From: a virus
Direction: 5' to 3' (one strand)
Length of the DNA stretch: 46,721 nt
IMG/VR virus record: IMGVR_UViG_3300025327_000053
Span: 1-46,721 of that record
This document shows, piece after piece, positions 1 to 46,721 of this stretch. The notes below the pieces were generated by a model. The model did not search any database and was not told the DNA's origin. It saw nothing but the letters and a program-made list of their open reading frames with translations. Every line of letters begins with the position of its first letter. Position 1 is the first letter of the stretch. A program made the translations under genes and the position numbers.

Positions 1-752
1 GGCTGTGCCGCATTCCCGCCGATTCCGCATCCTCGCCCCTCGGAGTCGCCCAACTCGCCAGCCGAGACGCGCCGTCCAAGTCCATCCCGCCCGTGTGCGT
101 CTCCGTGCTCTCCGTGTTCGGCCCTCCGGTCGGGCAATTCGGAGTCGGCCACGAGGCCAGGGCTACAGTGCGGCCGAGGTACTCTGTTTTGCGATTCGTT
201 GCTATTCTGCTGGGCCGAATCGGGCTGTTGGCATCCGGTTCGCTGTTGCATGGCGTCGGCCACGAAGTACAGTCGCTGCCGGATGTGCGGCGCCCCGAAG
301 CCCGCAGCGCACAAATCCGCCGCCCCGATGGCGTAACCCGCTCCTTCCAAGTCAGCCGAAACAACGTCGAGCCAAGCAAGTCCGTCGTTCGACGCAACCT
401 GCTCGCCAAAGATTGTGTCAGGGCGGCACTCCGCAATGAGCCGGAACCATGCAGGCCATAGGTGACGCTGATCTGAGAAGCCTCCCCGCTTCCCGCTCGC
501 ACTGAAACCCTGGCAGGGACAGCTTCCGCTCCACACGGCAAGATCATCTGGCCATCCAGCGTTTCTAAGGGCATGGCTCCAGACTCCAATCCCGGCGAAG
601 AAATGGCATTGCGTGAATCCCTGGAGGTCTTTCGCCTCGACTTGTTCAATGCTTCGCTCATCCACTTCACCCGGAGCAATCAGCCCCGCCTTAATCAACT
701 CCCGCAACCACCCCGCCGCGAATCGGTCATTCTCGTTGTAGTAGGCAGTCAT
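1..752 (-). CDS. DNA (cytosine-5) methyltransferase, C-terminus cut by window edge
   Basis: Partial gene: the reading frame runs off the left edge. It transfers a methyl group from S-adenosylmethionine to C5 of cytosine in DNA. Visible in order: FFAGIGVWSHAL (motif I, SAM binding, about residues 51-62), SCPCQGFSASGKRGG (motif IV, the PCQ catalytic cysteine, about 77-91), GEQV in place of the usual ENV (motif VI), and GAPHIRQRLYFVA (motif VIII, QRxR-like). The start is the ATG at 752, preceded by an AAGG-rich stretch. It is last in the early operon, about 70 bases after ssb. The target-recognition domain and motifs IX-X are not visible. No restriction endonuclease is seen nearby, so it is probably an orphan enzyme that protects phage DNA or shapes host methylation. 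The family call is firm; target and role are inference. Confidence 0.88.
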   Translation of the reverse strand, partial: MTAYYNENDRFAAGWLRELIKAGLIAPGEVDERSIEQVEAKDLQGFTQCHFFAGIGVWSHALRNAGWPDDLAVWSGSCPCQGFSASGKRGGFSDQRHLWPAWFRLIAECRPDTIFGEQVASNDGLAWLDVVSADLEGAGYAIGAADLCAAGFGAPHIRQRLYFVADAMQQRTGCQQPDSAQQNSNESQNRVPRPHCSPGLVADSELPDRRAEHGEHGDAHGRDGLGRRVSAGELGDSEGRGCGIGGNAAQ

Positions 753-796
753 CGCATTGCCCTTGCCTTCGCGAGGTGGCTGTCGCAGGGGCCACC

Positions 797-824
797 GAGC
801 GCATTCTGGGCGGCATACCCGCCC
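797..824 (-). repeat. 28-nt hairpin repeat, copy A, abutting the ssb stop codon
   Basis: A 28-base element that recurs at 16121-16148 with one mismatch. Its core is an inverted repeat, GGGCGG / CCGCCC, with a 5-base loop. It touches the stop codon of ssb (825-827) on the 3' side of the transcript. It could be an mRNA-stabilising hairpin, a weak terminator (no T run follows) or a REP-like repeat. Confidence 0.7.
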
Positions 825-1247
825 CTAGAACGGGATGTCGTCGTCGGTAATCGACGGGTTATTCGGCTGCCACTCTCCGCCAGCGGTGGCGTCTGCGGCA
901 GAAGCGATTGGACCGCCCGTTTGGTCCGGCCCCGGCGTGGTCCGATTACTGGCGATTGGAATCACCATGCGCGCGACAATCTCCGTGCGAGAGCGTTTCT
1001 GGCCGTCCTTGCCTTCCCATGACGACGTTTCGAGCTCGCCGCGAATGAACAGCCGGCGGCCTTTGCGCGCAATCTCCACGCACTCGCTGGCAAGCTGCTT
1101 GAAGGCCACGATGTTGTGCCATTCGGTGCGGGTCTCCTCGCGAATCTTTTTCGATGTGGCCAGCGAGAATTTACAGACTTCGGTGCCGTTCGGATACGCG
1201 ATCTCGGCATCCCGCCCAACGTTCCCGATCAGGTTCACTTCATTCAT
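825..1247 (-). CDS. ssb: Single-stranded DNA-binding protein
   Basis: A 140-residue OB-fold protein that coats single-stranded DNA in replication and recombination. The N-terminus MNEVNLIGNVGRDAEIAY and the core TEWHNIVAFKQLA..VEIARKGRRLFIRGEL are typical of bacterial and phage SSB. A disordered linker follows, then the acidic tip DDDIPF, which in this family recruits partner proteins. The start at 1247 was chosen because AAAGG lies 7 bases upstream; a longer frame exists but lacks such a site. The start overlaps the upstream stop by ATGA. With the ATPase and RecE-like nuclease upstream it forms a recombination set. Confidence 0.95.
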   Translation of the reverse strand: MNEVNLIGNVGRDAEIAYPNGTEVCKFSLATSKKIREETRTEWHNIVAFKQLASECVEIARKGRRLFIRGELETSSWEGKDGQKRSRTEIVARMVIPIASNRTTPGPDQTGGPIASAADATAGGEWQPNNPSITDDDIPF

Positions 1248-1462
1248 ACGCATACCTTTCCGCGATTCCGCTGTTTCATCAGTGCCTCGCTCGACTGCCT
1301 GCTCATGGCGTGCCCGATATGCCACCAGCGGCAGAGTGTGCATTTATAGGCGTCAAACTTCACTCCGAGCTCGATCCCGAGACGGCGCGCAGCCTTCCGT
1401 GCCGCCTCTTCCGTGTGCCGAATTTTTCCGATGCAGTGCGGCATAAAATCCCGCTCTCCCAT
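1244..1462 (-). CDS. Small Cys/His protein, putative zinc binder
   Basis: A 72-residue basic protein of unknown function. The core HTEEAARKAARRLGIELGV is a predicted helix, followed by YKCTLCRWWHIGHA, a CxxC-x3-HxxH arrangement common in small phage proteins and likely to bind one zinc. It overlaps ssb by ATGA, so the two are probably translationally coupled. An in-frame ATG at 1444 (MPHCIGK) is an alternative start; neither start has a strong ribosome site. The motif and the coupling argue for a real gene; a role in nucleic-acid binding is only a guess. Confidence 0.7.
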   Translation of the reverse strand: MGERDFMPHCIGKIRHTEEAARKAARRLGIELGVKFDAYKCTLCRWWHIGHAMSRQSSEALMKQRNRGKVCV

Positions 1463-1470
1463 TCACGGAA

Positions 1471-1680
1471 TCACAAGCCCAAGCGATTCATTGAGCGTAT
1501 TCTGGCTCGAACTGCAGCCCAATAGAATTTCGCGACCCGGAGATTTTTCCAGGCGGTGATCTCCCCGCACCACAACAGCAGCCTCTCCGCTGTTACAGCT
1601 GCGGCAAACCACCACGTCTCCGCAATGGTTCCCAGGACTTGGCCGCGCAACTTGACCCCCGAACGCTCACCTGTGCTCAT
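1471..1680 (-). CDS. Hypothetical small protein
   Basis: A 69-residue protein with no recognised family. It is rich in Trp, Ala and Arg and has one moderately hydrophobic stretch (ETWWFAAAVTAERLLLWCG). The main support is the translation signal: AAGGAGG lies 6 bases before the ATG, and the gene starts 12 bases after the ATPase stop codon. Composition alone would not distinguish it from a chance frame. Confidence 0.5.
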   Translation of the reverse strand: MSTGERSGVKLRGQVLGTIAETWWFAAAVTAERLLLWCGEITAWKNLRVAKFYWAAVRARIRSMNRLGL

Positions 1681-1691
1681 AAAAAACCTCC

Positions 1692-2876
1692 TTACCCGGA
1701 AGCGCCGGGCTCCTCCTGAACCAAATCATATTTAGTCCCGCCCTCCATCCGATGCACCAGAACCGCATGCCAGTCGGTGCCGTTTACCGTTGTTTTTGTG
1801 GGTGTGCATTTATTCGGGCAGTACCATCGACCAGGACGGAGGCCGAACTTTGGGTGCATTTCCGAGCCACGCCACAACATCTTAATGCCGCATTTACCCT
1901 TGTGTTTTTCGCAGGCATTGCAGGAACACTTTGGCGGATTCGCGGCACACAGCCGGCATGGCTCCGAACGGTCCGGACCGGTTTGAATCGTGGGCCTGGA
2001 TGGTGCCGTGAGCGGCGATGCCGCACTGGCAACGGTCAACTCTTCGCGCTGCTGGCGCTCGGCAGCGGTCAGCACCTTGCCTCCAGTCGACCAAAGCGCC
2101 ATCTTGCGGCCCAACTCTTCGTCAATTTGCCCGGCTTTAGCCAGTAGCGGCTTGAAGTAGGAGCGTACCTTGAAGACCATTTTCTGCTCATTGGTCAGGC
2201 TCTTGGGGTCCGCTACAAACACCCCATCAGAGGCCGGCTCTAAAACCAGTCCGGCGTTCATCTCGTAGCAGAACGCATTGCCGCCCACCGGCATCCAGCC
2301 GAGAGGCCGCGGCTCGCTTTTCTTGCCGGATTTATCTTCGTTCCTGGTTTTCTCTTTCCAGTCCAACTTCTCCTCTGCCCGGAACAGCAGGATCAGGTTG
2401 GCGCGGGATTGCGCGAACGATTGCATCAACTTCCTGCGATCCTGCTTTGGAGCACGCCAGTTGGCGCCGTAACTTTTCCCGACCCGCTTGGCTTCCTCAT
2501 CCCCGAATTCGAGATACCCGCCTTCGCCGTCATGCTCATAGCTCATCTGATCGACGACAACGATGCTGGCGCCCTGCCGGGAGCAGTACATAATGGCCTC
2601 GCGGTATCGCAAAGAGCTATATGGCGGTCCCAGTTCGACGGATTCAAAATCGAAAGTGAACTTGGCTGGATCAGCCTTCTCGCCGGTCGGTGGGGCGTAC
2701 TCATTGCATTTGCCGCCATCGCTGTCAATGATGAATATCTTCCCGCCAATCACCGCGAGCATCCCTTGCGCGAGGCGCAGCGCGGATAGTGTCTTTCCGC
2801 CGCCCGACGGTCCGGTAATGCTGAGCATCAGTTGCGATGCGGTGCGTTCCCCGTGCCGATGCTTAAATCCGCTCAT
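1692..2876 (-). CDS. RecA-fold AAA ATPase (Sak4-like) with Cys-rich tail
   Basis: A 394-residue NTPase. Walker A is GPSGGGKT (residues 22-29), followed by LSALRLAQGML and the strand KIFIIDSD; Walker B is ASIVVVDQM. This resembles phage single-strand-annealing or recombination ATPases of the Sak4 type, usually found beside SSB and an exonuclease, as here. The core covers about residues 1-270. The last 90 residues carry eight cysteines (307-357, in CRLC, CSCNAC, CGIK and CPNKC), enough for two zinc sites, which is unusual for the family. The start at 2876 overlaps the upstream stop by ATGA; a longer frame continues upstream without a plausible ribosome site. It probably loads on or anneals single-stranded DNA during phage recombination or replication. 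Confidence 0.8.
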   Translation of the reverse strand: MSGFKHRHGERTASQLMLSITGPSGGGKTLSALRLAQGMLAVIGGKIFIIDSDGGKCNEYAPPTGEKADPAKFTFDFESVELGPPYSSLRYREAIMYCSRQGASIVVVDQMSYEHDGEGGYLEFGDEEAKRVGKSYGANWRAPKQDRRKLMQSFAQSRANLILLFRAEEKLDWKEKTRNEDKSGKKSEPRPLGWMPVGGNAFCYEMNAGLVLEPASDGVFVADPKSLTNEQKMVFKVRSYFKPLLAKAGQIDEELGRKMALWSTGGKVLTAAERQQREELTVASAASPLTAPSRPTIQTGPDRSEPCRLCAANPPKCSCNACEKHKGKCGIKMLWRGSEMHPKFGLRPGRWYCPNKCTPTKTTVNGTDWHAVLVHRMEGGTKYDLVQEEPGASG

Positions 2877-3100
2877 GCGGCCTCCGATCCATTCTTCTTT
2901 GCCTTTCTCATGGCGATGCCGTGCTCGGCCCACCATCGGCGCTTGTTGTCCCGCTGGGATTCCGCTGAGCAAATATCGCTGCAATATACCTGCCGCGGTT
3001 TTGTTGGAATAAAAACTTTCTTGCATGCAGTCCTTCCGCACTGCTTCGCGTGATCCCATTTACCGCCACAGACCGGACATTTTGTGAATCTTCCCTTCAT
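2873..3100 (-). CDS. Small zinc-finger-like protein
   Basis: A 75-residue basic protein. Two cysteine pairs, CPVCGGKW and CGRTACKKVF, are followed by RQVYCSDICS, giving a treble-clef or zinc-ribbon pattern. The C-terminal half is a basic helix (QRDNKRRWWAEHGIAMRKAKK). The start at 3100 overlaps the nuclease stop by ATGA, and its own stop overlaps the ATPase start the same way. This tight packing between nuclease and ATPase suggests it works with them on DNA. No specific function can be assigned. Confidence 0.75.
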   Translation of the reverse strand: MKGRFTKCPVCGGKWDHAKQCGRTACKKVFIPTKPRQVYCSDICSAESQRDNKRRWWAEHGIAMRKAKKNGSEAA

Positions 3101-4071
3101 GCGGCCTCCGATTCTTCCGGATTGAACTGGTCCATCTCCGCGACCAGCTTGTTCCACAGCCACGGCGGCACCTCGGCCGGCGCGCCATCATCGCCGTACC
3201 CCGGCCACGGCTGCTCGGTTCCCAGCTCCGCGAGATACCGCTTCCACTGCTCTTGCGCCTGCCGCCAGCGCGTCTCGCCATAAGCGCGATACTGCGCGTC
3301 CAAAGGCATCACCCGCACGGCCCACGGCCGTGCCGTCTCGATGAACACGTCGCGCATCGTTACCCGCCCGGCCAATTCCGGGAAGACCGTTTCGACCGCT
3401 TCGATGTAGGCGGCATTCTGTATGTCGTAGCCGTATTCCGCGATTTTGATCTCGCATTTCTTCTTGCTGGCATCCACGGAAGTGAATTTGAAGTCCAGAA
3501 TCTCGCCGTGCAGAAACTTGCGGGCCCGGCGGCGCCGCTTGCCGTTCTTTGAAACCAGATAAATCTGCGGGAGGATCACATGATCGAGTCGCCCTTCGCA
3601 CCACACCCCGTTCGGAGCCTGCCAGATCAACGTCACTTCGCTCTGCCCGGTCAGATCGATCCCGCGCGCGGCAAGTTCCTTGCGTATATGCTCCACCATG
3701 GCGCGTGCTTCACTGAGTTGCCCCGTAAGGATTGGAAGGCTCCCTTCGGCCAGCGCCACATCGCGAGCTTCCCGGGCGGCCTTGGTTTTCCAATCATCCG
3801 CCGGTACCTCCACGATCCGGCGGCCGCCCAGAAGCAGCTCGTGCGCCACTGATCCGAGATTCGCGGCCGGCCGGTATTCTTCCGACTCCCCTTCTTTCGG
3901 CCCGAAGGCTTTGAACCAGGCATGTAGCGGCGAGCGATTCATCATCACCGCGGCCAGTGATTGATGCAGACGTGGAGGATCGTTTGCCGGTAGCGGCTCC
4001 CCCGGCAGATACATTGCCGCCCGCAATGGCGGCAATGTATGTTCCGATTCAACTTGCTTCGTTTGGCTCAT
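3097..4071 (-). CDS. PDDEXK exonuclease, RecE-like
   Basis: A 324-residue nuclease of the PD-(D/E)xK superfamily, similar to the RecE / exodeoxyribonuclease VIII nuclease domain. Visible motifs: LGSVAHELLLGG (N-terminal helix with conserved His-Glu), WCEGRLDHVI (motif with catalytic Asp), EILDFKFTSV (the D-x-K pair that binds metal and activates water) and YGYDIQNAAYIEAV (the QxxxY-type helix). Such enzymes chew one strand of a DNA end so that a single-strand-binding partner can pair it. Its partners here are the ATPase and SSB. The start codon ATG at 4071 has only a weak ribosome site. Confidence 0.85.
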   Translation of the reverse strand: MSQTKQVESEHTLPPLRAAMYLPGEPLPANDPPRLHQSLAAVMMNRSPLHAWFKAFGPKEGESEEYRPAANLGSVAHELLLGGRRIVEVPADDWKTKAAREARDVALAEGSLPILTGQLSEARAMVEHIRKELAARGIDLTGQSEVTLIWQAPNGVWCEGRLDHVILPQIYLVSKNGKRRRRARKFLHGEILDFKFTSVDASKKKCEIKIAEYGYDIQNAAYIEAVETVFPELAGRVTMRDVFIETARPWAVRVMPLDAQYRAYGETRWRQAQEQWKRYLAELGTEQPWPGYGDDGAPAEVPPWLWNKLVAEMDQFNPEESEAA

Positions 4072-4095
4072 GGCGATAAATAATTTCGTCGTCGC

Positions 4096-4419
4096 TCAAC
4101 ATAGAAAATCCTTCAATAAGGCGGCGATGTAGATTTGAACGCTTGGAAAGCGGGACGGCCCTGGGCGTGGCGGATATGATCTAAAGTACCGACCATATTC
4201 CCTGCGGCATTTTGGACAAAAACGGTATCTGTAAACTTTTCCGTCCTCCACGGGGGGAAGTTGAGCGGAGCAACTTTTACACTGTCGGGCTTCCACCGAC
4301 TCCACAGGCGCGCCAACAGTGAGTGGCCACTTGAATCCGTTGTGCGTCTTACCGTCACGACCGACGCATTTCAGGATCATGACCTCGGTCCCGCCGTTGG
4401 TCCATTGACAAGCCTTCAT
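4096..4419 (-). CDS. Hypothetical protein with CxxC pairs
   Basis: A 107-residue protein of unknown function. The N-terminal half (MKACQWTNGGTEVMILKC..DGKTHNGFKWPLTVG) resembles a small phage domain with a G-F-x-W-P-L-T-x-G signature, seen in many uncharacterised phage proteins. The second half has CKSC and FCPKC, a likely zinc ribbon, and then a basic tail. GAGGTGAAGC before the ATG gives a ribosome site. It lies between the nuclease and another Cys-rich small protein in the early operon. Confidence 0.65.
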   Translation of the reverse strand: MKACQWTNGGTEVMILKCVGRDGKTHNGFKWPLTVGAPVESVEARQCKSCSAQLPPVEDGKVYRYRFCPKCRREYGRYFRSYPPRPGPSRFPSVQIYIAALLKDFLC

Positions 4420-4434
4420 GCTTCACCTCGAATT

Positions 4435-4695
4435 TCATGCGGCCAGGGCGTAGCGCCGGCGTTTGCGTGAATTATCCCGCGCCAACTCCCGCCAGGCCTG
4501 CGAATAGCCTTGATCGTGCCGCAGGTAAAAATGCTGCCGGCAAACCGGTCTCTTCGATCCGTCCCAGGTCGAACGCACATCGACTGCCGCCGGAAACACG
4601 CAGGCAGGATCTTCCCGGCACTGCGCGCCTTTCCATAGCCGAGCTTCCACGTGGCTCAATGCTTCCGGGAATCGGGGGGAACTGTTTTCAGTCAT
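4435..4695 (-). CDS. Hypothetical small Cys/His protein
   Basis: An 86-residue protein, acidic then strongly basic (RKRRRYALAA at the end). It has C-x5-C, a later C-x2-H (VCRQHF) and a His in LRHD, which could bind one metal ion. No family recognised. Its ATG has only a weak AGGA upstream, and its neighbours are spaced by 15-30 bases instead of overlapping. It is kept because it fills an otherwise empty slot in a tightly packed operon. Confidence 0.5.
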   Translation of the reverse strand: MTENSSPRFPEALSHVEARLWKGAQCREDPACVFPAAVDVRSTWDGSKRPVCRQHFYLRHDQGYSQAWRELARDNSRKRRRYALAA

Positions 4696-4722
4696 CGCAG
4701 CGGATCGGTTCCTGGCGCAGTC

Positions 4723-5268
4723 TTACGCCGGCAGTTTTTCGATGATCGTGATATTGCCCTTGTTGATGACCACGCTCGGCCCGCCGCCACCATCCCGGCG
4801 CGGCTGAATCTTGATGTAATAGCGATCCCACCATCCAAGCACTCCGCAGACCGGCGCGGTACGGCCCAGCACGTGCACCCGCAGCGGCGTTTTGCATTGA
4901 ATTTGCTTGCGCGCCCAGGCAACCTCCAGCGTCTGCACCGTCTGGCCGCGCTTGGCTGCCGGCGGTTCCTGTGTTTCCACAGGACGGACATCCATCTCCA
5001 CTGGCAGAAATGGCTCCGCCTGGGGAGTGATGAGTATCTCGTTTTCCATGACTGGCGCCGGAGTCTCCGGCCCCGGCGGGATATTTTCCAATAAGTTTGT
5101 GGTTCCCATGAATCGTTCCTCCAATCGTTGAATTGAATTCCTTCCCGGTAAACTAAATCCTTCGGCCGCCACCGCTCCGAACAGCGCCAAGGCCCACACG
5201 ACTGCCGCGCCAATCCCCCACACCTTGATCGCCATCCAGAGCAACTCACGCTCGCGCAATGGAGTCAT
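4723..5268 (-). CDS. Membrane-anchored protein with Hfq/Sm-like C-terminal domain
   Basis: A 181-residue protein. One transmembrane helix spans about residues 12-36 (MAIKVWGIGAAVVWALALFG), followed by a Pro/Glu-rich linker to about 110. The last 65 residues follow the Sm fold pattern. Sm1 is PLRVHVLGRTAPVCGVLGWW plus DRYYIKI, where a Gly-x-hydrophobic step and an Asp-x-Tyr match the Hfq G-x-I-x-x-F-D-x-F signature. Sm2 is VINKGNITII, which lines up with Hfq YKHAISTI. Hfq is a hexameric RNA chaperone that pairs small RNAs with mRNAs. The fold call rests on pattern only; the membrane anchor is not a feature of normal Hfq. The start at 5268 overlaps the upstream stop by ATGA. Confidence 0.6.
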   Translation of the reverse strand: MTPLRERELLWMAIKVWGIGAAVVWALALFGAVAAEGFSLPGRNSIQRLEERFMGTTNLLENIPPGPETPAPVMENEILITPQAEPFLPVEMDVRPVETQEPPAAKRGQTVQTLEVAWARKQIQCKTPLRVHVLGRTAPVCGVLGWWDRYYIKIQPRRDGGGGPSVVINKGNITIIEKLPA

Positions 5269-5570
5269 GCTGCCTCCTGTGATTCGGTTTGGTGGGCCCC
5301 CGCAGACGCGGCCGCCGTCCTTTCGGATACGGCAGGTTCTGAAGTCTGCGGGGGGTTGGTGGGAGGAGAACACTCGGCGAGACGCGCCTTCACGTTCAGA
5401 CGCTTCAATTCTGCATTCACGACTTCCAGGCGTTTCTCGATCAACCTCTTAGCCTGATGCGCCAGCCCGTCCACCGTCATCACGATCGGCGTCTCCAACT
5501 CCGCCCGGCAGGCGGCGCACAGCGGCAAACCGTCAGTCGGGACATCGAATCTGCATAGCAGGCAGGTCAT
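5265..5570 (-). CDS. Zinc-ribbon plus coiled-coil small protein
   Basis: A 101-residue protein. It opens with CLLC-x13-CAAC (MTCLLCRFDVPTDGLPLCAAC), a compact four-cysteine zinc site. A charged amphipathic helix follows (AKRLIEKRLEVVNAELKRLNVKARL), probably a short coiled coil, and the tail is low-complexity and polar. No known function. It overlaps both neighbours by ATGA, so it is probably made in step with the Hfq-like protein downstream. Confidence 0.7.
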   Translation of the reverse strand: MTCLLCRFDVPTDGLPLCAACRAELETPIVMTVDGLAHQAKRLIEKRLEVVNAELKRLNVKARLAECSPPTNPPQTSEPAVSERTAAASAGAHQTESQEAA

Positions 5571-6331
5571 TTCAGCTCCTTAATTGGCTTTCCGAGCCGG
5601 TCGCACTCATACAACACCGTCCCGCGCCGGAAAGCGATCTTGTGCGGGTAGGACGGATTTGGCCAGGCGTAGAGGTCCTTCTTGGCAATCTCGACAGCCA
5701 CGTAGCGGTCGGCGGGGTTGCCGTTTCTGAACTCGTCGCAGAAATACGGCCGCGAACAGGCGTGGAATTTTCCGGCGCCGCATTCGTCACTCTTGGGATC
5801 CCACTCTGGATGCTCCATGGTGGATCCGACTTGCCAGTGCGTTTCGCGGCTTGTGCCTTCCTGGGTCTTAAAATCCTTCGATACCTTCTTGAAGAAGATG
5901 ATCGAACGGGCATCCTGGACGCCGTTGGCGTCCAGCCAGCCAATGACGCCGCGCCGTGTCTTTGGGTGGATCACCGTTGATGTTTTTGATTTTCGCGTGA
6001 TCTTGCCTTTGGCGAGCGCGAAGCAGACGGCGAACGCGAACAGCGCCACGGTTGCGAAATCAGATTGCAGGTGTACCGACACGCAGCCCCGCGCCTCGAC
6101 GGAACTGTTGTCCCGCGCCACGGCGGAACTGTTGTCCCACGCCTCGACGGAACTGTTGTCCCACGCCACGACGGAACTGTTGTCCCGCGCCACGACGGAA
6201 CTGTTGTCCCACGCCTTATTTACAACAATCCTGATGCCAGCTTCGGAGTGGATTTGGATCAACGTGAGATCCTTGAATGAATCCGGCAGGGCATCCAGTT
6301 CCGCTTGCGTGTGAACGACAATTTCCTTCAT
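5567..6331 (-). CDS. Phage protein with eight-residue tandem repeats
   Basis: A 254-residue protein starting after AAGGAGG at good spacing. The N-terminal 38 residues lead into five copies of an eight-residue unit, AWDNSSVV or ARDNSSVE (about residues 41-80), which probably form a short beta-solenoid. A hydrophobic stretch (VALFAFAVCFALA) follows. The C-terminal half, from about residue 165, contains WQVGSTMEHPEWDPK..ECGAGKFHACSRP, a Cys/His-bearing motif shared by many uncharacterised phage proteins, and then a beta-rich segment. The function of the family is unknown to me. The repeat is nearly perfect at the DNA level (see 6091-6210), so copy number may vary between related phages. Confidence 0.75.
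   Translation of the reverse strand: MKEIVVHTQAELDALPDSFKDLTLIQIHSEAGIRIVVNKAWDNSSVVARDNSSVVAWDNSSVEAWDNSSAVARDNSSVEARGCVSVHLQSDFATVALFAFAVCFALAKGKITRKSKTSTVIHPKTRRGVIGWLDANGVQDARSIIFFKKVSKDFKTQEGTSRETHWQVGSTMEHPEWDPKSDECGAGKFHACSRPYFCDEFRNGNPADRYVAVEIAKKDLYAWPNPSYPHKIAFRRGTVLYECDRLGKPIKELK
6091..6210 (-). repeat. Five 24-bp tandem repeats inside a coding region
   Basis: Five consecutive 24-base units, each ending ggaactgttgtccc on the plus strand, differ only at a few positions in the first nine bases. They encode five copies of an eight-residue motif with core DNSS. Near-identity at DNA level implies recent duplication or gene conversion. Confidence 0.9.
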
Positions 6332-6636
6332 GCCAACCTCCTTTTTGTGATTCTGGACGGTGCCGGAAACTCCGCACGGCCTGGGGCAATCCGTGGCCGC
6401 AACTCGAAATCACCCACCGGGTCAAGCCGCTCCGCCCACTCCGGCCTCAAGCCATCTGCCGAGCGCAGCCGCCTCCCCAACTCCGTCAACGCCATTTCCG
6501 CCCCGATAGTTCGCTGGGCCTCGATCCACGCCGCAGAATCCAGCGAGTGGAAATACTTCTCCGCCGCGCAGCGGTGCTTCCTAGCGACCTGCTCTTTCAG
6601 GTCCGCGATTACCTGCTCAATTTGTTCGTTGGTCAC
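6328..6636 (-). CDS. Hypothetical helical protein, first gene of the early operon
   Basis: A 102-residue, mostly helical protein (TNEQIEQVIADLKEQVARKHRCAAEKYFHSLDSAAWIEAQRTIGAEMALTELGRRL). A GTG start at 6636 was chosen because AAGGGG lies just upstream; the frame continues upstream through low-quality sequence without a better signal. Its stop overlaps the next start by ATGA. Unknown function. It lies 140 bases downstream of the terminator of the putative RNA at 6779-6901, so its expression may depend on read-through or on a second, weaker promoter. Confidence 0.65.
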   Translation of the reverse strand: MTNEQIEQVIADLKEQVARKHRCAAEKYFHSLDSAAWIEAQRTIGAEMALTELGRRLRSADGLRPEWAERLDPVGDFELRPRIAPGRAEFPAPSRITKRRLA

Positions 6637-6682
6637 AACGCAGCCCCCTTGGTGAGATGTAAGGGGGATTCTCTGATTGTTT

Positions 6683-6696
6683 GTACTTACTAGTAC
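6683..6696. promoter_or_regulatory. Short palindrome in the early leader, possible operator
   Basis: GTACT-TACT-AGTAC is an inverted repeat with a 4-base spacer, about 50 bases upstream of the first early gene. A second copy of ACTTACT lies near 6725. A second hairpin (CGTCCGA / TCGGACG) is at 6738-6765. These could be regulator sites or RNA structure; nothing here proves either. Confidence 0.35.
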
Positions 6697-6778
6697 CGCT
6701 GGCTGGGTATTAAGGTTTCTAAGACTTACTGGCCTTGCGTCCGACGGCATGAAACTTATCGGACGTAACGGGTTGGAC

Positions 6779-6817
6779 AAAAAAAAGTCGGGGTGCCCCG
6801 TCTCCAGAACACCCCGA
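6779..6817 (-). terminator. Intrinsic terminator
   Basis: On the minus strand TCGGGGTG, a 14-base loop, CACCCCGA, one C, then eight T. The 8-bp perfect stem directly before a T8 run is a textbook rho-independent terminator. It ends the putative RNA and would cut transcription before the early operon unless bypassed. Confidence 0.85.
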
Positions 6818-6901
6818 TATTCAGCGCTTGGACCCGCGAAGGTTGGAGCACTGAATCCCGTCCAAAATGTTTGCTCTGATTGTCGCGGGTCCTGCATAAC
6901 G
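6779..6901 (-). ncRNA. Putative structured small RNA or regulatory leader
   Basis: About 122 nt, predicted from a promoter at 6908-6936 to an intrinsic terminator at 6779-6817. Four segments in transcript order are A = GGACCCGCGA (6892-6883), B = ATTCAGTGCT (6856-6847), A' = TCGCGGGTCC (6839-6830) and B' = AGCGCTGAAT (6828-6819). A pairs perfectly with A' and B pairs with B' with one G-U, each over 10 bp. Because the segments interleave and A' and B' are one base apart, both full helices can hardly coexist, so the RNA may switch between two folds or form a partial pseudoknot. No convincing reading frame covers it on this strand. It could be a free small RNA or an attenuator for the early operon. 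Confidence 0.65.
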
Positions 6902-6907
6902 ATTCGG

Positions 6908-6936
6908 ACTCTATTCCAGGTTCAAAGGCGTGTCAA
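6908..6936 (-). promoter_or_regulatory. Sigma70-type promoter for the 6779-6901 RNA
   Basis: On the minus strand TTGACA (6936-6931, a perfect -35), a 17-base spacer, then TAGAGT (6913-6908, four of six to the -10 consensus). A T-rich tract lies upstream of the -35. The predicted start is near 6901. Confidence 0.75.
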
Positions 6937-7021
6937 GAAAAAAATGAGATCAACTGCATTATTTATGAGAAGTAGTTACCTGTATCATTTGAGGTACGTG
7001 GCCTAATCTCCAATTGTGTTC

Positions 7022-7050
7022 TTGAAATCCGCCGCAGAAGACGATAAGAT
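7022..7050 (+). promoter_or_regulatory. Promoter for the plus-strand secreted-protein gene
   Basis: TTGAAA (7022-7027), a 17-base spacer, TAAGAT (7045-7050). The spacing is ideal and both boxes are close to the sigma70 consensus. It faces the gene at 7106 and lets it be expressed independently of the leftward phage operons. Confidence 0.6.
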
Positions 7051-7105
7051 CACCAGCAATGACTCTGCTCGCCATCGAGCGGGAGGGGGACATAAAGGGG
7101 GACCA

Positions 7106-7792
7106 ATGAAATCGCTACTAATCACTTGGGTATTTGCGTGTTCCGTAGCCGCCACGATGGCCCAGGGGCTTATCGCCGTGGACCTCGACAAGGCCATTGA
7201 TTACGGCAGCCAGTTCAAATCCAGGAAGCAGTTCCTAGAAAAAGGCTTGAAGGCCAACAGGGTCCAACTCGCCTCGGCGTGGGCCAAGGATGGAATCAGC
7301 AAATACGCCACTTTCTTCACTGACTTCGATGCTATCGCATCAGCTTCGGCACAGGCGCAGCAGGAGATGCGGCCATTCTCACGTAAGGATGCGGAGGCGC
7401 TCCCACTCAGTGGATTGATCTATGCGCACGTAGAAATCCATGGTCGCGGGATGCTCCCCACTAGGAAAGTAGAGAGCAGGTACGTTAAGAATCAGGCACA
7501 TCTTGTAGTACAGATCGGCGAGGAAATCGTGCAGCCGCTGTCGAAAGAACTCAGCTCCTCGGGCGACGCCAGCTTCATCCTGCCGATAGCCCTCTTCACC
7601 TGGTGGGATGTTGGTAATGTGAGCCTGCTGACCGGTGGCCCACTCGGAGTCTATGGTGCCAGGGCTGAAATGGAGTTTGTCTTTCGGTTTACTGCAGAGC
7701 AATTGAAGCGCAAGGCGACCGTGATCCTAATCGACGCCGATGGTAACAAACACGACGAAACGGTCGACCTTAGCAAGCTATTTGCGCGCTAG
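7106..7792 (+). CDS. Secreted protein of unknown function (cargo gene)
   Basis: A 228-residue protein and the only clear plus-strand protein gene in the window. It starts with a Sec signal peptide (MKSLLITWVFACSVAATMAQG), so it is exported. The mature part is mixed alpha/beta (DFDAIASASAQAQQEM, YAHVEIHGRGMLPTRKVESRYVKNQAHLVVQIGEEIVQPL, AEMEFVFRFTAEQLKRKATVILIDADGNKHDETVDLSKLF). I do not recognise a family. AAAGGGGG lies before the ATG, and a promoter at 7022-7050 precedes it. An isolated, oppositely oriented gene with its own promoter is typical of a phage moron, possibly altering the host envelope. Confidence 0.8.
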   Translation: MKSLLITWVFACSVAATMAQGLIAVDLDKAIDYGSQFKSRKQFLEKGLKANRVQLASAWAKDGISKYATFFTDFDAIASASAQAQQEMRPFSRKDAEALPLSGLIYAHVEIHGRGMLPTRKVESRYVKNQAHLVVQIGEEIVQPLSKELSSSGDASFILPIALFTWWDVGNVSLLTGGPLGVYGARAEMEFVFRFTAEQLKRKATVILIDADGNKHDETVDLSKLFAR

Positions 7793-7913
7793 CCCGCTGG
7801 AGGCCGGCGAGCAGGTCCACCTGGAGCAGATGCGCCTGATGAGCGGCTTGGCGCAGATTCGCCGTCCGGGCGACACCGCCCGCTGGTGGACCTACTCCGA
7901 AGCCGTACAGTGA
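7791..7913 (+). pseudogene. Possible C-terminal remnant of a plus-strand gene
   Basis: An open frame of about 40 codons without a credible start, reading SPLEAGEQVHLEQMRLMSG and ending ARWWTYSEAVQ, then TGA. It begins exactly where the cargo gene ends, in another frame. It reads like real protein and not like a shadow, so it may be the tail of a gene truncated when the cargo gene was acquired. Evidence is thin. Confidence 0.3.
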
Positions 7914-7921
7914 AACAGTGT

Positions 7922-8272
7922 TTACCCGCCGGGGTGCTTCTTGTCGTCAAACAGGATGGCATCGCGGATCTCCTCGCGCGTGATGCCGGCCTCGGCGAGC
8001 GCCTGATATCCGTACACGCAGCCGTCAATCTTCTCCAGGAAATCGTTGATGAGCGCGGTCTTCAGGTCCATGTCGCGGAGGTTGCCGCCGTGCTCGGCCT
8101 GGCCCTTGCGGTATTTGATATCAATGCAGTAACAGAGAAACGAGTCAACGTCAGCCAGGTGCGCTTCCTGCTCGTCCGTCATTCGCTCCGGTAAAGTTGT
8201 TGGAATGATTGCCATCCCCATGCCTTGTTTCCTTTCTGTGTTGAACATCGTCTTCGTTACTGCTGTTGCCAT
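7922..8272 (-). CDS. Hypothetical phage protein
   Basis: A 116-residue acidic protein of unknown function, mainly helical (MTDEQEAHLADVDSFLCYCIDIKYRKGQAEHGG..LKTALINDFLEKIDGCVYGYQAL). AAAGGAAG precedes the ATG at 8272, 20 bases after the HD hydrolase stop. A second ribosome-like sequence (AAAGGAAACAAGG) precedes in-frame ATGs at 8221 and 8215, and the conserved-looking part starts there (MAIIPTTLPERM). The protein may therefore be about 98 residues. Confidence 0.65.
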   Translation of the reverse strand: MATAVTKTMFNTERKQGMGMAIIPTTLPERMTDEQEAHLADVDSFLCYCIDIKYRKGQAEHGGNLRDMDLKTALINDFLEKIDGCVYGYQALAEAGITREEIRDAILFDDKKHPGG

Positions 8273-8291
8273 TCGTTGCTTCCTTTCTGTA

Positions 8292-8876
8292 TTATGGAAT
8301 TCCCAAAACTTTGGCGCGCCGCAGGAACTCCTCTTCGGCCTTTGCGGGAGGATCCCCTATAATGATGCTGGCCGCCGGCTCAACTCCCACTGCCAAATGA
8401 TCCCAGGATGGACCCTGTTTCATCAGATCGCGCTTCTCGGTCATCAGCATGATTTCATCTGCCATCCGAACCGAGTCCGGCTCCCGGGACGGCAGCCCGA
8501 ACCGTTCACAGATGGCCGTCATTAGACGCCGCTCGGCTTCACGGTAGGCCCTCCCAATGATGGACCAATACTTTACCGGGCGCGGCAGATCGACCAGATA
8601 GGCTTCCGCAGCGTCGTGGAGCAGTCCCCAAGCGGCATCCTCCAGCGGCACGCGGAAACTTACTTCGACGCAGTGCTGCGCCACTGAGTAAAATTCCTCA
8701 CAATGCCCCCCAAAACGGCATTGCATCGAAAGCGCGTGGGCGATATCTTCAATGTGGATTTCCTCTGGACGTGGATCCAGCGGCCAGAATCTGCCGCCGG
8801 AATAGACCTGAATCCAGTCTCCCTCGCGCCCGGTTACCTCCGCCTTTGTGTTGCCATGTGCCGCAATCGTTTCCAT
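8292..8876 (-). CDS. HD-domain phosphohydrolase (YfbR-like nucleotidase)
   Basis: A 194-residue HD-superfamily metal-dependent phosphohydrolase. DWIQVYSGGRFWPLDPRPEEI leads into HIEDIAHALSMQCRFGGH, then YSVAQHCVEVS, and then the signature LLHDAAEAYLVDLPRPVK with the metal-binding His-Asp pair. A further Asp (MADEIML) completes the site. This phage subfamily is thought to dephosphorylate nucleoside monophosphates, adjusting nucleotide pools during phage DNA synthesis; the substrate here is inference. An AAGGGG-rich ribosome site precedes the ATG. Confidence 0.88.
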   Translation of the reverse strand: METIAAHGNTKAEVTGREGDWIQVYSGGRFWPLDPRPEEIHIEDIAHALSMQCRFGGHCEEFYSVAQHCVEVSFRVPLEDAAWGLLHDAAEAYLVDLPRPVKYWSIIGRAYREAERRLMTAICERFGLPSREPDSVRMADEIMLMTEKRDLMKQGPSWDHLAVGVEPAASIIIGDPPAKAEEEFLRRAKVLGIP

Positions 8877-8916
8877 TTCATGCCCCCATTCCCCTTCCCG
8901 GCCGCCGGGAAGCGCG

Positions 8917-9093
8917 TTACCCGCTTTTCTGTGCGGCCAGCCATGCCCGCAGCTCGCACAGCAGATGCCTCGGAACCCAAACCGCCATCCGCTCGGTCAT
9001 TCGGGCCAGGGTGCGGCAAGCCGGATGGCAGAACTTCTGGTGCCGCCGCTTGGGCGTGAACTCCCGCCCGCAAGTTGACAGCGCGCAAATCAT
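8917..9093 (-). CDS. Very small zinc-finger protein
   Basis: A 58-residue protein. MICALSTCGREFTPKRRHQK continues into FCHPACR, giving a CxxxxC...CxxxC four-cysteine site of a type common in tiny phage proteins. The rest is a helical Arg/Leu/Trp-rich tail. GAGAGG lies 9 bases before the ATG at 9093. It sits between the HD hydrolase and a secreted small protein. Function unknown; nucleic-acid binding is likely from the zinc site and positive charge. Confidence 0.7.
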   Translation of the reverse strand: MICALSTCGREFTPKRRHQKFCHPACRTLARMTERMAVWVPRHLLCELRAWLAAQKSG

Positions 9094-9096
9094 GCT

Positions 9097-9432
9097 TCAA
9101 TTCCTCTCAAACTGAATTCCCAGCACCGAAAACCGCGCCCCATCGCAATCCAGCCAGATGGTATGGACCCGGGCCGGCGCGCCATGCACTTCGGCATCAT
9201 CCACCGTGAGCGCGGTGGTGCAGGCCAGGGCCTCGCCCGGCCTGATCTGCCGCGCCACCGTATTGCGCGGCTCCAGCAGCAGCGCCGCGGGATAGATCGG
9301 CTCAACCAGCAGAGCTCCGTTCGGCGCCACTTCCTTGGTGATGAACGTAACCTTTTGCGCCACCGTGCCGGCCGCCAATAGCCCCGCTGTCAGTGCCACC
9401 ATGAGCCCCACAATCCACGCCGCCGTCTTCAT
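9097..9432 (-). CDS. Small exported or membrane-anchored protein
   Basis: A 111-residue protein. The N-terminus MKTAAWIVGLMVALTAGLLA plus AGTVAQ is either a signal peptide or a single membrane anchor. The remaining 85 residues are beta-rich (KVTFITKEVAPNGALLVEPIYPAALLLEP..VHTIWLDCDGARFSVLGIQF). No family recognised. It is packed eight bases from the upstream gene in the same direction. Confidence 0.7.
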   Translation of the reverse strand: MKTAAWIVGLMVALTAGLLAAGTVAQKVTFITKEVAPNGALLVEPIYPAALLLEPRNTVARQIRPGEALACTTALTVDDAEVHGAPARVHTIWLDCDGARFSVLGIQFERN

Positions 9433-9440
9433 GCCGTCGC

Positions 9441-9803
9441 CTATTTCCTAAAACCGTTCTCGCGGTCCAAGGCTTCATATTCTAAGATTGTCAAGGCCGG
9501 GGCACCGGGAGACTCATGACTATCGGTAGCCCGGAAATGGGCTTCTGGGTGCGCCGGAAAACACCATTCCAGGAAGATGAAATTCGCCGCATCGACGAGC
9601 CACTCCGTATTGCCCGTCGTGTCATACTTCTCAATGCGCGGGGCAACGCCATCCAACATGCGCCTCCCCTGGTCCCGTTGCATTCGCGCATTGGTCTCGG
9701 CTGGACCGTACTTATAGAAACTCGTATTCAACCGAGCTCGCATGAGTCCCAGGAACTCATCGAGGCGCTCCACGCACGGCTCATGTATGGTCGGCTTCTT
9801 CAT
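9441..9803 (-). CDS. Conserved-looking phage protein of unknown function
   Basis: A 120-residue protein with a clear AAGGAG site before the ATG at 9803. The segments YKYGPAETNARMQRDQGRRMLDG and EWLVDAANFIFLEWCFPAHPEAHFRATDSHESPG resemble a family of small phage proteins in which a conserved VDAANF..E helix is followed by HP-x-AHFRATDS. The role of that family is not known to me. It lies in the middle early operon with nucleotide- and DNA-related genes. Confidence 0.7.
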   Translation of the reverse strand: MKKPTIHEPCVERLDEFLGLMRARLNTSFYKYGPAETNARMQRDQGRRMLDGVAPRIEKYDTTGNTEWLVDAANFIFLEWCFPAHPEAHFRATDSHESPGAPALTILEYEALDRENGFRK

Positions 9804-9930
9804 GCTCTTCTCCTTGGTACGTACATTTGTACTCACTTCTGGTATGATCTTTCGTCTCCGCGTGAGAGGAATCGTTCATGCCTGTCGCCACAATCCCATG
9901 CAAAATGACCCCAACCGTAGCAAACATCAT
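9781..9930 (-). CDS. Possible small coupled ORF
   Basis: A 49-residue frame (MMFATVGVILHGIVATGMND.., ending EEHEEADHT). Its ATG at 9930 overlaps the metallophosphoesterase stop by ATGA, the coupling pattern seen throughout this genome, and its end overlaps the next gene start by 23 bases. The N-terminus is weakly hydrophobic and the C-terminus acidic. It is supported by position only; it could be chance. Confidence 0.35.
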   Translation of the reverse strand: MMFATVGVILHGIVATGMNDSSHAETKDHTRSEYKCTYQGEEHEEADHT

Positions 9931-11114
9931 GCCGCCAGCCGTTTCCTTTCTTCCGAGGCTCTAAACTGATCCCGGCCGGTGTATGTTGCCGTGCTCACCA
10001 ACCCCTGATCCTTATTCCACACGAATGCTTCCGAAGATCGCCAATTCCCCACAAAACCTTTTTTGGAATGCCAATCGTCGGGGGCGCACAGGCTCGGCAA
10101 GATCCGCACAGCGACCCCGTGAAACTCCTCCAGCCGGCGCTGGTGTTTGTCTCCGGTATGAACTTCCCGGATGCGCGACTGGCCCCACATCTCCGGCTCC
10201 TCGACGGCCATGATCTGCGGATAATCGCCCAGTTTCCCCTCGCTGCCATGTGTCCACATCAGCATAACGCTGCCCCATTGGAAATACTTCCGCGGCGCGG
10301 GTCCGTTCTCGACCTCCACGTCGCGGCAATTGCGATACCAGCACCAAATAGAATCCCCCATGCAGAATGAGGCGTTCATATCGTGATTGCCCGGGACAAC
10401 CACCACCTTCACGGGCGCCAGCCGCATGGCCTTGTCGACGCTTCGGATGATGGCCCGGCGCACTGCGGGATATATTTTCTGGAAGCGCGTGTCGGCGGTC
10501 ACCTGTGTTCCGCGTGTGGTGGTGCCAGCCTGATTATCCACGTGCATGAGATCGTTCCCGATCACGAATATCACCCGCTCGAATTTCGTATCCGGAACCC
10601 TGGATAGAATCCCGTCCGTGGCCTCATCCCAACACCGGTCTGCAATTTTCAAGTCGTAATCTCCCCAGCCGCCAGTCTCTGGCGACCAGGCCAGCTTCCC
10701 AAAATGGTGGTCCGTGAGATTCATTTCCAGCAGGTTGCCGGAATCGCACTTCGGACGCTTCACGAGCGGGTAGCGCGGCGCAAACTTCGCAGCCTCATCC
10801 ATCATCCGCCGGATCTCATCTTTAGCTGCCGCCACTGCCCGCTTGCGGCGCAACCATGCCTTGACCTGAAACAATTGCTCGACATCTACCCTCTCGGCGC
10901 CTTCCGGCCCTATCTTGGCCCCCACTTCCCACTTATTGACCTGGAACCGCTCGACCTCCCACACCTGCGTGTCGACTTGGCAATAATCCAGCAACTGCGG
11001 AAGCGTATGAATCCTTGTCTTCGGGATGCTGATCTGCCAGATGTCGCCTTGAATATCGTGTTGCTCGCCGAGTTTCGGGGCGGCGCCCGGCCCCAGCGGC
11101 GCCTTGCGGGTCAT
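9927..11114 (-). CDS. Calcineurin-like metallophosphoesterase
   Basis: A 395-residue (or longer) binuclear metallophosphoesterase. Motifs in order: NLTDHHFGKLAW (D-x-H-like), FVIGNDLMHVDN (G-N/D-D), VVVPGNHDMN (GNHD), MLMWTHGSEGK (H) and REVHTGDKHQ (GxxH-like metal ligands). An N-terminal region of about 125 residues precedes the catalytic domain. Phage members act on nucleic acids or phosphodiesters; the substrate is unknown. The first ATG is at 11114, but it has no ribosome site. The frame stays open upstream to 11216 and encodes a CPSGHKF..QRCPRDGC zinc-ribbon, and an AGGAGG lies just before an ATT at 11216. The true start may therefore be that rare codon, giving 429 residues. Confidence 0.88.
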   Translation of the reverse strand: MTRKAPLGPGAAPKLGEQHDIQGDIWQISIPKTRIHTLPQLLDYCQVDTQVWEVERFQVNKWEVGAKIGPEGAERVDVEQLFQVKAWLRRKRAVAAAKDEIRRMMDEAAKFAPRYPLVKRPKCDSGNLLEMNLTDHHFGKLAWSPETGGWGDYDLKIADRCWDEATDGILSRVPDTKFERVIFVIGNDLMHVDNQAGTTTRGTQVTADTRFQKIYPAVRRAIIRSVDKAMRLAPVKVVVVPGNHDMNASFCMGDSIWCWYRNCRDVEVENGPAPRKYFQWGSVMLMWTHGSEGKLGDYPQIMAVEEPEMWGQSRIREVHTGDKHQRRLEEFHGVAVRILPSLCAPDDWHSKKGFVGNWRSSEAFVWNKDQGLVSTATYTGRDQFRASEERKRLAA

Positions 11115-11228
11115 GCGGGCATTGCAGCCGTCTCGCGGGCAGCGCTGCGGCCGCTCGACGCGGCTGTCAAACTTGTGCCCGCTCGGGCAGGTCTGGGGAT
11201 ACAGTTTTGTAGGAATAAATCCTCCTGT

Positions 11229-11552
11229 TCAGGGTTGCGCCGGAGCAGCACATGTCTCCGGCGCCGCAGCGCCAGCTTCTTCTCCGATGAATTGGATCGA
11301 TTTGATGTTTTTCTTCAGGATGCGCTGGGTGTGCCGGTAGGTGGAGTTGCCGTAATCCATGGACAGTTTCACGTATTTCTTGGAATCGCCGATGTAGAAT
11401 CCCACGGAATACAGCACACACGCCGACTCCTCGTCCTGGATGTCGGACTCCGCATGCACGTTGTCATCGTAGAAGGCGTCCTCCCAGGAAACCAGCGCCA
11501 GTTTGCGCGGGGCGTCCAGCGGACCCTCTTTCGGTTTCAATGACCGGCTCAT
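11229..11552 (-). CDS. Hypothetical phage protein
   Basis: A 107-residue protein of unknown function starting after GGGAGGG at 11552. It reads MSRSLKPKEGPLDAPRKLAL, then SWEDAFYDDNVH, YSVGFYIGDSKKYVKLSMDY and RHTQRILKKNIKSIQFIGEE, ending in an Ala/Pro-rich tail. The middle looks like a small beta-sheet domain and the rest is basic. A longer in-frame extension upstream is compositionally poor and overlaps another gene, so it was not used. Its stop (11229-11231) lies just before the AGGAGG used by the metallophosphoesterase. Confidence 0.7.
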   Translation of the reverse strand: MSRSLKPKEGPLDAPRKLALVSWEDAFYDDNVHAESDIQDEESACVLYSVGFYIGDSKKYVKLSMDYGNSTYRHTQRILKKNIKSIQFIGEEAGAAAPETCAAPAQP

Positions 11553-11613
11553 TTTCCCTCCCGGAATCTCAGTGGATCGCACGGCCCGCCATGGCCCACT
11601 GCCGCCATCCCAG

Positions 11614-11832
11614 TTACGATTCCCAGCCGCATCGCGCGCACCTCCACGGCTCCGCCCATTTGCGTTTTTTGATCCATTCCCGGCATTGATAGCATTGGCG
11701 GTAAATGCCCCAGGTGTTCTCGTTAATGTCGAGCACCACGGCGGGCGAAGGCGAGGGAGTCTCTTTCCCGGCATCTCCGCCCACGCCGCGCCGCGTGTCC
11801 CGGTCTTCCGGAAATGGAATGATCTTAGCCAT
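11614..11832 (-). CDS. Small zinc-ribbon protein
   Basis: A 72-residue protein. MAKIIPFPEDRD is a common phage small-protein start, followed by a polar linker, then YRQCYQCREWIKKRKWAEPW and RCARCGWES, a clean CxxC / CxxC zinc ribbon at the C-terminus. It probably binds nucleic acid or a protein partner. The ribosome site is weak. It sits between a secreted beta-rich protein and a small hypothetical protein. Confidence 0.65.
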   Translation of the reverse strand: MAKIIPFPEDRDTRRGVGGDAGKETPSPSPAVVLDINENTWGIYRQCYQCREWIKKRKWAEPWRCARCGWES

Positions 11833-11890
11833 GAGCAGCCAGCGCAGCGGCCGTCAGCCATGCCGCCAGAAACAATACCAACTCCAGAAC

Positions 11891-12400
11891 TCACCTCCCC
11901 GGCGAGAACCGGAACCCGACCGTGACGAGCGGCCGCCAGGTATCGCCGGAATCCGCCGGCGCGGTCAGTCCCTGTCCGGTGATGATGATTTCTCCGAGCG
12001 GCGTTGGAACGCCTGCCAGCAGCCCGCCCGCAAACGCCCCCGAGGTTACTTCACTCGATTGCGCGACTCCGCCGGTCGCCAGCCCGTAGAGTGAGAACCG
12101 CTTGCCTTCCTGTAGCAGTTTGGCAATGCCGGTCCGCACCTGGTATTGCGGCTGCGTGGAGGTAATCCCGCGCGTCTCAATGGTCGAATAAGAGCATAGC
12201 CCCGGCGCCGCCGGTTGCTCCGTGTCGGCGTTCACTGTCGCGGTACAGGCCGCCAGTGACACCGTGCCGACCGGGAACGCCTGCGGCTGCGGGTAGAATC
12301 CGCCGCCCACAATCACTGAATAATCCTGCGCGTGCATGATGGTTGCGGAGCCTGCCACCAGCAGCGCAGCCAAACCGAATCCTTGCAAAAACCTGAACAT
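11891..12400 (-). CDS. Exported beta-rich protein, possible outer-membrane barrel
   Basis: A 169-residue protein with a strong AAGGAGG before the ATG. A signal peptide (MFRFLQGFGLAALLVAGSAT plus IMHAQ) is followed by alternating amphipathic strands rich in Gly, Ser and Thr (YSVIVGGGFYPQPQAF, SLYGLATGGVAQSSEV, GGLLAGVPTPLGEIIITGQG). The protein ends in WRPLVTVGFRFSPGR, an aromatic terminal strand like those of outer-membrane barrels. A phage-made envelope protein could block superinfection or aid lysis. That role is inference; the export signal is clear. Confidence 0.7.
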   Translation of the reverse strand: MFRFLQGFGLAALLVAGSATIMHAQDYSVIVGGGFYPQPQAFPVGTVSLAACTATVNADTEQPAAPGLCSYSTIETRGITSTQPQYQVRTGIAKLLQEGKRFSLYGLATGGVAQSSEVTSGAFAGGLLAGVPTPLGEIIITGQGLTAPADSGDTWRPLVTVGFRFSPGR

Positions 12401-12757
12401 TCATTCCTCCTTGAATTTAATTTCGTGCGGCGGCCGGACTCGATACCGGCTCCCATGTGCCCGTGCCCAGGTCAGCGCCACCAATCCCGCTGGACTACGG
12501 TTTCCTTGGACTATGGTTATGGCGTACTGAGAATTGATACAGCATGGTGGTCAATGCCATCACTTCGATCAATCCGATTTCCCCATAACTTTGCCAGCGT
12601 GTCCTTCCACGCCGCGCCGCACGATGACCATGGAACACCATTTCTAAAACCGCTGCAAAAACGCGACAAGGCTAGTATACCGCCCGAAATGCGCGCCGCT
12701 CCCGATGGTCGCTCCGCGAAGATGTGTAAGGGATTAAGTTTGAAGTTAGACGAACTG
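12401..12757. other. Intergenic stretch with no supported gene
   Basis: About 357 bases between the exported protein and the inverted-repeat cassette. Long frames on the plus strand are Arg/Pro/Ser-rich and lack ribosome sites. A T-arm-like stem near 12430-12450 does not extend to a full tRNA cloverleaf. I see no convincing promoter or terminator. Confidence 0.6.
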
Positions 12758-12777
12758 GGCTTTGCCTAAAAACGCCC
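12758..12777 (+). repeat. Left 20-bp inverted repeat of the toxin cassette
   Basis: GGCTTTGCCTAAAAACGCCC. Its reverse complement occurs at 13579-13598 with one mismatch. The outer nine bases, GGC-TTT-GCC, are themselves a small palindrome. The two copies bracket an 841-bp segment holding the Doc-like gene, its partner gene and their promoter. Confidence 0.8.
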
Positions 12778-12811
12778 GTTTGCCCAATAAGTCGGCAGTC
12801 TGCACAAAAAG

Positions 12812-13255
12812 TCAGGCAAGTGGGTTCGGAAATGACCGGAGAACGCACCGCTGCTCAAGCCATAGGCTAAATTCCTCTATGCTCAAGGTTCCGCTCTCCA
12901 ATTGCCTAATGGCATCAAGAGTTTCGTTTTTGAGGGCGACAACTTGCAGACCGTTAAGGACGAGAATCAGGTATGCAGCACCTAGAGCCGATCTATGGTT
13001 GCCGTCATTAAAGACATGGTGGCAAACTATTGCTTCCGCAATCGCGGCTGCCTTCTGATAGGGAGTCGTGTAGGGTTCCTCGCCAAATGCTGTCATCCAC
13101 GGGCGTGCGACTGAAAGTTGGAGAATGTTTTAGTCCCGCACGCCCGGCATACCACCGTCGTCCCTGATTGTGCTGTCATGGAACTCAACGATGGACTCCA
13201 GTAAGTCCGACAGGAACAGTTGAAATTCGGAGGGTTCCAGCGTCCCTGCCCCACC
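12812..13255 (-). pseudogene. doc-like: Doc/Fic-type toxin interrupted by one in-frame stop
   Basis: The open part starts at ATG 13096 (94 residues) and contains CHHVFNDGNHRSALGAA, the H-x-F-x-D-G-N-(K/H)-R signature of death-on-curing/Fic proteins, which modify host translation factors. The same frame continues upstream and encodes a good Doc N-terminus (SDLLESIVEFHDSTIRDDGG, then MPGVRD), but TAA at 13132-13130 separates the halves. Around the stop, GVRD-stop-NILQLSVARP has exactly the spacing of the family consensus GVRDxxLLxSxLxRP, so a single nonsense substitution explains it. No ATG, GTG or TTG start lies upstream in frame before TGA at 13258. The gene is probably inactivated or makes only a C-terminal fragment. 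Confidence 0.75.
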
Positions 13256-13266
13256 TCAATCTATAT

Positions 13267-13521
13267 CTAGCGAGCTAGGTCCCGAAGAAGATCACCGTGC
13301 AAGGCAGCGAATTCATCGGTGATTTCAGCCATCAACTGGCGGCGACTAGATCGTTTCGATCTGCCGGGCGCTACAAGAACATCTCCCGTCGGATCGGAAA
13401 TGATTATCATGGGAGAGATTCCCAGATTTGGATTAGGCTCTAGCGTCAAATACGACGGGAAAAGCGAAAAGGAACTAGGCCACCAATTGTCGTTGTTCCC
13501 AATGAACCTATATTGGTTCAT
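13267..13521 (-). CDS. Partner gene of the Doc-like toxin, possible antitoxin
   Basis: An 84-residue protein with GGAGG five bases before the ATG and a near-consensus promoter right upstream. It reads MNQYRFIGNNDNWWPSSFSL, then FPSYLTLEPNPNLG, SPMIIISDPTGDVLVAPGRS, and a C-terminal helix RRQLMAEITDEFAALHGDLL. It does not look like Phd, the usual antitoxin of Doc. Its place as first gene in a two-gene cassette with a Doc-like toxin suggests an antitoxin or a co-acting subunit, but this is inference from position. Confidence 0.65.
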   Translation of the reverse strand: MNQYRFIGNNDNWWPSSFSLFPSYLTLEPNPNLGISPMIIISDPTGDVLVAPGRSKRSSRRQLMAEITDEFAALHGDLLRDLAR

Positions 13522-13540
13522 ATAAACCTCCAAGGAGTTA

Positions 13541-13570
13541 ATTATAACGCGCACTTGCCCACAAAGTCAA
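13541..13570 (-). promoter_or_regulatory. Promoter of the toxin cassette
   Basis: On the minus strand TTGACT (13570-13565), an 18-base spacer, then a perfect TATAAT (13546-13541). It lies between the right inverted repeat and the partner gene and gives a very short leader. This is the closest match to the sigma70 consensus in the window. Confidence 0.75.
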
Positions 13571-13578
13571 CTAATAGA

Positions 13579-13598
13579 GGGTGTTTTTAGGCAAAGCC
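13579..13598 (-). repeat. Right 20-bp inverted repeat of the toxin cassette
   Basis: GGGTGTTTTTAGGCAAAGCC on the plus strand, the reverse complement of 12758-12777 except at one base. It ends the 841-bp cassette. No transposase lies inside and no clear target duplication was seen next to either copy. Confidence 0.8.
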
Positions 13599-13630
13599 GG
13601 GATGGGTCTTAAAATGCCGTCTCCTGAATG

Positions 13631-13756
13631 CTAACTCCGACTCCGGGACGCGGGTGCTTTCCGCTTTTTCGCTTTCCTTGCGACTGGCTTTGGAGCGACT
13701 TTAAGCAACTTCGTGATTGCATTCTCGAATTTAGTTCGCTCGATTTTCGCCGCCAC
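13631..13756 (-). CDS. Very small basic protein
   Basis: A 41-residue protein from a GTG start with TGAGGTGA upstream. It reads MAAKIERTKFENAITKLLKV, then APKPVARKAKKRKAPASRSRS. An N-terminal amphipathic helix of the KFxxAxxKLLKxxP type is followed by a Lys/Arg-rich tail. Similar short proteins are common beside toxin-antitoxin and DNA-handling genes, but no function is known to me. It lies outside the inverted repeats. Confidence 0.5.
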   Translation of the reverse strand: MAAKIERTKFENAITKLLKVAPKPVARKAKKRKAPASRSRS

Positions 13757-13815
13757 GGATAGTCACCTCATTTTGTGGGAATAGGCACCAGGCCCAACAT
13801 ATTGAAATATGTGAC

Positions 13816-13843
13816 TTGACAACCACAAGATGTTGGATAAGAT
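13816..13843 (+). promoter_or_regulatory. Promoter for the tRNA pair
   Basis: TTGACA (13816-13821), a 16-base spacer, TAAGAT (13838-13843), facing the tRNA genes at 14002 and 14087. The -35 is perfect. The predicted start near 13850 gives a leader of about 150 nt. Confidence 0.65.
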
Positions 13844-13849
13844 GACATA

Positions 13850-13997
13850 CCGTGCATTAAATTGCCCCTACCGATGGCGAGTCGGTGAGGGGCAGAACCT
13901 CTGAGGCGTTGAGAAGAAGCAGAGGCAACCCCATCCTGCCAAAGTTTCCTAACAACTGTCAAGGAGTAACAAGTTGCGATCCAAATAAGCGGATCGC
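13850..13997 (+). ncRNA. Structured leader upstream of the tRNA pair
   Basis: Three strong helices lie in order: GCCCCT-A-CCGA paired with TCGG-TG-AGGGGC (13864-13893), CCTCTG with CAGAGG (13898-13925), and GCGATCC with GGATCGC (13976-13997). The last ends four bases before the first tRNA. No reading frame with a ribosome site covers it. It may be a processing leader for the tRNAs or a separate small RNA. Confidence 0.45.
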
Positions 13998-14001
13998 TTG
14001 T

Positions 14002-14074
14002 GGGGGCGTAGCTCAACTGGAAAGAGCGCGTGGCTCGTACCCCGAAGATGCCCGTTCGAGTCGGGCCGCCCCCA
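14002..14074 (+). tRNA. tRNA-Thr(CGU)-like, irregular anticodon arm
   Basis: A 73-nt cloverleaf: acceptor GGGGGCG/CGCCCCC (7 bp perfect), D-stem GCTC/GAGC, T-arm GCCCG-TTCGAGT-CGGGC. With a five-base variable loop, the anticodon arm is CGTGG/CCCCG with one U-C mismatch and only six loop bases, CTCGTA, giving anticodon CGU for Thr. A seven-base loop would leave just two pairs. The 3' CCA is not encoded. The gene may be defective or use a non-standard loop. Confidence 0.6.
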
Positions 14075-14086
14075 CGCACGAATGAC

Positions 14087-14182
14087 GGAGGGTTAGCATC
14101 AATCGGCAATGCCCCGGACTTATAATCCGAGAGTCCCGTGCCTACACACGGGATGTGAGTTCGATCCTCACACCCTCCGCCA
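14087..14182 (+). tRNA. Class II tRNA with UAU anticodon, encoded CCA
   Basis: A 96-nt cloverleaf: acceptor GGAGGGT/ACCCTCC, D-stem GCAT/ATGC, anticodon loop CTTATAA (anticodon UAU, reading AUA Ile), T-arm GTGAG-TTCGATC-CTCAC, then G and CCA. The variable arm is 24 nt with a 7-bp stem (TCCCGTG/CACGGGA). Long variable arms normally belong to Leu, Ser or bacterial Tyr tRNAs, not Ile, so the amino-acid identity is uncertain. Confidence 0.8.
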
Positions 14183-14414
14183 AACTTTTAGATGCAATTT
14201 CCGGGAATCAAAATACACTCCCCTTCGGGGGGAAGCTGGAATTGATCCAAAACCACTCAATTCCAAAACACGGTGTCCGAAGGCATACTTATATAGCGAC
14301 TCCAGCCTCCATGCAAGAAAATTCTACAGCCAAGTTGCGATTTTCGGCAATACGGTCCTAGTACCATCGGGCCTTTTTGTAGTTCGGAGTCAAATGCACA
14401 ATCACGGAATATTC

Positions 14415-14930
14415 TCAAGAGACGCTTCTCCGCATCCATCCCAAGCGGAAATCCCGCTGCTTCGGGTAATCGCAGCATTGCTGGCAATAATGCACTGCCT
14501 GCTGGGCGCGCAGCTCCGCCAGCAGCCGCTCCGGATCCGATGCTGCCAGGGCGTTCAGTGTCTTGGGGCCCAACACGCCATCGACCTTCACGGCCCAGCC
14601 AATGCCGTGCAGCGCCCACTGGAATACCCGTGCGGCACTCTCCGGACTCATGTTGATGTAGATGTCGAAGAGTTTATCGGCCACGCCCTGATCCGGGATA
14701 GCATCGAATTTCCAGAAATACTCGCGATAGATTTCCCGCGCCCGCCAGACCGTCAGGGCGCGGATATCGTCGTCGTTCACGATGCCGTCCCCGGTCAGGT
14801 CCAGGCCGCACTCCCGCAGAAACCGCAGCGAGATGCCGAAATTCGTTATTCCGCCGCGGTCCGCCGGATGGGTGTTGAGCCCCTTCTCGATATCGAGCGC
14901 CCGCCGAAATGCCGGTTCAAACTCCGCCAT
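14415..14930 (-). CDS. Endolysin, GH108-type muramidase with peptidoglycan-binding part
   Basis: A 171-residue cell-wall hydrolase. FEPAFRRALDIEKGLNTHPA plus DRGGITNFGISLRFL matches the GH108 start, where the Glu of the E-K/G-G segment is the catalytic acid. REIYREYFWKFDAI, ADKLFDIYINMSP and VFQWALHGIGWAVKVDGVLGP plus KTLNAL complete the domain, the last part resembling the family's C-terminal binding segment. It cuts the glycan backbone of peptidoglycan to release progeny. It has no signal peptide, so it needs a holin; candidates lie upstream. The start at 14930 has AGAGG and follows the previous stop by one base. Confidence 0.85.
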   Translation of the reverse strand: MAEFEPAFRRALDIEKGLNTHPADRGGITNFGISLRFLRECGLDLTGDGIVNDDDIRALTVWRAREIYREYFWKFDAIPDQGVADKLFDIYINMSPESAARVFQWALHGIGWAVKVDGVLGPKTLNALAASDPERLLAELRAQQAVHYCQQCCDYPKQRDFRLGWMRRSVS

Positions 14931-14931
14931 T

Positions 14932-15315
14932 TTATTTTCCTCTCCGGCGCGCCATCTCGGCATACAGTGTGCGCAATCCCGCCGCTGTCTCACAATTCGG
15001 AATGCGGTTCCCGGCATGGCAATCGGCCACCAGCCGGAAGCCCTCCGGCGCCAGCAGGTGTTCCACCGGCTCGACATATGCCAGGATATGGGCCGATTCT
15101 ATGATCTCGCTGTGATACCGGCCCAGCAGCGGGTAGGAATCAATCTCGCTCACGCCGTCCGGCATCTCCGCTACGGCGCACTCGATGCGCGCCTCTTCCT
15201 CCTGGCGCTCCAAAGCGCTTTTCTGCGCCAGGCGCTGCTCGAAATCCTCCAGGCGCGCCGCCATGAACTCATCGGGATTGAATGGATCGTACACGTCGCC
15301 CAATTCGGCCATCAT
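14932..15315 (-). CDS. Hypothetical protein of the lysis region
   Basis: A 127-residue acidic protein of unknown function. A predicted helix (EFMAARLEDFEQRLAQKSAL, then ERQEEEARIECAVAEM) is followed by a mixed region (SEIDSYPLLGRYHSEIIESA, EHLLAPEGFRLVADCH). The gene starts at ATG ATG three bases after the methyltransferase stop and ends one base before the endolysin start, so the three are probably co-translated. Confidence 0.65.
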   Translation of the reverse strand: MMAELGDVYDPFNPDEFMAARLEDFEQRLAQKSALERQEEEARIECAVAEMPDGVSEIDSYPLLGRYHSEIIESAHILAYVEPVEHLLAPEGFRLVADCHAGNRIPNCETAAGLRTLYAEMARRRGK

Positions 15316-15318
15316 TTT

Positions 15319-16059
15319 CTAAAATCCTATCTCGACTTGCTCGGGCTTCGCAGGCTGTTCACGGCCAGCGAACGGCAGCACTTCCTGGCGGAGCCGGTTG
15401 ACCGCGATCTCGCAGTACTTCTCCTCGATCTCGATCCCGATAGCCTTCCGGCCAAGTTGCTTTGCTGCTACCAGCGTGGTCCCGCTGCCCATGAACGGGT
15501 CGAGGATCATCTGCGCTTCTGGCGCGAACCCAAGACACCACCGCATCAGTGAAACCGGCTTCTGTGTTGGATGGTAAAACTCTCCACGTTCAGTTTTCCG
15601 CAATAGGCCGGACCATAAATTCCTGAATACCCGCGTGGCTCCGATCACGTTTGACCATGCCAATTCTGCTTCGCCAAGCGGCCATCCCTTCTCGGCGAGC
15701 TGCTCTGCTCCCATTCTCTTATCCCAAACAAACCAGCCGCCAGAATGCTGCAAGTGGCGCGTGAAGTGATTAGCTCCCCAGAGAATCGCCCCCCAGTCCA
15801 GAAATGGCCTTGGGTCAAATTCATCGGAATCACCAACGATTTCCGAATGGGCAATGATCTTGGAAGTGTCAACCTGCTTCCACCAAGGACTCGACTTACG
15901 GGTAAAGCGTTGTGCATTGCAAGCTGTAGAATTACCCCAAGGAGGGTCGGTCAGCACCAGGTCCACGCTCTTGTCCGGCAGCAGGGGCAGAATCTCGCGG
16001 CAGTCACCGTGGTATATCGTAATCCCCGGCTCCTCGTAGTATGGCTTTGGGAGGCTCAT
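15319..16059 (-). CDS. DNA amino-methyltransferase (N6-adenine or N4-cytosine type)
   Basis: A 246-residue SAM-dependent DNA methyltransferase. The order is ITIYHGDCREILPLLPDKSV, LVLTDPPWGN (motif IV, DPPW catalytic), target-recognition sequence, EFYHPTQKPVSLMRWCLG, then ILDPFMGSGTTLVAAKQLGR (motif I, SAM binding) and AIGIEIEEKYCEIAVNRL. Motif IV before motif I places it in the beta class. DPPW occurs in both adenine and cytosine enzymes, so the target base is open. The start ATG at 16059 has a weak ribosome site; an in-frame ATG at 16092 is possible. No nuclease partner is seen. Confidence 0.9.
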   Translation of the reverse strand: MSLPKPYYEEPGITIYHGDCREILPLLPDKSVDLVLTDPPWGNSTACNAQRFTRKSSPWWKQVDTSKIIAHSEIVGDSDEFDPRPFLDWGAILWGANHFTRHLQHSGGWFVWDKRMGAEQLAEKGWPLGEAELAWSNVIGATRVFRNLWSGLLRKTERGEFYHPTQKPVSLMRWCLGFAPEAQMILDPFMGSGTTLVAAKQLGRKAIGIEIEEKYCEIAVNRLRQEVLPFAGREQPAKPEQVEIGF

Positions 16060-16120
16060 TGCGAAAGTATCCACGGAAGTCCTGCGGATCATCAAGAACG
16101 CGACAGGGCGCGATCTCGCG

Positions 16121-16148
16121 GAGCGCATTCCGGGCGGCATACCCGCCC
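16121..16148 (-). repeat. 28-nt hairpin repeat, copy B, abutting a stop codon
   Basis: Differs from 797-824 at one of 28 positions. It touches the stop codon of the gene that ends at 16149, exactly as copy A touches the ssb stop. It contains the same GGGCGG/CCGCCC stem with a 5-base loop. Confidence 0.7.
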
Positions 16149-16937
16149 TCAGCAGAACAGCGCCGCGCAGCGGAACACGAATGCGCCGGCCTTGATGCCT
16201 TCCCAGGTCCATCCCAGCGCTCCGCGGCGGCCGGCAAAGCGGTCGGTGATTCGCCCAACGTTCTCCGTCGTGCGCTCGATATTGTCCGAGTTGCGCTGCG
16301 CCGATTCTAGAAACTGCGGCGTGGCCAGCGAAACGTGCCGGAACATCTCCGAGCCATCTTCGGCCATGCGCTGCATTGCCGCCGTGGTATTGAAAAACCG
16401 GTTCTGGAAGCACGACGCTCCCACGGCCTCGCAATCCGTCATCTCGGTCATCAGATCGGAAACCTGGTCTTCAATCTGCCGCGCGCCATGCCCGGCAGAC
16501 TCGACCGCGCGAGCCGCGCGCACGATGGAAGCCGCGGCCAACGGCACGGCTCCCCAGCGATACGGCTCCGGGCCGCAATCCACCGGGGTGCCAACCAGCC
16601 CGCAGGCGGTAAATTGCAATACCCGGTTGGTCCACCCGAGATTCATGTCGACGTGATACAACAGATCATCGCGCAGACTCGCTCGCCCGCTGCCCGGTTT
16701 ACCCGGCAGCTCCGGGGATCCGGTAATCTCCATCCGCGCCGCGGCCAGCAGCTCCTGCGCGAGCCGCTGCGATTCGGTCAACAGGGTTCCCTGCCGGGAC
16801 AGTTCCGCCGACACCTGTTTCGAGAGAGTCAGCGATTCGACCTGGAACTGCGGAATCGCGTAGCTGAGATGCAGGCAGACTACCAGAACGCCAGCGCAAG
16901 CCGACATGGCAAACAGTTTCAGCGCTGCATTCAGCAT
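16149..16937 (-). CDS. Membrane-anchored coiled-coil protein
   Basis: A 262-residue protein. An N-terminal hydrophobic segment (LFAMSACAGVLVVCLHLSYA) anchors or exports it. Long helical stretches follow (SLTLSKQVSAELSRQGTLLT, SQRLAQELLAAARM, SDNIERTTENVGRITDRFA), with four cysteines in the middle that could form disulfides in the periplasm. The C-terminus is hydrophobic (IKAGAFVFRCAALFC). The function is unknown; its place among lysis-region membrane proteins suggests an envelope role such as lysis timing or exclusion. Confidence 0.7.
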   Translation of the reverse strand: MLNAALKLFAMSACAGVLVVCLHLSYAIPQFQVESLTLSKQVSAELSRQGTLLTESQRLAQELLAAARMEITGSPELPGKPGSGRASLRDDLLYHVDMNLGWTNRVLQFTACGLVGTPVDCGPEPYRWGAVPLAAASIVRAARAVESAGHGARQIEDQVSDLMTEMTDCEAVGASCFQNRFFNTTAAMQRMAEDGSEMFRHVSLATPQFLESAQRNSDNIERTTENVGRITDRFAGRRGALGWTWEGIKAGAFVFRCAALFC

Positions 16938-16952
16938 ATACGCCCCCTATCC

Positions 16953-17318
16953 TCAATCCACCGGAGAGAACTCGTAATCGAGAAAGCCGTCCGGTCGAAT
17001 CGTGTACAGATAATTCTGGTTGGCTCCTTCGCTGACCGCCCGGAATTTCGACCCGGCCGGCATCCACACCTCATCGCACGCCAAGCCCCACCATTTTACC
17101 GGCGGCTTCTCGCCCAGTTTCTCGATTCGGATATCGCGCGGCCAGGAGTTGGGCAGATACAGCGCCACCGGCTCGGCGGGGCCATCTGCCGTTGCGGCCG
17201 GAATATGATAAAACGCGCCGCAAGGCGGTTCAGACGAATTGCCCCAGATGGACAACGCGGCCACTGCCGCCAAAAGCGCCGCCAGCTCCATCAGCCGCGA
17301 AAGATTTGTTTTTAGCAT
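16953..17318 (-). CDS. Exported protein of unknown function
   Basis: A 121-residue protein with a signal peptide or anchor (RLMELAALLAAVAALSIWG). The mature part is a compact beta-rich domain with two cysteines (EPPCGAFYHIPA; WGLACDEVWMPAGSKFRAVS) ending YTIRPDGFLDYEFSPVD. No family recognised. It precedes the membrane coiled-coil gene by 15 bases and probably shares its transcript. Confidence 0.65.
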   Translation of the reverse strand: MLKTNLSRLMELAALLAAVAALSIWGNSSEPPCGAFYHIPAATADGPAEPVALYLPNSWPRDIRIEKLGEKPPVKWWGLACDEVWMPAGSKFRAVSEGANQNYLYTIRPDGFLDYEFSPVD

Positions 17319-17356
17319 TCGTTGAAACCTCCGTTTACATTGAGACTTTCGGATCT

Positions 17357-17596
17357 TTATGCCTTCCCGGCAACGCTGCCGCTGTTCCCATTTGCGCCCG
17401 CCGACCGGCCCGGCCCGCGCAATGACTGGATCAGCGCCCCCAAAACTCCTGCGGCAGCCTGCAGGACGAATTCTTTGTAGCCGTTCGCGCTCGGCAAACA
17501 GAAGGCGAATACGATCACGACGGCCAGCAGCAGGCAGAACAGCGCCGAGAGAAGCAATTTATCGAAGTGCCGCTCCTGCACATCTCCCCAGTTCAT
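17357..17596 (-). CDS. Small two-helix membrane protein, holin candidate
   Basis: A 79-residue protein with a charged N-terminus (MNWGDVQERHFDK), a strong transmembrane helix (LLLSALFCLLLAVVIVFAFCL) and a second, weaker one (FVLQAAAGVLGALIQSL), then a polar Gly/Ser tail. Size, topology and closeness to the endolysin fit a class II-like holin, which would open the inner membrane at a set time. Sequence cannot separate a holin from other small phage membrane proteins. It overlaps the upstream gene by four bases. Confidence 0.6.
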   Translation of the reverse strand: MNWGDVQERHFDKLLLSALFCLLLAVVIVFAFCLPSANGYKEFVLQAAAGVLGALIQSLRGPGRSAGANGNSGSVAGKA

Positions 17597-17847
17597 TGGG
17601 CCTCCTCCAGGGATTCGATTCGCCCGATACTGTAATGTGCCACTCGCTCGATTTCCGCTAGCCGGTCATGAATTACAGCCAATTTCTCGATGGCTCCCGC
17701 CGCGCGGGCATCATGATCTACGAGAAGCGCGCGGGAGCTTCCCGCTAATTCCAGCATCTCACTGTGCTGCCGGATGAGTGTACGCTGCACCCAGAGCCGA
17801 TCACCCAGCAACAGAACAATGACTATCGCCCATTCATAGACCTTCAT
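17593..17847 (-). CDS. Membrane-anchored coiled-coil small protein
   Basis: An 84-residue protein: one N-terminal transmembrane helix (YEWAIVIVLLLGDRLWV) followed by a helical, charged region (HSEMLELAGSSRALLVDHDA, then EKLAVIHDRLAEIERVA). Single anchor plus coiled coil resembles an inner-membrane spanin subunit or an accessory lysis protein. It is coupled by four-base overlaps to both neighbours. No outer-membrane lipoprotein partner with a lipobox is seen. Confidence 0.6.
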   Translation of the reverse strand: MKVYEWAIVIVLLLGDRLWVQRTLIRQHSEMLELAGSSRALLVDHDARAAGAIEKLAVIHDRLAEIERVAHYSIGRIESLEEAQ

Positions 17848-18140
17848 TTCCCGTTCCTCCTGATTTGGTCAAGCAGTTCATTGGCGCGGTCCAATTGCAC
17901 GTTTAGAATCTGCAGCCGGTCTTCAATGCGCCCCAATTGCTGCTCCACCATGTCCTTTCTGGCGTATTCTGTCTTGACGGTGGCGATTTCACGCTCTACT
18001 GTTTCCATTCGCACTGCAGAGGCAGTCGCACTGGGATCGAGGCCCAACTGCACCCGGAACAGGTTCAGCAGCAGTAGCACGCCAATGGAAACAATAGCTA
18101 AGACATGGGACCTTCCGCCGCCGTTCTTCTCGACTGTCAT
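17844..18140 (-). CDS. Membrane-anchored coiled-coil small protein
   Basis: A 98-residue protein: transmembrane helix (HVLAIVSIGVLLLLNLF) then a long coiled coil (VRMETVEREIATVKTEYARK, MVEQQLGRIEDRLQILNVQL, DRANELLDQIRR). It has the same layout as the preceding small protein (17593-17847), so the two may be diverged copies or partners. An i-spanin-like or tail-length-independent structural role is possible; no specific family is seen. Confidence 0.6.
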   Translation of the reverse strand: MTVEKNGGGRSHVLAIVSIGVLLLLNLFRVQLGLDPSATASAVRMETVEREIATVKTEYARKDMVEQQLGRIEDRLQILNVQLDRANELLDQIRRNGK

Positions 18141-18400
18141 CTGCCCTCCTTGGCCCCGGGAAACCGCACCGTGAATTTCCCATGTATTTCGACCTCGACC
18201 GGGTGATCCTCCGTGGCCTCGCGCAGCGCCTCAATCATTTGCTGCCCGGAAATCTTTTGGATGTGGTCGATGGGTCGAGCCGCTCCGCCCAATCGCCCAG
18301 CCAGTCGGCTGAGTATCCAGCCAGGAATCCAAGGCCAGCGCCAAGGGCAAAACAAATCCAGAACGGATAGGCCGCCGCGCGCAGAAGTTTTGCTGTCCAT
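18137..18400 (-). CDS. Hypothetical protein with one hydrophobic segment
   Basis: An 87-residue protein. A Trp/Pro-rich hydrophobic region (LSVLDLFCPWRWPWIPGWIL) is followed by a soluble part (IDHIQKISGQQMIEALREAT, then PVEVEIHGKFTVRF). The start at 18400 was chosen for GGAG six bases upstream; an in-frame ATG at 18412 lacks this. Its stop overlaps the next start by ATGA. Unknown function. Confidence 0.55.
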   Translation of the reverse strand: MDSKTSARGGLSVLDLFCPWRWPWIPGWILSRLAGRLGGAARPIDHIQKISGQQMIEALREATEDHPVEVEIHGKFTVRFPGAKEGR

Positions 18401-18413
18401 CGTTTTCTCCATT

Positions 18414-18647
18414 TCACCGCGTATCCGCCTCCGCTTTCGGTGGTTCCTGGCAGGCGGCCAGCGCTTTGGCGAGCTCCTGTATTCGCGCCTCGAGCTGCGA
18501 GACTCGCTCCTGCGATTTGTCCAGCAATGCCGTCTTCGCTCCCAGTGACCGCAGCAGGTCCTGGAATGTAACTTCGCCGGGGCCTTGCGCCGCCACTCCC
18601 AGCGCCATGACCATCGCCACCACGATCATCGCCAATAATTTCTTCAC
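18414..18647 (-). CDS. Exported coiled-coil protein
   Basis: A 77-residue protein from a GTG start with AGGGAGG five bases upstream. Signal peptide KKLLAMIVVAMVMALGVAAQ, then a coiled coil (AKTALLDKSQERVSQLEARI, ELAKALAACQ) and a short polar tail. A small periplasmic coiled coil next to membrane-anchored coiled coils may belong to the same envelope or lysis assembly. It starts ten bases after the spike gene. Confidence 0.6.
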   Translation of the reverse strand: MKKLLAMIVVAMVMALGVAAQGPGEVTFQDLLRSLGAKTALLDKSQERVSQLEARIQELAKALAACQEPPKAEADTR

Positions 18648-18657
18648 AAAAGCCTCC

Positions 18658-21228
18658 CTATTGCTGCTCATGCACATGCGTTCCCGGATTTTCCGTTGCC
18701 AAATTACCCGAATCATGCCAATGGATGCTGCCGGCATCCGTGGTGCCGGTACAGGTGGAGCCCACCACTGTGCATGTGAAAGTGTGGGTGTGGCTCGCCT
18801 CGCTGCCGGTATTGCCGCTCACCACATCCAGAGCACCCCCGCCGGCCGCTCCGGTATTGACTCCATCCTGCGCCGCTTCCAGCGCCGCTCGAGCATCCAC
18901 GACTGACAGCGTGACGAGTTTCTTCCCGGCATCCGTAAAGACCGGCAGACTGGCCGTAGCGTAATTCACGATCAGATCGGAATACGCCGTTGCCGACAGC
19001 AGGTAGGCATCGAAGCGCACCGTCGCCGTGCCGATGTCAGCGCCGTCGCCGCTGGCCAAAATGTTTCCAGCAAACGTGCTGTGCTGCCCGGTCTCAGCAA
19101 TACTAATTGCTGGCGTGCCAGCCGTCATTACAACAACATCATTCTCACCGTTCAGACGGGTTTCGCCGCTCACGTTGTCATATAGCCATGACGCCCGCTC
19201 GGAAGCCCCTTGCGCCAGGGAAACCTTGGGGCTGCCGGTCGCGCCGTTCTCAACTTTTACTTCCGCCGCTGCCACCAGCGCGGTGAACTGCGCATTCAGC
19301 GTCCCGGAGTCAATGCTTAGTGCCAACGTATTAGCTGCGCGGATCGCTACTCCACCGTCAGAATCAATATTTAACTGCAACCCGCTCGGCAACAATTGCT
19401 CCAGTTCGATGAACGCACGCTCCGTCCCGGCCTGCAACAACTGGATTTTTGCCTCGCCATCGTTGGCCTCATCTACCGCTAGATTTCTCATCACCGTCAA
19501 CGGCCCAGTCGGGCCAGTATGCTCAGATATCAGGAGCGTATCTAACCCAGAGGTCGGCGTGTCGAAGACACGTATATTCGGGTTAGTCTGCGTGGCGTCA
19601 AACACGAACGCAGAATTGGCTGCATAAATGCGGTTAGAGATGTAATCCGCCGCAATACCAGAAGTGCTCGCGGCCGTGCCCCAATCGAAAGCGTAGACAA
19701 CCCCTGCACCCACCGTGCCGTAAAAACTATTGCCGATGAAACTCAGATCATCCGTGAATGTTGCCGTGCCAGCCGTCTCGCCGTTGCCGGTAATATAAAA
19801 CCCAGCTAGCGTCGATGGTGCGTTCAGTATCGTCATCACATTTCCAACGAAACTTAGCCGATGTCCAAAACCGATTCGTACCAGTACCCCGCCGAACGAG
19901 CCGGAGGTGGCAGCATCCTGAAAAAACACATTGCCGTTGAAAGCCACCCCATAACAGATATTGTTTACATCCGGCGCGTCGTGCCCGATGGTCACCGGCG
20001 GATAGCCATGTGCGTTACGAAAGGTATTTCCGCTCGCCGTGATCGTGTGGCATGCAGCCCCGCTATCCGTGGCGATCTCCAGTGCGCCGTCGTAGGGATT
20101 GATGAAGACGTTGTTTGATACGGTGTGATTGCTGCCGCGCACGATGATCATGGCACCGCGCTGTGTCCCGTCGGTCACGGTCTGGCGATGGTTCCGGCTG
20201 ATGTTCCCGGTCACTGAGCAGCCAACGCTACCGGTCACGTAGATATCGTGGCGCTGACCCAGATTGATATCGTTCCCATTTACAACGCAGCCCGTATTGT
20301 TGGACACCACAATCCCGTAACCCTGTCCGCTCAATGTGCCGACGATGGTATCCAGGCTATTCCGCTCGATCCGGGTCCCGATAATCGAGCCAGTGAAATG
20401 CTCGATGTAAATCCCCCGTATCACCGACTCGATACGGTTGCCGATGATTTGCGCATTGCTGAGTGTGATGACCGCAGAAGTGTCTGTGCCGATTCCGGTC
20501 TGCCCATCGCCTACCGAGCCAGTCCCGACAATCTTCAGGTCCTCGACACGCACATCATCCAGCGTCGCCTCCTCTAGCCGTACCCCGAACGTGCATACCG
20601 GATTTAGCGTGATCTGGTTGCCCGGCGTCCCGCGCACATAGACACTGGAGGCATTGATGTTAAACGCAGGCCCGGTAGCCGCGCAGGTGATTTGAGTCGA
20701 GCGAATGTCTAGCAACCCCGGAGAGTTCAACTCCACCGTGGCGTAAAGCGTAGCCGCACCCGCCGCTGTTTCCACCACTCCGCCCGCGGCCGGCAGGTCG
20801 CTCCACGCCTCCTGGATGCCCGCCGTGGCGCTCTGAATCGACCATGCCCCGCTATGCGAGTTGGCCGGCGTAAACTGGATGGTGCCCGTCGCGCCGTTCC
20901 CGGCACACGTTCCGCCGGTAATCAGAACCGCCTCCGCGCCGCCGGTGCCGCCGGAGATGTAGAGATAGTGATTCGCGTCGGTGCCGCTGACTCCCAGCGG
21001 GCAGCCGCCCATCGACGCAGTGAAAGTAATTGTCGCTGGTACTGCCGTTGTCAGTGTCCCGCCGGGGAATTTCCGTGGGAAATTAAATGTCGCCGCTTGC
21101 CGCACTCCATTGTCCCGATAGGCTGCCAGATTCTGAAACGTCGCCGATGTCTGCCCCCAGCCGGCCGTAGCAACTAACAGAATTGCCAGCAGCGCTATAA
21201 AACGACTGGCTGATGTATGGGTCGCCAT
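18658..21228 (-). CDS. Tail spike or fibre with beta-helix and His-rich tip
   Basis: An 856-residue protein. The N-terminus (MATHTSASRFIALLAILLVA plus TAGWGQ) looks like a Sec signal peptide, odd for a virion protein. Residues of about 150-480 are a right-handed parallel beta-helix, with rungs such as NAQIIGNRIESVIRGIYIEH, NGNDINLGQRHDIYVTG and TASGNTFRNAH, like polysaccharide-degrading spikes. The last 45 residues have HTHT, HWHD and HVHE; HxH triplets bind metal at fibre tips in other phages. A GGAGGGGGG site fixes the start at 21228, overlapping the hub gene by 34 bases. It probably binds, and may cut, host surface glycans. Confidence 0.75.
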   Translation of the reverse strand: MATHTSASRFIALLAILLVATAGWGQTSATFQNLAAYRDNGVRQAATFNFPRKFPGGTLTTAVPATITFTASMGGCPLGVSGTDANHYLYISGGTGGAEAVLITGGTCAGNGATGTIQFTPANSHSGAWSIQSATAGIQEAWSDLPAAGGVVETAAGAATLYATVELNSPGLLDIRSTQITCAATGPAFNINASSVYVRGTPGNQITLNPVCTFGVRLEEATLDDVRVEDLKIVGTGSVGDGQTGIGTDTSAVITLSNAQIIGNRIESVIRGIYIEHFTGSIIGTRIERNSLDTIVGTLSGQGYGIVVSNNTGCVVNGNDINLGQRHDIYVTGSVGCSVTGNISRNHRQTVTDGTQRGAMIIVRGSNHTVSNNVFINPYDGALEIATDSGAACHTITASGNTFRNAHGYPPVTIGHDAPDVNNICYGVAFNGNVFFQDAATSGSFGGVLVRIGFGHRLSFVGNVMTILNAPSTLAGFYITGNGETAGTATFTDDLSFIGNSFYGTVGAGVVYAFDWGTAASTSGIAADYISNRIYAANSAFVFDATQTNPNIRVFDTPTSGLDTLLISEHTGPTGPLTVMRNLAVDEANDGEAKIQLLQAGTERAFIELEQLLPSGLQLNIDSDGGVAIRAANTLALSIDSGTLNAQFTALVAAAEVKVENGATGSPKVSLAQGASERASWLYDNVSGETRLNGENDVVVMTAGTPAISIAETGQHSTFAGNILASGDGADIGTATVRFDAYLLSATAYSDLIVNYATASLPVFTDAGKKLVTLSVVDARAALEAAQDGVNTGAAGGGALDVVSGNTGSEASHTHTFTCTVVGSTCTGTTDAGSIHWHDSGNLATENPGTHVHEQQ

Positions 21229-24200
21229 TCTCCCCCCCTCCATTTGAGTAAAACACCAGTTACTGCGCCGGGATCAAGGCCGATGGGTTGCGTGCCTAAT
21301 CCGCGAATCGTTGGCGGCCAGTTGAATAGCCAGCCGCCGGTTCCATCCTGTTTAATTTGCAAAGAAATGGTTTCCCCGTCAGTGATCGCTCCAGAGCTTT
21401 TTACTATGGATGAACTCTCGACATTCCCGGTAAGAACCACCTCGAAATCATTTCCGTCATCTAATTCAAATTCAATCGTGGTTGAGAATGGAACGTCAAA
21501 TGACGTGAATTGCAACGCTCCACCGACGCCGCCGGTCTCCAGGTCCACCAGGTTGCCGCCCGGCTGAACGACGGAGAGATGATTATTCGCCGGGTCCCGA
21601 GCTAGATAGCTCAGTGGCTCATCGTCTTCCACCTGCGTTCCATATAGATAAATCTCACGGTAGGGATTGTCGGACAGTTCGATCGGCTCGGCGCCACCCA
21701 TGCTGATCGTGTATGCCTCTACGAGCCATTGTTCACCGGCGAGGTTTGCGGCGTTGATCCGCATGAACATGAATGAGCCTGGGAATACCACGGCAAATTC
21801 TTCTGTGATCGATTCCAGCACATGAAACGACTCGTGAACGATAAAGATTGATGTGGTATCAAACGGATTATCGTCTCCCTCCAGGTAAATCCTGTTGCTC
21901 GCAATAAGATTCCCGATAATCAATCGCCTCTCGCCCTTGCCTGTGCCGGAGATGCCGCGCACCACCAGCCCCTTGAGCGAATCATCGCCTCCCTCACCGA
22001 GCCCCTGGCCACCTTCCCCGGAGGCGGAATCCTCCAGGTAGTGCCCCGTGGCATCCACTCCCACGGCAGTCGCTTTGGCGCGGATCACCACAACGGTCCC
22101 CAATCCGATAGGGGGAAATGTACTGCCAGGGTCGATCTGTCCCACAGCCAGTGTCAGCGTGTCGCCGTCATTCGAGTCGATTAAGAAATCAGCAATCGGC
22201 ATCGACTCGCCGTCTTCATCCAACTCCAGCCCGGTATCCCGCATTCCGATTACGCTGACATACCGGCCGGCAAGAACATTCGTCGTAAATGGCGGATCAA
22301 CTGCCAGCGTGATGCTTGTTGATGTGGTCGATACAACCTCTCCGCCCCATATCCCGGCATGAATTAACCGCTTCAGTCGAACCGCAATCTTGCGCACCCA
22401 TTGATCGGGCCCGCCGGTGTATCTCTCGAAATAGCCAGATGGAAATCCCGCCGGAAAATCTATCCCCAGGAACGTAATTGTGTCCGGGCGGGCAGACGTT
22501 CCGGTCACCGTTACTGCCGTTCCGAGCGTTCCCAGGTACTGCGCCCCCGTTTGATAGGTCAATACATCCGGCGATTCCCCAAACAGCAGGATCCAGCCCG
22601 GCGTTGTCGGATCCCAATTTAATCCGGCAAGCGTGACTGTGTTGGTATTTGTGCCCGCCGGCACATCAACCGTGGCGATATCCGATCCGAGCGTATGCCG
22701 GCCGGCAATCACGCCGCCCGTGATATCGTCAATCGCCACAGCCCGGAGATAGTATCTTTTCCCGCCAGCCAGAAACCCTCCGGTGCTGGCCGTTGTCGCA
22801 ACGATTGAAGCTCGCGGCCTCCGAATGAGCGTGGAAATCTGATTGACGGGCAATGCGCCGCCTACCATGACTTGCACCACCGAAGTACCTTCTGCGGCTC
22901 GCTGCTCCGTCTGTGCGATTCCAAAGGTATATTCAGCCGGTGGAATCATCCGGGCCGCGCTGGACGAAAACCCGTGAGCCATCGCGGGACACCACGGCAG
23001 GGGCCGTGTCTTGGTATCAATCTCAACCGGCACCTTATCCGGCAGAACGTCCTCGGGCTTCGGCGCAATCACGTAGTCGTACATCGAATCCGTGGTTGTT
23101 CGCCCGGTAATGTCAATCGAATAATCCGGATTGAGACGCCATCCGGTGACGCGAAACTCGCCGGCCCCGCCCGGCATGTCCGGGTGCGTCATCGAGCAGA
23201 CCATGCCCGGCTCTACCCCGACACCCAAAACCGTGGTCTTGAATTGCACCTCGCGCGCCGCGAGTTGCTCGGTCAGATCGGCGCCGCCCAACTCCTCGCG
23301 CAGCCGCGTAATCAGGAACCGGTGCGCGTGCGATTTCCGGTAGCACCCCAGCAAGTGCATCTCGTTGTGATGGTAAATCGGCTCCAAGCCGCCGGAAATC
23401 AGAAGCGCGTTGTCTTCGCCATAGAATGTTGCGGCATCTTCCTGGAAGCCGTCTTGGGCGCCGGGCTGCGTCTCCCCCTTTTCTTCATTCGAGTAACTTA
23501 CCGTCAGATGATTGAACGCAGGCTGCGGCAGGTTCAGATCCAGGCTGTTCCAGACGATATTTCCCTCGGTAAACGCCTCCGCGACAGACGAGTTGCTGCG
23601 GATGCCCAGGCGCAACTTGCCGAACGCGAAACTGTAATACCCCAAACTCGGCGTCAGTATTTCCTGTAGCCAACTGCGCAGCGGCTTCTGTTCTGCGATG
23701 TATCCACGGAACTTGAATTGCGTCTCAGTGCCGGACCCCACCAGCTTATCGACCGTGTCGTCGGCAATGGCGGCCGCAGCCACCGCCGCGGCCACATCAA
23801 AATACTGTTCCGCCGTCGCCGCCGAAGCGAATTGCATTCCCTTCGCCCGCAGGAATGCATTCACCGCAATCCACACCGGATTCGTCAGCGTCTGCTGACT
23901 TCTTGATCCGGCGCCTGTCCACACCCAGCCCTGCAAGCCGCCGGAAACTATCGCCACCAGTTCGTGCTGTTCTGGCCGCGAAAGTTGGATGCCCTTTTCG
24001 TCTTTCCGTAGCAGTTCAATGAACGCAACCCCGGCGGCGAAATTGCGCTTGTACCATAGATTCCCGGCGGTATCCTGCTCCTGCCGCCAAGCCGGCAGAT
24101 CATTGAACATCCCGGCCTGGCCCATCGATAGAAAATCTTTGGCGGCCGCCGGATCGGCCCCGGCAACTTCCCGCAGCCCAATGGTGGGATGTGGCCAGCC

Positions 24201-25544
24201 GTGCTGGAACTGCCCATCCAGCGTATGTCCACGTCCGTAAGTCAGCGGCCCGCGCCCCACAATTCCCAAGCCGCGCAGGAATTCCCCCTCCTCGCGGATG
24301 GCCGCCACAAGCGCGTTTACCTGCATTGCCGAATCAGTATAAATTTCCGGCAACGCTCGATTCACAATCGACTCATCTTTGATCGAGGTCGACGTAATCC
24401 GAATATCATTTACACGGTCTTTCACCCGCACGCCTTGCGATTCGATGATCTGTGCGCCGAAAAACCGGTCCATGGTATGCGCCAGGCAGCCGTTGTCCGT
24501 CGCATACCCCTTGTCGCAACTTCCGAAGTCCGCGCTCGGGAAGTGCGTCAGATCCAGGGTGTTGGCAGTATGCCCGCCGCCGGTAATTCCAAATGGGCAC
24601 CCCCCCGATGTTTGACCGTCGTTAAATTTCTTCCAGCAAGTCTGTCCCAGGTTCTGCGTCGGATACGGCAACGCCAGTTCGTAAATGCCATCCGATGCCG
24701 ATAGCGTGAATTGCGGCCCGGCATCCGATTTCCACTTCGTTACCTCGCCCTTCCACAAATCTAGTTTGATCCCGCTGGTGCCCGTCGCCGGATCCACCCA
24801 AAACAGGCTGAACTCCACTCCGGCCATCCGTAAGTTGGTGTCGTTCGCCAGGGCGCGCATCACCCGATCGGCGTTTCCGAAGATGAATTCCGCGCCGTCC
24901 GCGCCTCCTCCGTGCGAGGAGATATATTGCTGAATGCCGCTCCACGACAGCAGTCGTGCCTGGTAGAGTTGCCCGCCCACCGTGCATCTCCGGTCGGAAA
25001 CGTACACCGCCGGATAGCCGCTTGCCCGAGGCTGCAATTTAACGAGCGGAATCACGGTCTGCGTCTGCGACAGCAGTCCCGCTTCGAGTGTGGCGTTCGG
25101 GAACCGCTCCAGTGTTGCACTTACGGTGTAACTCGGCCCGGTGGTCGGCACCTCGACCAGATTGACCCCAACCGTCGAGATGGCGTCAGAAAGATGCTGC
25201 CAACTCAGCGGCTCGTTCTCGAAGCGGACCGTGAACGCAGTGGTGCCCTGCCCGTTATCGTTCGGGGCGTTGTACGTGAATGAGCCGTATCCGCCCTGGC
25301 GTCCCTCCCAGAAGTCTCGCAGATCCTCGCGGTCAGTCTCATTCAGCGCCGCGCGAATCACGCGGAACACCCGCCGCCCCGTTCCCAGATAAAACCGCTG
25401 CTCGATCTTGGCGTTGGCCGAGCCGAACGGATGCACCGCGACTTCCGGCGCCTCGATCCTCGAGTGCCCGTAATCCGACACAATGGGGAAGACGCCCGAA
25501 GGCGTGATTTCGGGAACCTGGATGTTGCCTATGAAATCTGGCAT
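21195..25544 (-). CDS. Tail-tip hub protein (gpM/L/J-like fusion)
   Basis: A 1449-residue central tail protein. Residues 1-110 (FPIVSDYGHSRIEAPEVAVH, IEQRFYLGTGRRVFRV, DLRDFWEGRQGGYGSFTYN) resemble a distal-tail or gpM-type domain and also the small protein at 31152-31553. Residues 185-360 carry C303, C316, C343 and C353, in the layout of the gpL C-terminal region that binds an iron-sulfur cluster in lambda. A hub core follows (about 600-860, with FRGYIAEQKPLRSWLQEIL and LNPDYSIDITGRTTTDSMYD), then fibronectin-like and beta-sandwich regions to the end. It should plug the tail tube and carry the spike. The fusion of several lambda tail-tip functions is inference from order and motifs. Confidence 0.75.
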   Translation of the reverse strand: MPDFIGNIQVPEITPSGVFPIVSDYGHSRIEAPEVAVHPFGSANAKIEQRFYLGTGRRVFRVIRAALNETDREDLRDFWEGRQGGYGSFTYNAPNDNGQGTTAFTVRFENEPLSWQHLSDAISTVGVNLVEVPTTGPSYTVSATLERFPNATLEAGLLSQTQTVIPLVKLQPRASGYPAVYVSDRRCTVGGQLYQARLLSWSGIQQYISSHGGGADGAEFIFGNADRVMRALANDTNLRMAGVEFSLFWVDPATGTSGIKLDLWKGEVTKWKSDAGPQFTLSASDGIYELALPYPTQNLGQTCWKKFNDGQTSGGCPFGITGGGHTANTLDLTHFPSADFGSCDKGYATDNGCLAHTMDRFFGAQIIESQGVRVKDRVNDIRITSTSIKDESIVNRALPEIYTDSAMQVNALVAAIREEGEFLRGLGIVGRGPLTYGRGHTLDGQFQHGWPHPTIGLREVAGADPAAAKDFLSMGQAGMFNDLPAWRQEQDTAGNLWYKRNFAAGVAFIELLRKDEKGIQLSRPEQHELVAIVSGGLQGWVWTGAGSRSQQTLTNPVWIAVNAFLRAKGMQFASAATAEQYFDVAAAVAAAAIADDTVDKLVGSGTETQFKFRGYIAEQKPLRSWLQEILTPSLGYYSFAFGKLRLGIRSNSSVAEAFTEGNIVWNSLDLNLPQPAFNHLTVSYSNEEKGETQPGAQDGFQEDAATFYGEDNALLISGGLEPIYHHNEMHLLGCYRKSHAHRFLITRLREELGGADLTEQLAAREVQFKTTVLGVGVEPGMVCSMTHPDMPGGAGEFRVTGWRLNPDYSIDITGRTTTDSMYDYVIAPKPEDVLPDKVPVEIDTKTRPLPWCPAMAHGFSSSAARMIPPAEYTFGIAQTEQRAAEGTSVVQVMVGGALPVNQISTLIRRPRASIVATTASTGGFLAGGKRYYLRAVAIDDITGGVIAGRHTLGSDIATVDVPAGTNTNTVTLAGLNWDPTTPGWILLFGESPDVLTYQTGAQYLGTLGTAVTVTGTSARPDTITFLGIDFPAGFPSGYFERYTGGPDQWVRKIAVRLKRLIHAGIWGGEVVSTTSTSITLAVDPPFTTNVLAGRYVSVIGMRDTGLELDEDGESMPIADFLIDSNDGDTLTLAVGQIDPGSTFPPIGLGTVVVIRAKATAVGVDATGHYLEDSASGEGGQGLGEGGDDSLKGLVVRGISGTGKGERRLIIGNLIASNRIYLEGDDNPFDTTSIFIVHESFHVLESITEEFAVVFPGSFMFMRINAANLAGEQWLVEAYTISMGGAEPIELSDNPYREIYLYGTQVEDDEPLSYLARDPANNHLSVVQPGGNLVDLETGGVGGALQFTSFDVPFSTTIEFELDDGNDFEVVLTGNVESSSIVKSSGAITDGETISLQIKQDGTGGWLFNWPPTIRGLGTQPIGLDPGAVTGVLLKWRGGEWRPIHQPVVL

Positions 25545-25548
25545 AAAC

Positions 25549-25740
25549 TCACTTCTTCATGGAGTGCCGGAATTCGCAGCGGTCGGGATGGCACCCGAAA
25601 ATCAGCGGATGCAGGACGTAATGCGTGAAGGCATGCAGCAGGCGGAAACACGGCAGGCGGCGGATTATTGAGCCACCACGGGCACTGCGACGGCGCAGTA
25701 CAGTTCCTGCCCGGCCGATGTTGTGATGTAGTTCAGGCAT
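25549..25740 (-). CDS. Possible tiny Cys/His protein
   Basis: A frame of 63 codons whose C-terminal half reads convincingly: IIRRLPCFRLLHAFTHYVLH, then PLIFGCHPDRCEFRHSMKK. CxxxxC with nearby His residues could bind zinc. The start is uncertain: the only ATG (25740) lies inside the upstream gene and has no ribosome site. It ends five bases before the hub start. It is kept because this small gap is otherwise empty and the sequence looks constrained. Confidence 0.35.
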   Translation of the reverse strand: MPELHHNIGRAGTVLRRRSARGGSIIRRLPCFRLLHAFTHYVLHPLIFGCHPDRCEFRHSMKK

Positions 25741-26225
25741 GTGTAGGTGGTTCCCAGTGTTCCGCCGCGGATGCGCGCCACGGTCTTGGCCGCGGTGAAG
25801 AGTTCCGTCACGAGCGTCAGTCCCGTGGGAATCGTCCACTCGCTGGCGGTGATCGTCTCACCGGAGGCGAACTGCTGCGCGCGATTCCAAAAAACCGTCA
25901 GGTCTTTGTCGGTGTCGGGGTCCTTCTCCCGCGTGATCGATAATTCCCTCACGACCACATGGATCGTGAAGTCGCGCGTTTGGCCGTCGCTGCGCGTAAC
26001 ATGGTTCGTAACCGTGTACCACTGGCCCAGCGTGCCGCCGCTCAACCGCACGGATGTGGTCGTGCCGGTAAAGCCATTCCCGGCCGCCGTCAATCCAGCC
26101 GACGCCGCCCATGAGCTGGCCGTGATCGTTACCCCGGCCGGCAACTCCCCACTTGCCGCCCAGTCGAAATCGAAGTCCTGCACCGAGGCTGCGAAATACT
26201 TTTTACGGATGATCTGTTCGGCCAA
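25665..26225 (-). CDS. Tail-associated beta-rich protein
   Basis: A 186-residue protein from a TTG start with GGAGG seven bases upstream. Two similar beta modules are visible, each with TITASxW, a Thr-rich strand and GGTLGxxYTxxNxxTxxxGQ (ITASSWAASAGLTAAG, SGGTLGQWYTVTNHVTRSDG; ITASEWTIPTGLTLVT, RGGTLGTTYTCLNYITTSAG). Such duplicated beta-sandwich domains are common in tail-tip and adsorption accessories. It lies between the repeat protein and the hub, in the tail-tip module. Confidence 0.7.
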   Translation of the reverse strand: MAEQIIRKKYFAASVQDFDFDWAASGELPAGVTITASSWAASAGLTAAGNGFTGTTTSVRLSGGTLGQWYTVTNHVTRSDGQTRDFTIHVVVRELSITREKDPDTDKDLTVFWNRAQQFASGETITASEWTIPTGLTLVTELFTAAKTVARIRGGTLGTTYTCLNYITTSAGQELYCAVAVPVVAQ

Positions 26226-26226
26226 A

Positions 26227-29200
26227 TTAATCCTCCGTGCCGACTTCCACTTCGCGGCCCAGCGGCGGCAGCACCATGTCCCCATCCAGCCGCGGCACCT
26301 GGATGTGGCGCCCCAGCGGCGGCAGAATAATCGCTCGATAGGGATTTGCTGTGAAGATGTGAAACACCGCGCTCTGCCCGCTCATCGTGAACGTGCCACT
26401 CTCGGCAATCATCGGATAGCCGTGGATCAATCCGACATCCTGACCGGTAAATAGGAATGCGCCCAATTCCGCATCCAGAACATTAGCTCCAGCCGGGGTG
26501 TAAATCAGTCCGGCATCCTGGCCGGTGAAAACATACACACCACCGGCGGCGGCGATCAGCCGCGCGATCCGTAGCCCCGCATCCTCGCCGGTAAACAGGA
26601 ACGCGCCAATTTCGGCAGCCAACCTTCGGAGCGCAATCAACCCGGCATCTTGTCCCGAGAAGCTGAATGAGCCCGGATCGGCGGCCATTTTCCTGGAGGC
26701 CGCCAATCCGGCATCTTGGCCAACAAACGAAAACACTCCAGAAGATGCCGGAATAATCAAACCGGAGCGCAATGTTGCCGCTTGTCCTGAAAACGAGAAG
26801 CTACCAGCATCGGCGGAGATCCTTCGTAACGCAATGAGTGCTGCATCCTGCCCTGAAAAGATAAATGTGCCCGCAGCCGCCGCCATCTTCCGAGCCGCCG
26901 TCAGCCCGGCCTCCTGGCCCGTGAAAATATAGCTTCCCTGCTCGGCTGAAAGGATGCGTGCGGCCAGCAGCTCGGCGGCCTGGCCAGACAGTGCAAACGA
27001 ACCGCTGGCCGCCGGAATCCGCCAGGAGTGTTGCAATCCCGCGTCCTGTCCCGTGAACGTGAATGCGCCGAGGTTCGCGGCCATGATTCTCGCGGCCCGC
27101 AAACTAGCCGCGCTTCCCGTAAACACGAATGCCCCGGACTCCGCCGACATGGTCGGATTGCCGGCGCCGACCAACAAGTCAACGTCCTGCCCGGTAAAGA
27201 TGAATGCTCCCAAGCCCGCTGCGAGCACCCGGGTATGGAACAGCCCGGCGGTCTGTCCGGTATATAGAAAAGTTCCGGTGGCGGCCGCAAGTTTCCGGGC
27301 GGCTCGCAATCCGGCGGCTTGGCCGGTGAACGTAAAGGCGCCCGCATCGGACGCCAGAATCAATCCACGCTTCAATCCAGCGGCTTGACCGGTGAGCAGA
27401 TACGCTGCGGCCTCGGCGGCCAGAATTCGCGCCGCACGCAACTCCGCTGCCTGTCCGGTGAATACGAATGCACCGGCACCGGCAGCCAGCGAACGTCCGT
27501 AAATCAGTGCGGCAGTCTGTCCGGAGAACAGGAATGTCCCGGACTCCGCCGTGAGTGGCACATCGCGCAACAGGCTTGCCGCCTGGCCGGTGAATGTGTA
27601 GACGCCGGAGTCGACGGAAATAATCTGATCGTGGACCAGTCCGGCAGCCTGCCCTGAAAACACAATCGCTCCAGGGTCAGCCGCTAAACTGTATCCACGA
27701 AGCAGATTCGAGTCCTGGCCGGTAAAAACATACTCGCCGCCATTGGCCGACACATTGCGGTCTGCCTTCAGCCCCGCCGCTTGACCCGTGAAGGTGAACC
27801 CGCCGCTTTCGGAAGACAGTTTTCGGTCGGCCAGAAGCGAGGCTGCTTGGCCTGAGAATGCAAACGTCCCGGATTCGGATGCCAGCAGGCGGTCGTGCGC
27901 CAGCGTGGCCGCCTGCCCGGAGAACGTGAATGCCCCCGAGTTGGCCACCACCTTGCGGTCGGCTGGAAGGGCCGCGGCTTGACCAGTAAACGCAAAACTG
28001 CCGGAATCCGCCGGCATCGGCACATTGCGAATCAGCGCGGCAGTCTGTCCAGTGAAGGCAAAACCACCGCTTTCGGCCGCGACATTTCTGTCCGCTGCCA
28101 ATGTCGCAGCTTGACCCGTGAACGTGAACGCCCCCGTTGCCGCCGGAACCTTCCAGGATTTCAAAACCCCTGCGGCTTGGCCCGTGAATGTGAACCCGCC
28201 CGAGAGTGCGGCCACATTGCGGTCTGCCTTTAGGCCCGCTGCAATACCGCTAAACGCGAATGCCCCGCTGGCTGCATCGATGGTTTCATTCCCGCCGACG
28301 CCAACCAGGAACGTGCGGGCCGTTGTCCAATCGCTCCAGGTTGCACCGCCGTTCGGGTCGAGTGCTCGCGCCCGCCAGTACCAGGTGCCGTCGCCTAGTT
28401 CATCCCCGGCCTGCACCGTGAACGATGCCAAGTCGCCGGAATCGAATGGGTCGGTGTCGCCGCCATCGGTGGTGTTGGCGAAGCCGGAGTCGGTGCCGGA
28501 TAGCTTGTTCAAGAGTGGACGATCTACCTCAATGTAAAAAATCTGATCGGTAGCTATAGCGTTACTCCAAACGCCTGCAAAATTTTTTCTTGAACTCACC
28601 CCTCCATGTGAAGGACTGGAATTATCTGCGCCCACTTGCACATTTGTAGCCCCGGAAACGGCGGCCTCAATCGTAACCACATAGTTCTCATAAGGTACGA
28701 GTGAAATTTGATCCACCCCAGAGAAAGTAAAAGTGATAAGCTGAAACGATCCAGTCAATGTGGAAACGTTAAAGCCAGCAGATGTTGCAAGTGCCAATCC
28801 GGTTGGAAGGCTAGTAGACCCATACGTTCCGCTATGGGCATAGATTTTCGCAAACGCTGTTCCTGTTGGGCTACCACTTTTCAATAAGTACCATTTGACA
28901 CTTTTGAGCTTTCCGCCCCCAGAAGTAAAAGATTGCCCCTGCCCAGAATTGCCGCCGTCTGCTATGGTATCGAAAGTGCTATGGTTCGCCTCAACATAAC
29001 TGTCATCTACTACCGTCCCGCCGGAGTCGAACGTTGCCACCGTGTCAACCTGCACGTTGTACCGCACGTCATCGGCGTTGCCATCCGTCCCGGTGAACTC
29101 CAGAGTGGGCGTCGTATCGCTGCCGAAGTCAGTCGCGTCGGCGGTGTTCAGCGCGATGGTGGGTGTAAGGTCATTCCACCAGACCATCGTGAACGATACG

Positions 29201-29844
29201 CCCGCCGCCGCGCCGCTCAGATCGAACGATGCATCCGCCGTCGCTGCTGGAGTCGCTTGCAGCCGGTAGGCGAACGACGCCATTTGGTCGCTGCCGATGG
29301 TGTTGCGGTACTGGTTCGTGCTGGTCAGCACCCAGCCGGTCCCGGAGATGCCAGCAACCGTGGGCGCACTGCTAACGAATATCGCCGCCAGACTCACATT
29401 GTCGCGATGGGTGGGAGTAGTGTCCGCAACTACAATGGGATCGGCAGACGCAACGGAGGCAGCCTGGAAGTCTACATCAACGCGCCAGGTCCCTACCTCG
29501 CTCGGAGTGAAAACATGCAGCGTCGCCGATACGGGTATGTTACCGCCCACAGAGCCGAAGTCCATCGACGGGTCTGCGCTCCACGTCCCGTTAAACTGCG
29601 CCCACCACATCTTCCGGGCCTGATTATTTGCAGCCTGAGCGAAGTATGGTCCGTTCCATGTCTGCCCGCCAGTGGCGTTAAGAGTAATCAGGCTAGCATC
29701 CGCCGTTCGTATCTGCCCCACCATCACCACCAGCATCCCGGAGGTCATGCTGGCAGGCGGAGTCAGTGCAAGAGTAGTCGGCTCTTGCGCCGTCCCGTTG
29801 TCAGCGGGGTTCGAGGCGGACCCGAAATAGGTTGGTGCTGCCAT
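26227..29844 (-). CDS. Giant tail-tip repeat protein
   Basis: A 1205-residue protein. About residues 1-240 form a lectin-like beta-sandwich (SGMLVVMVGQIRTADASL, VSATLHVFTPSEVG), 240-515 a second beta region with a fibronectin-like end (DGTWYWRARALDPNGGATWS), and about 519-1165 consist of 29 tandem copies of a 22-residue unit, consensus LAAxSGxFxFTGQAAGLxAxRK. The C-terminus repeats LPPLGR twice. The repeats predict a long beta-solenoid, so the protein could be a side fibre or a spacer that lengthens the tail tip. It starts four bases from the upstream gene; its stop lies just before the next TTG start. Function inferred from place and fold. Confidence 0.7.
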   Translation of the reverse strand: MAAPTYFGSASNPADNGTAQEPTTLALTPPASMTSGMLVVMVGQIRTADASLITLNATGGQTWNGPYFAQAANNQARKMWWAQFNGTWSADPSMDFGSVGGNIPVSATLHVFTPSEVGTWRVDVDFQAASVASADPIVVADTTPTHRDNVSLAAIFVSSAPTVAGISGTGWVLTSTNQYRNTIGSDQMASFAYRLQATPAATADASFDLSGAAAGVSFTMVWWNDLTPTIALNTADATDFGSDTTPTLEFTGTDGNADDVRYNVQVDTVATFDSGGTVVDDSYVEANHSTFDTIADGGNSGQGQSFTSGGGKLKSVKWYLLKSGSPTGTAFAKIYAHSGTYGSTSLPTGLALATSAGFNVSTLTGSFQLITFTFSGVDQISLVPYENYVVTIEAAVSGATNVQVGADNSSPSHGGVSSRKNFAGVWSNAIATDQIFYIEVDRPLLNKLSGTDSGFANTTDGGDTDPFDSGDLASFTVQAGDELGDGTWYWRARALDPNGGATWSDWTTARTFLVGVGGNETIDAASGAFAFSGIAAGLKADRNVAALSGGFTFTGQAAGVLKSWKVPAATGAFTFTGQAATLAADRNVAAESGGFAFTGQTAALIRNVPMPADSGSFAFTGQAAALPADRKVVANSGAFTFSGQAATLAHDRLLASESGTFAFSGQAASLLADRKLSSESGGFTFTGQAAGLKADRNVSANGGEYVFTGQDSNLLRGYSLAADPGAIVFSGQAAGLVHDQIISVDSGVYTFTGQAASLLRDVPLTAESGTFLFSGQTAALIYGRSLAAGAGAFVFTGQAAELRAARILAAEAAAYLLTGQAAGLKRGLILASDAGAFTFTGQAAGLRAARKLAAATGTFLYTGQTAGLFHTRVLAAGLGAFIFTGQDVDLLVGAGNPTMSAESGAFVFTGSAASLRAARIMAANLGAFTFTGQDAGLQHSWRIPAASGSFALSGQAAELLAARILSAEQGSYIFTGQEAGLTAARKMAAAAGTFIFSGQDAALIALRRISADAGSFSFSGQAATLRSGLIIPASSGVFSFVGQDAGLAASRKMAADPGSFSFSGQDAGLIALRRLAAEIGAFLFTGEDAGLRIARLIAAAGGVYVFTGQDAGLIYTPAGANVLDAELGAFLFTGQDVGLIHGYPMIAESGTFTMSGQSAVFHIFTANPYRAIILPPLGRHIQVPRLDGDMVLPPLGREVEVGTED
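26350..28290 (-). repeat. 29 tandem 66-bp coding repeats
   Basis: Codes for 29 units of 22 residues with invariant G-x-F/Y and F/L-T/S-G-Q at fixed spacing. Two units carry three to four extra residues (near 27170 and 26490). DNA identity between units is modest, so the array is old and kept by selection on protein. Confidence 0.9.
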
Positions 29845-29847
29845 AAA

Positions 29848-30168
29848 TCAATCCCGCTCAAACTCCAGCATGTGCTGGCAAATCACCACCTGGGCGCCGC
29901 GCGATGGCAATTCGTGGAACCGCTCCCACTCGCCCCATGCCACCGTCCACCACGGCCCCTCGCACCATCCGCCCGGAATATGAAACTCCGGTGGCGCCGT
30001 AGAGAACGATTCCTTGATGATCTTTACCCGCTCGCCGCGCAGATTCTTCCACAGCAGCGGGTCGACCCCGCGAATACAGCCCAGGGCATCTGCCGGCAAG
30101 TCTCGGAACCGCGCCCAAGCCATCGTGATCGTGCGGTCCCGCGGCTCCGTGAGAACTATTCCGCCCAT
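29848..30168 (-). CDS. Small tail-region protein
   Basis: A 106-residue protein rich in Trp and Arg (MAWARFRDLPADALGCIRGV, FHIPGGWCEGPWWTVAWGEW, QVVICQHMLEFERD). No family recognised. GAGGGG lies upstream of the ATG; an internal ATG at codon 16 is possible. Four bases separate it from the giant repeat protein, so it is probably co-translated and may be a chaperone or small component for it. Confidence 0.6.
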   Translation of the reverse strand: MGGIVLTEPRDRTITMAWARFRDLPADALGCIRGVDPLLWKNLRGERVKIIKESFSTAPPEFHIPGGWCEGPWWTVAWGEWERFHELPSRGAQVVICQHMLEFERD

Positions 30169-30173
30169 TTCGC

Positions 30174-30434
30174 TTACCCCTCATTCGTGAGGCTTTGTCC
30201 GCCAGTAGACTTCGCGATGGCCCCCAACTGCTTGTCAATCTCCACCATCCGCGGCAACTCAATTGCCTTGATCTCCCGCGCCAGTTCGCGCGCCCGAGCC
30301 TCGAATGGTGCCGTCTGCGCTACGATTCGGTCGCGCTCCTCGCGCAGCGGCCCGGAACGCGATTGGATCTCCGCCTTCTCGGCTTGTAGTTTCTTGAATA
30401 CCTCGAACAATTCTGGAAACTCCTTTAATGCCAT
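30174..30434 (-). CDS. Small coiled-coil protein
   Basis: An 86-residue protein starting after AGGAG at 30434. It is almost entirely helical (FPELFEVFKKLQAEKAEIQS, REERDRIVAQTAPFEARARE, LAREIKAIELPRMVEIDKQL), a likely coiled coil. No function known; in this place it could be a small tail component. It is preceded by a region with a long perfect palindrome. Confidence 0.6.
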   Translation of the reverse strand: MALKEFPELFEVFKKLQAEKAEIQSRSGPLREERDRIVAQTAPFEARARELAREIKAIELPRMVEIDKQLGAIAKSTGGQSLTNEG

Positions 30435-30530
30435 GCCGTATCTCCTGTCTGTTAAACGTGAATTGCCGTCAAGACGCGCCAGCGCCGGCTCCCGGAAGAA
30501 GCCGGCATGAGCGCCGCGAAGTCGCCGCCA

Positions 30531-30552
30531 TTCGCGATTCGCGAATCGCGAA
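30531..30552. repeat. 22-bp perfect palindrome with three TCGCGA sites
   Basis: A 22-base perfect palindrome starting one base after the stop codon of the gene at 30554. TCGCGA occurs three times at 7-bp steps within it. A second hairpin (GCCGGC / GCCGGC) lies at 30484-30506. In RNA these would fold strongly between two tail genes. Confidence 0.8.
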
Positions 30553-30553
30553 C

Positions 30554-31012
30554 TTACGCCAACGTCAGAATGCTGGCCCCGAAGTCCACCGTAAACGTCT
30601 CGGTGTCGGCCAGGTCCACGGCCGTTGCCTTGTCCCACCAGCCCAGCAGCGGCCGGGTTGCCGCCGCCCCGCCGGTGGCGTTGTAAAAGAACACATACCG
30701 GAACTGAGCAAAGGCCCCGGTGGACGTGAATACCGAATCGTTGCCCACCAGCGAATACGTCCCGCCGGATTGCGATGAGCCGGTAATCGTTACCGTGTTT
30801 CCACCAGCCGTGTAGCCATTGCCGGCCGCAATCTCCGCTGCGTTGGATGTGGATTCAATCACCGCCGGCGGCCCCACCACGGTGTCGAAATGTGTGTCGG
30901 CCGCGTTCGGCGAGGTGTTCGTCAGGGCAACCTTCAGCGTGTCGCTGCCCAGGTTATGAACCTTTTCCGCTAATTCCTCCACCGTTACATCGAACTTTAA
31001 GTACGTCGCCAT
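30554..31012 (-). CDS. Phage tail-region protein of a common hypothetical family
   Basis: A 152-residue protein with GGGGAGG before the ATG at 31012. It reads MATYLKFDVTVEELAEKVHN, LGSDTLKVALTNTSPNAAD, EIAAGNGYTAGGNTVTITGS, SGGTYSLVGNDSVFTSTGAF, PLLGWWDKATAVDLADTETF and TVDFGASILTLA. This matches a family often seen near tape-measure and tail-tip genes of siphoviruses, thought to be a minor structural protein. The precise role is not known. Confidence 0.75.
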   Translation of the reverse strand: MATYLKFDVTVEELAEKVHNLGSDTLKVALTNTSPNAADTHFDTVVGPPAVIESTSNAAEIAAGNGYTAGGNTVTITGSSQSGGTYSLVGNDSVFTSTGAFAQFRYVFFYNATGGAAATRPLLGWWDKATAVDLADTETFTVDFGASILTLA

Positions 31013-31123
31013 CTGTATCCTCCCCTTTTCCCTTGACCGCATCTGCCCGGGGAGGCCATAATTGCCACGTTGAAAATGAGGCGCATGGCTTCAAACCCCG
31101 TGCCGTTCTCAAAAACGTCCTGC

Positions 31124-31144
31124 GGGGCGGTTCCTACCCGCCCC
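31124..31144 (-). terminator. Hairpin after a tail gene, possible weak terminator
   Basis: On the minus strand GGGGCGG, a 7-base loop, CCGCCCC, then GCAGGACG and five T. It lies eight bases after the stop of the gene ending at 31152. The gap before the T run makes it a weak or attenuating terminator at best. Its stem resembles the hairpin repeats at 797 and 16121. Confidence 0.4.
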
Positions 31145-31151
31145 ACGGGAA

Positions 31152-31553
31152 TCAACTTAATTCCACCATTGCCATCCGGAACAGCACGCGCGCGATCCCG
31201 GCTTGCTGCTCCCAGAAACCGTCCATCCGAACCGTGTACCGCCCGGTTGTCGCCACTCCCGTCGGATCGTGCGAGAATTTCGGGCTTGTCTCCGGGCCGT
31301 AGTAAAAATAAAACGGCTCATGCGTCCCTTTGCGGTCCTGGAAAAACGTCCGCACCGTGGCAGCGCCAGAAGGCGCCAGCAGCGCCTCGAATTCAAACCG
31401 CTTGCGGCTGGTGGATGCCAGCAGACTCCGCTGCGATTCCCCGTTGCGGTATTCGTTCACCAGAGCCGGATACGCGCGGGCGTGCTGCATAGCCCGGTAC
31501 AGGATCTCCGGGAATACTTCCACCGGACTCGCATTCGGCACGCTCCCCGGCAT
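31152..31553 (-). CDS. Distal-tail/gpM-like protein
   Basis: A 133-residue protein directly after the tape measure (TAATG overlap of one base). KRFEFEALLAPSGAATVRTF plus FQDRKGTHEPFYFYYGPE resembles the gpM or distal-tail domain that caps the tail tube and also the first 110 residues of the hub at 21195-25544. The C-terminus (GRYTVRMDGFWEQQAGIARV, FRMAMVELS) completes the beta-sandwich. Its place between tape measure and tail-tip genes fits gpM. Confidence 0.7.
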   Translation of the reverse strand: MPGSVPNASPVEVFPEILYRAMQHARAYPALVNEYRNGESQRSLLASTSRKRFEFEALLAPSGAATVRTFFQDRKGTHEPFYFYYGPETSPKFSHDPTGVATTGRYTVRMDGFWEQQAGIARVLFRMAMVELS

Positions 31554-34500
31554 TAGCTCACCGCCAGCATTGGCCGCAACTGTGTTGCCGCCGTCTTGAG
31601 CCTCACCGCGTCTGACTTCTGGCCTTGCTCGACCGAGATTGCCAGTTCCCGACCGTGCTTGCTGACCACCGTCAGCGTCCGGCGGTCCAGCACCTCGCCT
31701 TCCAGCGTCAGCACAATCGGCACGCTGGCCGTCGTCGTTGGCGACTCCAGCGAGGCCCCGCGGGAGAAAACCTGATCGAGTGATGCAGTCGAATTCGATG
31801 TCAGCCCGCCAGTCGGCACCCGGAACACGTTCCCGCCGGAACCGAACAGCACGCTCGGCTGTACCGCCGCCGGAAAGTTCCCGCGCTGCGCCGTCGTCAT
31901 GGCGTACAGTTGGATCAATTCGCGGATCTGCGGCTGCGCTATCGCGAGACTCAGATTCCCCCCATACGACTGCTTCGCTATCTCGACAATCGTTTGCAGC
32001 AGCTTCTTGTCCGGGATGTCCACTCCGTAAGTCGACCGGATCAACTCCCGCAACTTATCTTCTGATTTCTTCCGGAACAGCCCGAACAGGCCCACCGCAG
32101 CGCCGATCCCGGCCCCAATCGCTGCGCCCATCGGCCCGCCGAATTGGAAGCCAATCAGCGCGCCGCCGGCAGTCGTTTGCGCGAGCCCTCCCCAGCCGCC
32201 TTGCTTGATTCCGTTCAAAGCCAGCAACCCGCCTGCCAGCCCCGCCGCAGGAGAACCTAAAATTGAACTAAGCGACGTTGCGCCCTGCCCCTGTAGGAAT
32301 GGGCCGATCAGGCCCTCCGGGCGAGCGTTACCAATACCAAGAAAGCCCTTCAGCCCCGGTAGCATCCCGGCCAATCCAGCCGCCTGCCCCACTCCACCGG
32401 CGCCACCGGCTGATGCCGCGCTCGCCGTGGGCGAGGTTACCTCTCCGCCAAACCCGACCGTGCCCCCCGGCGCACCCGGAAAACCTATCCCGCCCGCACC
32501 TAAGAAGGGTACGACCGATCCCAAAGCGGTTGCGGTACCCAACCCGCCGCCGGCGGTTGATGCGCCGCGCCCGCCCAACAGTCCCGACAGCAGTTTCGCC
32601 CAGTACGACGTCACCACGTCCTTGATCGCCGTCAGCATCCCGGTCTTGAACGAGTTCGCAATCGCATCCCACACCGATTCCGACTTCGTTACCAGCGCGT
32701 CAAACACCCCTTCCGCCTGCCGCTTAAACGAGTCGAACACCTTCTGGTTATGCGACTGGATGATCTCCGCCTGCCGGATCGCCGCATTCTCCTGCGTCGC
32801 CAGAATCGCCGCATTGGTTTCATTGTCCAGTTGTCCGCGCAGCAATTCGCGCTGTTTGGATAACTCCGCAATCTGCCGCGTGATGCCGTCGACATTCGCT
32901 CCGGCTGCCGCAAGAATCTCTTTCTGGAGTTCCGCCTGGGCCACTAATTGCCCAGTCTCCAGGTCAAGCATCGCCATCTTTACGCGATGCACTTGCTCGA
33001 TGAACTGGATTTCGATATCGGCTCGGCGACGCTCAATGTCCAGCCGCACGACCAACTCCTGCTGCGCGTTCAATCCCACCGGAATCCGCGCCGCCTCTAA
33101 ATCCAGGGCTCGCATCCGCGCGTCTCGCTCGCGCGCCAGAGCTTCGGTCTGGAATTGCAGCCGCTCCACCAGCATCCCGCGAATCTGCTGATCGAGTTCG
33201 TTCTCGAATCCCAGGCGCCTGTCGCGAAGTTGCGTGTCATACGCCAGGCGCGTCTCAAATTGCTCGCGGACAACATCGTTGAATTTCTCGAATGATTCCA
33301 GCTGCGCCTCCCGGATCTTCAGTTGCAACGCCTTTTCCAGCGACAACCTGGCCTCGGCTTGCAATGCAAACCGATGCGTTACCCCAGAATCGTCCGTTGG
33401 CGTGCTGAGTTTCTCGATCTCTTTCATTACCTCTAGCAACGCCTTGGCGGCACCGGTAGCCGCCTGTGTCTGTGTTGCCAGCAGGAACTCGCGAGCCTTC
33501 TGGTTGGCCTGTTCCTGCGCCTTGGCAATCTTCTGCTGCAACTCCAATTGCTCCGCGGTCAACTTATTAGCCAGTGCCTGCTGTGCCGTGTCGGGAACTA
33601 CCGGGATATCGACTTTCGATTCGGATAGCTTTTTTATCAGTACCGTTAATGCAGACAGCCGGTCCTCGGACGCCTCCAGGTTCTCGTTCATTTTCACAAG
33701 CGTTTCGTCGCTGAAGATGCCGAATGTGTTTCCGATTCTGACGATATTCAACGCCGCCGCGTTGAGCGTTATCATCAGTGCCTGCCATGCCTTCGAGATC
33801 TCCAGTAACATCATCAGCATCGTGCCCATGACCCTGATCGCCAGTTCGATAGGCGTGATTAGGTATTGCACGAATAGCCCGCCGTTGTCCTTGATCCATG
33901 TTGCCAGTGTGGCAATGGCCGCTATGACCCCTTTCAGCGCCGGCTGGAATCCCTCGCCAATCGTTTGCTTTGCCTCCTTGAACAGGCGGTCCAGAGATGT
34001 CATCTGCTTGCCAGCGGTCCCCATGGAACGCTCGTATGTCCCCAGTAGCCTCGTTCCGAATTCCAGGACCTGGTTCTCGGCAATCTGCTTCTTCTCCAGT
34101 TCCGTCAATGCCTTCCCGGTTTCGCGCTGCCGTTCCAGAAATGCCTGCTGGAAGTCCACCATGATCCCGTAGGTGCGTAGCACCCGCACCTGCTGGGTCA
34201 CAATGCCGTTCACGATGCCCTCGAATGCCTCCGAGGAGTTGATTCCGGCAATTACCGCAGCGTTCTGTGCCACTCGTGCCAGGTCGGCCGCCTTGGAGAG
34301 ATCGAGTTCGGCCGCGATCATCCGGGCAACGCTCCCCCGGGCCTCCTCTAATGCGATGCCACGGGCCCGCACCGCCTCCACTGCCGCGCGTGCTGTGCGA
34401 ACCTCTATCCCATTTACGCGCGCAAGCGAATCGACGACAACCGCCAGTGTCTCGGTGCGGGCCGCATATAGCGCCGATTCCACGGTAAGTTGCCGGATTA

Positions 34501-34717
34501 CCTCAACCACACTCTGGAACGCTGCCCGCACGGCATGGGCAATCAGGATGCCTTTGGCCATCCCGAGCACCAGCCCGTCGAAGCCTTGGCTACCCTTCTT
34601 GGAGCTGCGCTCCAGGTTGTCGCCCACCCCGCCTACCACGCGGTTGAATTGCTCAACCTTGGCTATTCCGTCCCGGGTGTCCACCCGGATGACTAACTCA
34701 AGATTCTCATTGGCCAT
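31553..34717 (-). CDS. Tape measure protein
   Basis: A 1054-residue protein. The N-terminus (ENLELVIRVDTRDGIAKVEQ, FNRVVGGVGDNLERSSKKG) is typical of tail-length proteins; a membrane-active stretch (GFDGLVLGMAKGILIAHAVR) and further hydrophobic segments (YLITPIELAIRVMGTMLMML) follow. The middle (about 400-720) is long coiled coil, and a Gly/Ala-rich hydrophobic zone lies near 760-900. It sets tail length and is injected ahead of DNA. It follows the frameshifted chaperone genes, as in other siphoviruses. Confidence 0.9.
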   Translation of the reverse strand: MANENLELVIRVDTRDGIAKVEQFNRVVGGVGDNLERSSKKGSQGFDGLVLGMAKGILIAHAVRAAFQSVVEVIRQLTVESALYAARTETLAVVVDSLARVNGIEVRTARAAVEAVRARGIALEEARGSVARMIAAELDLSKAADLARVAQNAAVIAGINSSEAFEGIVNGIVTQQVRVLRTYGIMVDFQQAFLERQRETGKALTELEKKQIAENQVLEFGTRLLGTYERSMGTAGKQMTSLDRLFKEAKQTIGEGFQPALKGVIAAIATLATWIKDNGGLFVQYLITPIELAIRVMGTMLMMLLEISKAWQALMITLNAAALNIVRIGNTFGIFSDETLVKMNENLEASEDRLSALTVLIKKLSESKVDIPVVPDTAQQALANKLTAEQLELQQKIAKAQEQANQKAREFLLATQTQAATGAAKALLEVMKEIEKLSTPTDDSGVTHRFALQAEARLSLEKALQLKIREAQLESFEKFNDVVREQFETRLAYDTQLRDRRLGFENELDQQIRGMLVERLQFQTEALARERDARMRALDLEAARIPVGLNAQQELVVRLDIERRRADIEIQFIEQVHRVKMAMLDLETGQLVAQAELQKEILAAAGANVDGITRQIAELSKQRELLRGQLDNETNAAILATQENAAIRQAEIIQSHNQKVFDSFKRQAEGVFDALVTKSESVWDAIANSFKTGMLTAIKDVVTSYWAKLLSGLLGGRGASTAGGGLGTATALGSVVPFLGAGGIGFPGAPGGTVGFGGEVTSPTASAASAGGAGGVGQAAGLAGMLPGLKGFLGIGNARPEGLIGPFLQGQGATSLSSILGSPAAGLAGGLLALNGIKQGGWGGLAQTTAGGALIGFQFGGPMGAAIGAGIGAAVGLFGLFRKKSEDKLRELIRSTYGVDIPDKKLLQTIVEIAKQSYGGNLSLAIAQPQIRELIQLYAMTTAQRGNFPAAVQPSVLFGSGGNVFRVPTGGLTSNSTASLDQVFSRGASLESPTTTASVPIVLTLEGEVLDRRTLTVVSKHGRELAISVEQGQKSDAVRLKTAATQLRPMLAVS

Positions 34718-34723
34718 TGGGAT

Positions 34724-34969
34724 TTACTTCTGCGACGGCTCGTTTTCTTTGTCGAGCCGATCGCGGTGCTGCTCGATCAGTAGCAGCACGTCCAACTCAT
34801 CCGGGGAGACATCATCCATCGTGATCGTCACCCCGGCATTCATCATCCGCCGCAAATCCACCGCCCGCATTAGCAGCCGCCCCTCGGGACTGGATTCGCA
34901 GGCGTTTTCTAGTTTCGTCAGGATGCACGCAGCGCAGCGTTGCTCGTTGTCCGGGGCCGCATCGCACAT
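34724..34969 (-). CDS. Tail assembly chaperone, T part (made by -1 frameshift)
   Basis: Open frame of 81 codons from its first ATG. The frame is open further upstream to 35056, where it meets the end of the upstream chaperone gene in the -1 register. The fused product reads ...TESDF-LKPAWPERPTVDYLIY-WGLRREKLCEG-PRMCDAAPDN.. and is about 320 residues. The slippery site is at 35053-35059. Its own ATG lacks a good ribosome site. In lambda the equivalent gpGT loads the tape measure protein and recruits tail tube subunits. Four cysteines (C2, C12, C15, C24) may bind metal. Confidence 0.75.
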   Translation of the reverse strand: MCDAAPDNEQRCAACILTKLENACESSPEGRLLMRAVDLRRMMNAGVTITMDDVSPDELDVLLLIEQHRDRLDKENEPSQK

Positions 34970-35031
34970 GCGCGGCCCTTCGCATAGCTTCTCCCGGCGC
35001 AGCCCCCAGTAAATCAGGTAATCTACCGTTG

Positions 35032-35059
35032 GGCGTTCAGGCCACGCCGGCTTTAAAAA
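35032..35059 (-). promoter_or_regulatory. -1 ribosomal frameshift site
   Basis: On the minus strand GAT TTT TAA AGCC, then a stem GGCGT / ACGCC with a 7-base loop (35048-35032). The Phe tRNA on TTT at the stop can slip one base back onto TTT, after which TTA AAG continues the T frame. The stem begins four bases after the stop codon. Slippery run, stop and stem are all visible; use in vivo is inferred. Confidence 0.7.
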
Positions 35060-35685
35060 TCAGATTCTGTCCCGGACTGCACTGCCCGCACCGACTTCAG
35101 GATGACTTCGGAAACCGCGGTGGCTTTATGCACCACCGGAACCGATCCGGCGTATCCCTTCGGATATCCCGGCTGGATCAGCTTGTCGTAGAGCGCCCCG
35201 GCCGCGGAAATATTGATCCGTGTCTCTGTCCGGCCATGCTCGAATTGCAGCGTGTCGCCGGCATTCCGCGAGTAGTCCCGCTCCTCGCGCTTGGTGGGCA
35301 TCCGCAGCAGGTGCTCGGTTCTCGCCCGCGGTACGTCCATCACCACCAGATAACCACCCCCGGAACGCTCCACGTCCACAATCGCCGCCCGGCCCAAACG
35401 GGAAACAATATGTCCCGCCTCGGCGCCGTCCAGTTCCGGTAATGGGTAGTCCGCACTGGCAATCTTCTTTACGAATTGAATGTCCAGCTCGTCTGTCTCT
35501 GTAGCGCGCGTTTGCACCCCCCCGCCGACCGGGCGCGACACCACGCGGATGGCGTTCTGATGCGCCATCCACTCCTCGTCCGTGGGATACCTGACATGCA
35601 CTTCCCTGTTTCCGCTCTCGGATTCAAAGACAACCCTGATCCCACCGCTGACATCAAACAGCGGAGGCTTACTTTCTTCGCTCAT
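35053..35685 (-). CDS. Tail assembly chaperone, G part
   Basis: A 210-residue protein starting at 35685 after GAGGTGAAA; an upstream ATG lacks such a site. It reads SKPPLFDVSGGIRVVFESES, GNREVHVRYPTDEEWMAHQN, ELDGAEAGHIVSRLGRAAIV and TRINISAAGALYDKLIQPGY, and ends SGTESDF. It lies between tail tube and tape measure, the fixed position of gpG-type chaperones, and ends in a slippery TTTTT run with an in-phase -1 extension. It should coat the tape measure protein during tail assembly and is absent from the mature virion. Confidence 0.8.
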   Translation of the reverse strand: MSEESKPPLFDVSGGIRVVFESESGNREVHVRYPTDEEWMAHQNAIRVVSRPVGGGVQTRATETDELDIQFVKKIASADYPLPELDGAEAGHIVSRLGRAAIVDVERSGGGYLVVMDVPRARTEHLLRMPTKREERDYSRNAGDTLQFEHGRTETRINISAAGALYDKLIQPGYPKGYAGSVPVVHKATAVSEVILKSVRAVQSGTESDF

Positions 35686-35704
35686 TTTCACCTCATGGAT
35701 TTTT

Positions 35705-35780
35705 TGGAGCCGCACCAGGGAATCGAACCCCGAACCTGGGCTTTACAAAAGCCCCGCTCTGCCGTTTGAGCTAGTGCGGC
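35705..35780 (-). tRNA. tRNA-Thr(UGU)
   Basis: A canonical cloverleaf on the minus strand: acceptor GCCGCAC/GTGCGGC (7 bp perfect), D-stem GCTC/GAGC, anticodon stem GGGCT/AGCCC with loop TTTGTAA (anticodon UGU, Thr ACA), variable AGGTT, T-arm CGGGG-TTCGATT-CCCTG, then T and an encoded CCA. It lies between the tail tube and chaperone genes, in their direction, so it is probably processed from the late transcript. Confidence 0.92.
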
Positions 35781-35793
35781 GCCGGATTTGATT

Positions 35794-35910
35794 GGTCCCG
35801 CTGGCCGCGGCTTACGAATCGCGCGGAACGCCCCGGCGGCGGGCACCCCGGAGAATCAACAACGCAGCGGGACCTGGGCGGCGCATATGTTCTTTGGCAG
35901 GACGCCGCCC
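35794..35910 (-). other. Large structured intergenic element before tRNA-Thr
   Basis: In transcript order: hairpin GGGCGGCG/CGCCGCCC with a 19-base loop (35910-35876), then a 10-bp perfect stem GGTCCCGCTG/CAGCGGGACC (35874-35865 with 35803-35794) enclosing about 60 bases with smaller stems such as CCGCG/CGCGG. It ends 13 bases before the tRNA. No reading frame with a ribosome site is seen in this gap. Confidence 0.6.
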
Positions 35911-35959
35911 AAATTGATTAAAAATCATCGGCCCACGCATCCGAAATTTGCGACATCAA

Positions 35960-36988
35960 TTACGGCTCGACAGTGCCAATATTATCCGTGTTGCACTTCG
36001 CAACCGCTTCCAGTAAGCCGTTTGTGGAGTGGTACAGGCAATTAGCGTCCACGTTTACCGTCAGCAGACCGTCCACATCGCTGAACTCTGCGGCTCCAAA
36101 TACGATCCGATGAAACGTCAGCGCCAGGCTGTTGTTGGCATCGTATGTCAGCGTCAAAACGGCCGTTCCCTCGGTCTGGTTCGTTACTTTCGTGAGTTCC
36201 GTTGAACCGTTCTCGAAGCGAGCAGTAAACTTCAGGCCCAACGTCCTGTTGCCAACCTCCAGCCGCCCGCGAATGGCGGCACCATCTTGGGTTCCAGAAC
36301 CTGGATAGAATCCCTGGTCGAGCAGCAGATTGTTCTGGAAACTTGCCTCCAGGGAGACAATGTTCTTTGCGGTAACGTAATCCACGCCGTTAATCGTACA
36401 TGCCAGCGAGGCAGAGGACAGCAGTTTTTCCGCTGTCGCCGCCGGCATCGCGATTGCCGATGGCTCCGTGAATTTTCCGCTGCCTACAATGTCGCAGGTC
36501 AGTTTGCTGCTGGCCCGCCCCGGACCGCTCGCAACATTCAGCGTCCATCCAGAAATCACGTTCCCGATGGTCACGTAATCGAATACGTCAGAAGCCCCTG
36601 GGCGCATTTGCTCGATGTAGCTGAAATACGGCAGCTCGATGCCGTCCGTCTCCGGGTCCAGCGGCGTGCAGGTGTAAGTCAGGTTTGGCGGCGTTCCGCT
36701 CTTTGCATACGCCCCCAGCCCGAATACCATCCCCCAAGCGCCAAAATCAGACGACAGGTACTTATCGATCTGTCCGGAAAAGTCCCAGTGCGACTTGAAT
36801 ACCTGGGTGGGGAATTCGTGCCCCTTGCCAAGTTCCGGTGCGTCGTTCTCGGTCATTAACTTCGGTCGGTGTAGGGTTGTGTTCAGCTTCCCGAGACGCC
36901 AACTGCCGGCGGCGACATTCGCCACGCCAATGGCGTTTTGCTTCTTGAATCCCCATCCAATGAGTGCTTCCTGTAACCTAGCGGGCAT
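35960..36988 (-). CDS. Major tail tube protein
   Basis: A 342-residue protein. RLQEALIGWGFKKQNAIGVA, WRLGKLNTTLHRPKLMTEND, APELGKGHEFPTQVFKSHWD and YIEQMRPGASDVFDYVTIGN are typical of long gpV-like tail tube proteins; the C-terminal half (ALTFHRIVFGAAEFSDVDGL, LTVNVDANCLYHSTNGLLEA) completes a beta-barrel. It stacks in rings to form the tail tube. GGAGG is nine bases before the ATG at 36988; an ATG two codons earlier (36994) is only three bases from it. The start overlaps the small gene upstream. Confidence 0.85.
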   Translation of the reverse strand: MPARLQEALIGWGFKKQNAIGVANVAAGSWRLGKLNTTLHRPKLMTENDAPELGKGHEFPTQVFKSHWDFSGQIDKYLSSDFGAWGMVFGLGAYAKSGTPPNLTYTCTPLDPETDGIELPYFSYIEQMRPGASDVFDYVTIGNVISGWTLNVASGPGRASSKLTCDIVGSGKFTEPSAIAMPAATAEKLLSSASLACTINGVDYVTAKNIVSLEASFQNNLLLDQGFYPGSGTQDGAAIRGRLEVGNRTLGLKFTARFENGSTELTKVTNQTEGTAVLTLTYDANNSLALTFHRIVFGAAEFSDVDGLLTVNVDANCLYHSTNGLLEAVAKCNTDNIGTVEP

Positions 36989-37133
36989 CGTCATTCACCT
37001 CCCAGTGCGTTTCTTTCTCCGGAGCGGGACACTGCCGCCATTTCTGGACCATCATCAGGTACAGGATCTCCGGGATTGCTTCCACCTCCCGCGTTTCTCC
37101 CGTGGAGGCTTTCTTCATCCATATTTTTTCCAT
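36978..37133 (-). CDS. Small protein between tail terminator and tail tube
   Basis: A 51-residue protein: MEKIWMKKASTGETREVEAI, then PEILYLMMVQKWRQCPAPEK. Its ATG touches the upstream stop (TAG-ATG), and its end overlaps the tail tube start by 11 bases, so it is embedded in a coupled series. It contains the sequence used as the ribosome site of the tail tube gene. No function known; small proteins in this position are common in siphovirus tail modules. Confidence 0.6.
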   Translation of the reverse strand: MEKIWMKKASTGETREVEAIPEILYLMMVQKWRQCPAPEKETHWEVNDDAR

Positions 37134-37607
37134 CTAGTCGTCTCCAATCTCGCTGAATGTGATCTGCACCTCGAAATGGTCCATCCCGGCATCGTCAATG
37201 CGCCGCTGGATGGAGGGCAAATCCGTCAGGCAGGAAGGATGCACGTAGGAGCCGGTAATCGGCTGCGCGCTCACCGTGGCCGGCACGCCCTTGACGATCA
37301 GGCGAAACAATTTCCCGTATCCCGCCGGCGGCTCGTTGTCCTGTAGTTCACGGCAAATCAGATACAGCGCGAACTGATGTTTCCATACCTCGCTGCTGTT
37401 TAATTGCCCCGGAAACGTCCCCTGCCACGCAATCAGAATCCCCGGTGCATCCATCTCCGCCAGCGCCTTCGATAAACTGGCGTTTTTCAGGTAGCCGTCG
37501 TGGTAGACTTCGATCCGGTCGGCGTTCCCGCCCAACTCCGCCACCAGATCCGGTATGTCGCGCAGGAAATCGCGTAGACTAACCGCAATCTCCGATGGCT
37601 CGATCAT
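37134..37607 (-). CDS. Tail terminator / minor tail protein U-like
   Basis: A 157-residue protein whose start at 37607 overlaps the upstream stop by ATGA. MIEPSEIAVSLRDFLRDIPD, LVAELGGNADRIEVYHDGYL, LIAWQGTFPGQLNSSEVWKH and QFALYLICRELQ fit a tail-terminator-type alpha/beta fold. It should cap the completed tail tube and join it to the connector. The call rests mainly on position between a gpZ-like protein and the tail tube. Confidence 0.65.
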   Translation of the reverse strand: MIEPSEIAVSLRDFLRDIPDLVAELGGNADRIEVYHDGYLKNASLSKALAEMDAPGILIAWQGTFPGQLNSSEVWKHQFALYLICRELQDNEPPAGYGKLFRLIVKGVPATVSAQPITGSYVHPSCLTDLPSIQRRIDDAGMDHFEVQITFSEIGDD

Positions 37608-38122
37608 GCCGCCCTCCGCACCACTACCCTCACCATCTGCTTCACCGCCGCGCTCCATGCCCGCCCGATTACCGGCTGTAGCGCCATAATGTTGCGCGTC
37701 GAAAGGATCATCCACGGCTCGCGCAGTTGGTTCCTGACAGCCTTGACGCGCGCTGCAAACGGACCCATGCCCAGCCGAACCTCATTGTCCCTAACGGTGC
37801 GTGGCGTAAAGGCGTCCATCATGTGCCCGATAAACCGCTTTCCGGTTTTCTTACGCTTCTTCGCCCGAGTCAGTTGATTTCCGAAAGCGAGCCCGTGTCC
37901 GCGGAGGTCACGAATCGGTTTTAATCGCATGTTCCGCTTGATGGCCGCCCATTTCTTCGACAGCGGCTTCGCGGGACCGTCCGTCGGACCAATCCCAGCC
38001 GCCGTCCGGGCATTGATCTCGCGCACTGCGGCAAACCCGATTACCGCCATCGACTTCTGCGGTATCGTCAGCCGCCCCAGCTCCACCTTCTTTTTCCAGT
38101 AGATGCTGACCGCTCTTGCCAT
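37604..38122 (-). CDS. Tail completion protein, gpZ/gp10-like
   Basis: A 172-residue, very basic protein. RAVSIYWKKKVELGRLTIPQ, FAAVREINARTAAGIGPTDG, GHMMDAFTPRTVRDNEVRLG and FAARVKAVRNQLREPW resemble the HK97 gp10 / minor tail protein Z group, which helps head-tail joining. It overlaps the U-like gene by ATGA. A tRNA gene separates it from the upstream connector gene. Confidence 0.65.
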   Translation of the reverse strand: MARAVSIYWKKKVELGRLTIPQKSMAVIGFAAVREINARTAAGIGPTDGPAKPLSKKWAAIKRNMRLKPIRDLRGHGLAFGNQLTRAKKRKKTGKRFIGHMMDAFTPRTVRDNEVRLGMGPFAARVKAVRNQLREPWMILSTRNIMALQPVIGRAWSAAVKQMVRVVVRRAA

Positions 38123-38184
38123 CTAAGTACCATTCCGTCAAGCGATGTCATTCCGAACGCAGTGAGGAATCTGCTTCTTCCTGA

Positions 38185-38261
38185 TTTGGTGGCAGGGGCT
38201 AGAATCGAACTAGTTACCTCCGGGGTATGGGCCCGGCATGCAACCACTACACTTCCCTGCG
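38185..38261 (-). tRNA. tRNA-Met(CAU), initiator-like
   Basis: A 77-nt cloverleaf with encoded CCA. Acceptor CGCAGGG/CCCTGCC leaves a C1-C72 mismatch. D-stem GTGT/GCAT, loop AGTGGTT. Anticodon stem CCGGG/CCCGG carries three consecutive G-C pairs at 29-31/39-41, loop CCCATAC, anticodon CAU. Variable AGGTA. The 1-72 mismatch and the triple G-C are the two hallmarks of bacterial initiator tRNA. C33 instead of U33 and A8 instead of U8 are unusual. T-stem ACTAG/CTAGC has one mismatch at its base. Confidence 0.85.
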
Positions 38262-38272
38262 ATGAATTTGCT

Positions 38273-38327
38273 GGATTCCGGTCCTGAATTGGAGTATTCC
38301 GTGCCAGCCGCCCCACGGCCGGAATCC
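38273..38327 (-). other. Nested stem-loop before the initiator-like tRNA
   Basis: A 9-bp perfect outer stem GGATTCCGG/CCGGAATCC (38327-38319 with 38281-38273) encloses an inner hairpin CCGTG/CACGG. It ends 11 bases before the tRNA 5' end. It resembles in layout the element before tRNA-Thr at 35794-35910. Confidence 0.65.
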
Positions 38328-38350
38328 GTTGACTGGAAACTGTCTAGGAT

Positions 38351-38659
38351 TTATTCCCGGCGGATCCCCAGCAGCACCCCGCCGGCGCGGTCTACTTCCA
38401 CCTGCCATACCCGGTAGGTATCCGCTCCGATGGTCACCGTGTCGCGCTCCTGCGGCGTCTCGTTCATATCGGAGAGTTGCAAAAACAGCACCATCGCGGT
38501 GGAATTCGCTTCCCGCGTCTCCGGTCCGGCTGGCTCCGCAATTCCCTTGACGGTCTGCGGCTCTGCCCCGGGGTTCCTCGATTGATACACCACGTCCCTG
38601 CCGAGCACGCCAACGACGCTCTCGTTCATCGTGCTCGACAGGGCATCCCAATCAGCCAT
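38351..38659 (-). CDS. Head-tail connector, gpFII-like
   Basis: A 102-residue protein with GGGAG before the ATG at 38659. DVVYQSRNPGAEPQTVKGIA, AMVLFLQLSDMNETPQERDT and VTIGADTYRVWQVEVDRAGG (LLGIRRE end) match the small beta-barrel of gpFII, where a gene-expression-like D-T-V-T-I-x-x-x-x-Y-x-V-x-x-V core ends in a G-x-x-x-L-x-x-R strand. It should bind the connector and receive the tail. Position after the decoration protein agrees with lambda order. Confidence 0.7.
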   Translation of the reverse strand: MADWDALSSTMNESVVGVLGRDVVYQSRNPGAEPQTVKGIAEPAGPETREANSTAMVLFLQLSDMNETPQERDTVTIGADTYRVWQVEVDRAGGVLLGIRRE

Positions 38660-38676
38660 CAATCACTCCCAATGGC

Positions 38677-39630
38677 TTATTTCCGTGCGTATTCGATCCA
38701 GGCGCCGTACACGTAAACATCGTTGGAACCGGTGGCGTGTGCTCCCGGGGTCAGTGTGATCGCCAGTGTCGTCGGATACGGCCCGACTCCGCCAGCCGCG
38801 AGTGTAACCGTCAGGTCCTGCAGTGTCGTACTGAGTGCCCCAGTGTTACCGCCGAAGTTGGTGTCCCCGGTTCCTTCGAAAGCGCCAACGGCGATTACAG
38901 GCGTGTCCACTGATGCGGCCTTCATTTTGGCCAGCACGTGAACCTCAATAGCTGCGGTGTCATCCAGGTCCGGCGGATAGCAGATGCTCGGCAACTGGAC
39001 CTCAAGCACCGACGCGGAAGCCCACGAAAGCCGCAATTGCTTGTCTGTGGCTGCATTGCCGCGTTCCAGGATCGGATCCGTGTCCTTGGCGACCTGTGCC
39101 GTGCCGACAGTCGCGATGTCGTTCGTGGCGATAATTAGCGCGTCGGAAATCGGCAACTGGATGCATCCGGTTGCCAGGGTCGTGCCCAGCTTCGCGGCCG
39201 TTACTGCGCCGGCTGCCAGGTTCGTGGTCCCAACCGTGCCGCTCCCTAGCGTGCCGCTGCCTGGGCTGGAAATATGCCGCACCTCGATGGTCGCGGTTGC
39301 CCCGGAAGTGATCGTCGCCATCGCGATGCCGAAGAAATAGCCGCTGGACTTCTTCGACAGTTTCGGCGTGTCCGCATCCACGTAGAAGATCGAATCTCCC
39401 ACGGAAACCGCGCTGCCTGCGCTGTCATCAATGCCCTTCACGGATAGTTTGTAGACACCGCCGTCAAACTTCACCATCGTTTCCGTCGAGGCCGAAACTC
39501 CACCTTCACCCTCCGCTGACAGGGCCACCCCCGTCATCGTCCCGAATCGCACCGGATCGCCGGACGCCGGAGTAGCCGGATCCGAGCAGACAACGGGAAG
39601 ATGTTTGCCGTCTTGTACAAAATTGTTCAT
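38677..39630 (-). CDS. Capsid decoration protein (DUF2190-like) with extra C-terminal domain
   Basis: A 317-residue protein. About residues 1-110 (MNNFVQDGKHLPVVCSDPAT, ASGDPVRFGTMTGVALSAEG, DSIFYVDADTPKLSKKSSGY, FFGIAM) match the DUF2190 / gpD-like cement fold that clamps capsid hexamers. A Gly/Ala linker (near 120-150) leads to a second beta-sandwich of about 160 residues (LRLSWASASVLEVQLPSICY, AIEVHVLAKMKA, VYVYGAWIEYARK) that probably projects from the capsid. A good AAGGAGAG site precedes the ATG. The extra domain is the odd feature; it may bind surfaces. Confidence 0.8.
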   Translation of the reverse strand: MNNFVQDGKHLPVVCSDPATPASGDPVRFGTMTGVALSAEGEGGVSASTETMVKFDGGVYKLSVKGIDDSAGSAVSVGDSIFYVDADTPKLSKKSSGYFFGIAMATITSGATATIEVRHISSPGSGTLGSGTVGTTNLAAGAVTAAKLGTTLATGCIQLPISDALIIATNDIATVGTAQVAKDTDPILERGNAATDKQLRLSWASASVLEVQLPSICYPPDLDDTAAIEVHVLAKMKAASVDTPVIAVGAFEGTGDTNFGGNTGALSTTLQDLTVTLAAGGVGPYPTTLAITLTPGAHATGSNDVYVYGAWIEYARK

Positions 39631-39664
39631 TTCTTCTCTCCTTGATTTTCAAAAAACTGTTCTC

Positions 39665-39689
39665 ACGGGGCGCCTGCCTGGCGCCCCGT
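39665..39689 (-). terminator. Strong hairpin after the major capsid gene
   Basis: On the minus strand a 10-bp perfect stem (ACGGGGCGCC / GGCGCCCCGT) with loop AGGCA, then eight bases and TTTTTT. It lies 24 bases after the capsid stop. The spacing to the T run suggests an attenuating terminator or an mRNA-protecting hairpin that keeps capsid message abundant relative to downstream genes. Confidence 0.6.
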
Positions 39690-39712
39690 TTCCCAATGCC
39701 GCATCAGATGGA

Positions 39713-41788
39713 TTAAGCGCCGTCGTTCAGGTACGCCCCGCGGAAATCAATCACGCCGCACCCGAAATCATGGCGGATCTTGACCTCAACCCCGTCCACA
39801 TCGAAACCATTCCTGGTCTCCGTGTAGGGGCCCTCCTGGCCTTCCAGATATCCGTAAACCACCACCGGAGCAATTGCCGGATCGGCGAATAGATACCAGC
39901 CCGTGGTGCTGGTTCCATCGAGCCGCGGCTCGGTAATCGGCGTCAGCATTCCGCCAAATACCGTCTGGTTCGTCGCCTGCGCCGGAACGAAGTTAAGTGA
40001 CGTGTACTGCAGCGCCAACTGCTCCTTGGTCGCCGGGGCTACAAGGAACTTCGGCGCTACCCCGATCACCTTTCCGCCGGGACTCGTCTGAATCCGCATG
40101 GTCTTCCGTCCCACGCCAATCGAGGTGTCGGAAATGGCCGTGCCGCTCGCCGTGTAATTGGCATGGTCCGACGAGAACAACGCGAAGGTGTCCACCATCG
40201 TCGGGTTGGCTGTGATCTTCGCCCACACCAGGTCGGCTTCCTTCTGGGCCACTTCAAGACCCATTAGCATGGGAACCTGCGTGAAAGCCGCCAGGTCGTC
40301 GTTGATGATCGTGCGCCGCGTGATGGCCACCACTTCACCGTAAGTCGCCAGGCTCCAGGTCTCTTTCCCTTCCACCAGCGTTCCGTGGGGATATTCCCCG
40401 CTCTCCGGGATAAGTCCCAGGCGGGTGCTGTTGTCCAACCGGAGTTCTGTCTTGGTCTTGAAGTCGGGAGCCGTGCGCCGGGCCGCAATCTCACGCCAGC
40501 GCGATTGCTCCATTCCGTACCCGGCCAGCATGGATTTCCCGGCCGAATCCGCCAGAATGAATGGGAAATCGCTGGTTGTCTGGAACGCCAACTCAGCAAT
40601 CCGCGAGCGGTCCAGCCCCCGCCAGCTCTTGCCGGCAGCCTCCAGGCATTCCTTGGCCGCATCCATCAGCGTCATGCCGACGTAGGGCCTCGCAATTTCC
40701 TTCGCCTCGAACCGCTTCGGGTCGTTGCGATGCAGCATTGCCGCCACCATCCCGGCGCGCCGCGTGTCCGCCGCATCCCGTACCATCTCCGTGGTTGAGG
40801 TGCGCACTATCGGCTCAGCCTCCGATTTCTTGGCCTTGGCCTCAATGGCCAGCTTCCGGAAATCATCCAGGCTCGTGCCGGCATCAATGTGCTGCTCGGA
40901 GAACTTCGCATCGAGACCCTGTATTTCAGTGATCGCGCGAATCTCTTTGCAGCGCTGCCGCTCCTCGGCCTTGGCCGAAGCGGCTACTGCAGCGGAATCA
41001 ACCGACAGAGGAAGCAACGGCGCAACTGCCGACACCCCCTGCACATACTCCGTCCGGGCCTCTGCGCCCGTCTTCTCGTCTTTGTTCATCTCTTGCTCTC
41101 CTTGGGCTGAAGCCCTCAATCCACATTGATCGTCTCCGCCTGATTCAGCCGGACTAACCGGCTCAATCTCGGCTTCCGTAAAAACCATTTCCCCGTCGCC
41201 GCGGAATCCCGCTTCCGGGTCCGCGCCAATCGGCACCAGCGATATCTCCTGCGGCTCCCAGTCAATGGCCAGATACGACTTCTTGTCGTCGTCTTCCTTG
41301 GTTATGTCCTTGAGCTTGTGAATAGCCGCGCCCACGCTGGCGTTCCTGATGATTCCGTCCTTCACGTCCTCCCAGATCGGAGTAACCTCCTCGCGATTAC
41401 TGAACCGCAAGTCCGCCTTCCCCTTGCCCTTCTCGATCCAGGCTTTCTCCACTACGCCCACAACGCCGGATAGCCGGTGGTCGTTATGGCTGTCCAGCAC
41501 CGGGGCCCCGCCGTTCAACCGGTCCAGCCGCACGTGCTCCGGCTTCATGCTCAGCGTCAGGTTGTACTCGCCATCCTCCCAACCCCAGCGCCGTACCGTC
41601 GCGCCCGTGTACCACGTGACCGGAATCTTCCGCTGCGCGGCGCCCGCATCCCCACCATCGGCCAGCAGCGCTTCCGATGGCTGGCCGAATTCCACCGCGA
41701 AATGCTCAATCGGCATCTTGATCTTGCCGCCGTCCAGAAGTTCTGCCCGCGCGGCGGGCTTCTTAAGTGGCGGACGTAAAACAGCCAT
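39713..41788 (-). CDS. Fused prohead protease and major capsid protein
   Basis: A 691-residue polyprotein. Residues 1-230 are a prohead protease: VLDSHNDHRLSGVVGVVEKA has the catalytic-type His, DGIIRNASVGAAI the Ser in N-x-S-x-G, and DWEPQEISLVPIGADPEAGF the family C-terminal signature. After a charged linker (about 230-300, probably scaffold-like), residues of about 330-691 are a Mu gpT-like capsid subunit (AELAFQTTSDFPFILADSAG, SLATYGEVVAITRRTIINDD, GRKTMRIQTSPGGKVIGVAP, IRHDFGCGVIDFRGAYLNDG). The start at 41788 follows AAGGGGG. Self-cleavage should release the capsid protein. In lambda these are separate genes. Confidence 0.9.
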   Translation of the reverse strand: MAVLRPPLKKPAARAELLDGGKIKMPIEHFAVEFGQPSEALLADGGDAGAAQRKIPVTWYTGATVRRWGWEDGEYNLTLSMKPEHVRLDRLNGGAPVLDSHNDHRLSGVVGVVEKAWIEKGKGKADLRFSNREEVTPIWEDVKDGIIRNASVGAAIHKLKDITKEDDDKKSYLAIDWEPQEISLVPIGADPEAGFRGDGEMVFTEAEIEPVSPAESGGDDQCGLRASAQGEQEMNKDEKTGAEARTEYVQGVSAVAPLLPLSVDSAAVAASAKAEERQRCKEIRAITEIQGLDAKFSEQHIDAGTSLDDFRKLAIEAKAKKSEAEPIVRTSTTEMVRDAADTRRAGMVAAMLHRNDPKRFEAKEIARPYVGMTLMDAAKECLEAAGKSWRGLDRSRIAELAFQTTSDFPFILADSAGKSMLAGYGMEQSRWREIAARRTAPDFKTKTELRLDNSTRLGLIPESGEYPHGTLVEGKETWSLATYGEVVAITRRTIINDDLAAFTQVPMLMGLEVAQKEADLVWAKITANPTMVDTFALFSSDHANYTASGTAISDTSIGVGRKTMRIQTSPGGKVIGVAPKFLVAPATKEQLALQYTSLNFVPAQATNQTVFGGMLTPITEPRLDGTSTTGWYLFADPAIAPVVVYGYLEGQEGPYTETRNGFDVDGVEVKIRHDFGCGVIDFRGAYLNDGA

Positions 41789-41792
41789 GGCT

Positions 41793-43295
41793 TCATTCCC
41801 CCTTCTGCGGCACGGCCGCAACTTCAGACGCTTGCTCCACGCCGGTTTTGCTGACTCTGCGCGGATCGCAATCTAAAGTAATTTTCAAATCATCGAATTT
41901 CTTGTTCCGGGCGGCGATTTCGTACATTACCTCGTCGGGATCCTCTCCCTGCTCGGAAATCATCCCGTCCCAGCTCTGCGCCCCTTGGCGCACATTGACC
42001 AGATTCGCCTGCGCGTCCTTGAGTGGATCAGCACTCTCATAGGGCGGAGGCGCCCACTTCACTTCGTAATCCGCAGCCGGTATTTCACCGGCAACCCATG
42101 CGGCATTAGCAAACCATCGGCGCGCCGGCTCGCAAAACATCGGAATCAGGCATAGCCAGCGGAACTCATCAATCCGCTTTCGGAATCCGATCATCCCGGC
42201 CTTATGCCCGCTGTAATTCACCCCGGAATGGTCTCCGGTCAGCAATTCATACGGCATGCCGACCCCGGATGCGATGCGCGTCTCGGCATTCCTTATAAAA
42301 TCGCCTTCCCCGGGCGTCCCTCCTGGCAATTCAGGAAATACAATGCCCTCTCCCGGCAGGATTCGGTTGAACTGTCCCGGGCGAAACGTCTCCAGCCGGT
42401 GGCCGGTGCCGCTCTCCGTGGAAGCCGCCCCCATAGCCGTGCTTGTATCCGGGCTGGTAATTACTCCGGTCAGGCAGCTCTGCAGCTTCTTGGCAACTAT
42501 CTTGGCGTCTAAATATTCGTCCAGGTCGCGCAAAACCATCAACAGCGGAGTCATCCACGGCACTCCGCGGACCTGCCCGGCGCGGCGCTTCTGGTAGATA
42601 TGCAGCACCGAATCAGCCGGAACCCGGTGCGACTCGAAGTTCTTGAACGTCAGCAGCGAGGTGGACTCTCCGGGATGCTCGGAAAATAGCCAGTAGAAAA
42701 TTCTCCGCTCCGTCAGGTCAAACTCAACCCCGTGGATGATGTACCCGGTGTCGGTCGCGCCGGTCTTGTTCAGGTCCAGGTAATCCGGCTCGATAACCTG
42801 CAACTGGACCGGAATCCGAAGACCGTCCGATGGCCGGCGGTCTCGGCGCCTGACTAGGCACTCGCCGGACTCCACAACGGTTCTGGCCACCATATTCTGC
42901 AGGCCGTAAAAATCCAGTTGCCGCGCGGCATCACACTCATCAACCCAACGCTCCCATGCCGGCTCGATCTTTTCTTTCAGATTTCGTGGATCCACCTTTA
43001 CCTTGGCGCTGATTCCGTACCCGACCGCATACGACGTGATGACGTTCACAACCTGGGCAGCGTAGGTGTTGTCCCGCACCATTTGCCTGGACCGCTTGCG
43101 CAGCGTGGATAGCGATGATCCGATCTCTGTGTTCGGTCCGCTATCCGATGCTACCCAGCCCTGCGTCCGGCGATCCGTTCTCGCAGCCTCATACGCCAGC
43201 CTGAGAATTCCAGCGGCGGCTCGCGCCCGCATCCGGCGCAATCCGCGCTCCGGATCCATCCACCCGATGAATTCGTCTAGCCAGGAGTGGCGCAT
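41793..43295 (-). CDS. Portal protein (lambda gpB-like)
   Basis: A 500-residue portal. GWVASDSGPNTEIGSSLSTL, RKRSRQMVRDNTYAAQVVNV, FESHRVPADSVLHIYQKRRA, GQVRGVPWMTPLLMVLRDLD, EYLDAKIVAKKLQSCL and GMPYELLTGDHSGVNYSGHK are signatures of the lambda-type portal family. Twelve copies form the ring through which DNA enters and leaves. Its start shares one base with the upstream stop (TAATG), and its stop overlaps the ribosome site of the capsid fusion. Confidence 0.93.
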   Translation of the reverse strand: MRHSWLDEFIGWMDPERGLRRMRARAAAGILRLAYEAARTDRRTQGWVASDSGPNTEIGSSLSTLRKRSRQMVRDNTYAAQVVNVITSYAVGYGISAKVKVDPRNLKEKIEPAWERWVDECDAARQLDFYGLQNMVARTVVESGECLVRRRDRRPSDGLRIPVQLQVIEPDYLDLNKTGATDTGYIIHGVEFDLTERRIFYWLFSEHPGESTSLLTFKNFESHRVPADSVLHIYQKRRAGQVRGVPWMTPLLMVLRDLDEYLDAKIVAKKLQSCLTGVITSPDTSTAMGAASTESGTGHRLETFRPGQFNRILPGEGIVFPELPGGTPGEGDFIRNAETRIASGVGMPYELLTGDHSGVNYSGHKAGMIGFRKRIDEFRWLCLIPMFCEPARRWFANAAWVAGEIPAADYEVKWAPPPYESADPLKDAQANLVNVRQGAQSWDGMISEQGEDPDEVMYEIAARNKKFDDLKITLDCDPRRVSKTGVEQASEVAAVPQKGE

Positions 43296-43501
43296 TATTT
43301 CTCGAAAACCCCGTAGGAAAATCTGTCGGCGGACGTGCCGGCGGCTGCGCCAACCTCATCCCGCATCACGGAGCGTAGTTGCAGCATCTCGGCCATGGAG
43401 TGATAGCGCACCAGGCGATCTCCGTATCGCACCTCCAGTACGCCGGTTTTGATCGATGCCTCCAGGGCATCTAGATCTGTCTGTGTCCAGGAAGTGCTCA
43501 T
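43295..43501 (-). CDS. Head-tail joining protein, gpW-like
   Basis: A 68-residue protein. SWTQTDLDALEASIKTGVLE, VRYGDRLVRYHSMAEMLQLR plus SVMRDEVG is the gpW fold signature (helix, beta-hairpin with YGD, helix). It completes the head after DNA packaging and prepares it for tail attachment. The position between terminase and portal is as in lambda. It overlaps the portal start by one base. Confidence 0.85.
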   Translation of the reverse strand: MSTSWTQTDLDALEASIKTGVLEVRYGDRLVRYHSMAEMLQLRSVMRDEVGAAAGTSADRFSYGVFEK

Positions 43502-43717
43502 TTATGTCCCAAACTTGCGGCGCTTGAAGTAGAAAACTGCTTGGTCCGCCGGCGAAGGAATCACCCCGATTAGCTCCCAGCCCTCTGAGCCGAATTGCGC
43601 TAAATCCATGTCCCGGTCGCCTACTTTGGAGCGGTATTCCCAGCGGAATGCCCGCTGCGTTGATGGCCCCTCGCTGCGCGGGCGCATTTGGTCTGATCCG
43701 CCGGAATAAACTTTCAC
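43502..43717 (-). CDS. Small DUF4177-like protein
   Basis: A 71-residue protein from a GTG start two bases after the terminase stop, using AAGGAG inside the terminase end. The C-terminal half, FRWEYRSKVGDRDMDLAQFG, SEGWELIGVIPSPADQAVFY and FKRRK, matches DUF4177-type small domains (EGWEL-x-x-V ... F-x-F-K-R). Function unknown. It is inserted between terminase and gpW, where lambda has no gene. Confidence 0.7.
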   Translation of the reverse strand: MKVYSGGSDQMRPRSEGPSTQRAFRWEYRSKVGDRDMDLAQFGSEGWELIGVIPSPADQAVFYFKRRKFGT

Positions 43718-43719
43718 AG

Positions 43720-45729
43720 CTAGAACCACTCCTTGGTGCGAGTCTCGTACCAGTCATCCGAGCGGCCTTCGTCCCGCCATTGCCGCTGCGTCCCGCCCGC
43801 ATGCACCGGATTCTCTGTTTTTTCATCCCGAGGCGATTCCGGCACGACGGAAACTACCGGCATCCCGAGGGCGTCTTCCATCGCTTTCCATTGCCGCTCG
43901 TTGAATATGTCAATCCCGCAGATGGTTGCCGCCGCGCGCCCGTAAACCTTCAAATCCAGCGGCTCATTCCGCACATTCGGCAGCTTCTGCCACTTAATCT
44001 TCCCGTTCGCCTTGACAACTCTGCGTTCGGAGCATAGCCCGTCAAAATAACTCCGATCGTACATTGGGAAGTGGTAGCAGGCTGGCGAGGCGGCGCCGTC
44101 TCCGCGCGGCCGCACGTAGCGCAGCATGTCGTAAATCTCACCCTTCACCCGGTGCGTTCCCACGCCATAGATCCGCACATTCTGCCGCTTCCTGGCGGCA
44201 TCTTCCTTAGATACCGAGCAGATGACTCGCTCCGGGTCGTCGCGCCCCTTCACGGCCACTACGCTGCGCGGCGTGAATACCCTAGTTCCAGCCGGCCCGT
44301 GCGATGGTTGCGGATGTTTCTTTACGAATTCATAGACCGTGGCGGCCTTGCTGCCGGTGTCAATCGCCATCAGCATGATCGGCATTAGATGCCCGCTGGC
44401 ATGTCGGTACTCGCGCTGCAGAACCTCGGCGTTTAGCTTTTCCCATAACGATGGCGACGTAACCGGAAGCGGCTGACCATTCTCGGCAATGTCCTGAATA
44501 ATCCGATAATCCACCGACCAGTTCTCGCGGTCCCGCCCCCACGCCACCACTTCGGCCTCCAGGCGGGGAGGGTTGTCCTGTACGTCCACCTGGGCCGTGA
44601 GGAAAAGGCCCCGCTGCGGAACCACTGCGTCATCGCCAAATGGGTAATTCTCGCGCCGCGCAAATAGCAACTCCGATTCCGGGGTTTCACCGTCATCTTC
44701 CCAGAGCTCCGCGAGGTCCGTCGTAACAAATGCCTTGAGCTGCTGCGGATCGTCCTTGGCTTTCAAAAACTTGTCTACCAAGTCGGATAACTTCTCCCAC
44801 GGCGAGTACAGGTGTGAAATCCAGAAGCCAGCCGTCCCGGCGAATGGCTTCCCGGATCGCCACTCCGCCTTTTCGCATGCCGCCCAGCGCTGTGCGTCAT
44901 TCCATCGCCCCTTGCAGTGCTGGCATTGGTAATACGCAGATTCCGCCTGCTTCTCTGGCGGCAGGGTTTTATCCCACTTGACGCCATCGAAAAACCGCAG
45001 TACCTGAAACTCACCGCACTCAGGATGCGGACAGGCAACCCATGGCTTGCGCTCGTCGCTCGCCGCATACGCCTTGCCGATGCGGCTTCTCCCGGCAATC
45101 GTCGGAGAACATGCCAGAATGATCTTCCTGCGGCTGCCGAACGTAACCGTGCGCTGCCGCGCTAGGTAGATTGGGTCGCCCTCGCTGCCGGCGCTGGCGG
45201 GATATTTGTCCGGTTCGTCGCAAAACAAATACCGGATTGATCGGCGCGCCAGGTTTCCGGGGGAGATCGATCCAACCAGGGCCACCGAGCCACCCGGAAA
45301 CTCTTTCTCCAGGATGGTGTTCGATGAATCGCGGCTGCGCGAGTCCGCCACTAGGCCGTGCAGCACGGGACAGTCCCGCACCATCGGCGCCAGCCGCTCG
45401 ACCGAAAACGCTTTGGCATCCTTCTCCGCAGGCTGTACGATCAGCACCGGTCCGGGCTGCTCGGAGATGACGAATGCCAGCGCCGCCTGAATGAAAATAG
45501 TTTTGGTCAGTTGGGTTCCGCACATCAGAACTGTCGTTTCAACCCTGGGATCTGTGAATGAATCGAAGATTTCACGCTGCCATCCGTGTAAGCGAATGGG
45601 CCCCGTCCTGCTCGAATAGCGCGATGACAGGACGAAGTGTTGCTCTGCCCATTCTGATAGCTGCTGAGTCTCCTGCGGCTTCCACAACTCCAACCATGGC
45701 GCGAAAATCTCCGGCTCCGGACTCATCAT
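43720..45729 (-). CDS. Terminase large subunit (GpA family)
   Basis: A 669-residue packaging motor. The ATPase has the GpA-type Walker A variant LMCGTQLTKTIFIQ (about residues 68-81) and Walker B RYLFCDEPDKYP. A zinc site, CPHPEC..YYQCQHCKGRW, follows at about 235-280. The nuclease part carries acidic residues in FLTAQVDVQDNPPRLEAEVV, AIDTGSKAATV and LDLKVYGRAAATI. It translocates DNA into the prohead and cuts concatemers, probably at cos-like sites in this family. The start at 45729 overlaps the small subunit stop by ATGA. Confidence 0.95.
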   Translation of the reverse strand: MMSPEPEIFAPWLELWKPQETQQLSEWAEQHFVLSSRYSSRTGPIRLHGWQREIFDSFTDPRVETTVLMCGTQLTKTIFIQAALAFVISEQPGPVLIVQPAEKDAKAFSVERLAPMVRDCPVLHGLVADSRSRDSSNTILEKEFPGGSVALVGSISPGNLARRSIRYLFCDEPDKYPASAGSEGDPIYLARQRTVTFGSRRKIILACSPTIAGRSRIGKAYAASDERKPWVACPHPECGEFQVLRFFDGVKWDKTLPPEKQAESAYYQCQHCKGRWNDAQRWAACEKAEWRSGKPFAGTAGFWISHLYSPWEKLSDLVDKFLKAKDDPQQLKAFVTTDLAELWEDDGETPESELLFARRENYPFGDDAVVPQRGLFLTAQVDVQDNPPRLEAEVVAWGRDRENWSVDYRIIQDIAENGQPLPVTSPSLWEKLNAEVLQREYRHASGHLMPIMLMAIDTGSKAATVYEFVKKHPQPSHGPAGTRVFTPRSVVAVKGRDDPERVICSVSKEDAARKRQNVRIYGVGTHRVKGEIYDMLRYVRPRGDGAASPACYHFPMYDRSYFDGLCSERRVVKANGKIKWQKLPNVRNEPLDLKVYGRAAATICGIDIFNERQWKAMEDALGMPVVSVVPESPRDEKTENPVHAGGTQRQWRDEGRSDDWYETRTKEWF

Positions 45730-46271
45730 GCATTGGCTTTGTATTCCGACATTTGGAAAAGCCCGCGGCGAACCTCGGCGCCGATCAGCTCCCGGCATCG
45801 GATGGGATCCGACTCATTTGCCAGGCGGTCTCCGAGCTCATCGCCAATCCGGCCGAAAATGTCCTTTGCCCGCAGAATCATTCCAGCCACCCAGGCGTTG
45901 ACTTTGCCGATATCCACCAGTTCCCCCTGCTTGGCCCGTAACTCCAACCCTCGCAACCCAGCTAGGGCCGCTTCCTTCCGGGCCCGCTCCCGGCGAAAGT
46001 CCGGGTCGGCAGCGTCATCGCTGTCACCGTGGCCCGTTCGGTCCCCGCCGGCCACCGGGTCCAGTAACTGCGTCCGTCGCAGGTCGGCCTCGTTGGGATC
46101 AATCCGGCGCTGCTTCCCGTGTACCGGAATCAGCCCCTCGGTGATCTGCCGCACAATGATCTGGCGCGATAAACCGCACCGCCGGGCGTACTCCGCCTGG
46201 CTCACCAACTCCGGTTTTCTTGATTTCTTGACTGAACTTGCCATTCGGTACGCAGGGATGACGTGGCGCAC
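45726..46271 (-). CDS. Terminase small subunit (Nu1-like)
   Basis: A protein of 172-181 residues. The N-terminal winged helix-turn-helix VSQAEYARRCGLSRQIIVRQ (ITEGLIPVHGKQRRIDPNEA) is the DNA-recognition domain of Nu1-like proteins. A charged linker and a C-terminal helical region (RKEAALAGLRGLELRAKQGE, LVDIGKVNAWVAGMILRAKD) for oligomerisation and binding to the large subunit follow. The start is GTG at 46271, with GGGAG ten bases upstream, or ATG at 46244. It selects viral DNA for packaging. Confidence 0.88.
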   Translation of the reverse strand: MRHVIPAYRMASSVKKSRKPELVSQAEYARRCGLSRQIIVRQITEGLIPVHGKQRRIDPNEADLRRTQLLDPVAGGDRTGHGDSDDAADPDFRRERARKEAALAGLRGLELRAKQGELVDIGKVNAWVAGMILRAKDIFGRIGDELGDRLANESDPIRCRELIGAEVRRGLFQMSEYKANA

Positions 46272-46316
46272 ACTAACACCACTCCCTATTTTTAGCTTGG
46301 CATGTTTCGCGGTATT

Positions 46317-46565
46317 TTATGCGGAGAAGCGTCCCGTTAGGAACGAAACGGCGGAATCATATATCCTGCTTACCGTTGATTGGTAAATCCCTAGCTTTTC
46401 ACCGATCTCTGCCTGCGTGTAGCCGGCCAGGGCCAACTCGACAACGCGCCGTTTCCTGCGCGGCAGCGCATCCAACATCTTTTCAATCAGAATCTTTTTC
46501 TCAACCGCCTCGATGCCGCCGTCCGTTTTCGGCTCGGCCCCATCCAGCGGTACATCTCGGAACAC
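46317..46565 (-). CDS. Sigma-70 region 4-like regulator
   Basis: An 82-residue protein from a GTG start with AAAGGAG upstream. KKILIEKMLDALPRRKRRVV, ELALAGYTQAEIGEKLGIYQ plus STVSRIYDSAVSFL matches sigma factor region 4, the helix-turn-helix that reads the -35 box, including the L-P-x-R-x-R-x-V-x-x-L lead-in. No region 2 is present. As first gene of the late operon it is a good candidate for the late-gene activator or for a terminase-linked DNA-binding protein. A palindrome lies just upstream of its ribosome site. Confidence 0.75.
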   Translation of the reverse strand: MFRDVPLDGAEPKTDGGIEAVEKKILIEKMLDALPRRKRRVVELALAGYTQAEIGEKLGIYQSTVSRIYDSAVSFLTGRFSA

Positions 46566-46580
46566 GGTATCTCCTTTCGG

Positions 46581-46596
46581 TGTTCCGATCAGAACA
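46581..46596. promoter_or_regulatory. Palindrome upstream of the late operon, possible operator
   Basis: TGTTCCGATCAGAACA on the plus strand, a 16-bp palindrome with two mismatches at symmetric positions, 16 bases upstream of the GTG start of the sigma-like gene. Direct repeats CCGACAACC occur at 46652-46660 and 46667-46675, 15 bp apart. These may be sites for the regulator or for host factors. Confidence 0.45.
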
Positions 46597-46721
46597 TGCC
46601 CTCCACCACCTGCCGAAAAACACGACAACGCCAGCGTGTGCCGCGGCCTGCCCGACAACCAGCCAACCGACAACCAAGTTTCAACTGCCGCCGCTAGCCC
46701 TTTTGTGTAACCATCCCACCA

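Follow-up and report, generated by a model that had tools for sequence, protein, structure and literature searches.

An intergenic stretch of ~470 bp, between a plus-strand ORF (7106-7792) and a block of minus-strand genes running leftward from it, raises the question whether the promoter, paired segments and terminator crowded onto its minus strand make up an RNA gene and, if so, what such an RNA might do. The locus lies in a virus record of 46,721 bases, referred to in its entirety as the window, the minus strand of which carries genes for a tail fibre J-like protein, portal and terminase. A second record, IMGVR_UViG_3300025325_000035 (G002; L008-L010), represents the same phage (100% identity over 27 kb, window 19282-46720) and extends 24 kb beyond the window end, where it harbours replication genes (DnaB, DnaC-like and a polymerase processivity factor); the window is therefore part of a genome larger than 70 kb. 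A 59-bp stretch occurs twice in this genome at 90% identity (window 8870-8927 and L010 11021-11078). Two adjacent tRNA genes (14002-14182, plus strand), one with an anticodon unreadable by ARAGORN, are preceded by a TTGACA-16-TAAGAT site at 13816, and a further tRNA (38190-38261, minus strand) was detected by Rfam match only. The plus-strand ORF 7106-7792, found in a region otherwise mostly transcribed from the minus strand, has a weak promoter match of its own (7022-7050), a signal-peptide-like N-terminus, a codon usage different from that of the phage genes and no relatives in Pfam or in phages, and looks like an acquired cargo gene.

The first-pass annotation had described a transcript of about 122 nt, started by a perfect TTGACA with 17-bp spacing to TAGAGT and ended by a stem followed by T8, and all of these elements were recovered. 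The sigma-70-type promoter (6908-6936, minus strand; TTGACA at 6936-6931, TAGAGT at 6913-6908) matches the consensus at 10 of 12 positions and is the sole minus-strand sigma-70-like site within 5500-9000; in an 18.5-kb stretch three 10/12 matches, this promoter included, and one further site at 11/12 were counted. The predicted RNA, with its start and end placed by inference at ~6901 and at the T-run, measures ~123 nt (6779-6901, minus strand). Its intrinsic terminator (6779-6817, minus strand) consists of a 13-bp stem with a 4-nt loop (6817-6788), a C and T8 (6786-6779); the stem has a stability of about -24 kcal/mol and the highest pair count among the terminators listed in the 18.5 kb. Upstream of it, four minus-strand segments follow one another in the order A-B-A'-B'. 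Segment A (GGACCCGCGA, 6892-6883) pairs with A' (TCGCGGGTCC, 6839-6830) over 10 bp, all Watson-Crick, and segment B (ATTCAGTGCT, also written AUUCAGUGCU; 6856-6847) with B' (AGCGCTGAAT, 6828-6819) over 10 bp including one G-U, so that the two interleaved 10-bp helices of the earlier description are indeed present. A single nucleotide separates A' from B', and another B' from the terminator. Loop L1 (26 nt, 6857-6882) lies between A and B, and loop L2 (7 nt, CCAACCU, 6840-6846) between B and A'. The sequence ACAATCAGAG is found twice, exactly, in the RNA (6874-6883) and in the stretch that follows its terminator (6671-6680), a repeat judged to be within chance for the region.

The arrangement is clearly more than chance. 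When the 84 nt preceding the terminator were shuffled 5,000 times with dinucleotides preserved, an interleaved pair of 10+10 bp never arose (one of 9+9 bp did once), and A/A' with B/B' is the sole case of this kind on both strands of the 46.7-kb window. The folding energy of the RNA, -53.8 kcal/mol, compares with -35.1 +/- 3.5 for its shuffles (z = -5.3). These counts, together with the quality of promoter and terminator, confirm the observation, and the sequence supports the view of a discrete, promoter-driven, terminated and highly structured RNA ahead of the minus-strand genes. The frame of the first downstream gene stays open through the RNA (ORF 6328-6897, minus strand) as far as its ATG (6897), which lies 4 nt from the likely transcription start. 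A coding role of the RNA segment was nevertheless rejected for its composition, as the 87-codon upstream extension has a GC3 of 0.49 versus 0.64-0.74 in the phage genes. With this low GC3, and with a coding signal clear only from ~6660 onwards, a leaderless mRNA beginning at ATG 6897 appears unlikely.

The gap of one nucleotide between A' and B' had led to the suggestion that the full helices are largely incompatible, as in a bistable switch. The order A-B-A'-B', however, corresponds topologically to an H-type pseudoknot, and the exclusion does not hold up when the geometry is calculated. In a model built from A-form coordinates, in which the strand runs on unbroken from A' into B', the 7-nt linker between B and A', which must span helix A in the pseudoknot, has ~25 A to bridge across the deep groove and a reach of ~48 A, while the 26-nt linker from A to B has to cover the whole stack (~55 A) and can reach ~160 A; since both reaches exceed the distances, both full helices can form together. 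The sign convention of the groove model was checked by its recovery of the known minimum of ~10 A at a 6-bp offset. Neither are the two folds of similar stability, as a switch would have them: in nested folding the A fold (-53.8 kcal/mol) is better than the B fold (-47.3 kcal/mol) by 6.5 kcal/mol, and the probability of B/B' is ~0 if no pseudoknot term is included. The Dirks-Pierce penalty for pseudoknot initiation is 9.6, and an alternative value of 2009 exists. With the former, pseudoknot plus terminator come to about -56 kcal/mol, with a pessimistic 13 to -52.6 kcal/mol, and with the 2009 value to below about -56 kcal/mol. By this modelling, the A+B pseudoknot would roughly match or surpass the nested optimum under standard penalties. 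B/B' has one real competitor only, the 5-bp inner stem P1b of the nested fold, formed by GAGCA (6876-6872, in L1) and UGCUC (6850-6846), while helix A is essentially constant. The RNA is probably pseudoknotted.

Relatives of the RNA were sought in several ways. A distant-homology blastn search against phage and plasmid records returned no homologue, and a single-sequence covariance model (R1) matched the window itself only. Exact-pattern scans of IMG/VR with four pieces of the RNA gave 1, 14, 4 and 16 matches, none with the paired architecture; as an exact match of 16 to 17 bases was required, diverged homologues could escape these scans. The best match, 22 nt in L048, lies antisense within a capsid-like phage gene (ORF 3272-4372, minus strand) and was rejected as chance. 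The RNA is absent from 24 whole phage records containing relatives of the neighbouring or terminase proteins, and the contig of the same phage, G002, stops short of it. Pattern scans for relatives of the exonuclease VIII-like protein, the first downstream ORF and the plus-strand protein found none. For the DUF7666 protein of the downstream block 23 relatives were found in IMG/VR, and at their loci there is no such RNA; the other neighbours tested are not shared there either, except for a weak AAA ATPase match (L046) and a methyltransferase match (L041). Among the Rfam 15 covariance models no family exceeds its gathering score at the RNA, and the best minus-strand match at E up to 10 (P31, 13.7 bits against a threshold of 40) is at chance level. 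In the collections searched the RNA is therefore an orphan, although a real and well-delimited candidate for a structured phage RNA gene. For a singleton, the usual arguments for function fall away.

A leader of 142 nt (6637-6778, minus strand) connects the terminator with the first downstream ORF; no sigma-70-like promoter was found in it, so that expression of the block would need read-through, a non-consensus promoter or antitermination. The first ORF (6328-6636, minus strand; 102 aa, GTG start) has no Pfam or PADLOC match and fits no known toxin or RNA-binding family, and its neighbours have no PADLOC match. It is helical by a structure prediction which, like that of the plus-strand protein, is of low confidence and was left out of the argument. 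The second gene (5567-6331, minus strand) encodes a DUF7666 protein of 254 aa, and genes for an exonuclease VIII-like protein and an AAA_24 ATPase follow further on in the same orientation; on the basis of these last two, the earlier name "early operon" seems plausible. Within the DUF7666 gene, a 24-bp tandem array of 5.3 copies (6088-6215, minus strand) encodes octapeptide repeats of DNSSV-A-W/R type; their number seems to vary, and IMG/VR relatives such as L044 and L045 match the array many times in overlapping fashion. In the leader, the Shine-Dalgarno sequence of the first ORF (AAGGGGG, 6650-6644) falls within a 7-bp CCCCCUU/AAGGGGG hairpin (6667-6644, minus strand). Translational control of the first ORF by this hairpin is possible, and is regarded as a lead only since the stability of the full leader is unremarkable (z -1.2).

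The reading that we tentatively prefer, at somewhat less than an even chance, is that of a stable phage RNA, ended by a terminator that at the same time throttles the block downstream. Host sigma-70 RNA polymerase would make the ~123-nt noncoding RNA from the RNA's own promoter; helix A/A' would close once A' is transcribed, and B' would next pair with B, which lies in the loop, to yield a compact A-B-A'-B' pseudoknot that is stacked beside the terminator hairpin. Most transcripts would be released at the strong intrinsic terminator and accumulate as a stable RNA acting in trans, with a protein or another RNA as its most probable binding partner, while a minority would continue into the promoter-less block, the terminator thereby setting a low basal level of its genes. 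This reading draws support from the good-quality promoter and terminator, which frame the structured segment exactly, and from RCd22 of phi027, a characterised phage RNA of the same layout (PMC12373285). A search for antisense targets among the phage start regions yielded only 11-nt matches and no outstanding duplex.

The main rival, itself doubtful, is a cis-acting antiterminator similar to HK022 put, in which the nascent fold would bind RNA polymerase and cause read-through of the adjoining and later terminators into the recombination operon. The succession of promoter, folded RNA of 60-80 nt, terminator and early-type operon resembles the HK022 P_L-putL order (PMC9378689), and the missing separate sigma-70-like promoter of the operon would be accounted for. 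The fold, however, is a single interleaved A/B unit and not two successive stem-loops, the terminator begins only 1 nt on, which leaves no distance to set up a modified polymerase, and an Rfam match is absent.

Unlikely, too, is a conditional attenuator or riboswitch leader, in which a ligand or protein bound to the pseudoknot would decide between termination and read-through. It is suggested by the position of the RNA ahead of an operon without its own sigma-70-like promoter and by the possibility that B switches partner between B' and the inner stem P1b; pseudoknots are, moreover, a common aptamer fold. Yet B' stops 1 nt short of the terminator, which is overlapped by neither helix and is independent of the fold state upstream. 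The pairings able to capture the 5' arm of the terminator amount to 7-10 bp and are mostly G-U rich, as against a stem of 13 bp, and when the 3' arm was withheld in folding, no alternative fold captured the 5' arm extensively. With capture pairings as weak as these, a competing-hairpin attenuator is unlikely, and the attenuator proposed by the first-pass annotation is not supported in its classical form, no strong antiterminator having been found. The ligand sensor that it had also considered fares no better, as no riboswitch family matches the RNA even at E up to 10, and no other Rfam family does so above chance.

A chance assembly or decayed remnant, with no role beyond that of an insulating terminator between divergent gene blocks, would fit the orphan sequence in all collections searched, and terminators are commonplace between gene blocks; it is made distinctly unlikely by the 0 of 5,000 shuffles and the uniqueness in 46.7 kb, by the fold z of -5.3 and by the intact promoter and terminator that serve as a frame. 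Improbable, though conceivable, is that the RNA represents a class new among phages, in which a pseudoknot with 10-bp stems, close to the promoter and immediately ahead of a terminator, might act on RNA polymerase or a host protein and gate the recombination operon without a dedicated phage protein. Very improbable is that the RNA serves as antitoxin or decoy for a toxin encoded downstream, the two forming a type III toxin-antitoxin or AbiF-like unit: although promoter, structured RNA, terminator and gene are ordered as in RCd22-abiF (PMC12373285) and ToxI antitoxins are pseudoknots (PMC8860590), there are no tandem RNA repeats (within 5000-9000 a tandem array occurs only in the DUF7666 gene), the neighbours have no ToxN/CptN/TenpN or AbiF match, the abiF RNA motif is absent, and in the E. 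coli structure stem S1 of ToxI comprises four pairs, versus 10 here.

To our knowledge, descriptions of structured noncoding RNAs in phages are few and come mostly from model phages or from families rich in homologues. Comparative searches, which depend on homologues, miss RNAs of such a singleton type, and one with a promoter, a candidate pseudoknot and a terminator could be transcribed in vitro and probed at little cost. If it were true that the RNA controls entry into the recombination genes, it would represent a second, for now hypothetical, fold for protein-free antitermination.

Three characterised systems invite comparison. ToxI antitoxins are pseudoknots made of short units in tandem repeats (PMC8860590); the present RNA shares with them a pseudoknot, here a predicted one, transcribed ahead of a gene, and differs in having neither tandem repeats nor a ToxN-type gene. 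The putL RNA of HK022, ~70 nt located just past the promoter, forms two stem-loops and requires no dedicated protein (PMC9378689). Here as well, a folded RNA directly follows a promoter and precedes a terminator and genes; by the description of the fold the two are set apart, since in place of two successive stem-loops there are interleaved helices, A-B-A'-B', with the terminator at once behind them. RCd22 of phi027, up to 132 nt in length, has its own SigA promoter and a Rho-independent terminator, the next gene is without a promoter, and the transcript is mostly short with some read-through (PMC12373285). Unlike RCd22, which contains two abiF hairpin motifs and is followed by the AbiF toxin gene, the present RNA has a single interleaved fold and is followed by the 102-aa ORF; the abiF RNA motif (RF03085) was absent from it in Rfam searches at the gathering threshold and at E up to 10, and no AbiF/Abi_2 gene was found downstream (Pfam and PADLOC for the 102-aa ORF, PADLOC for its neighbours). 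Since this ORF matches no known toxin or RNA-binding family, the parallel is one of layout only; in this respect RCd22 is the closest of the characterised cases, both being structured RNAs borne by phages, each with its own promoter, its own terminator and a promoter-less gene downstream.
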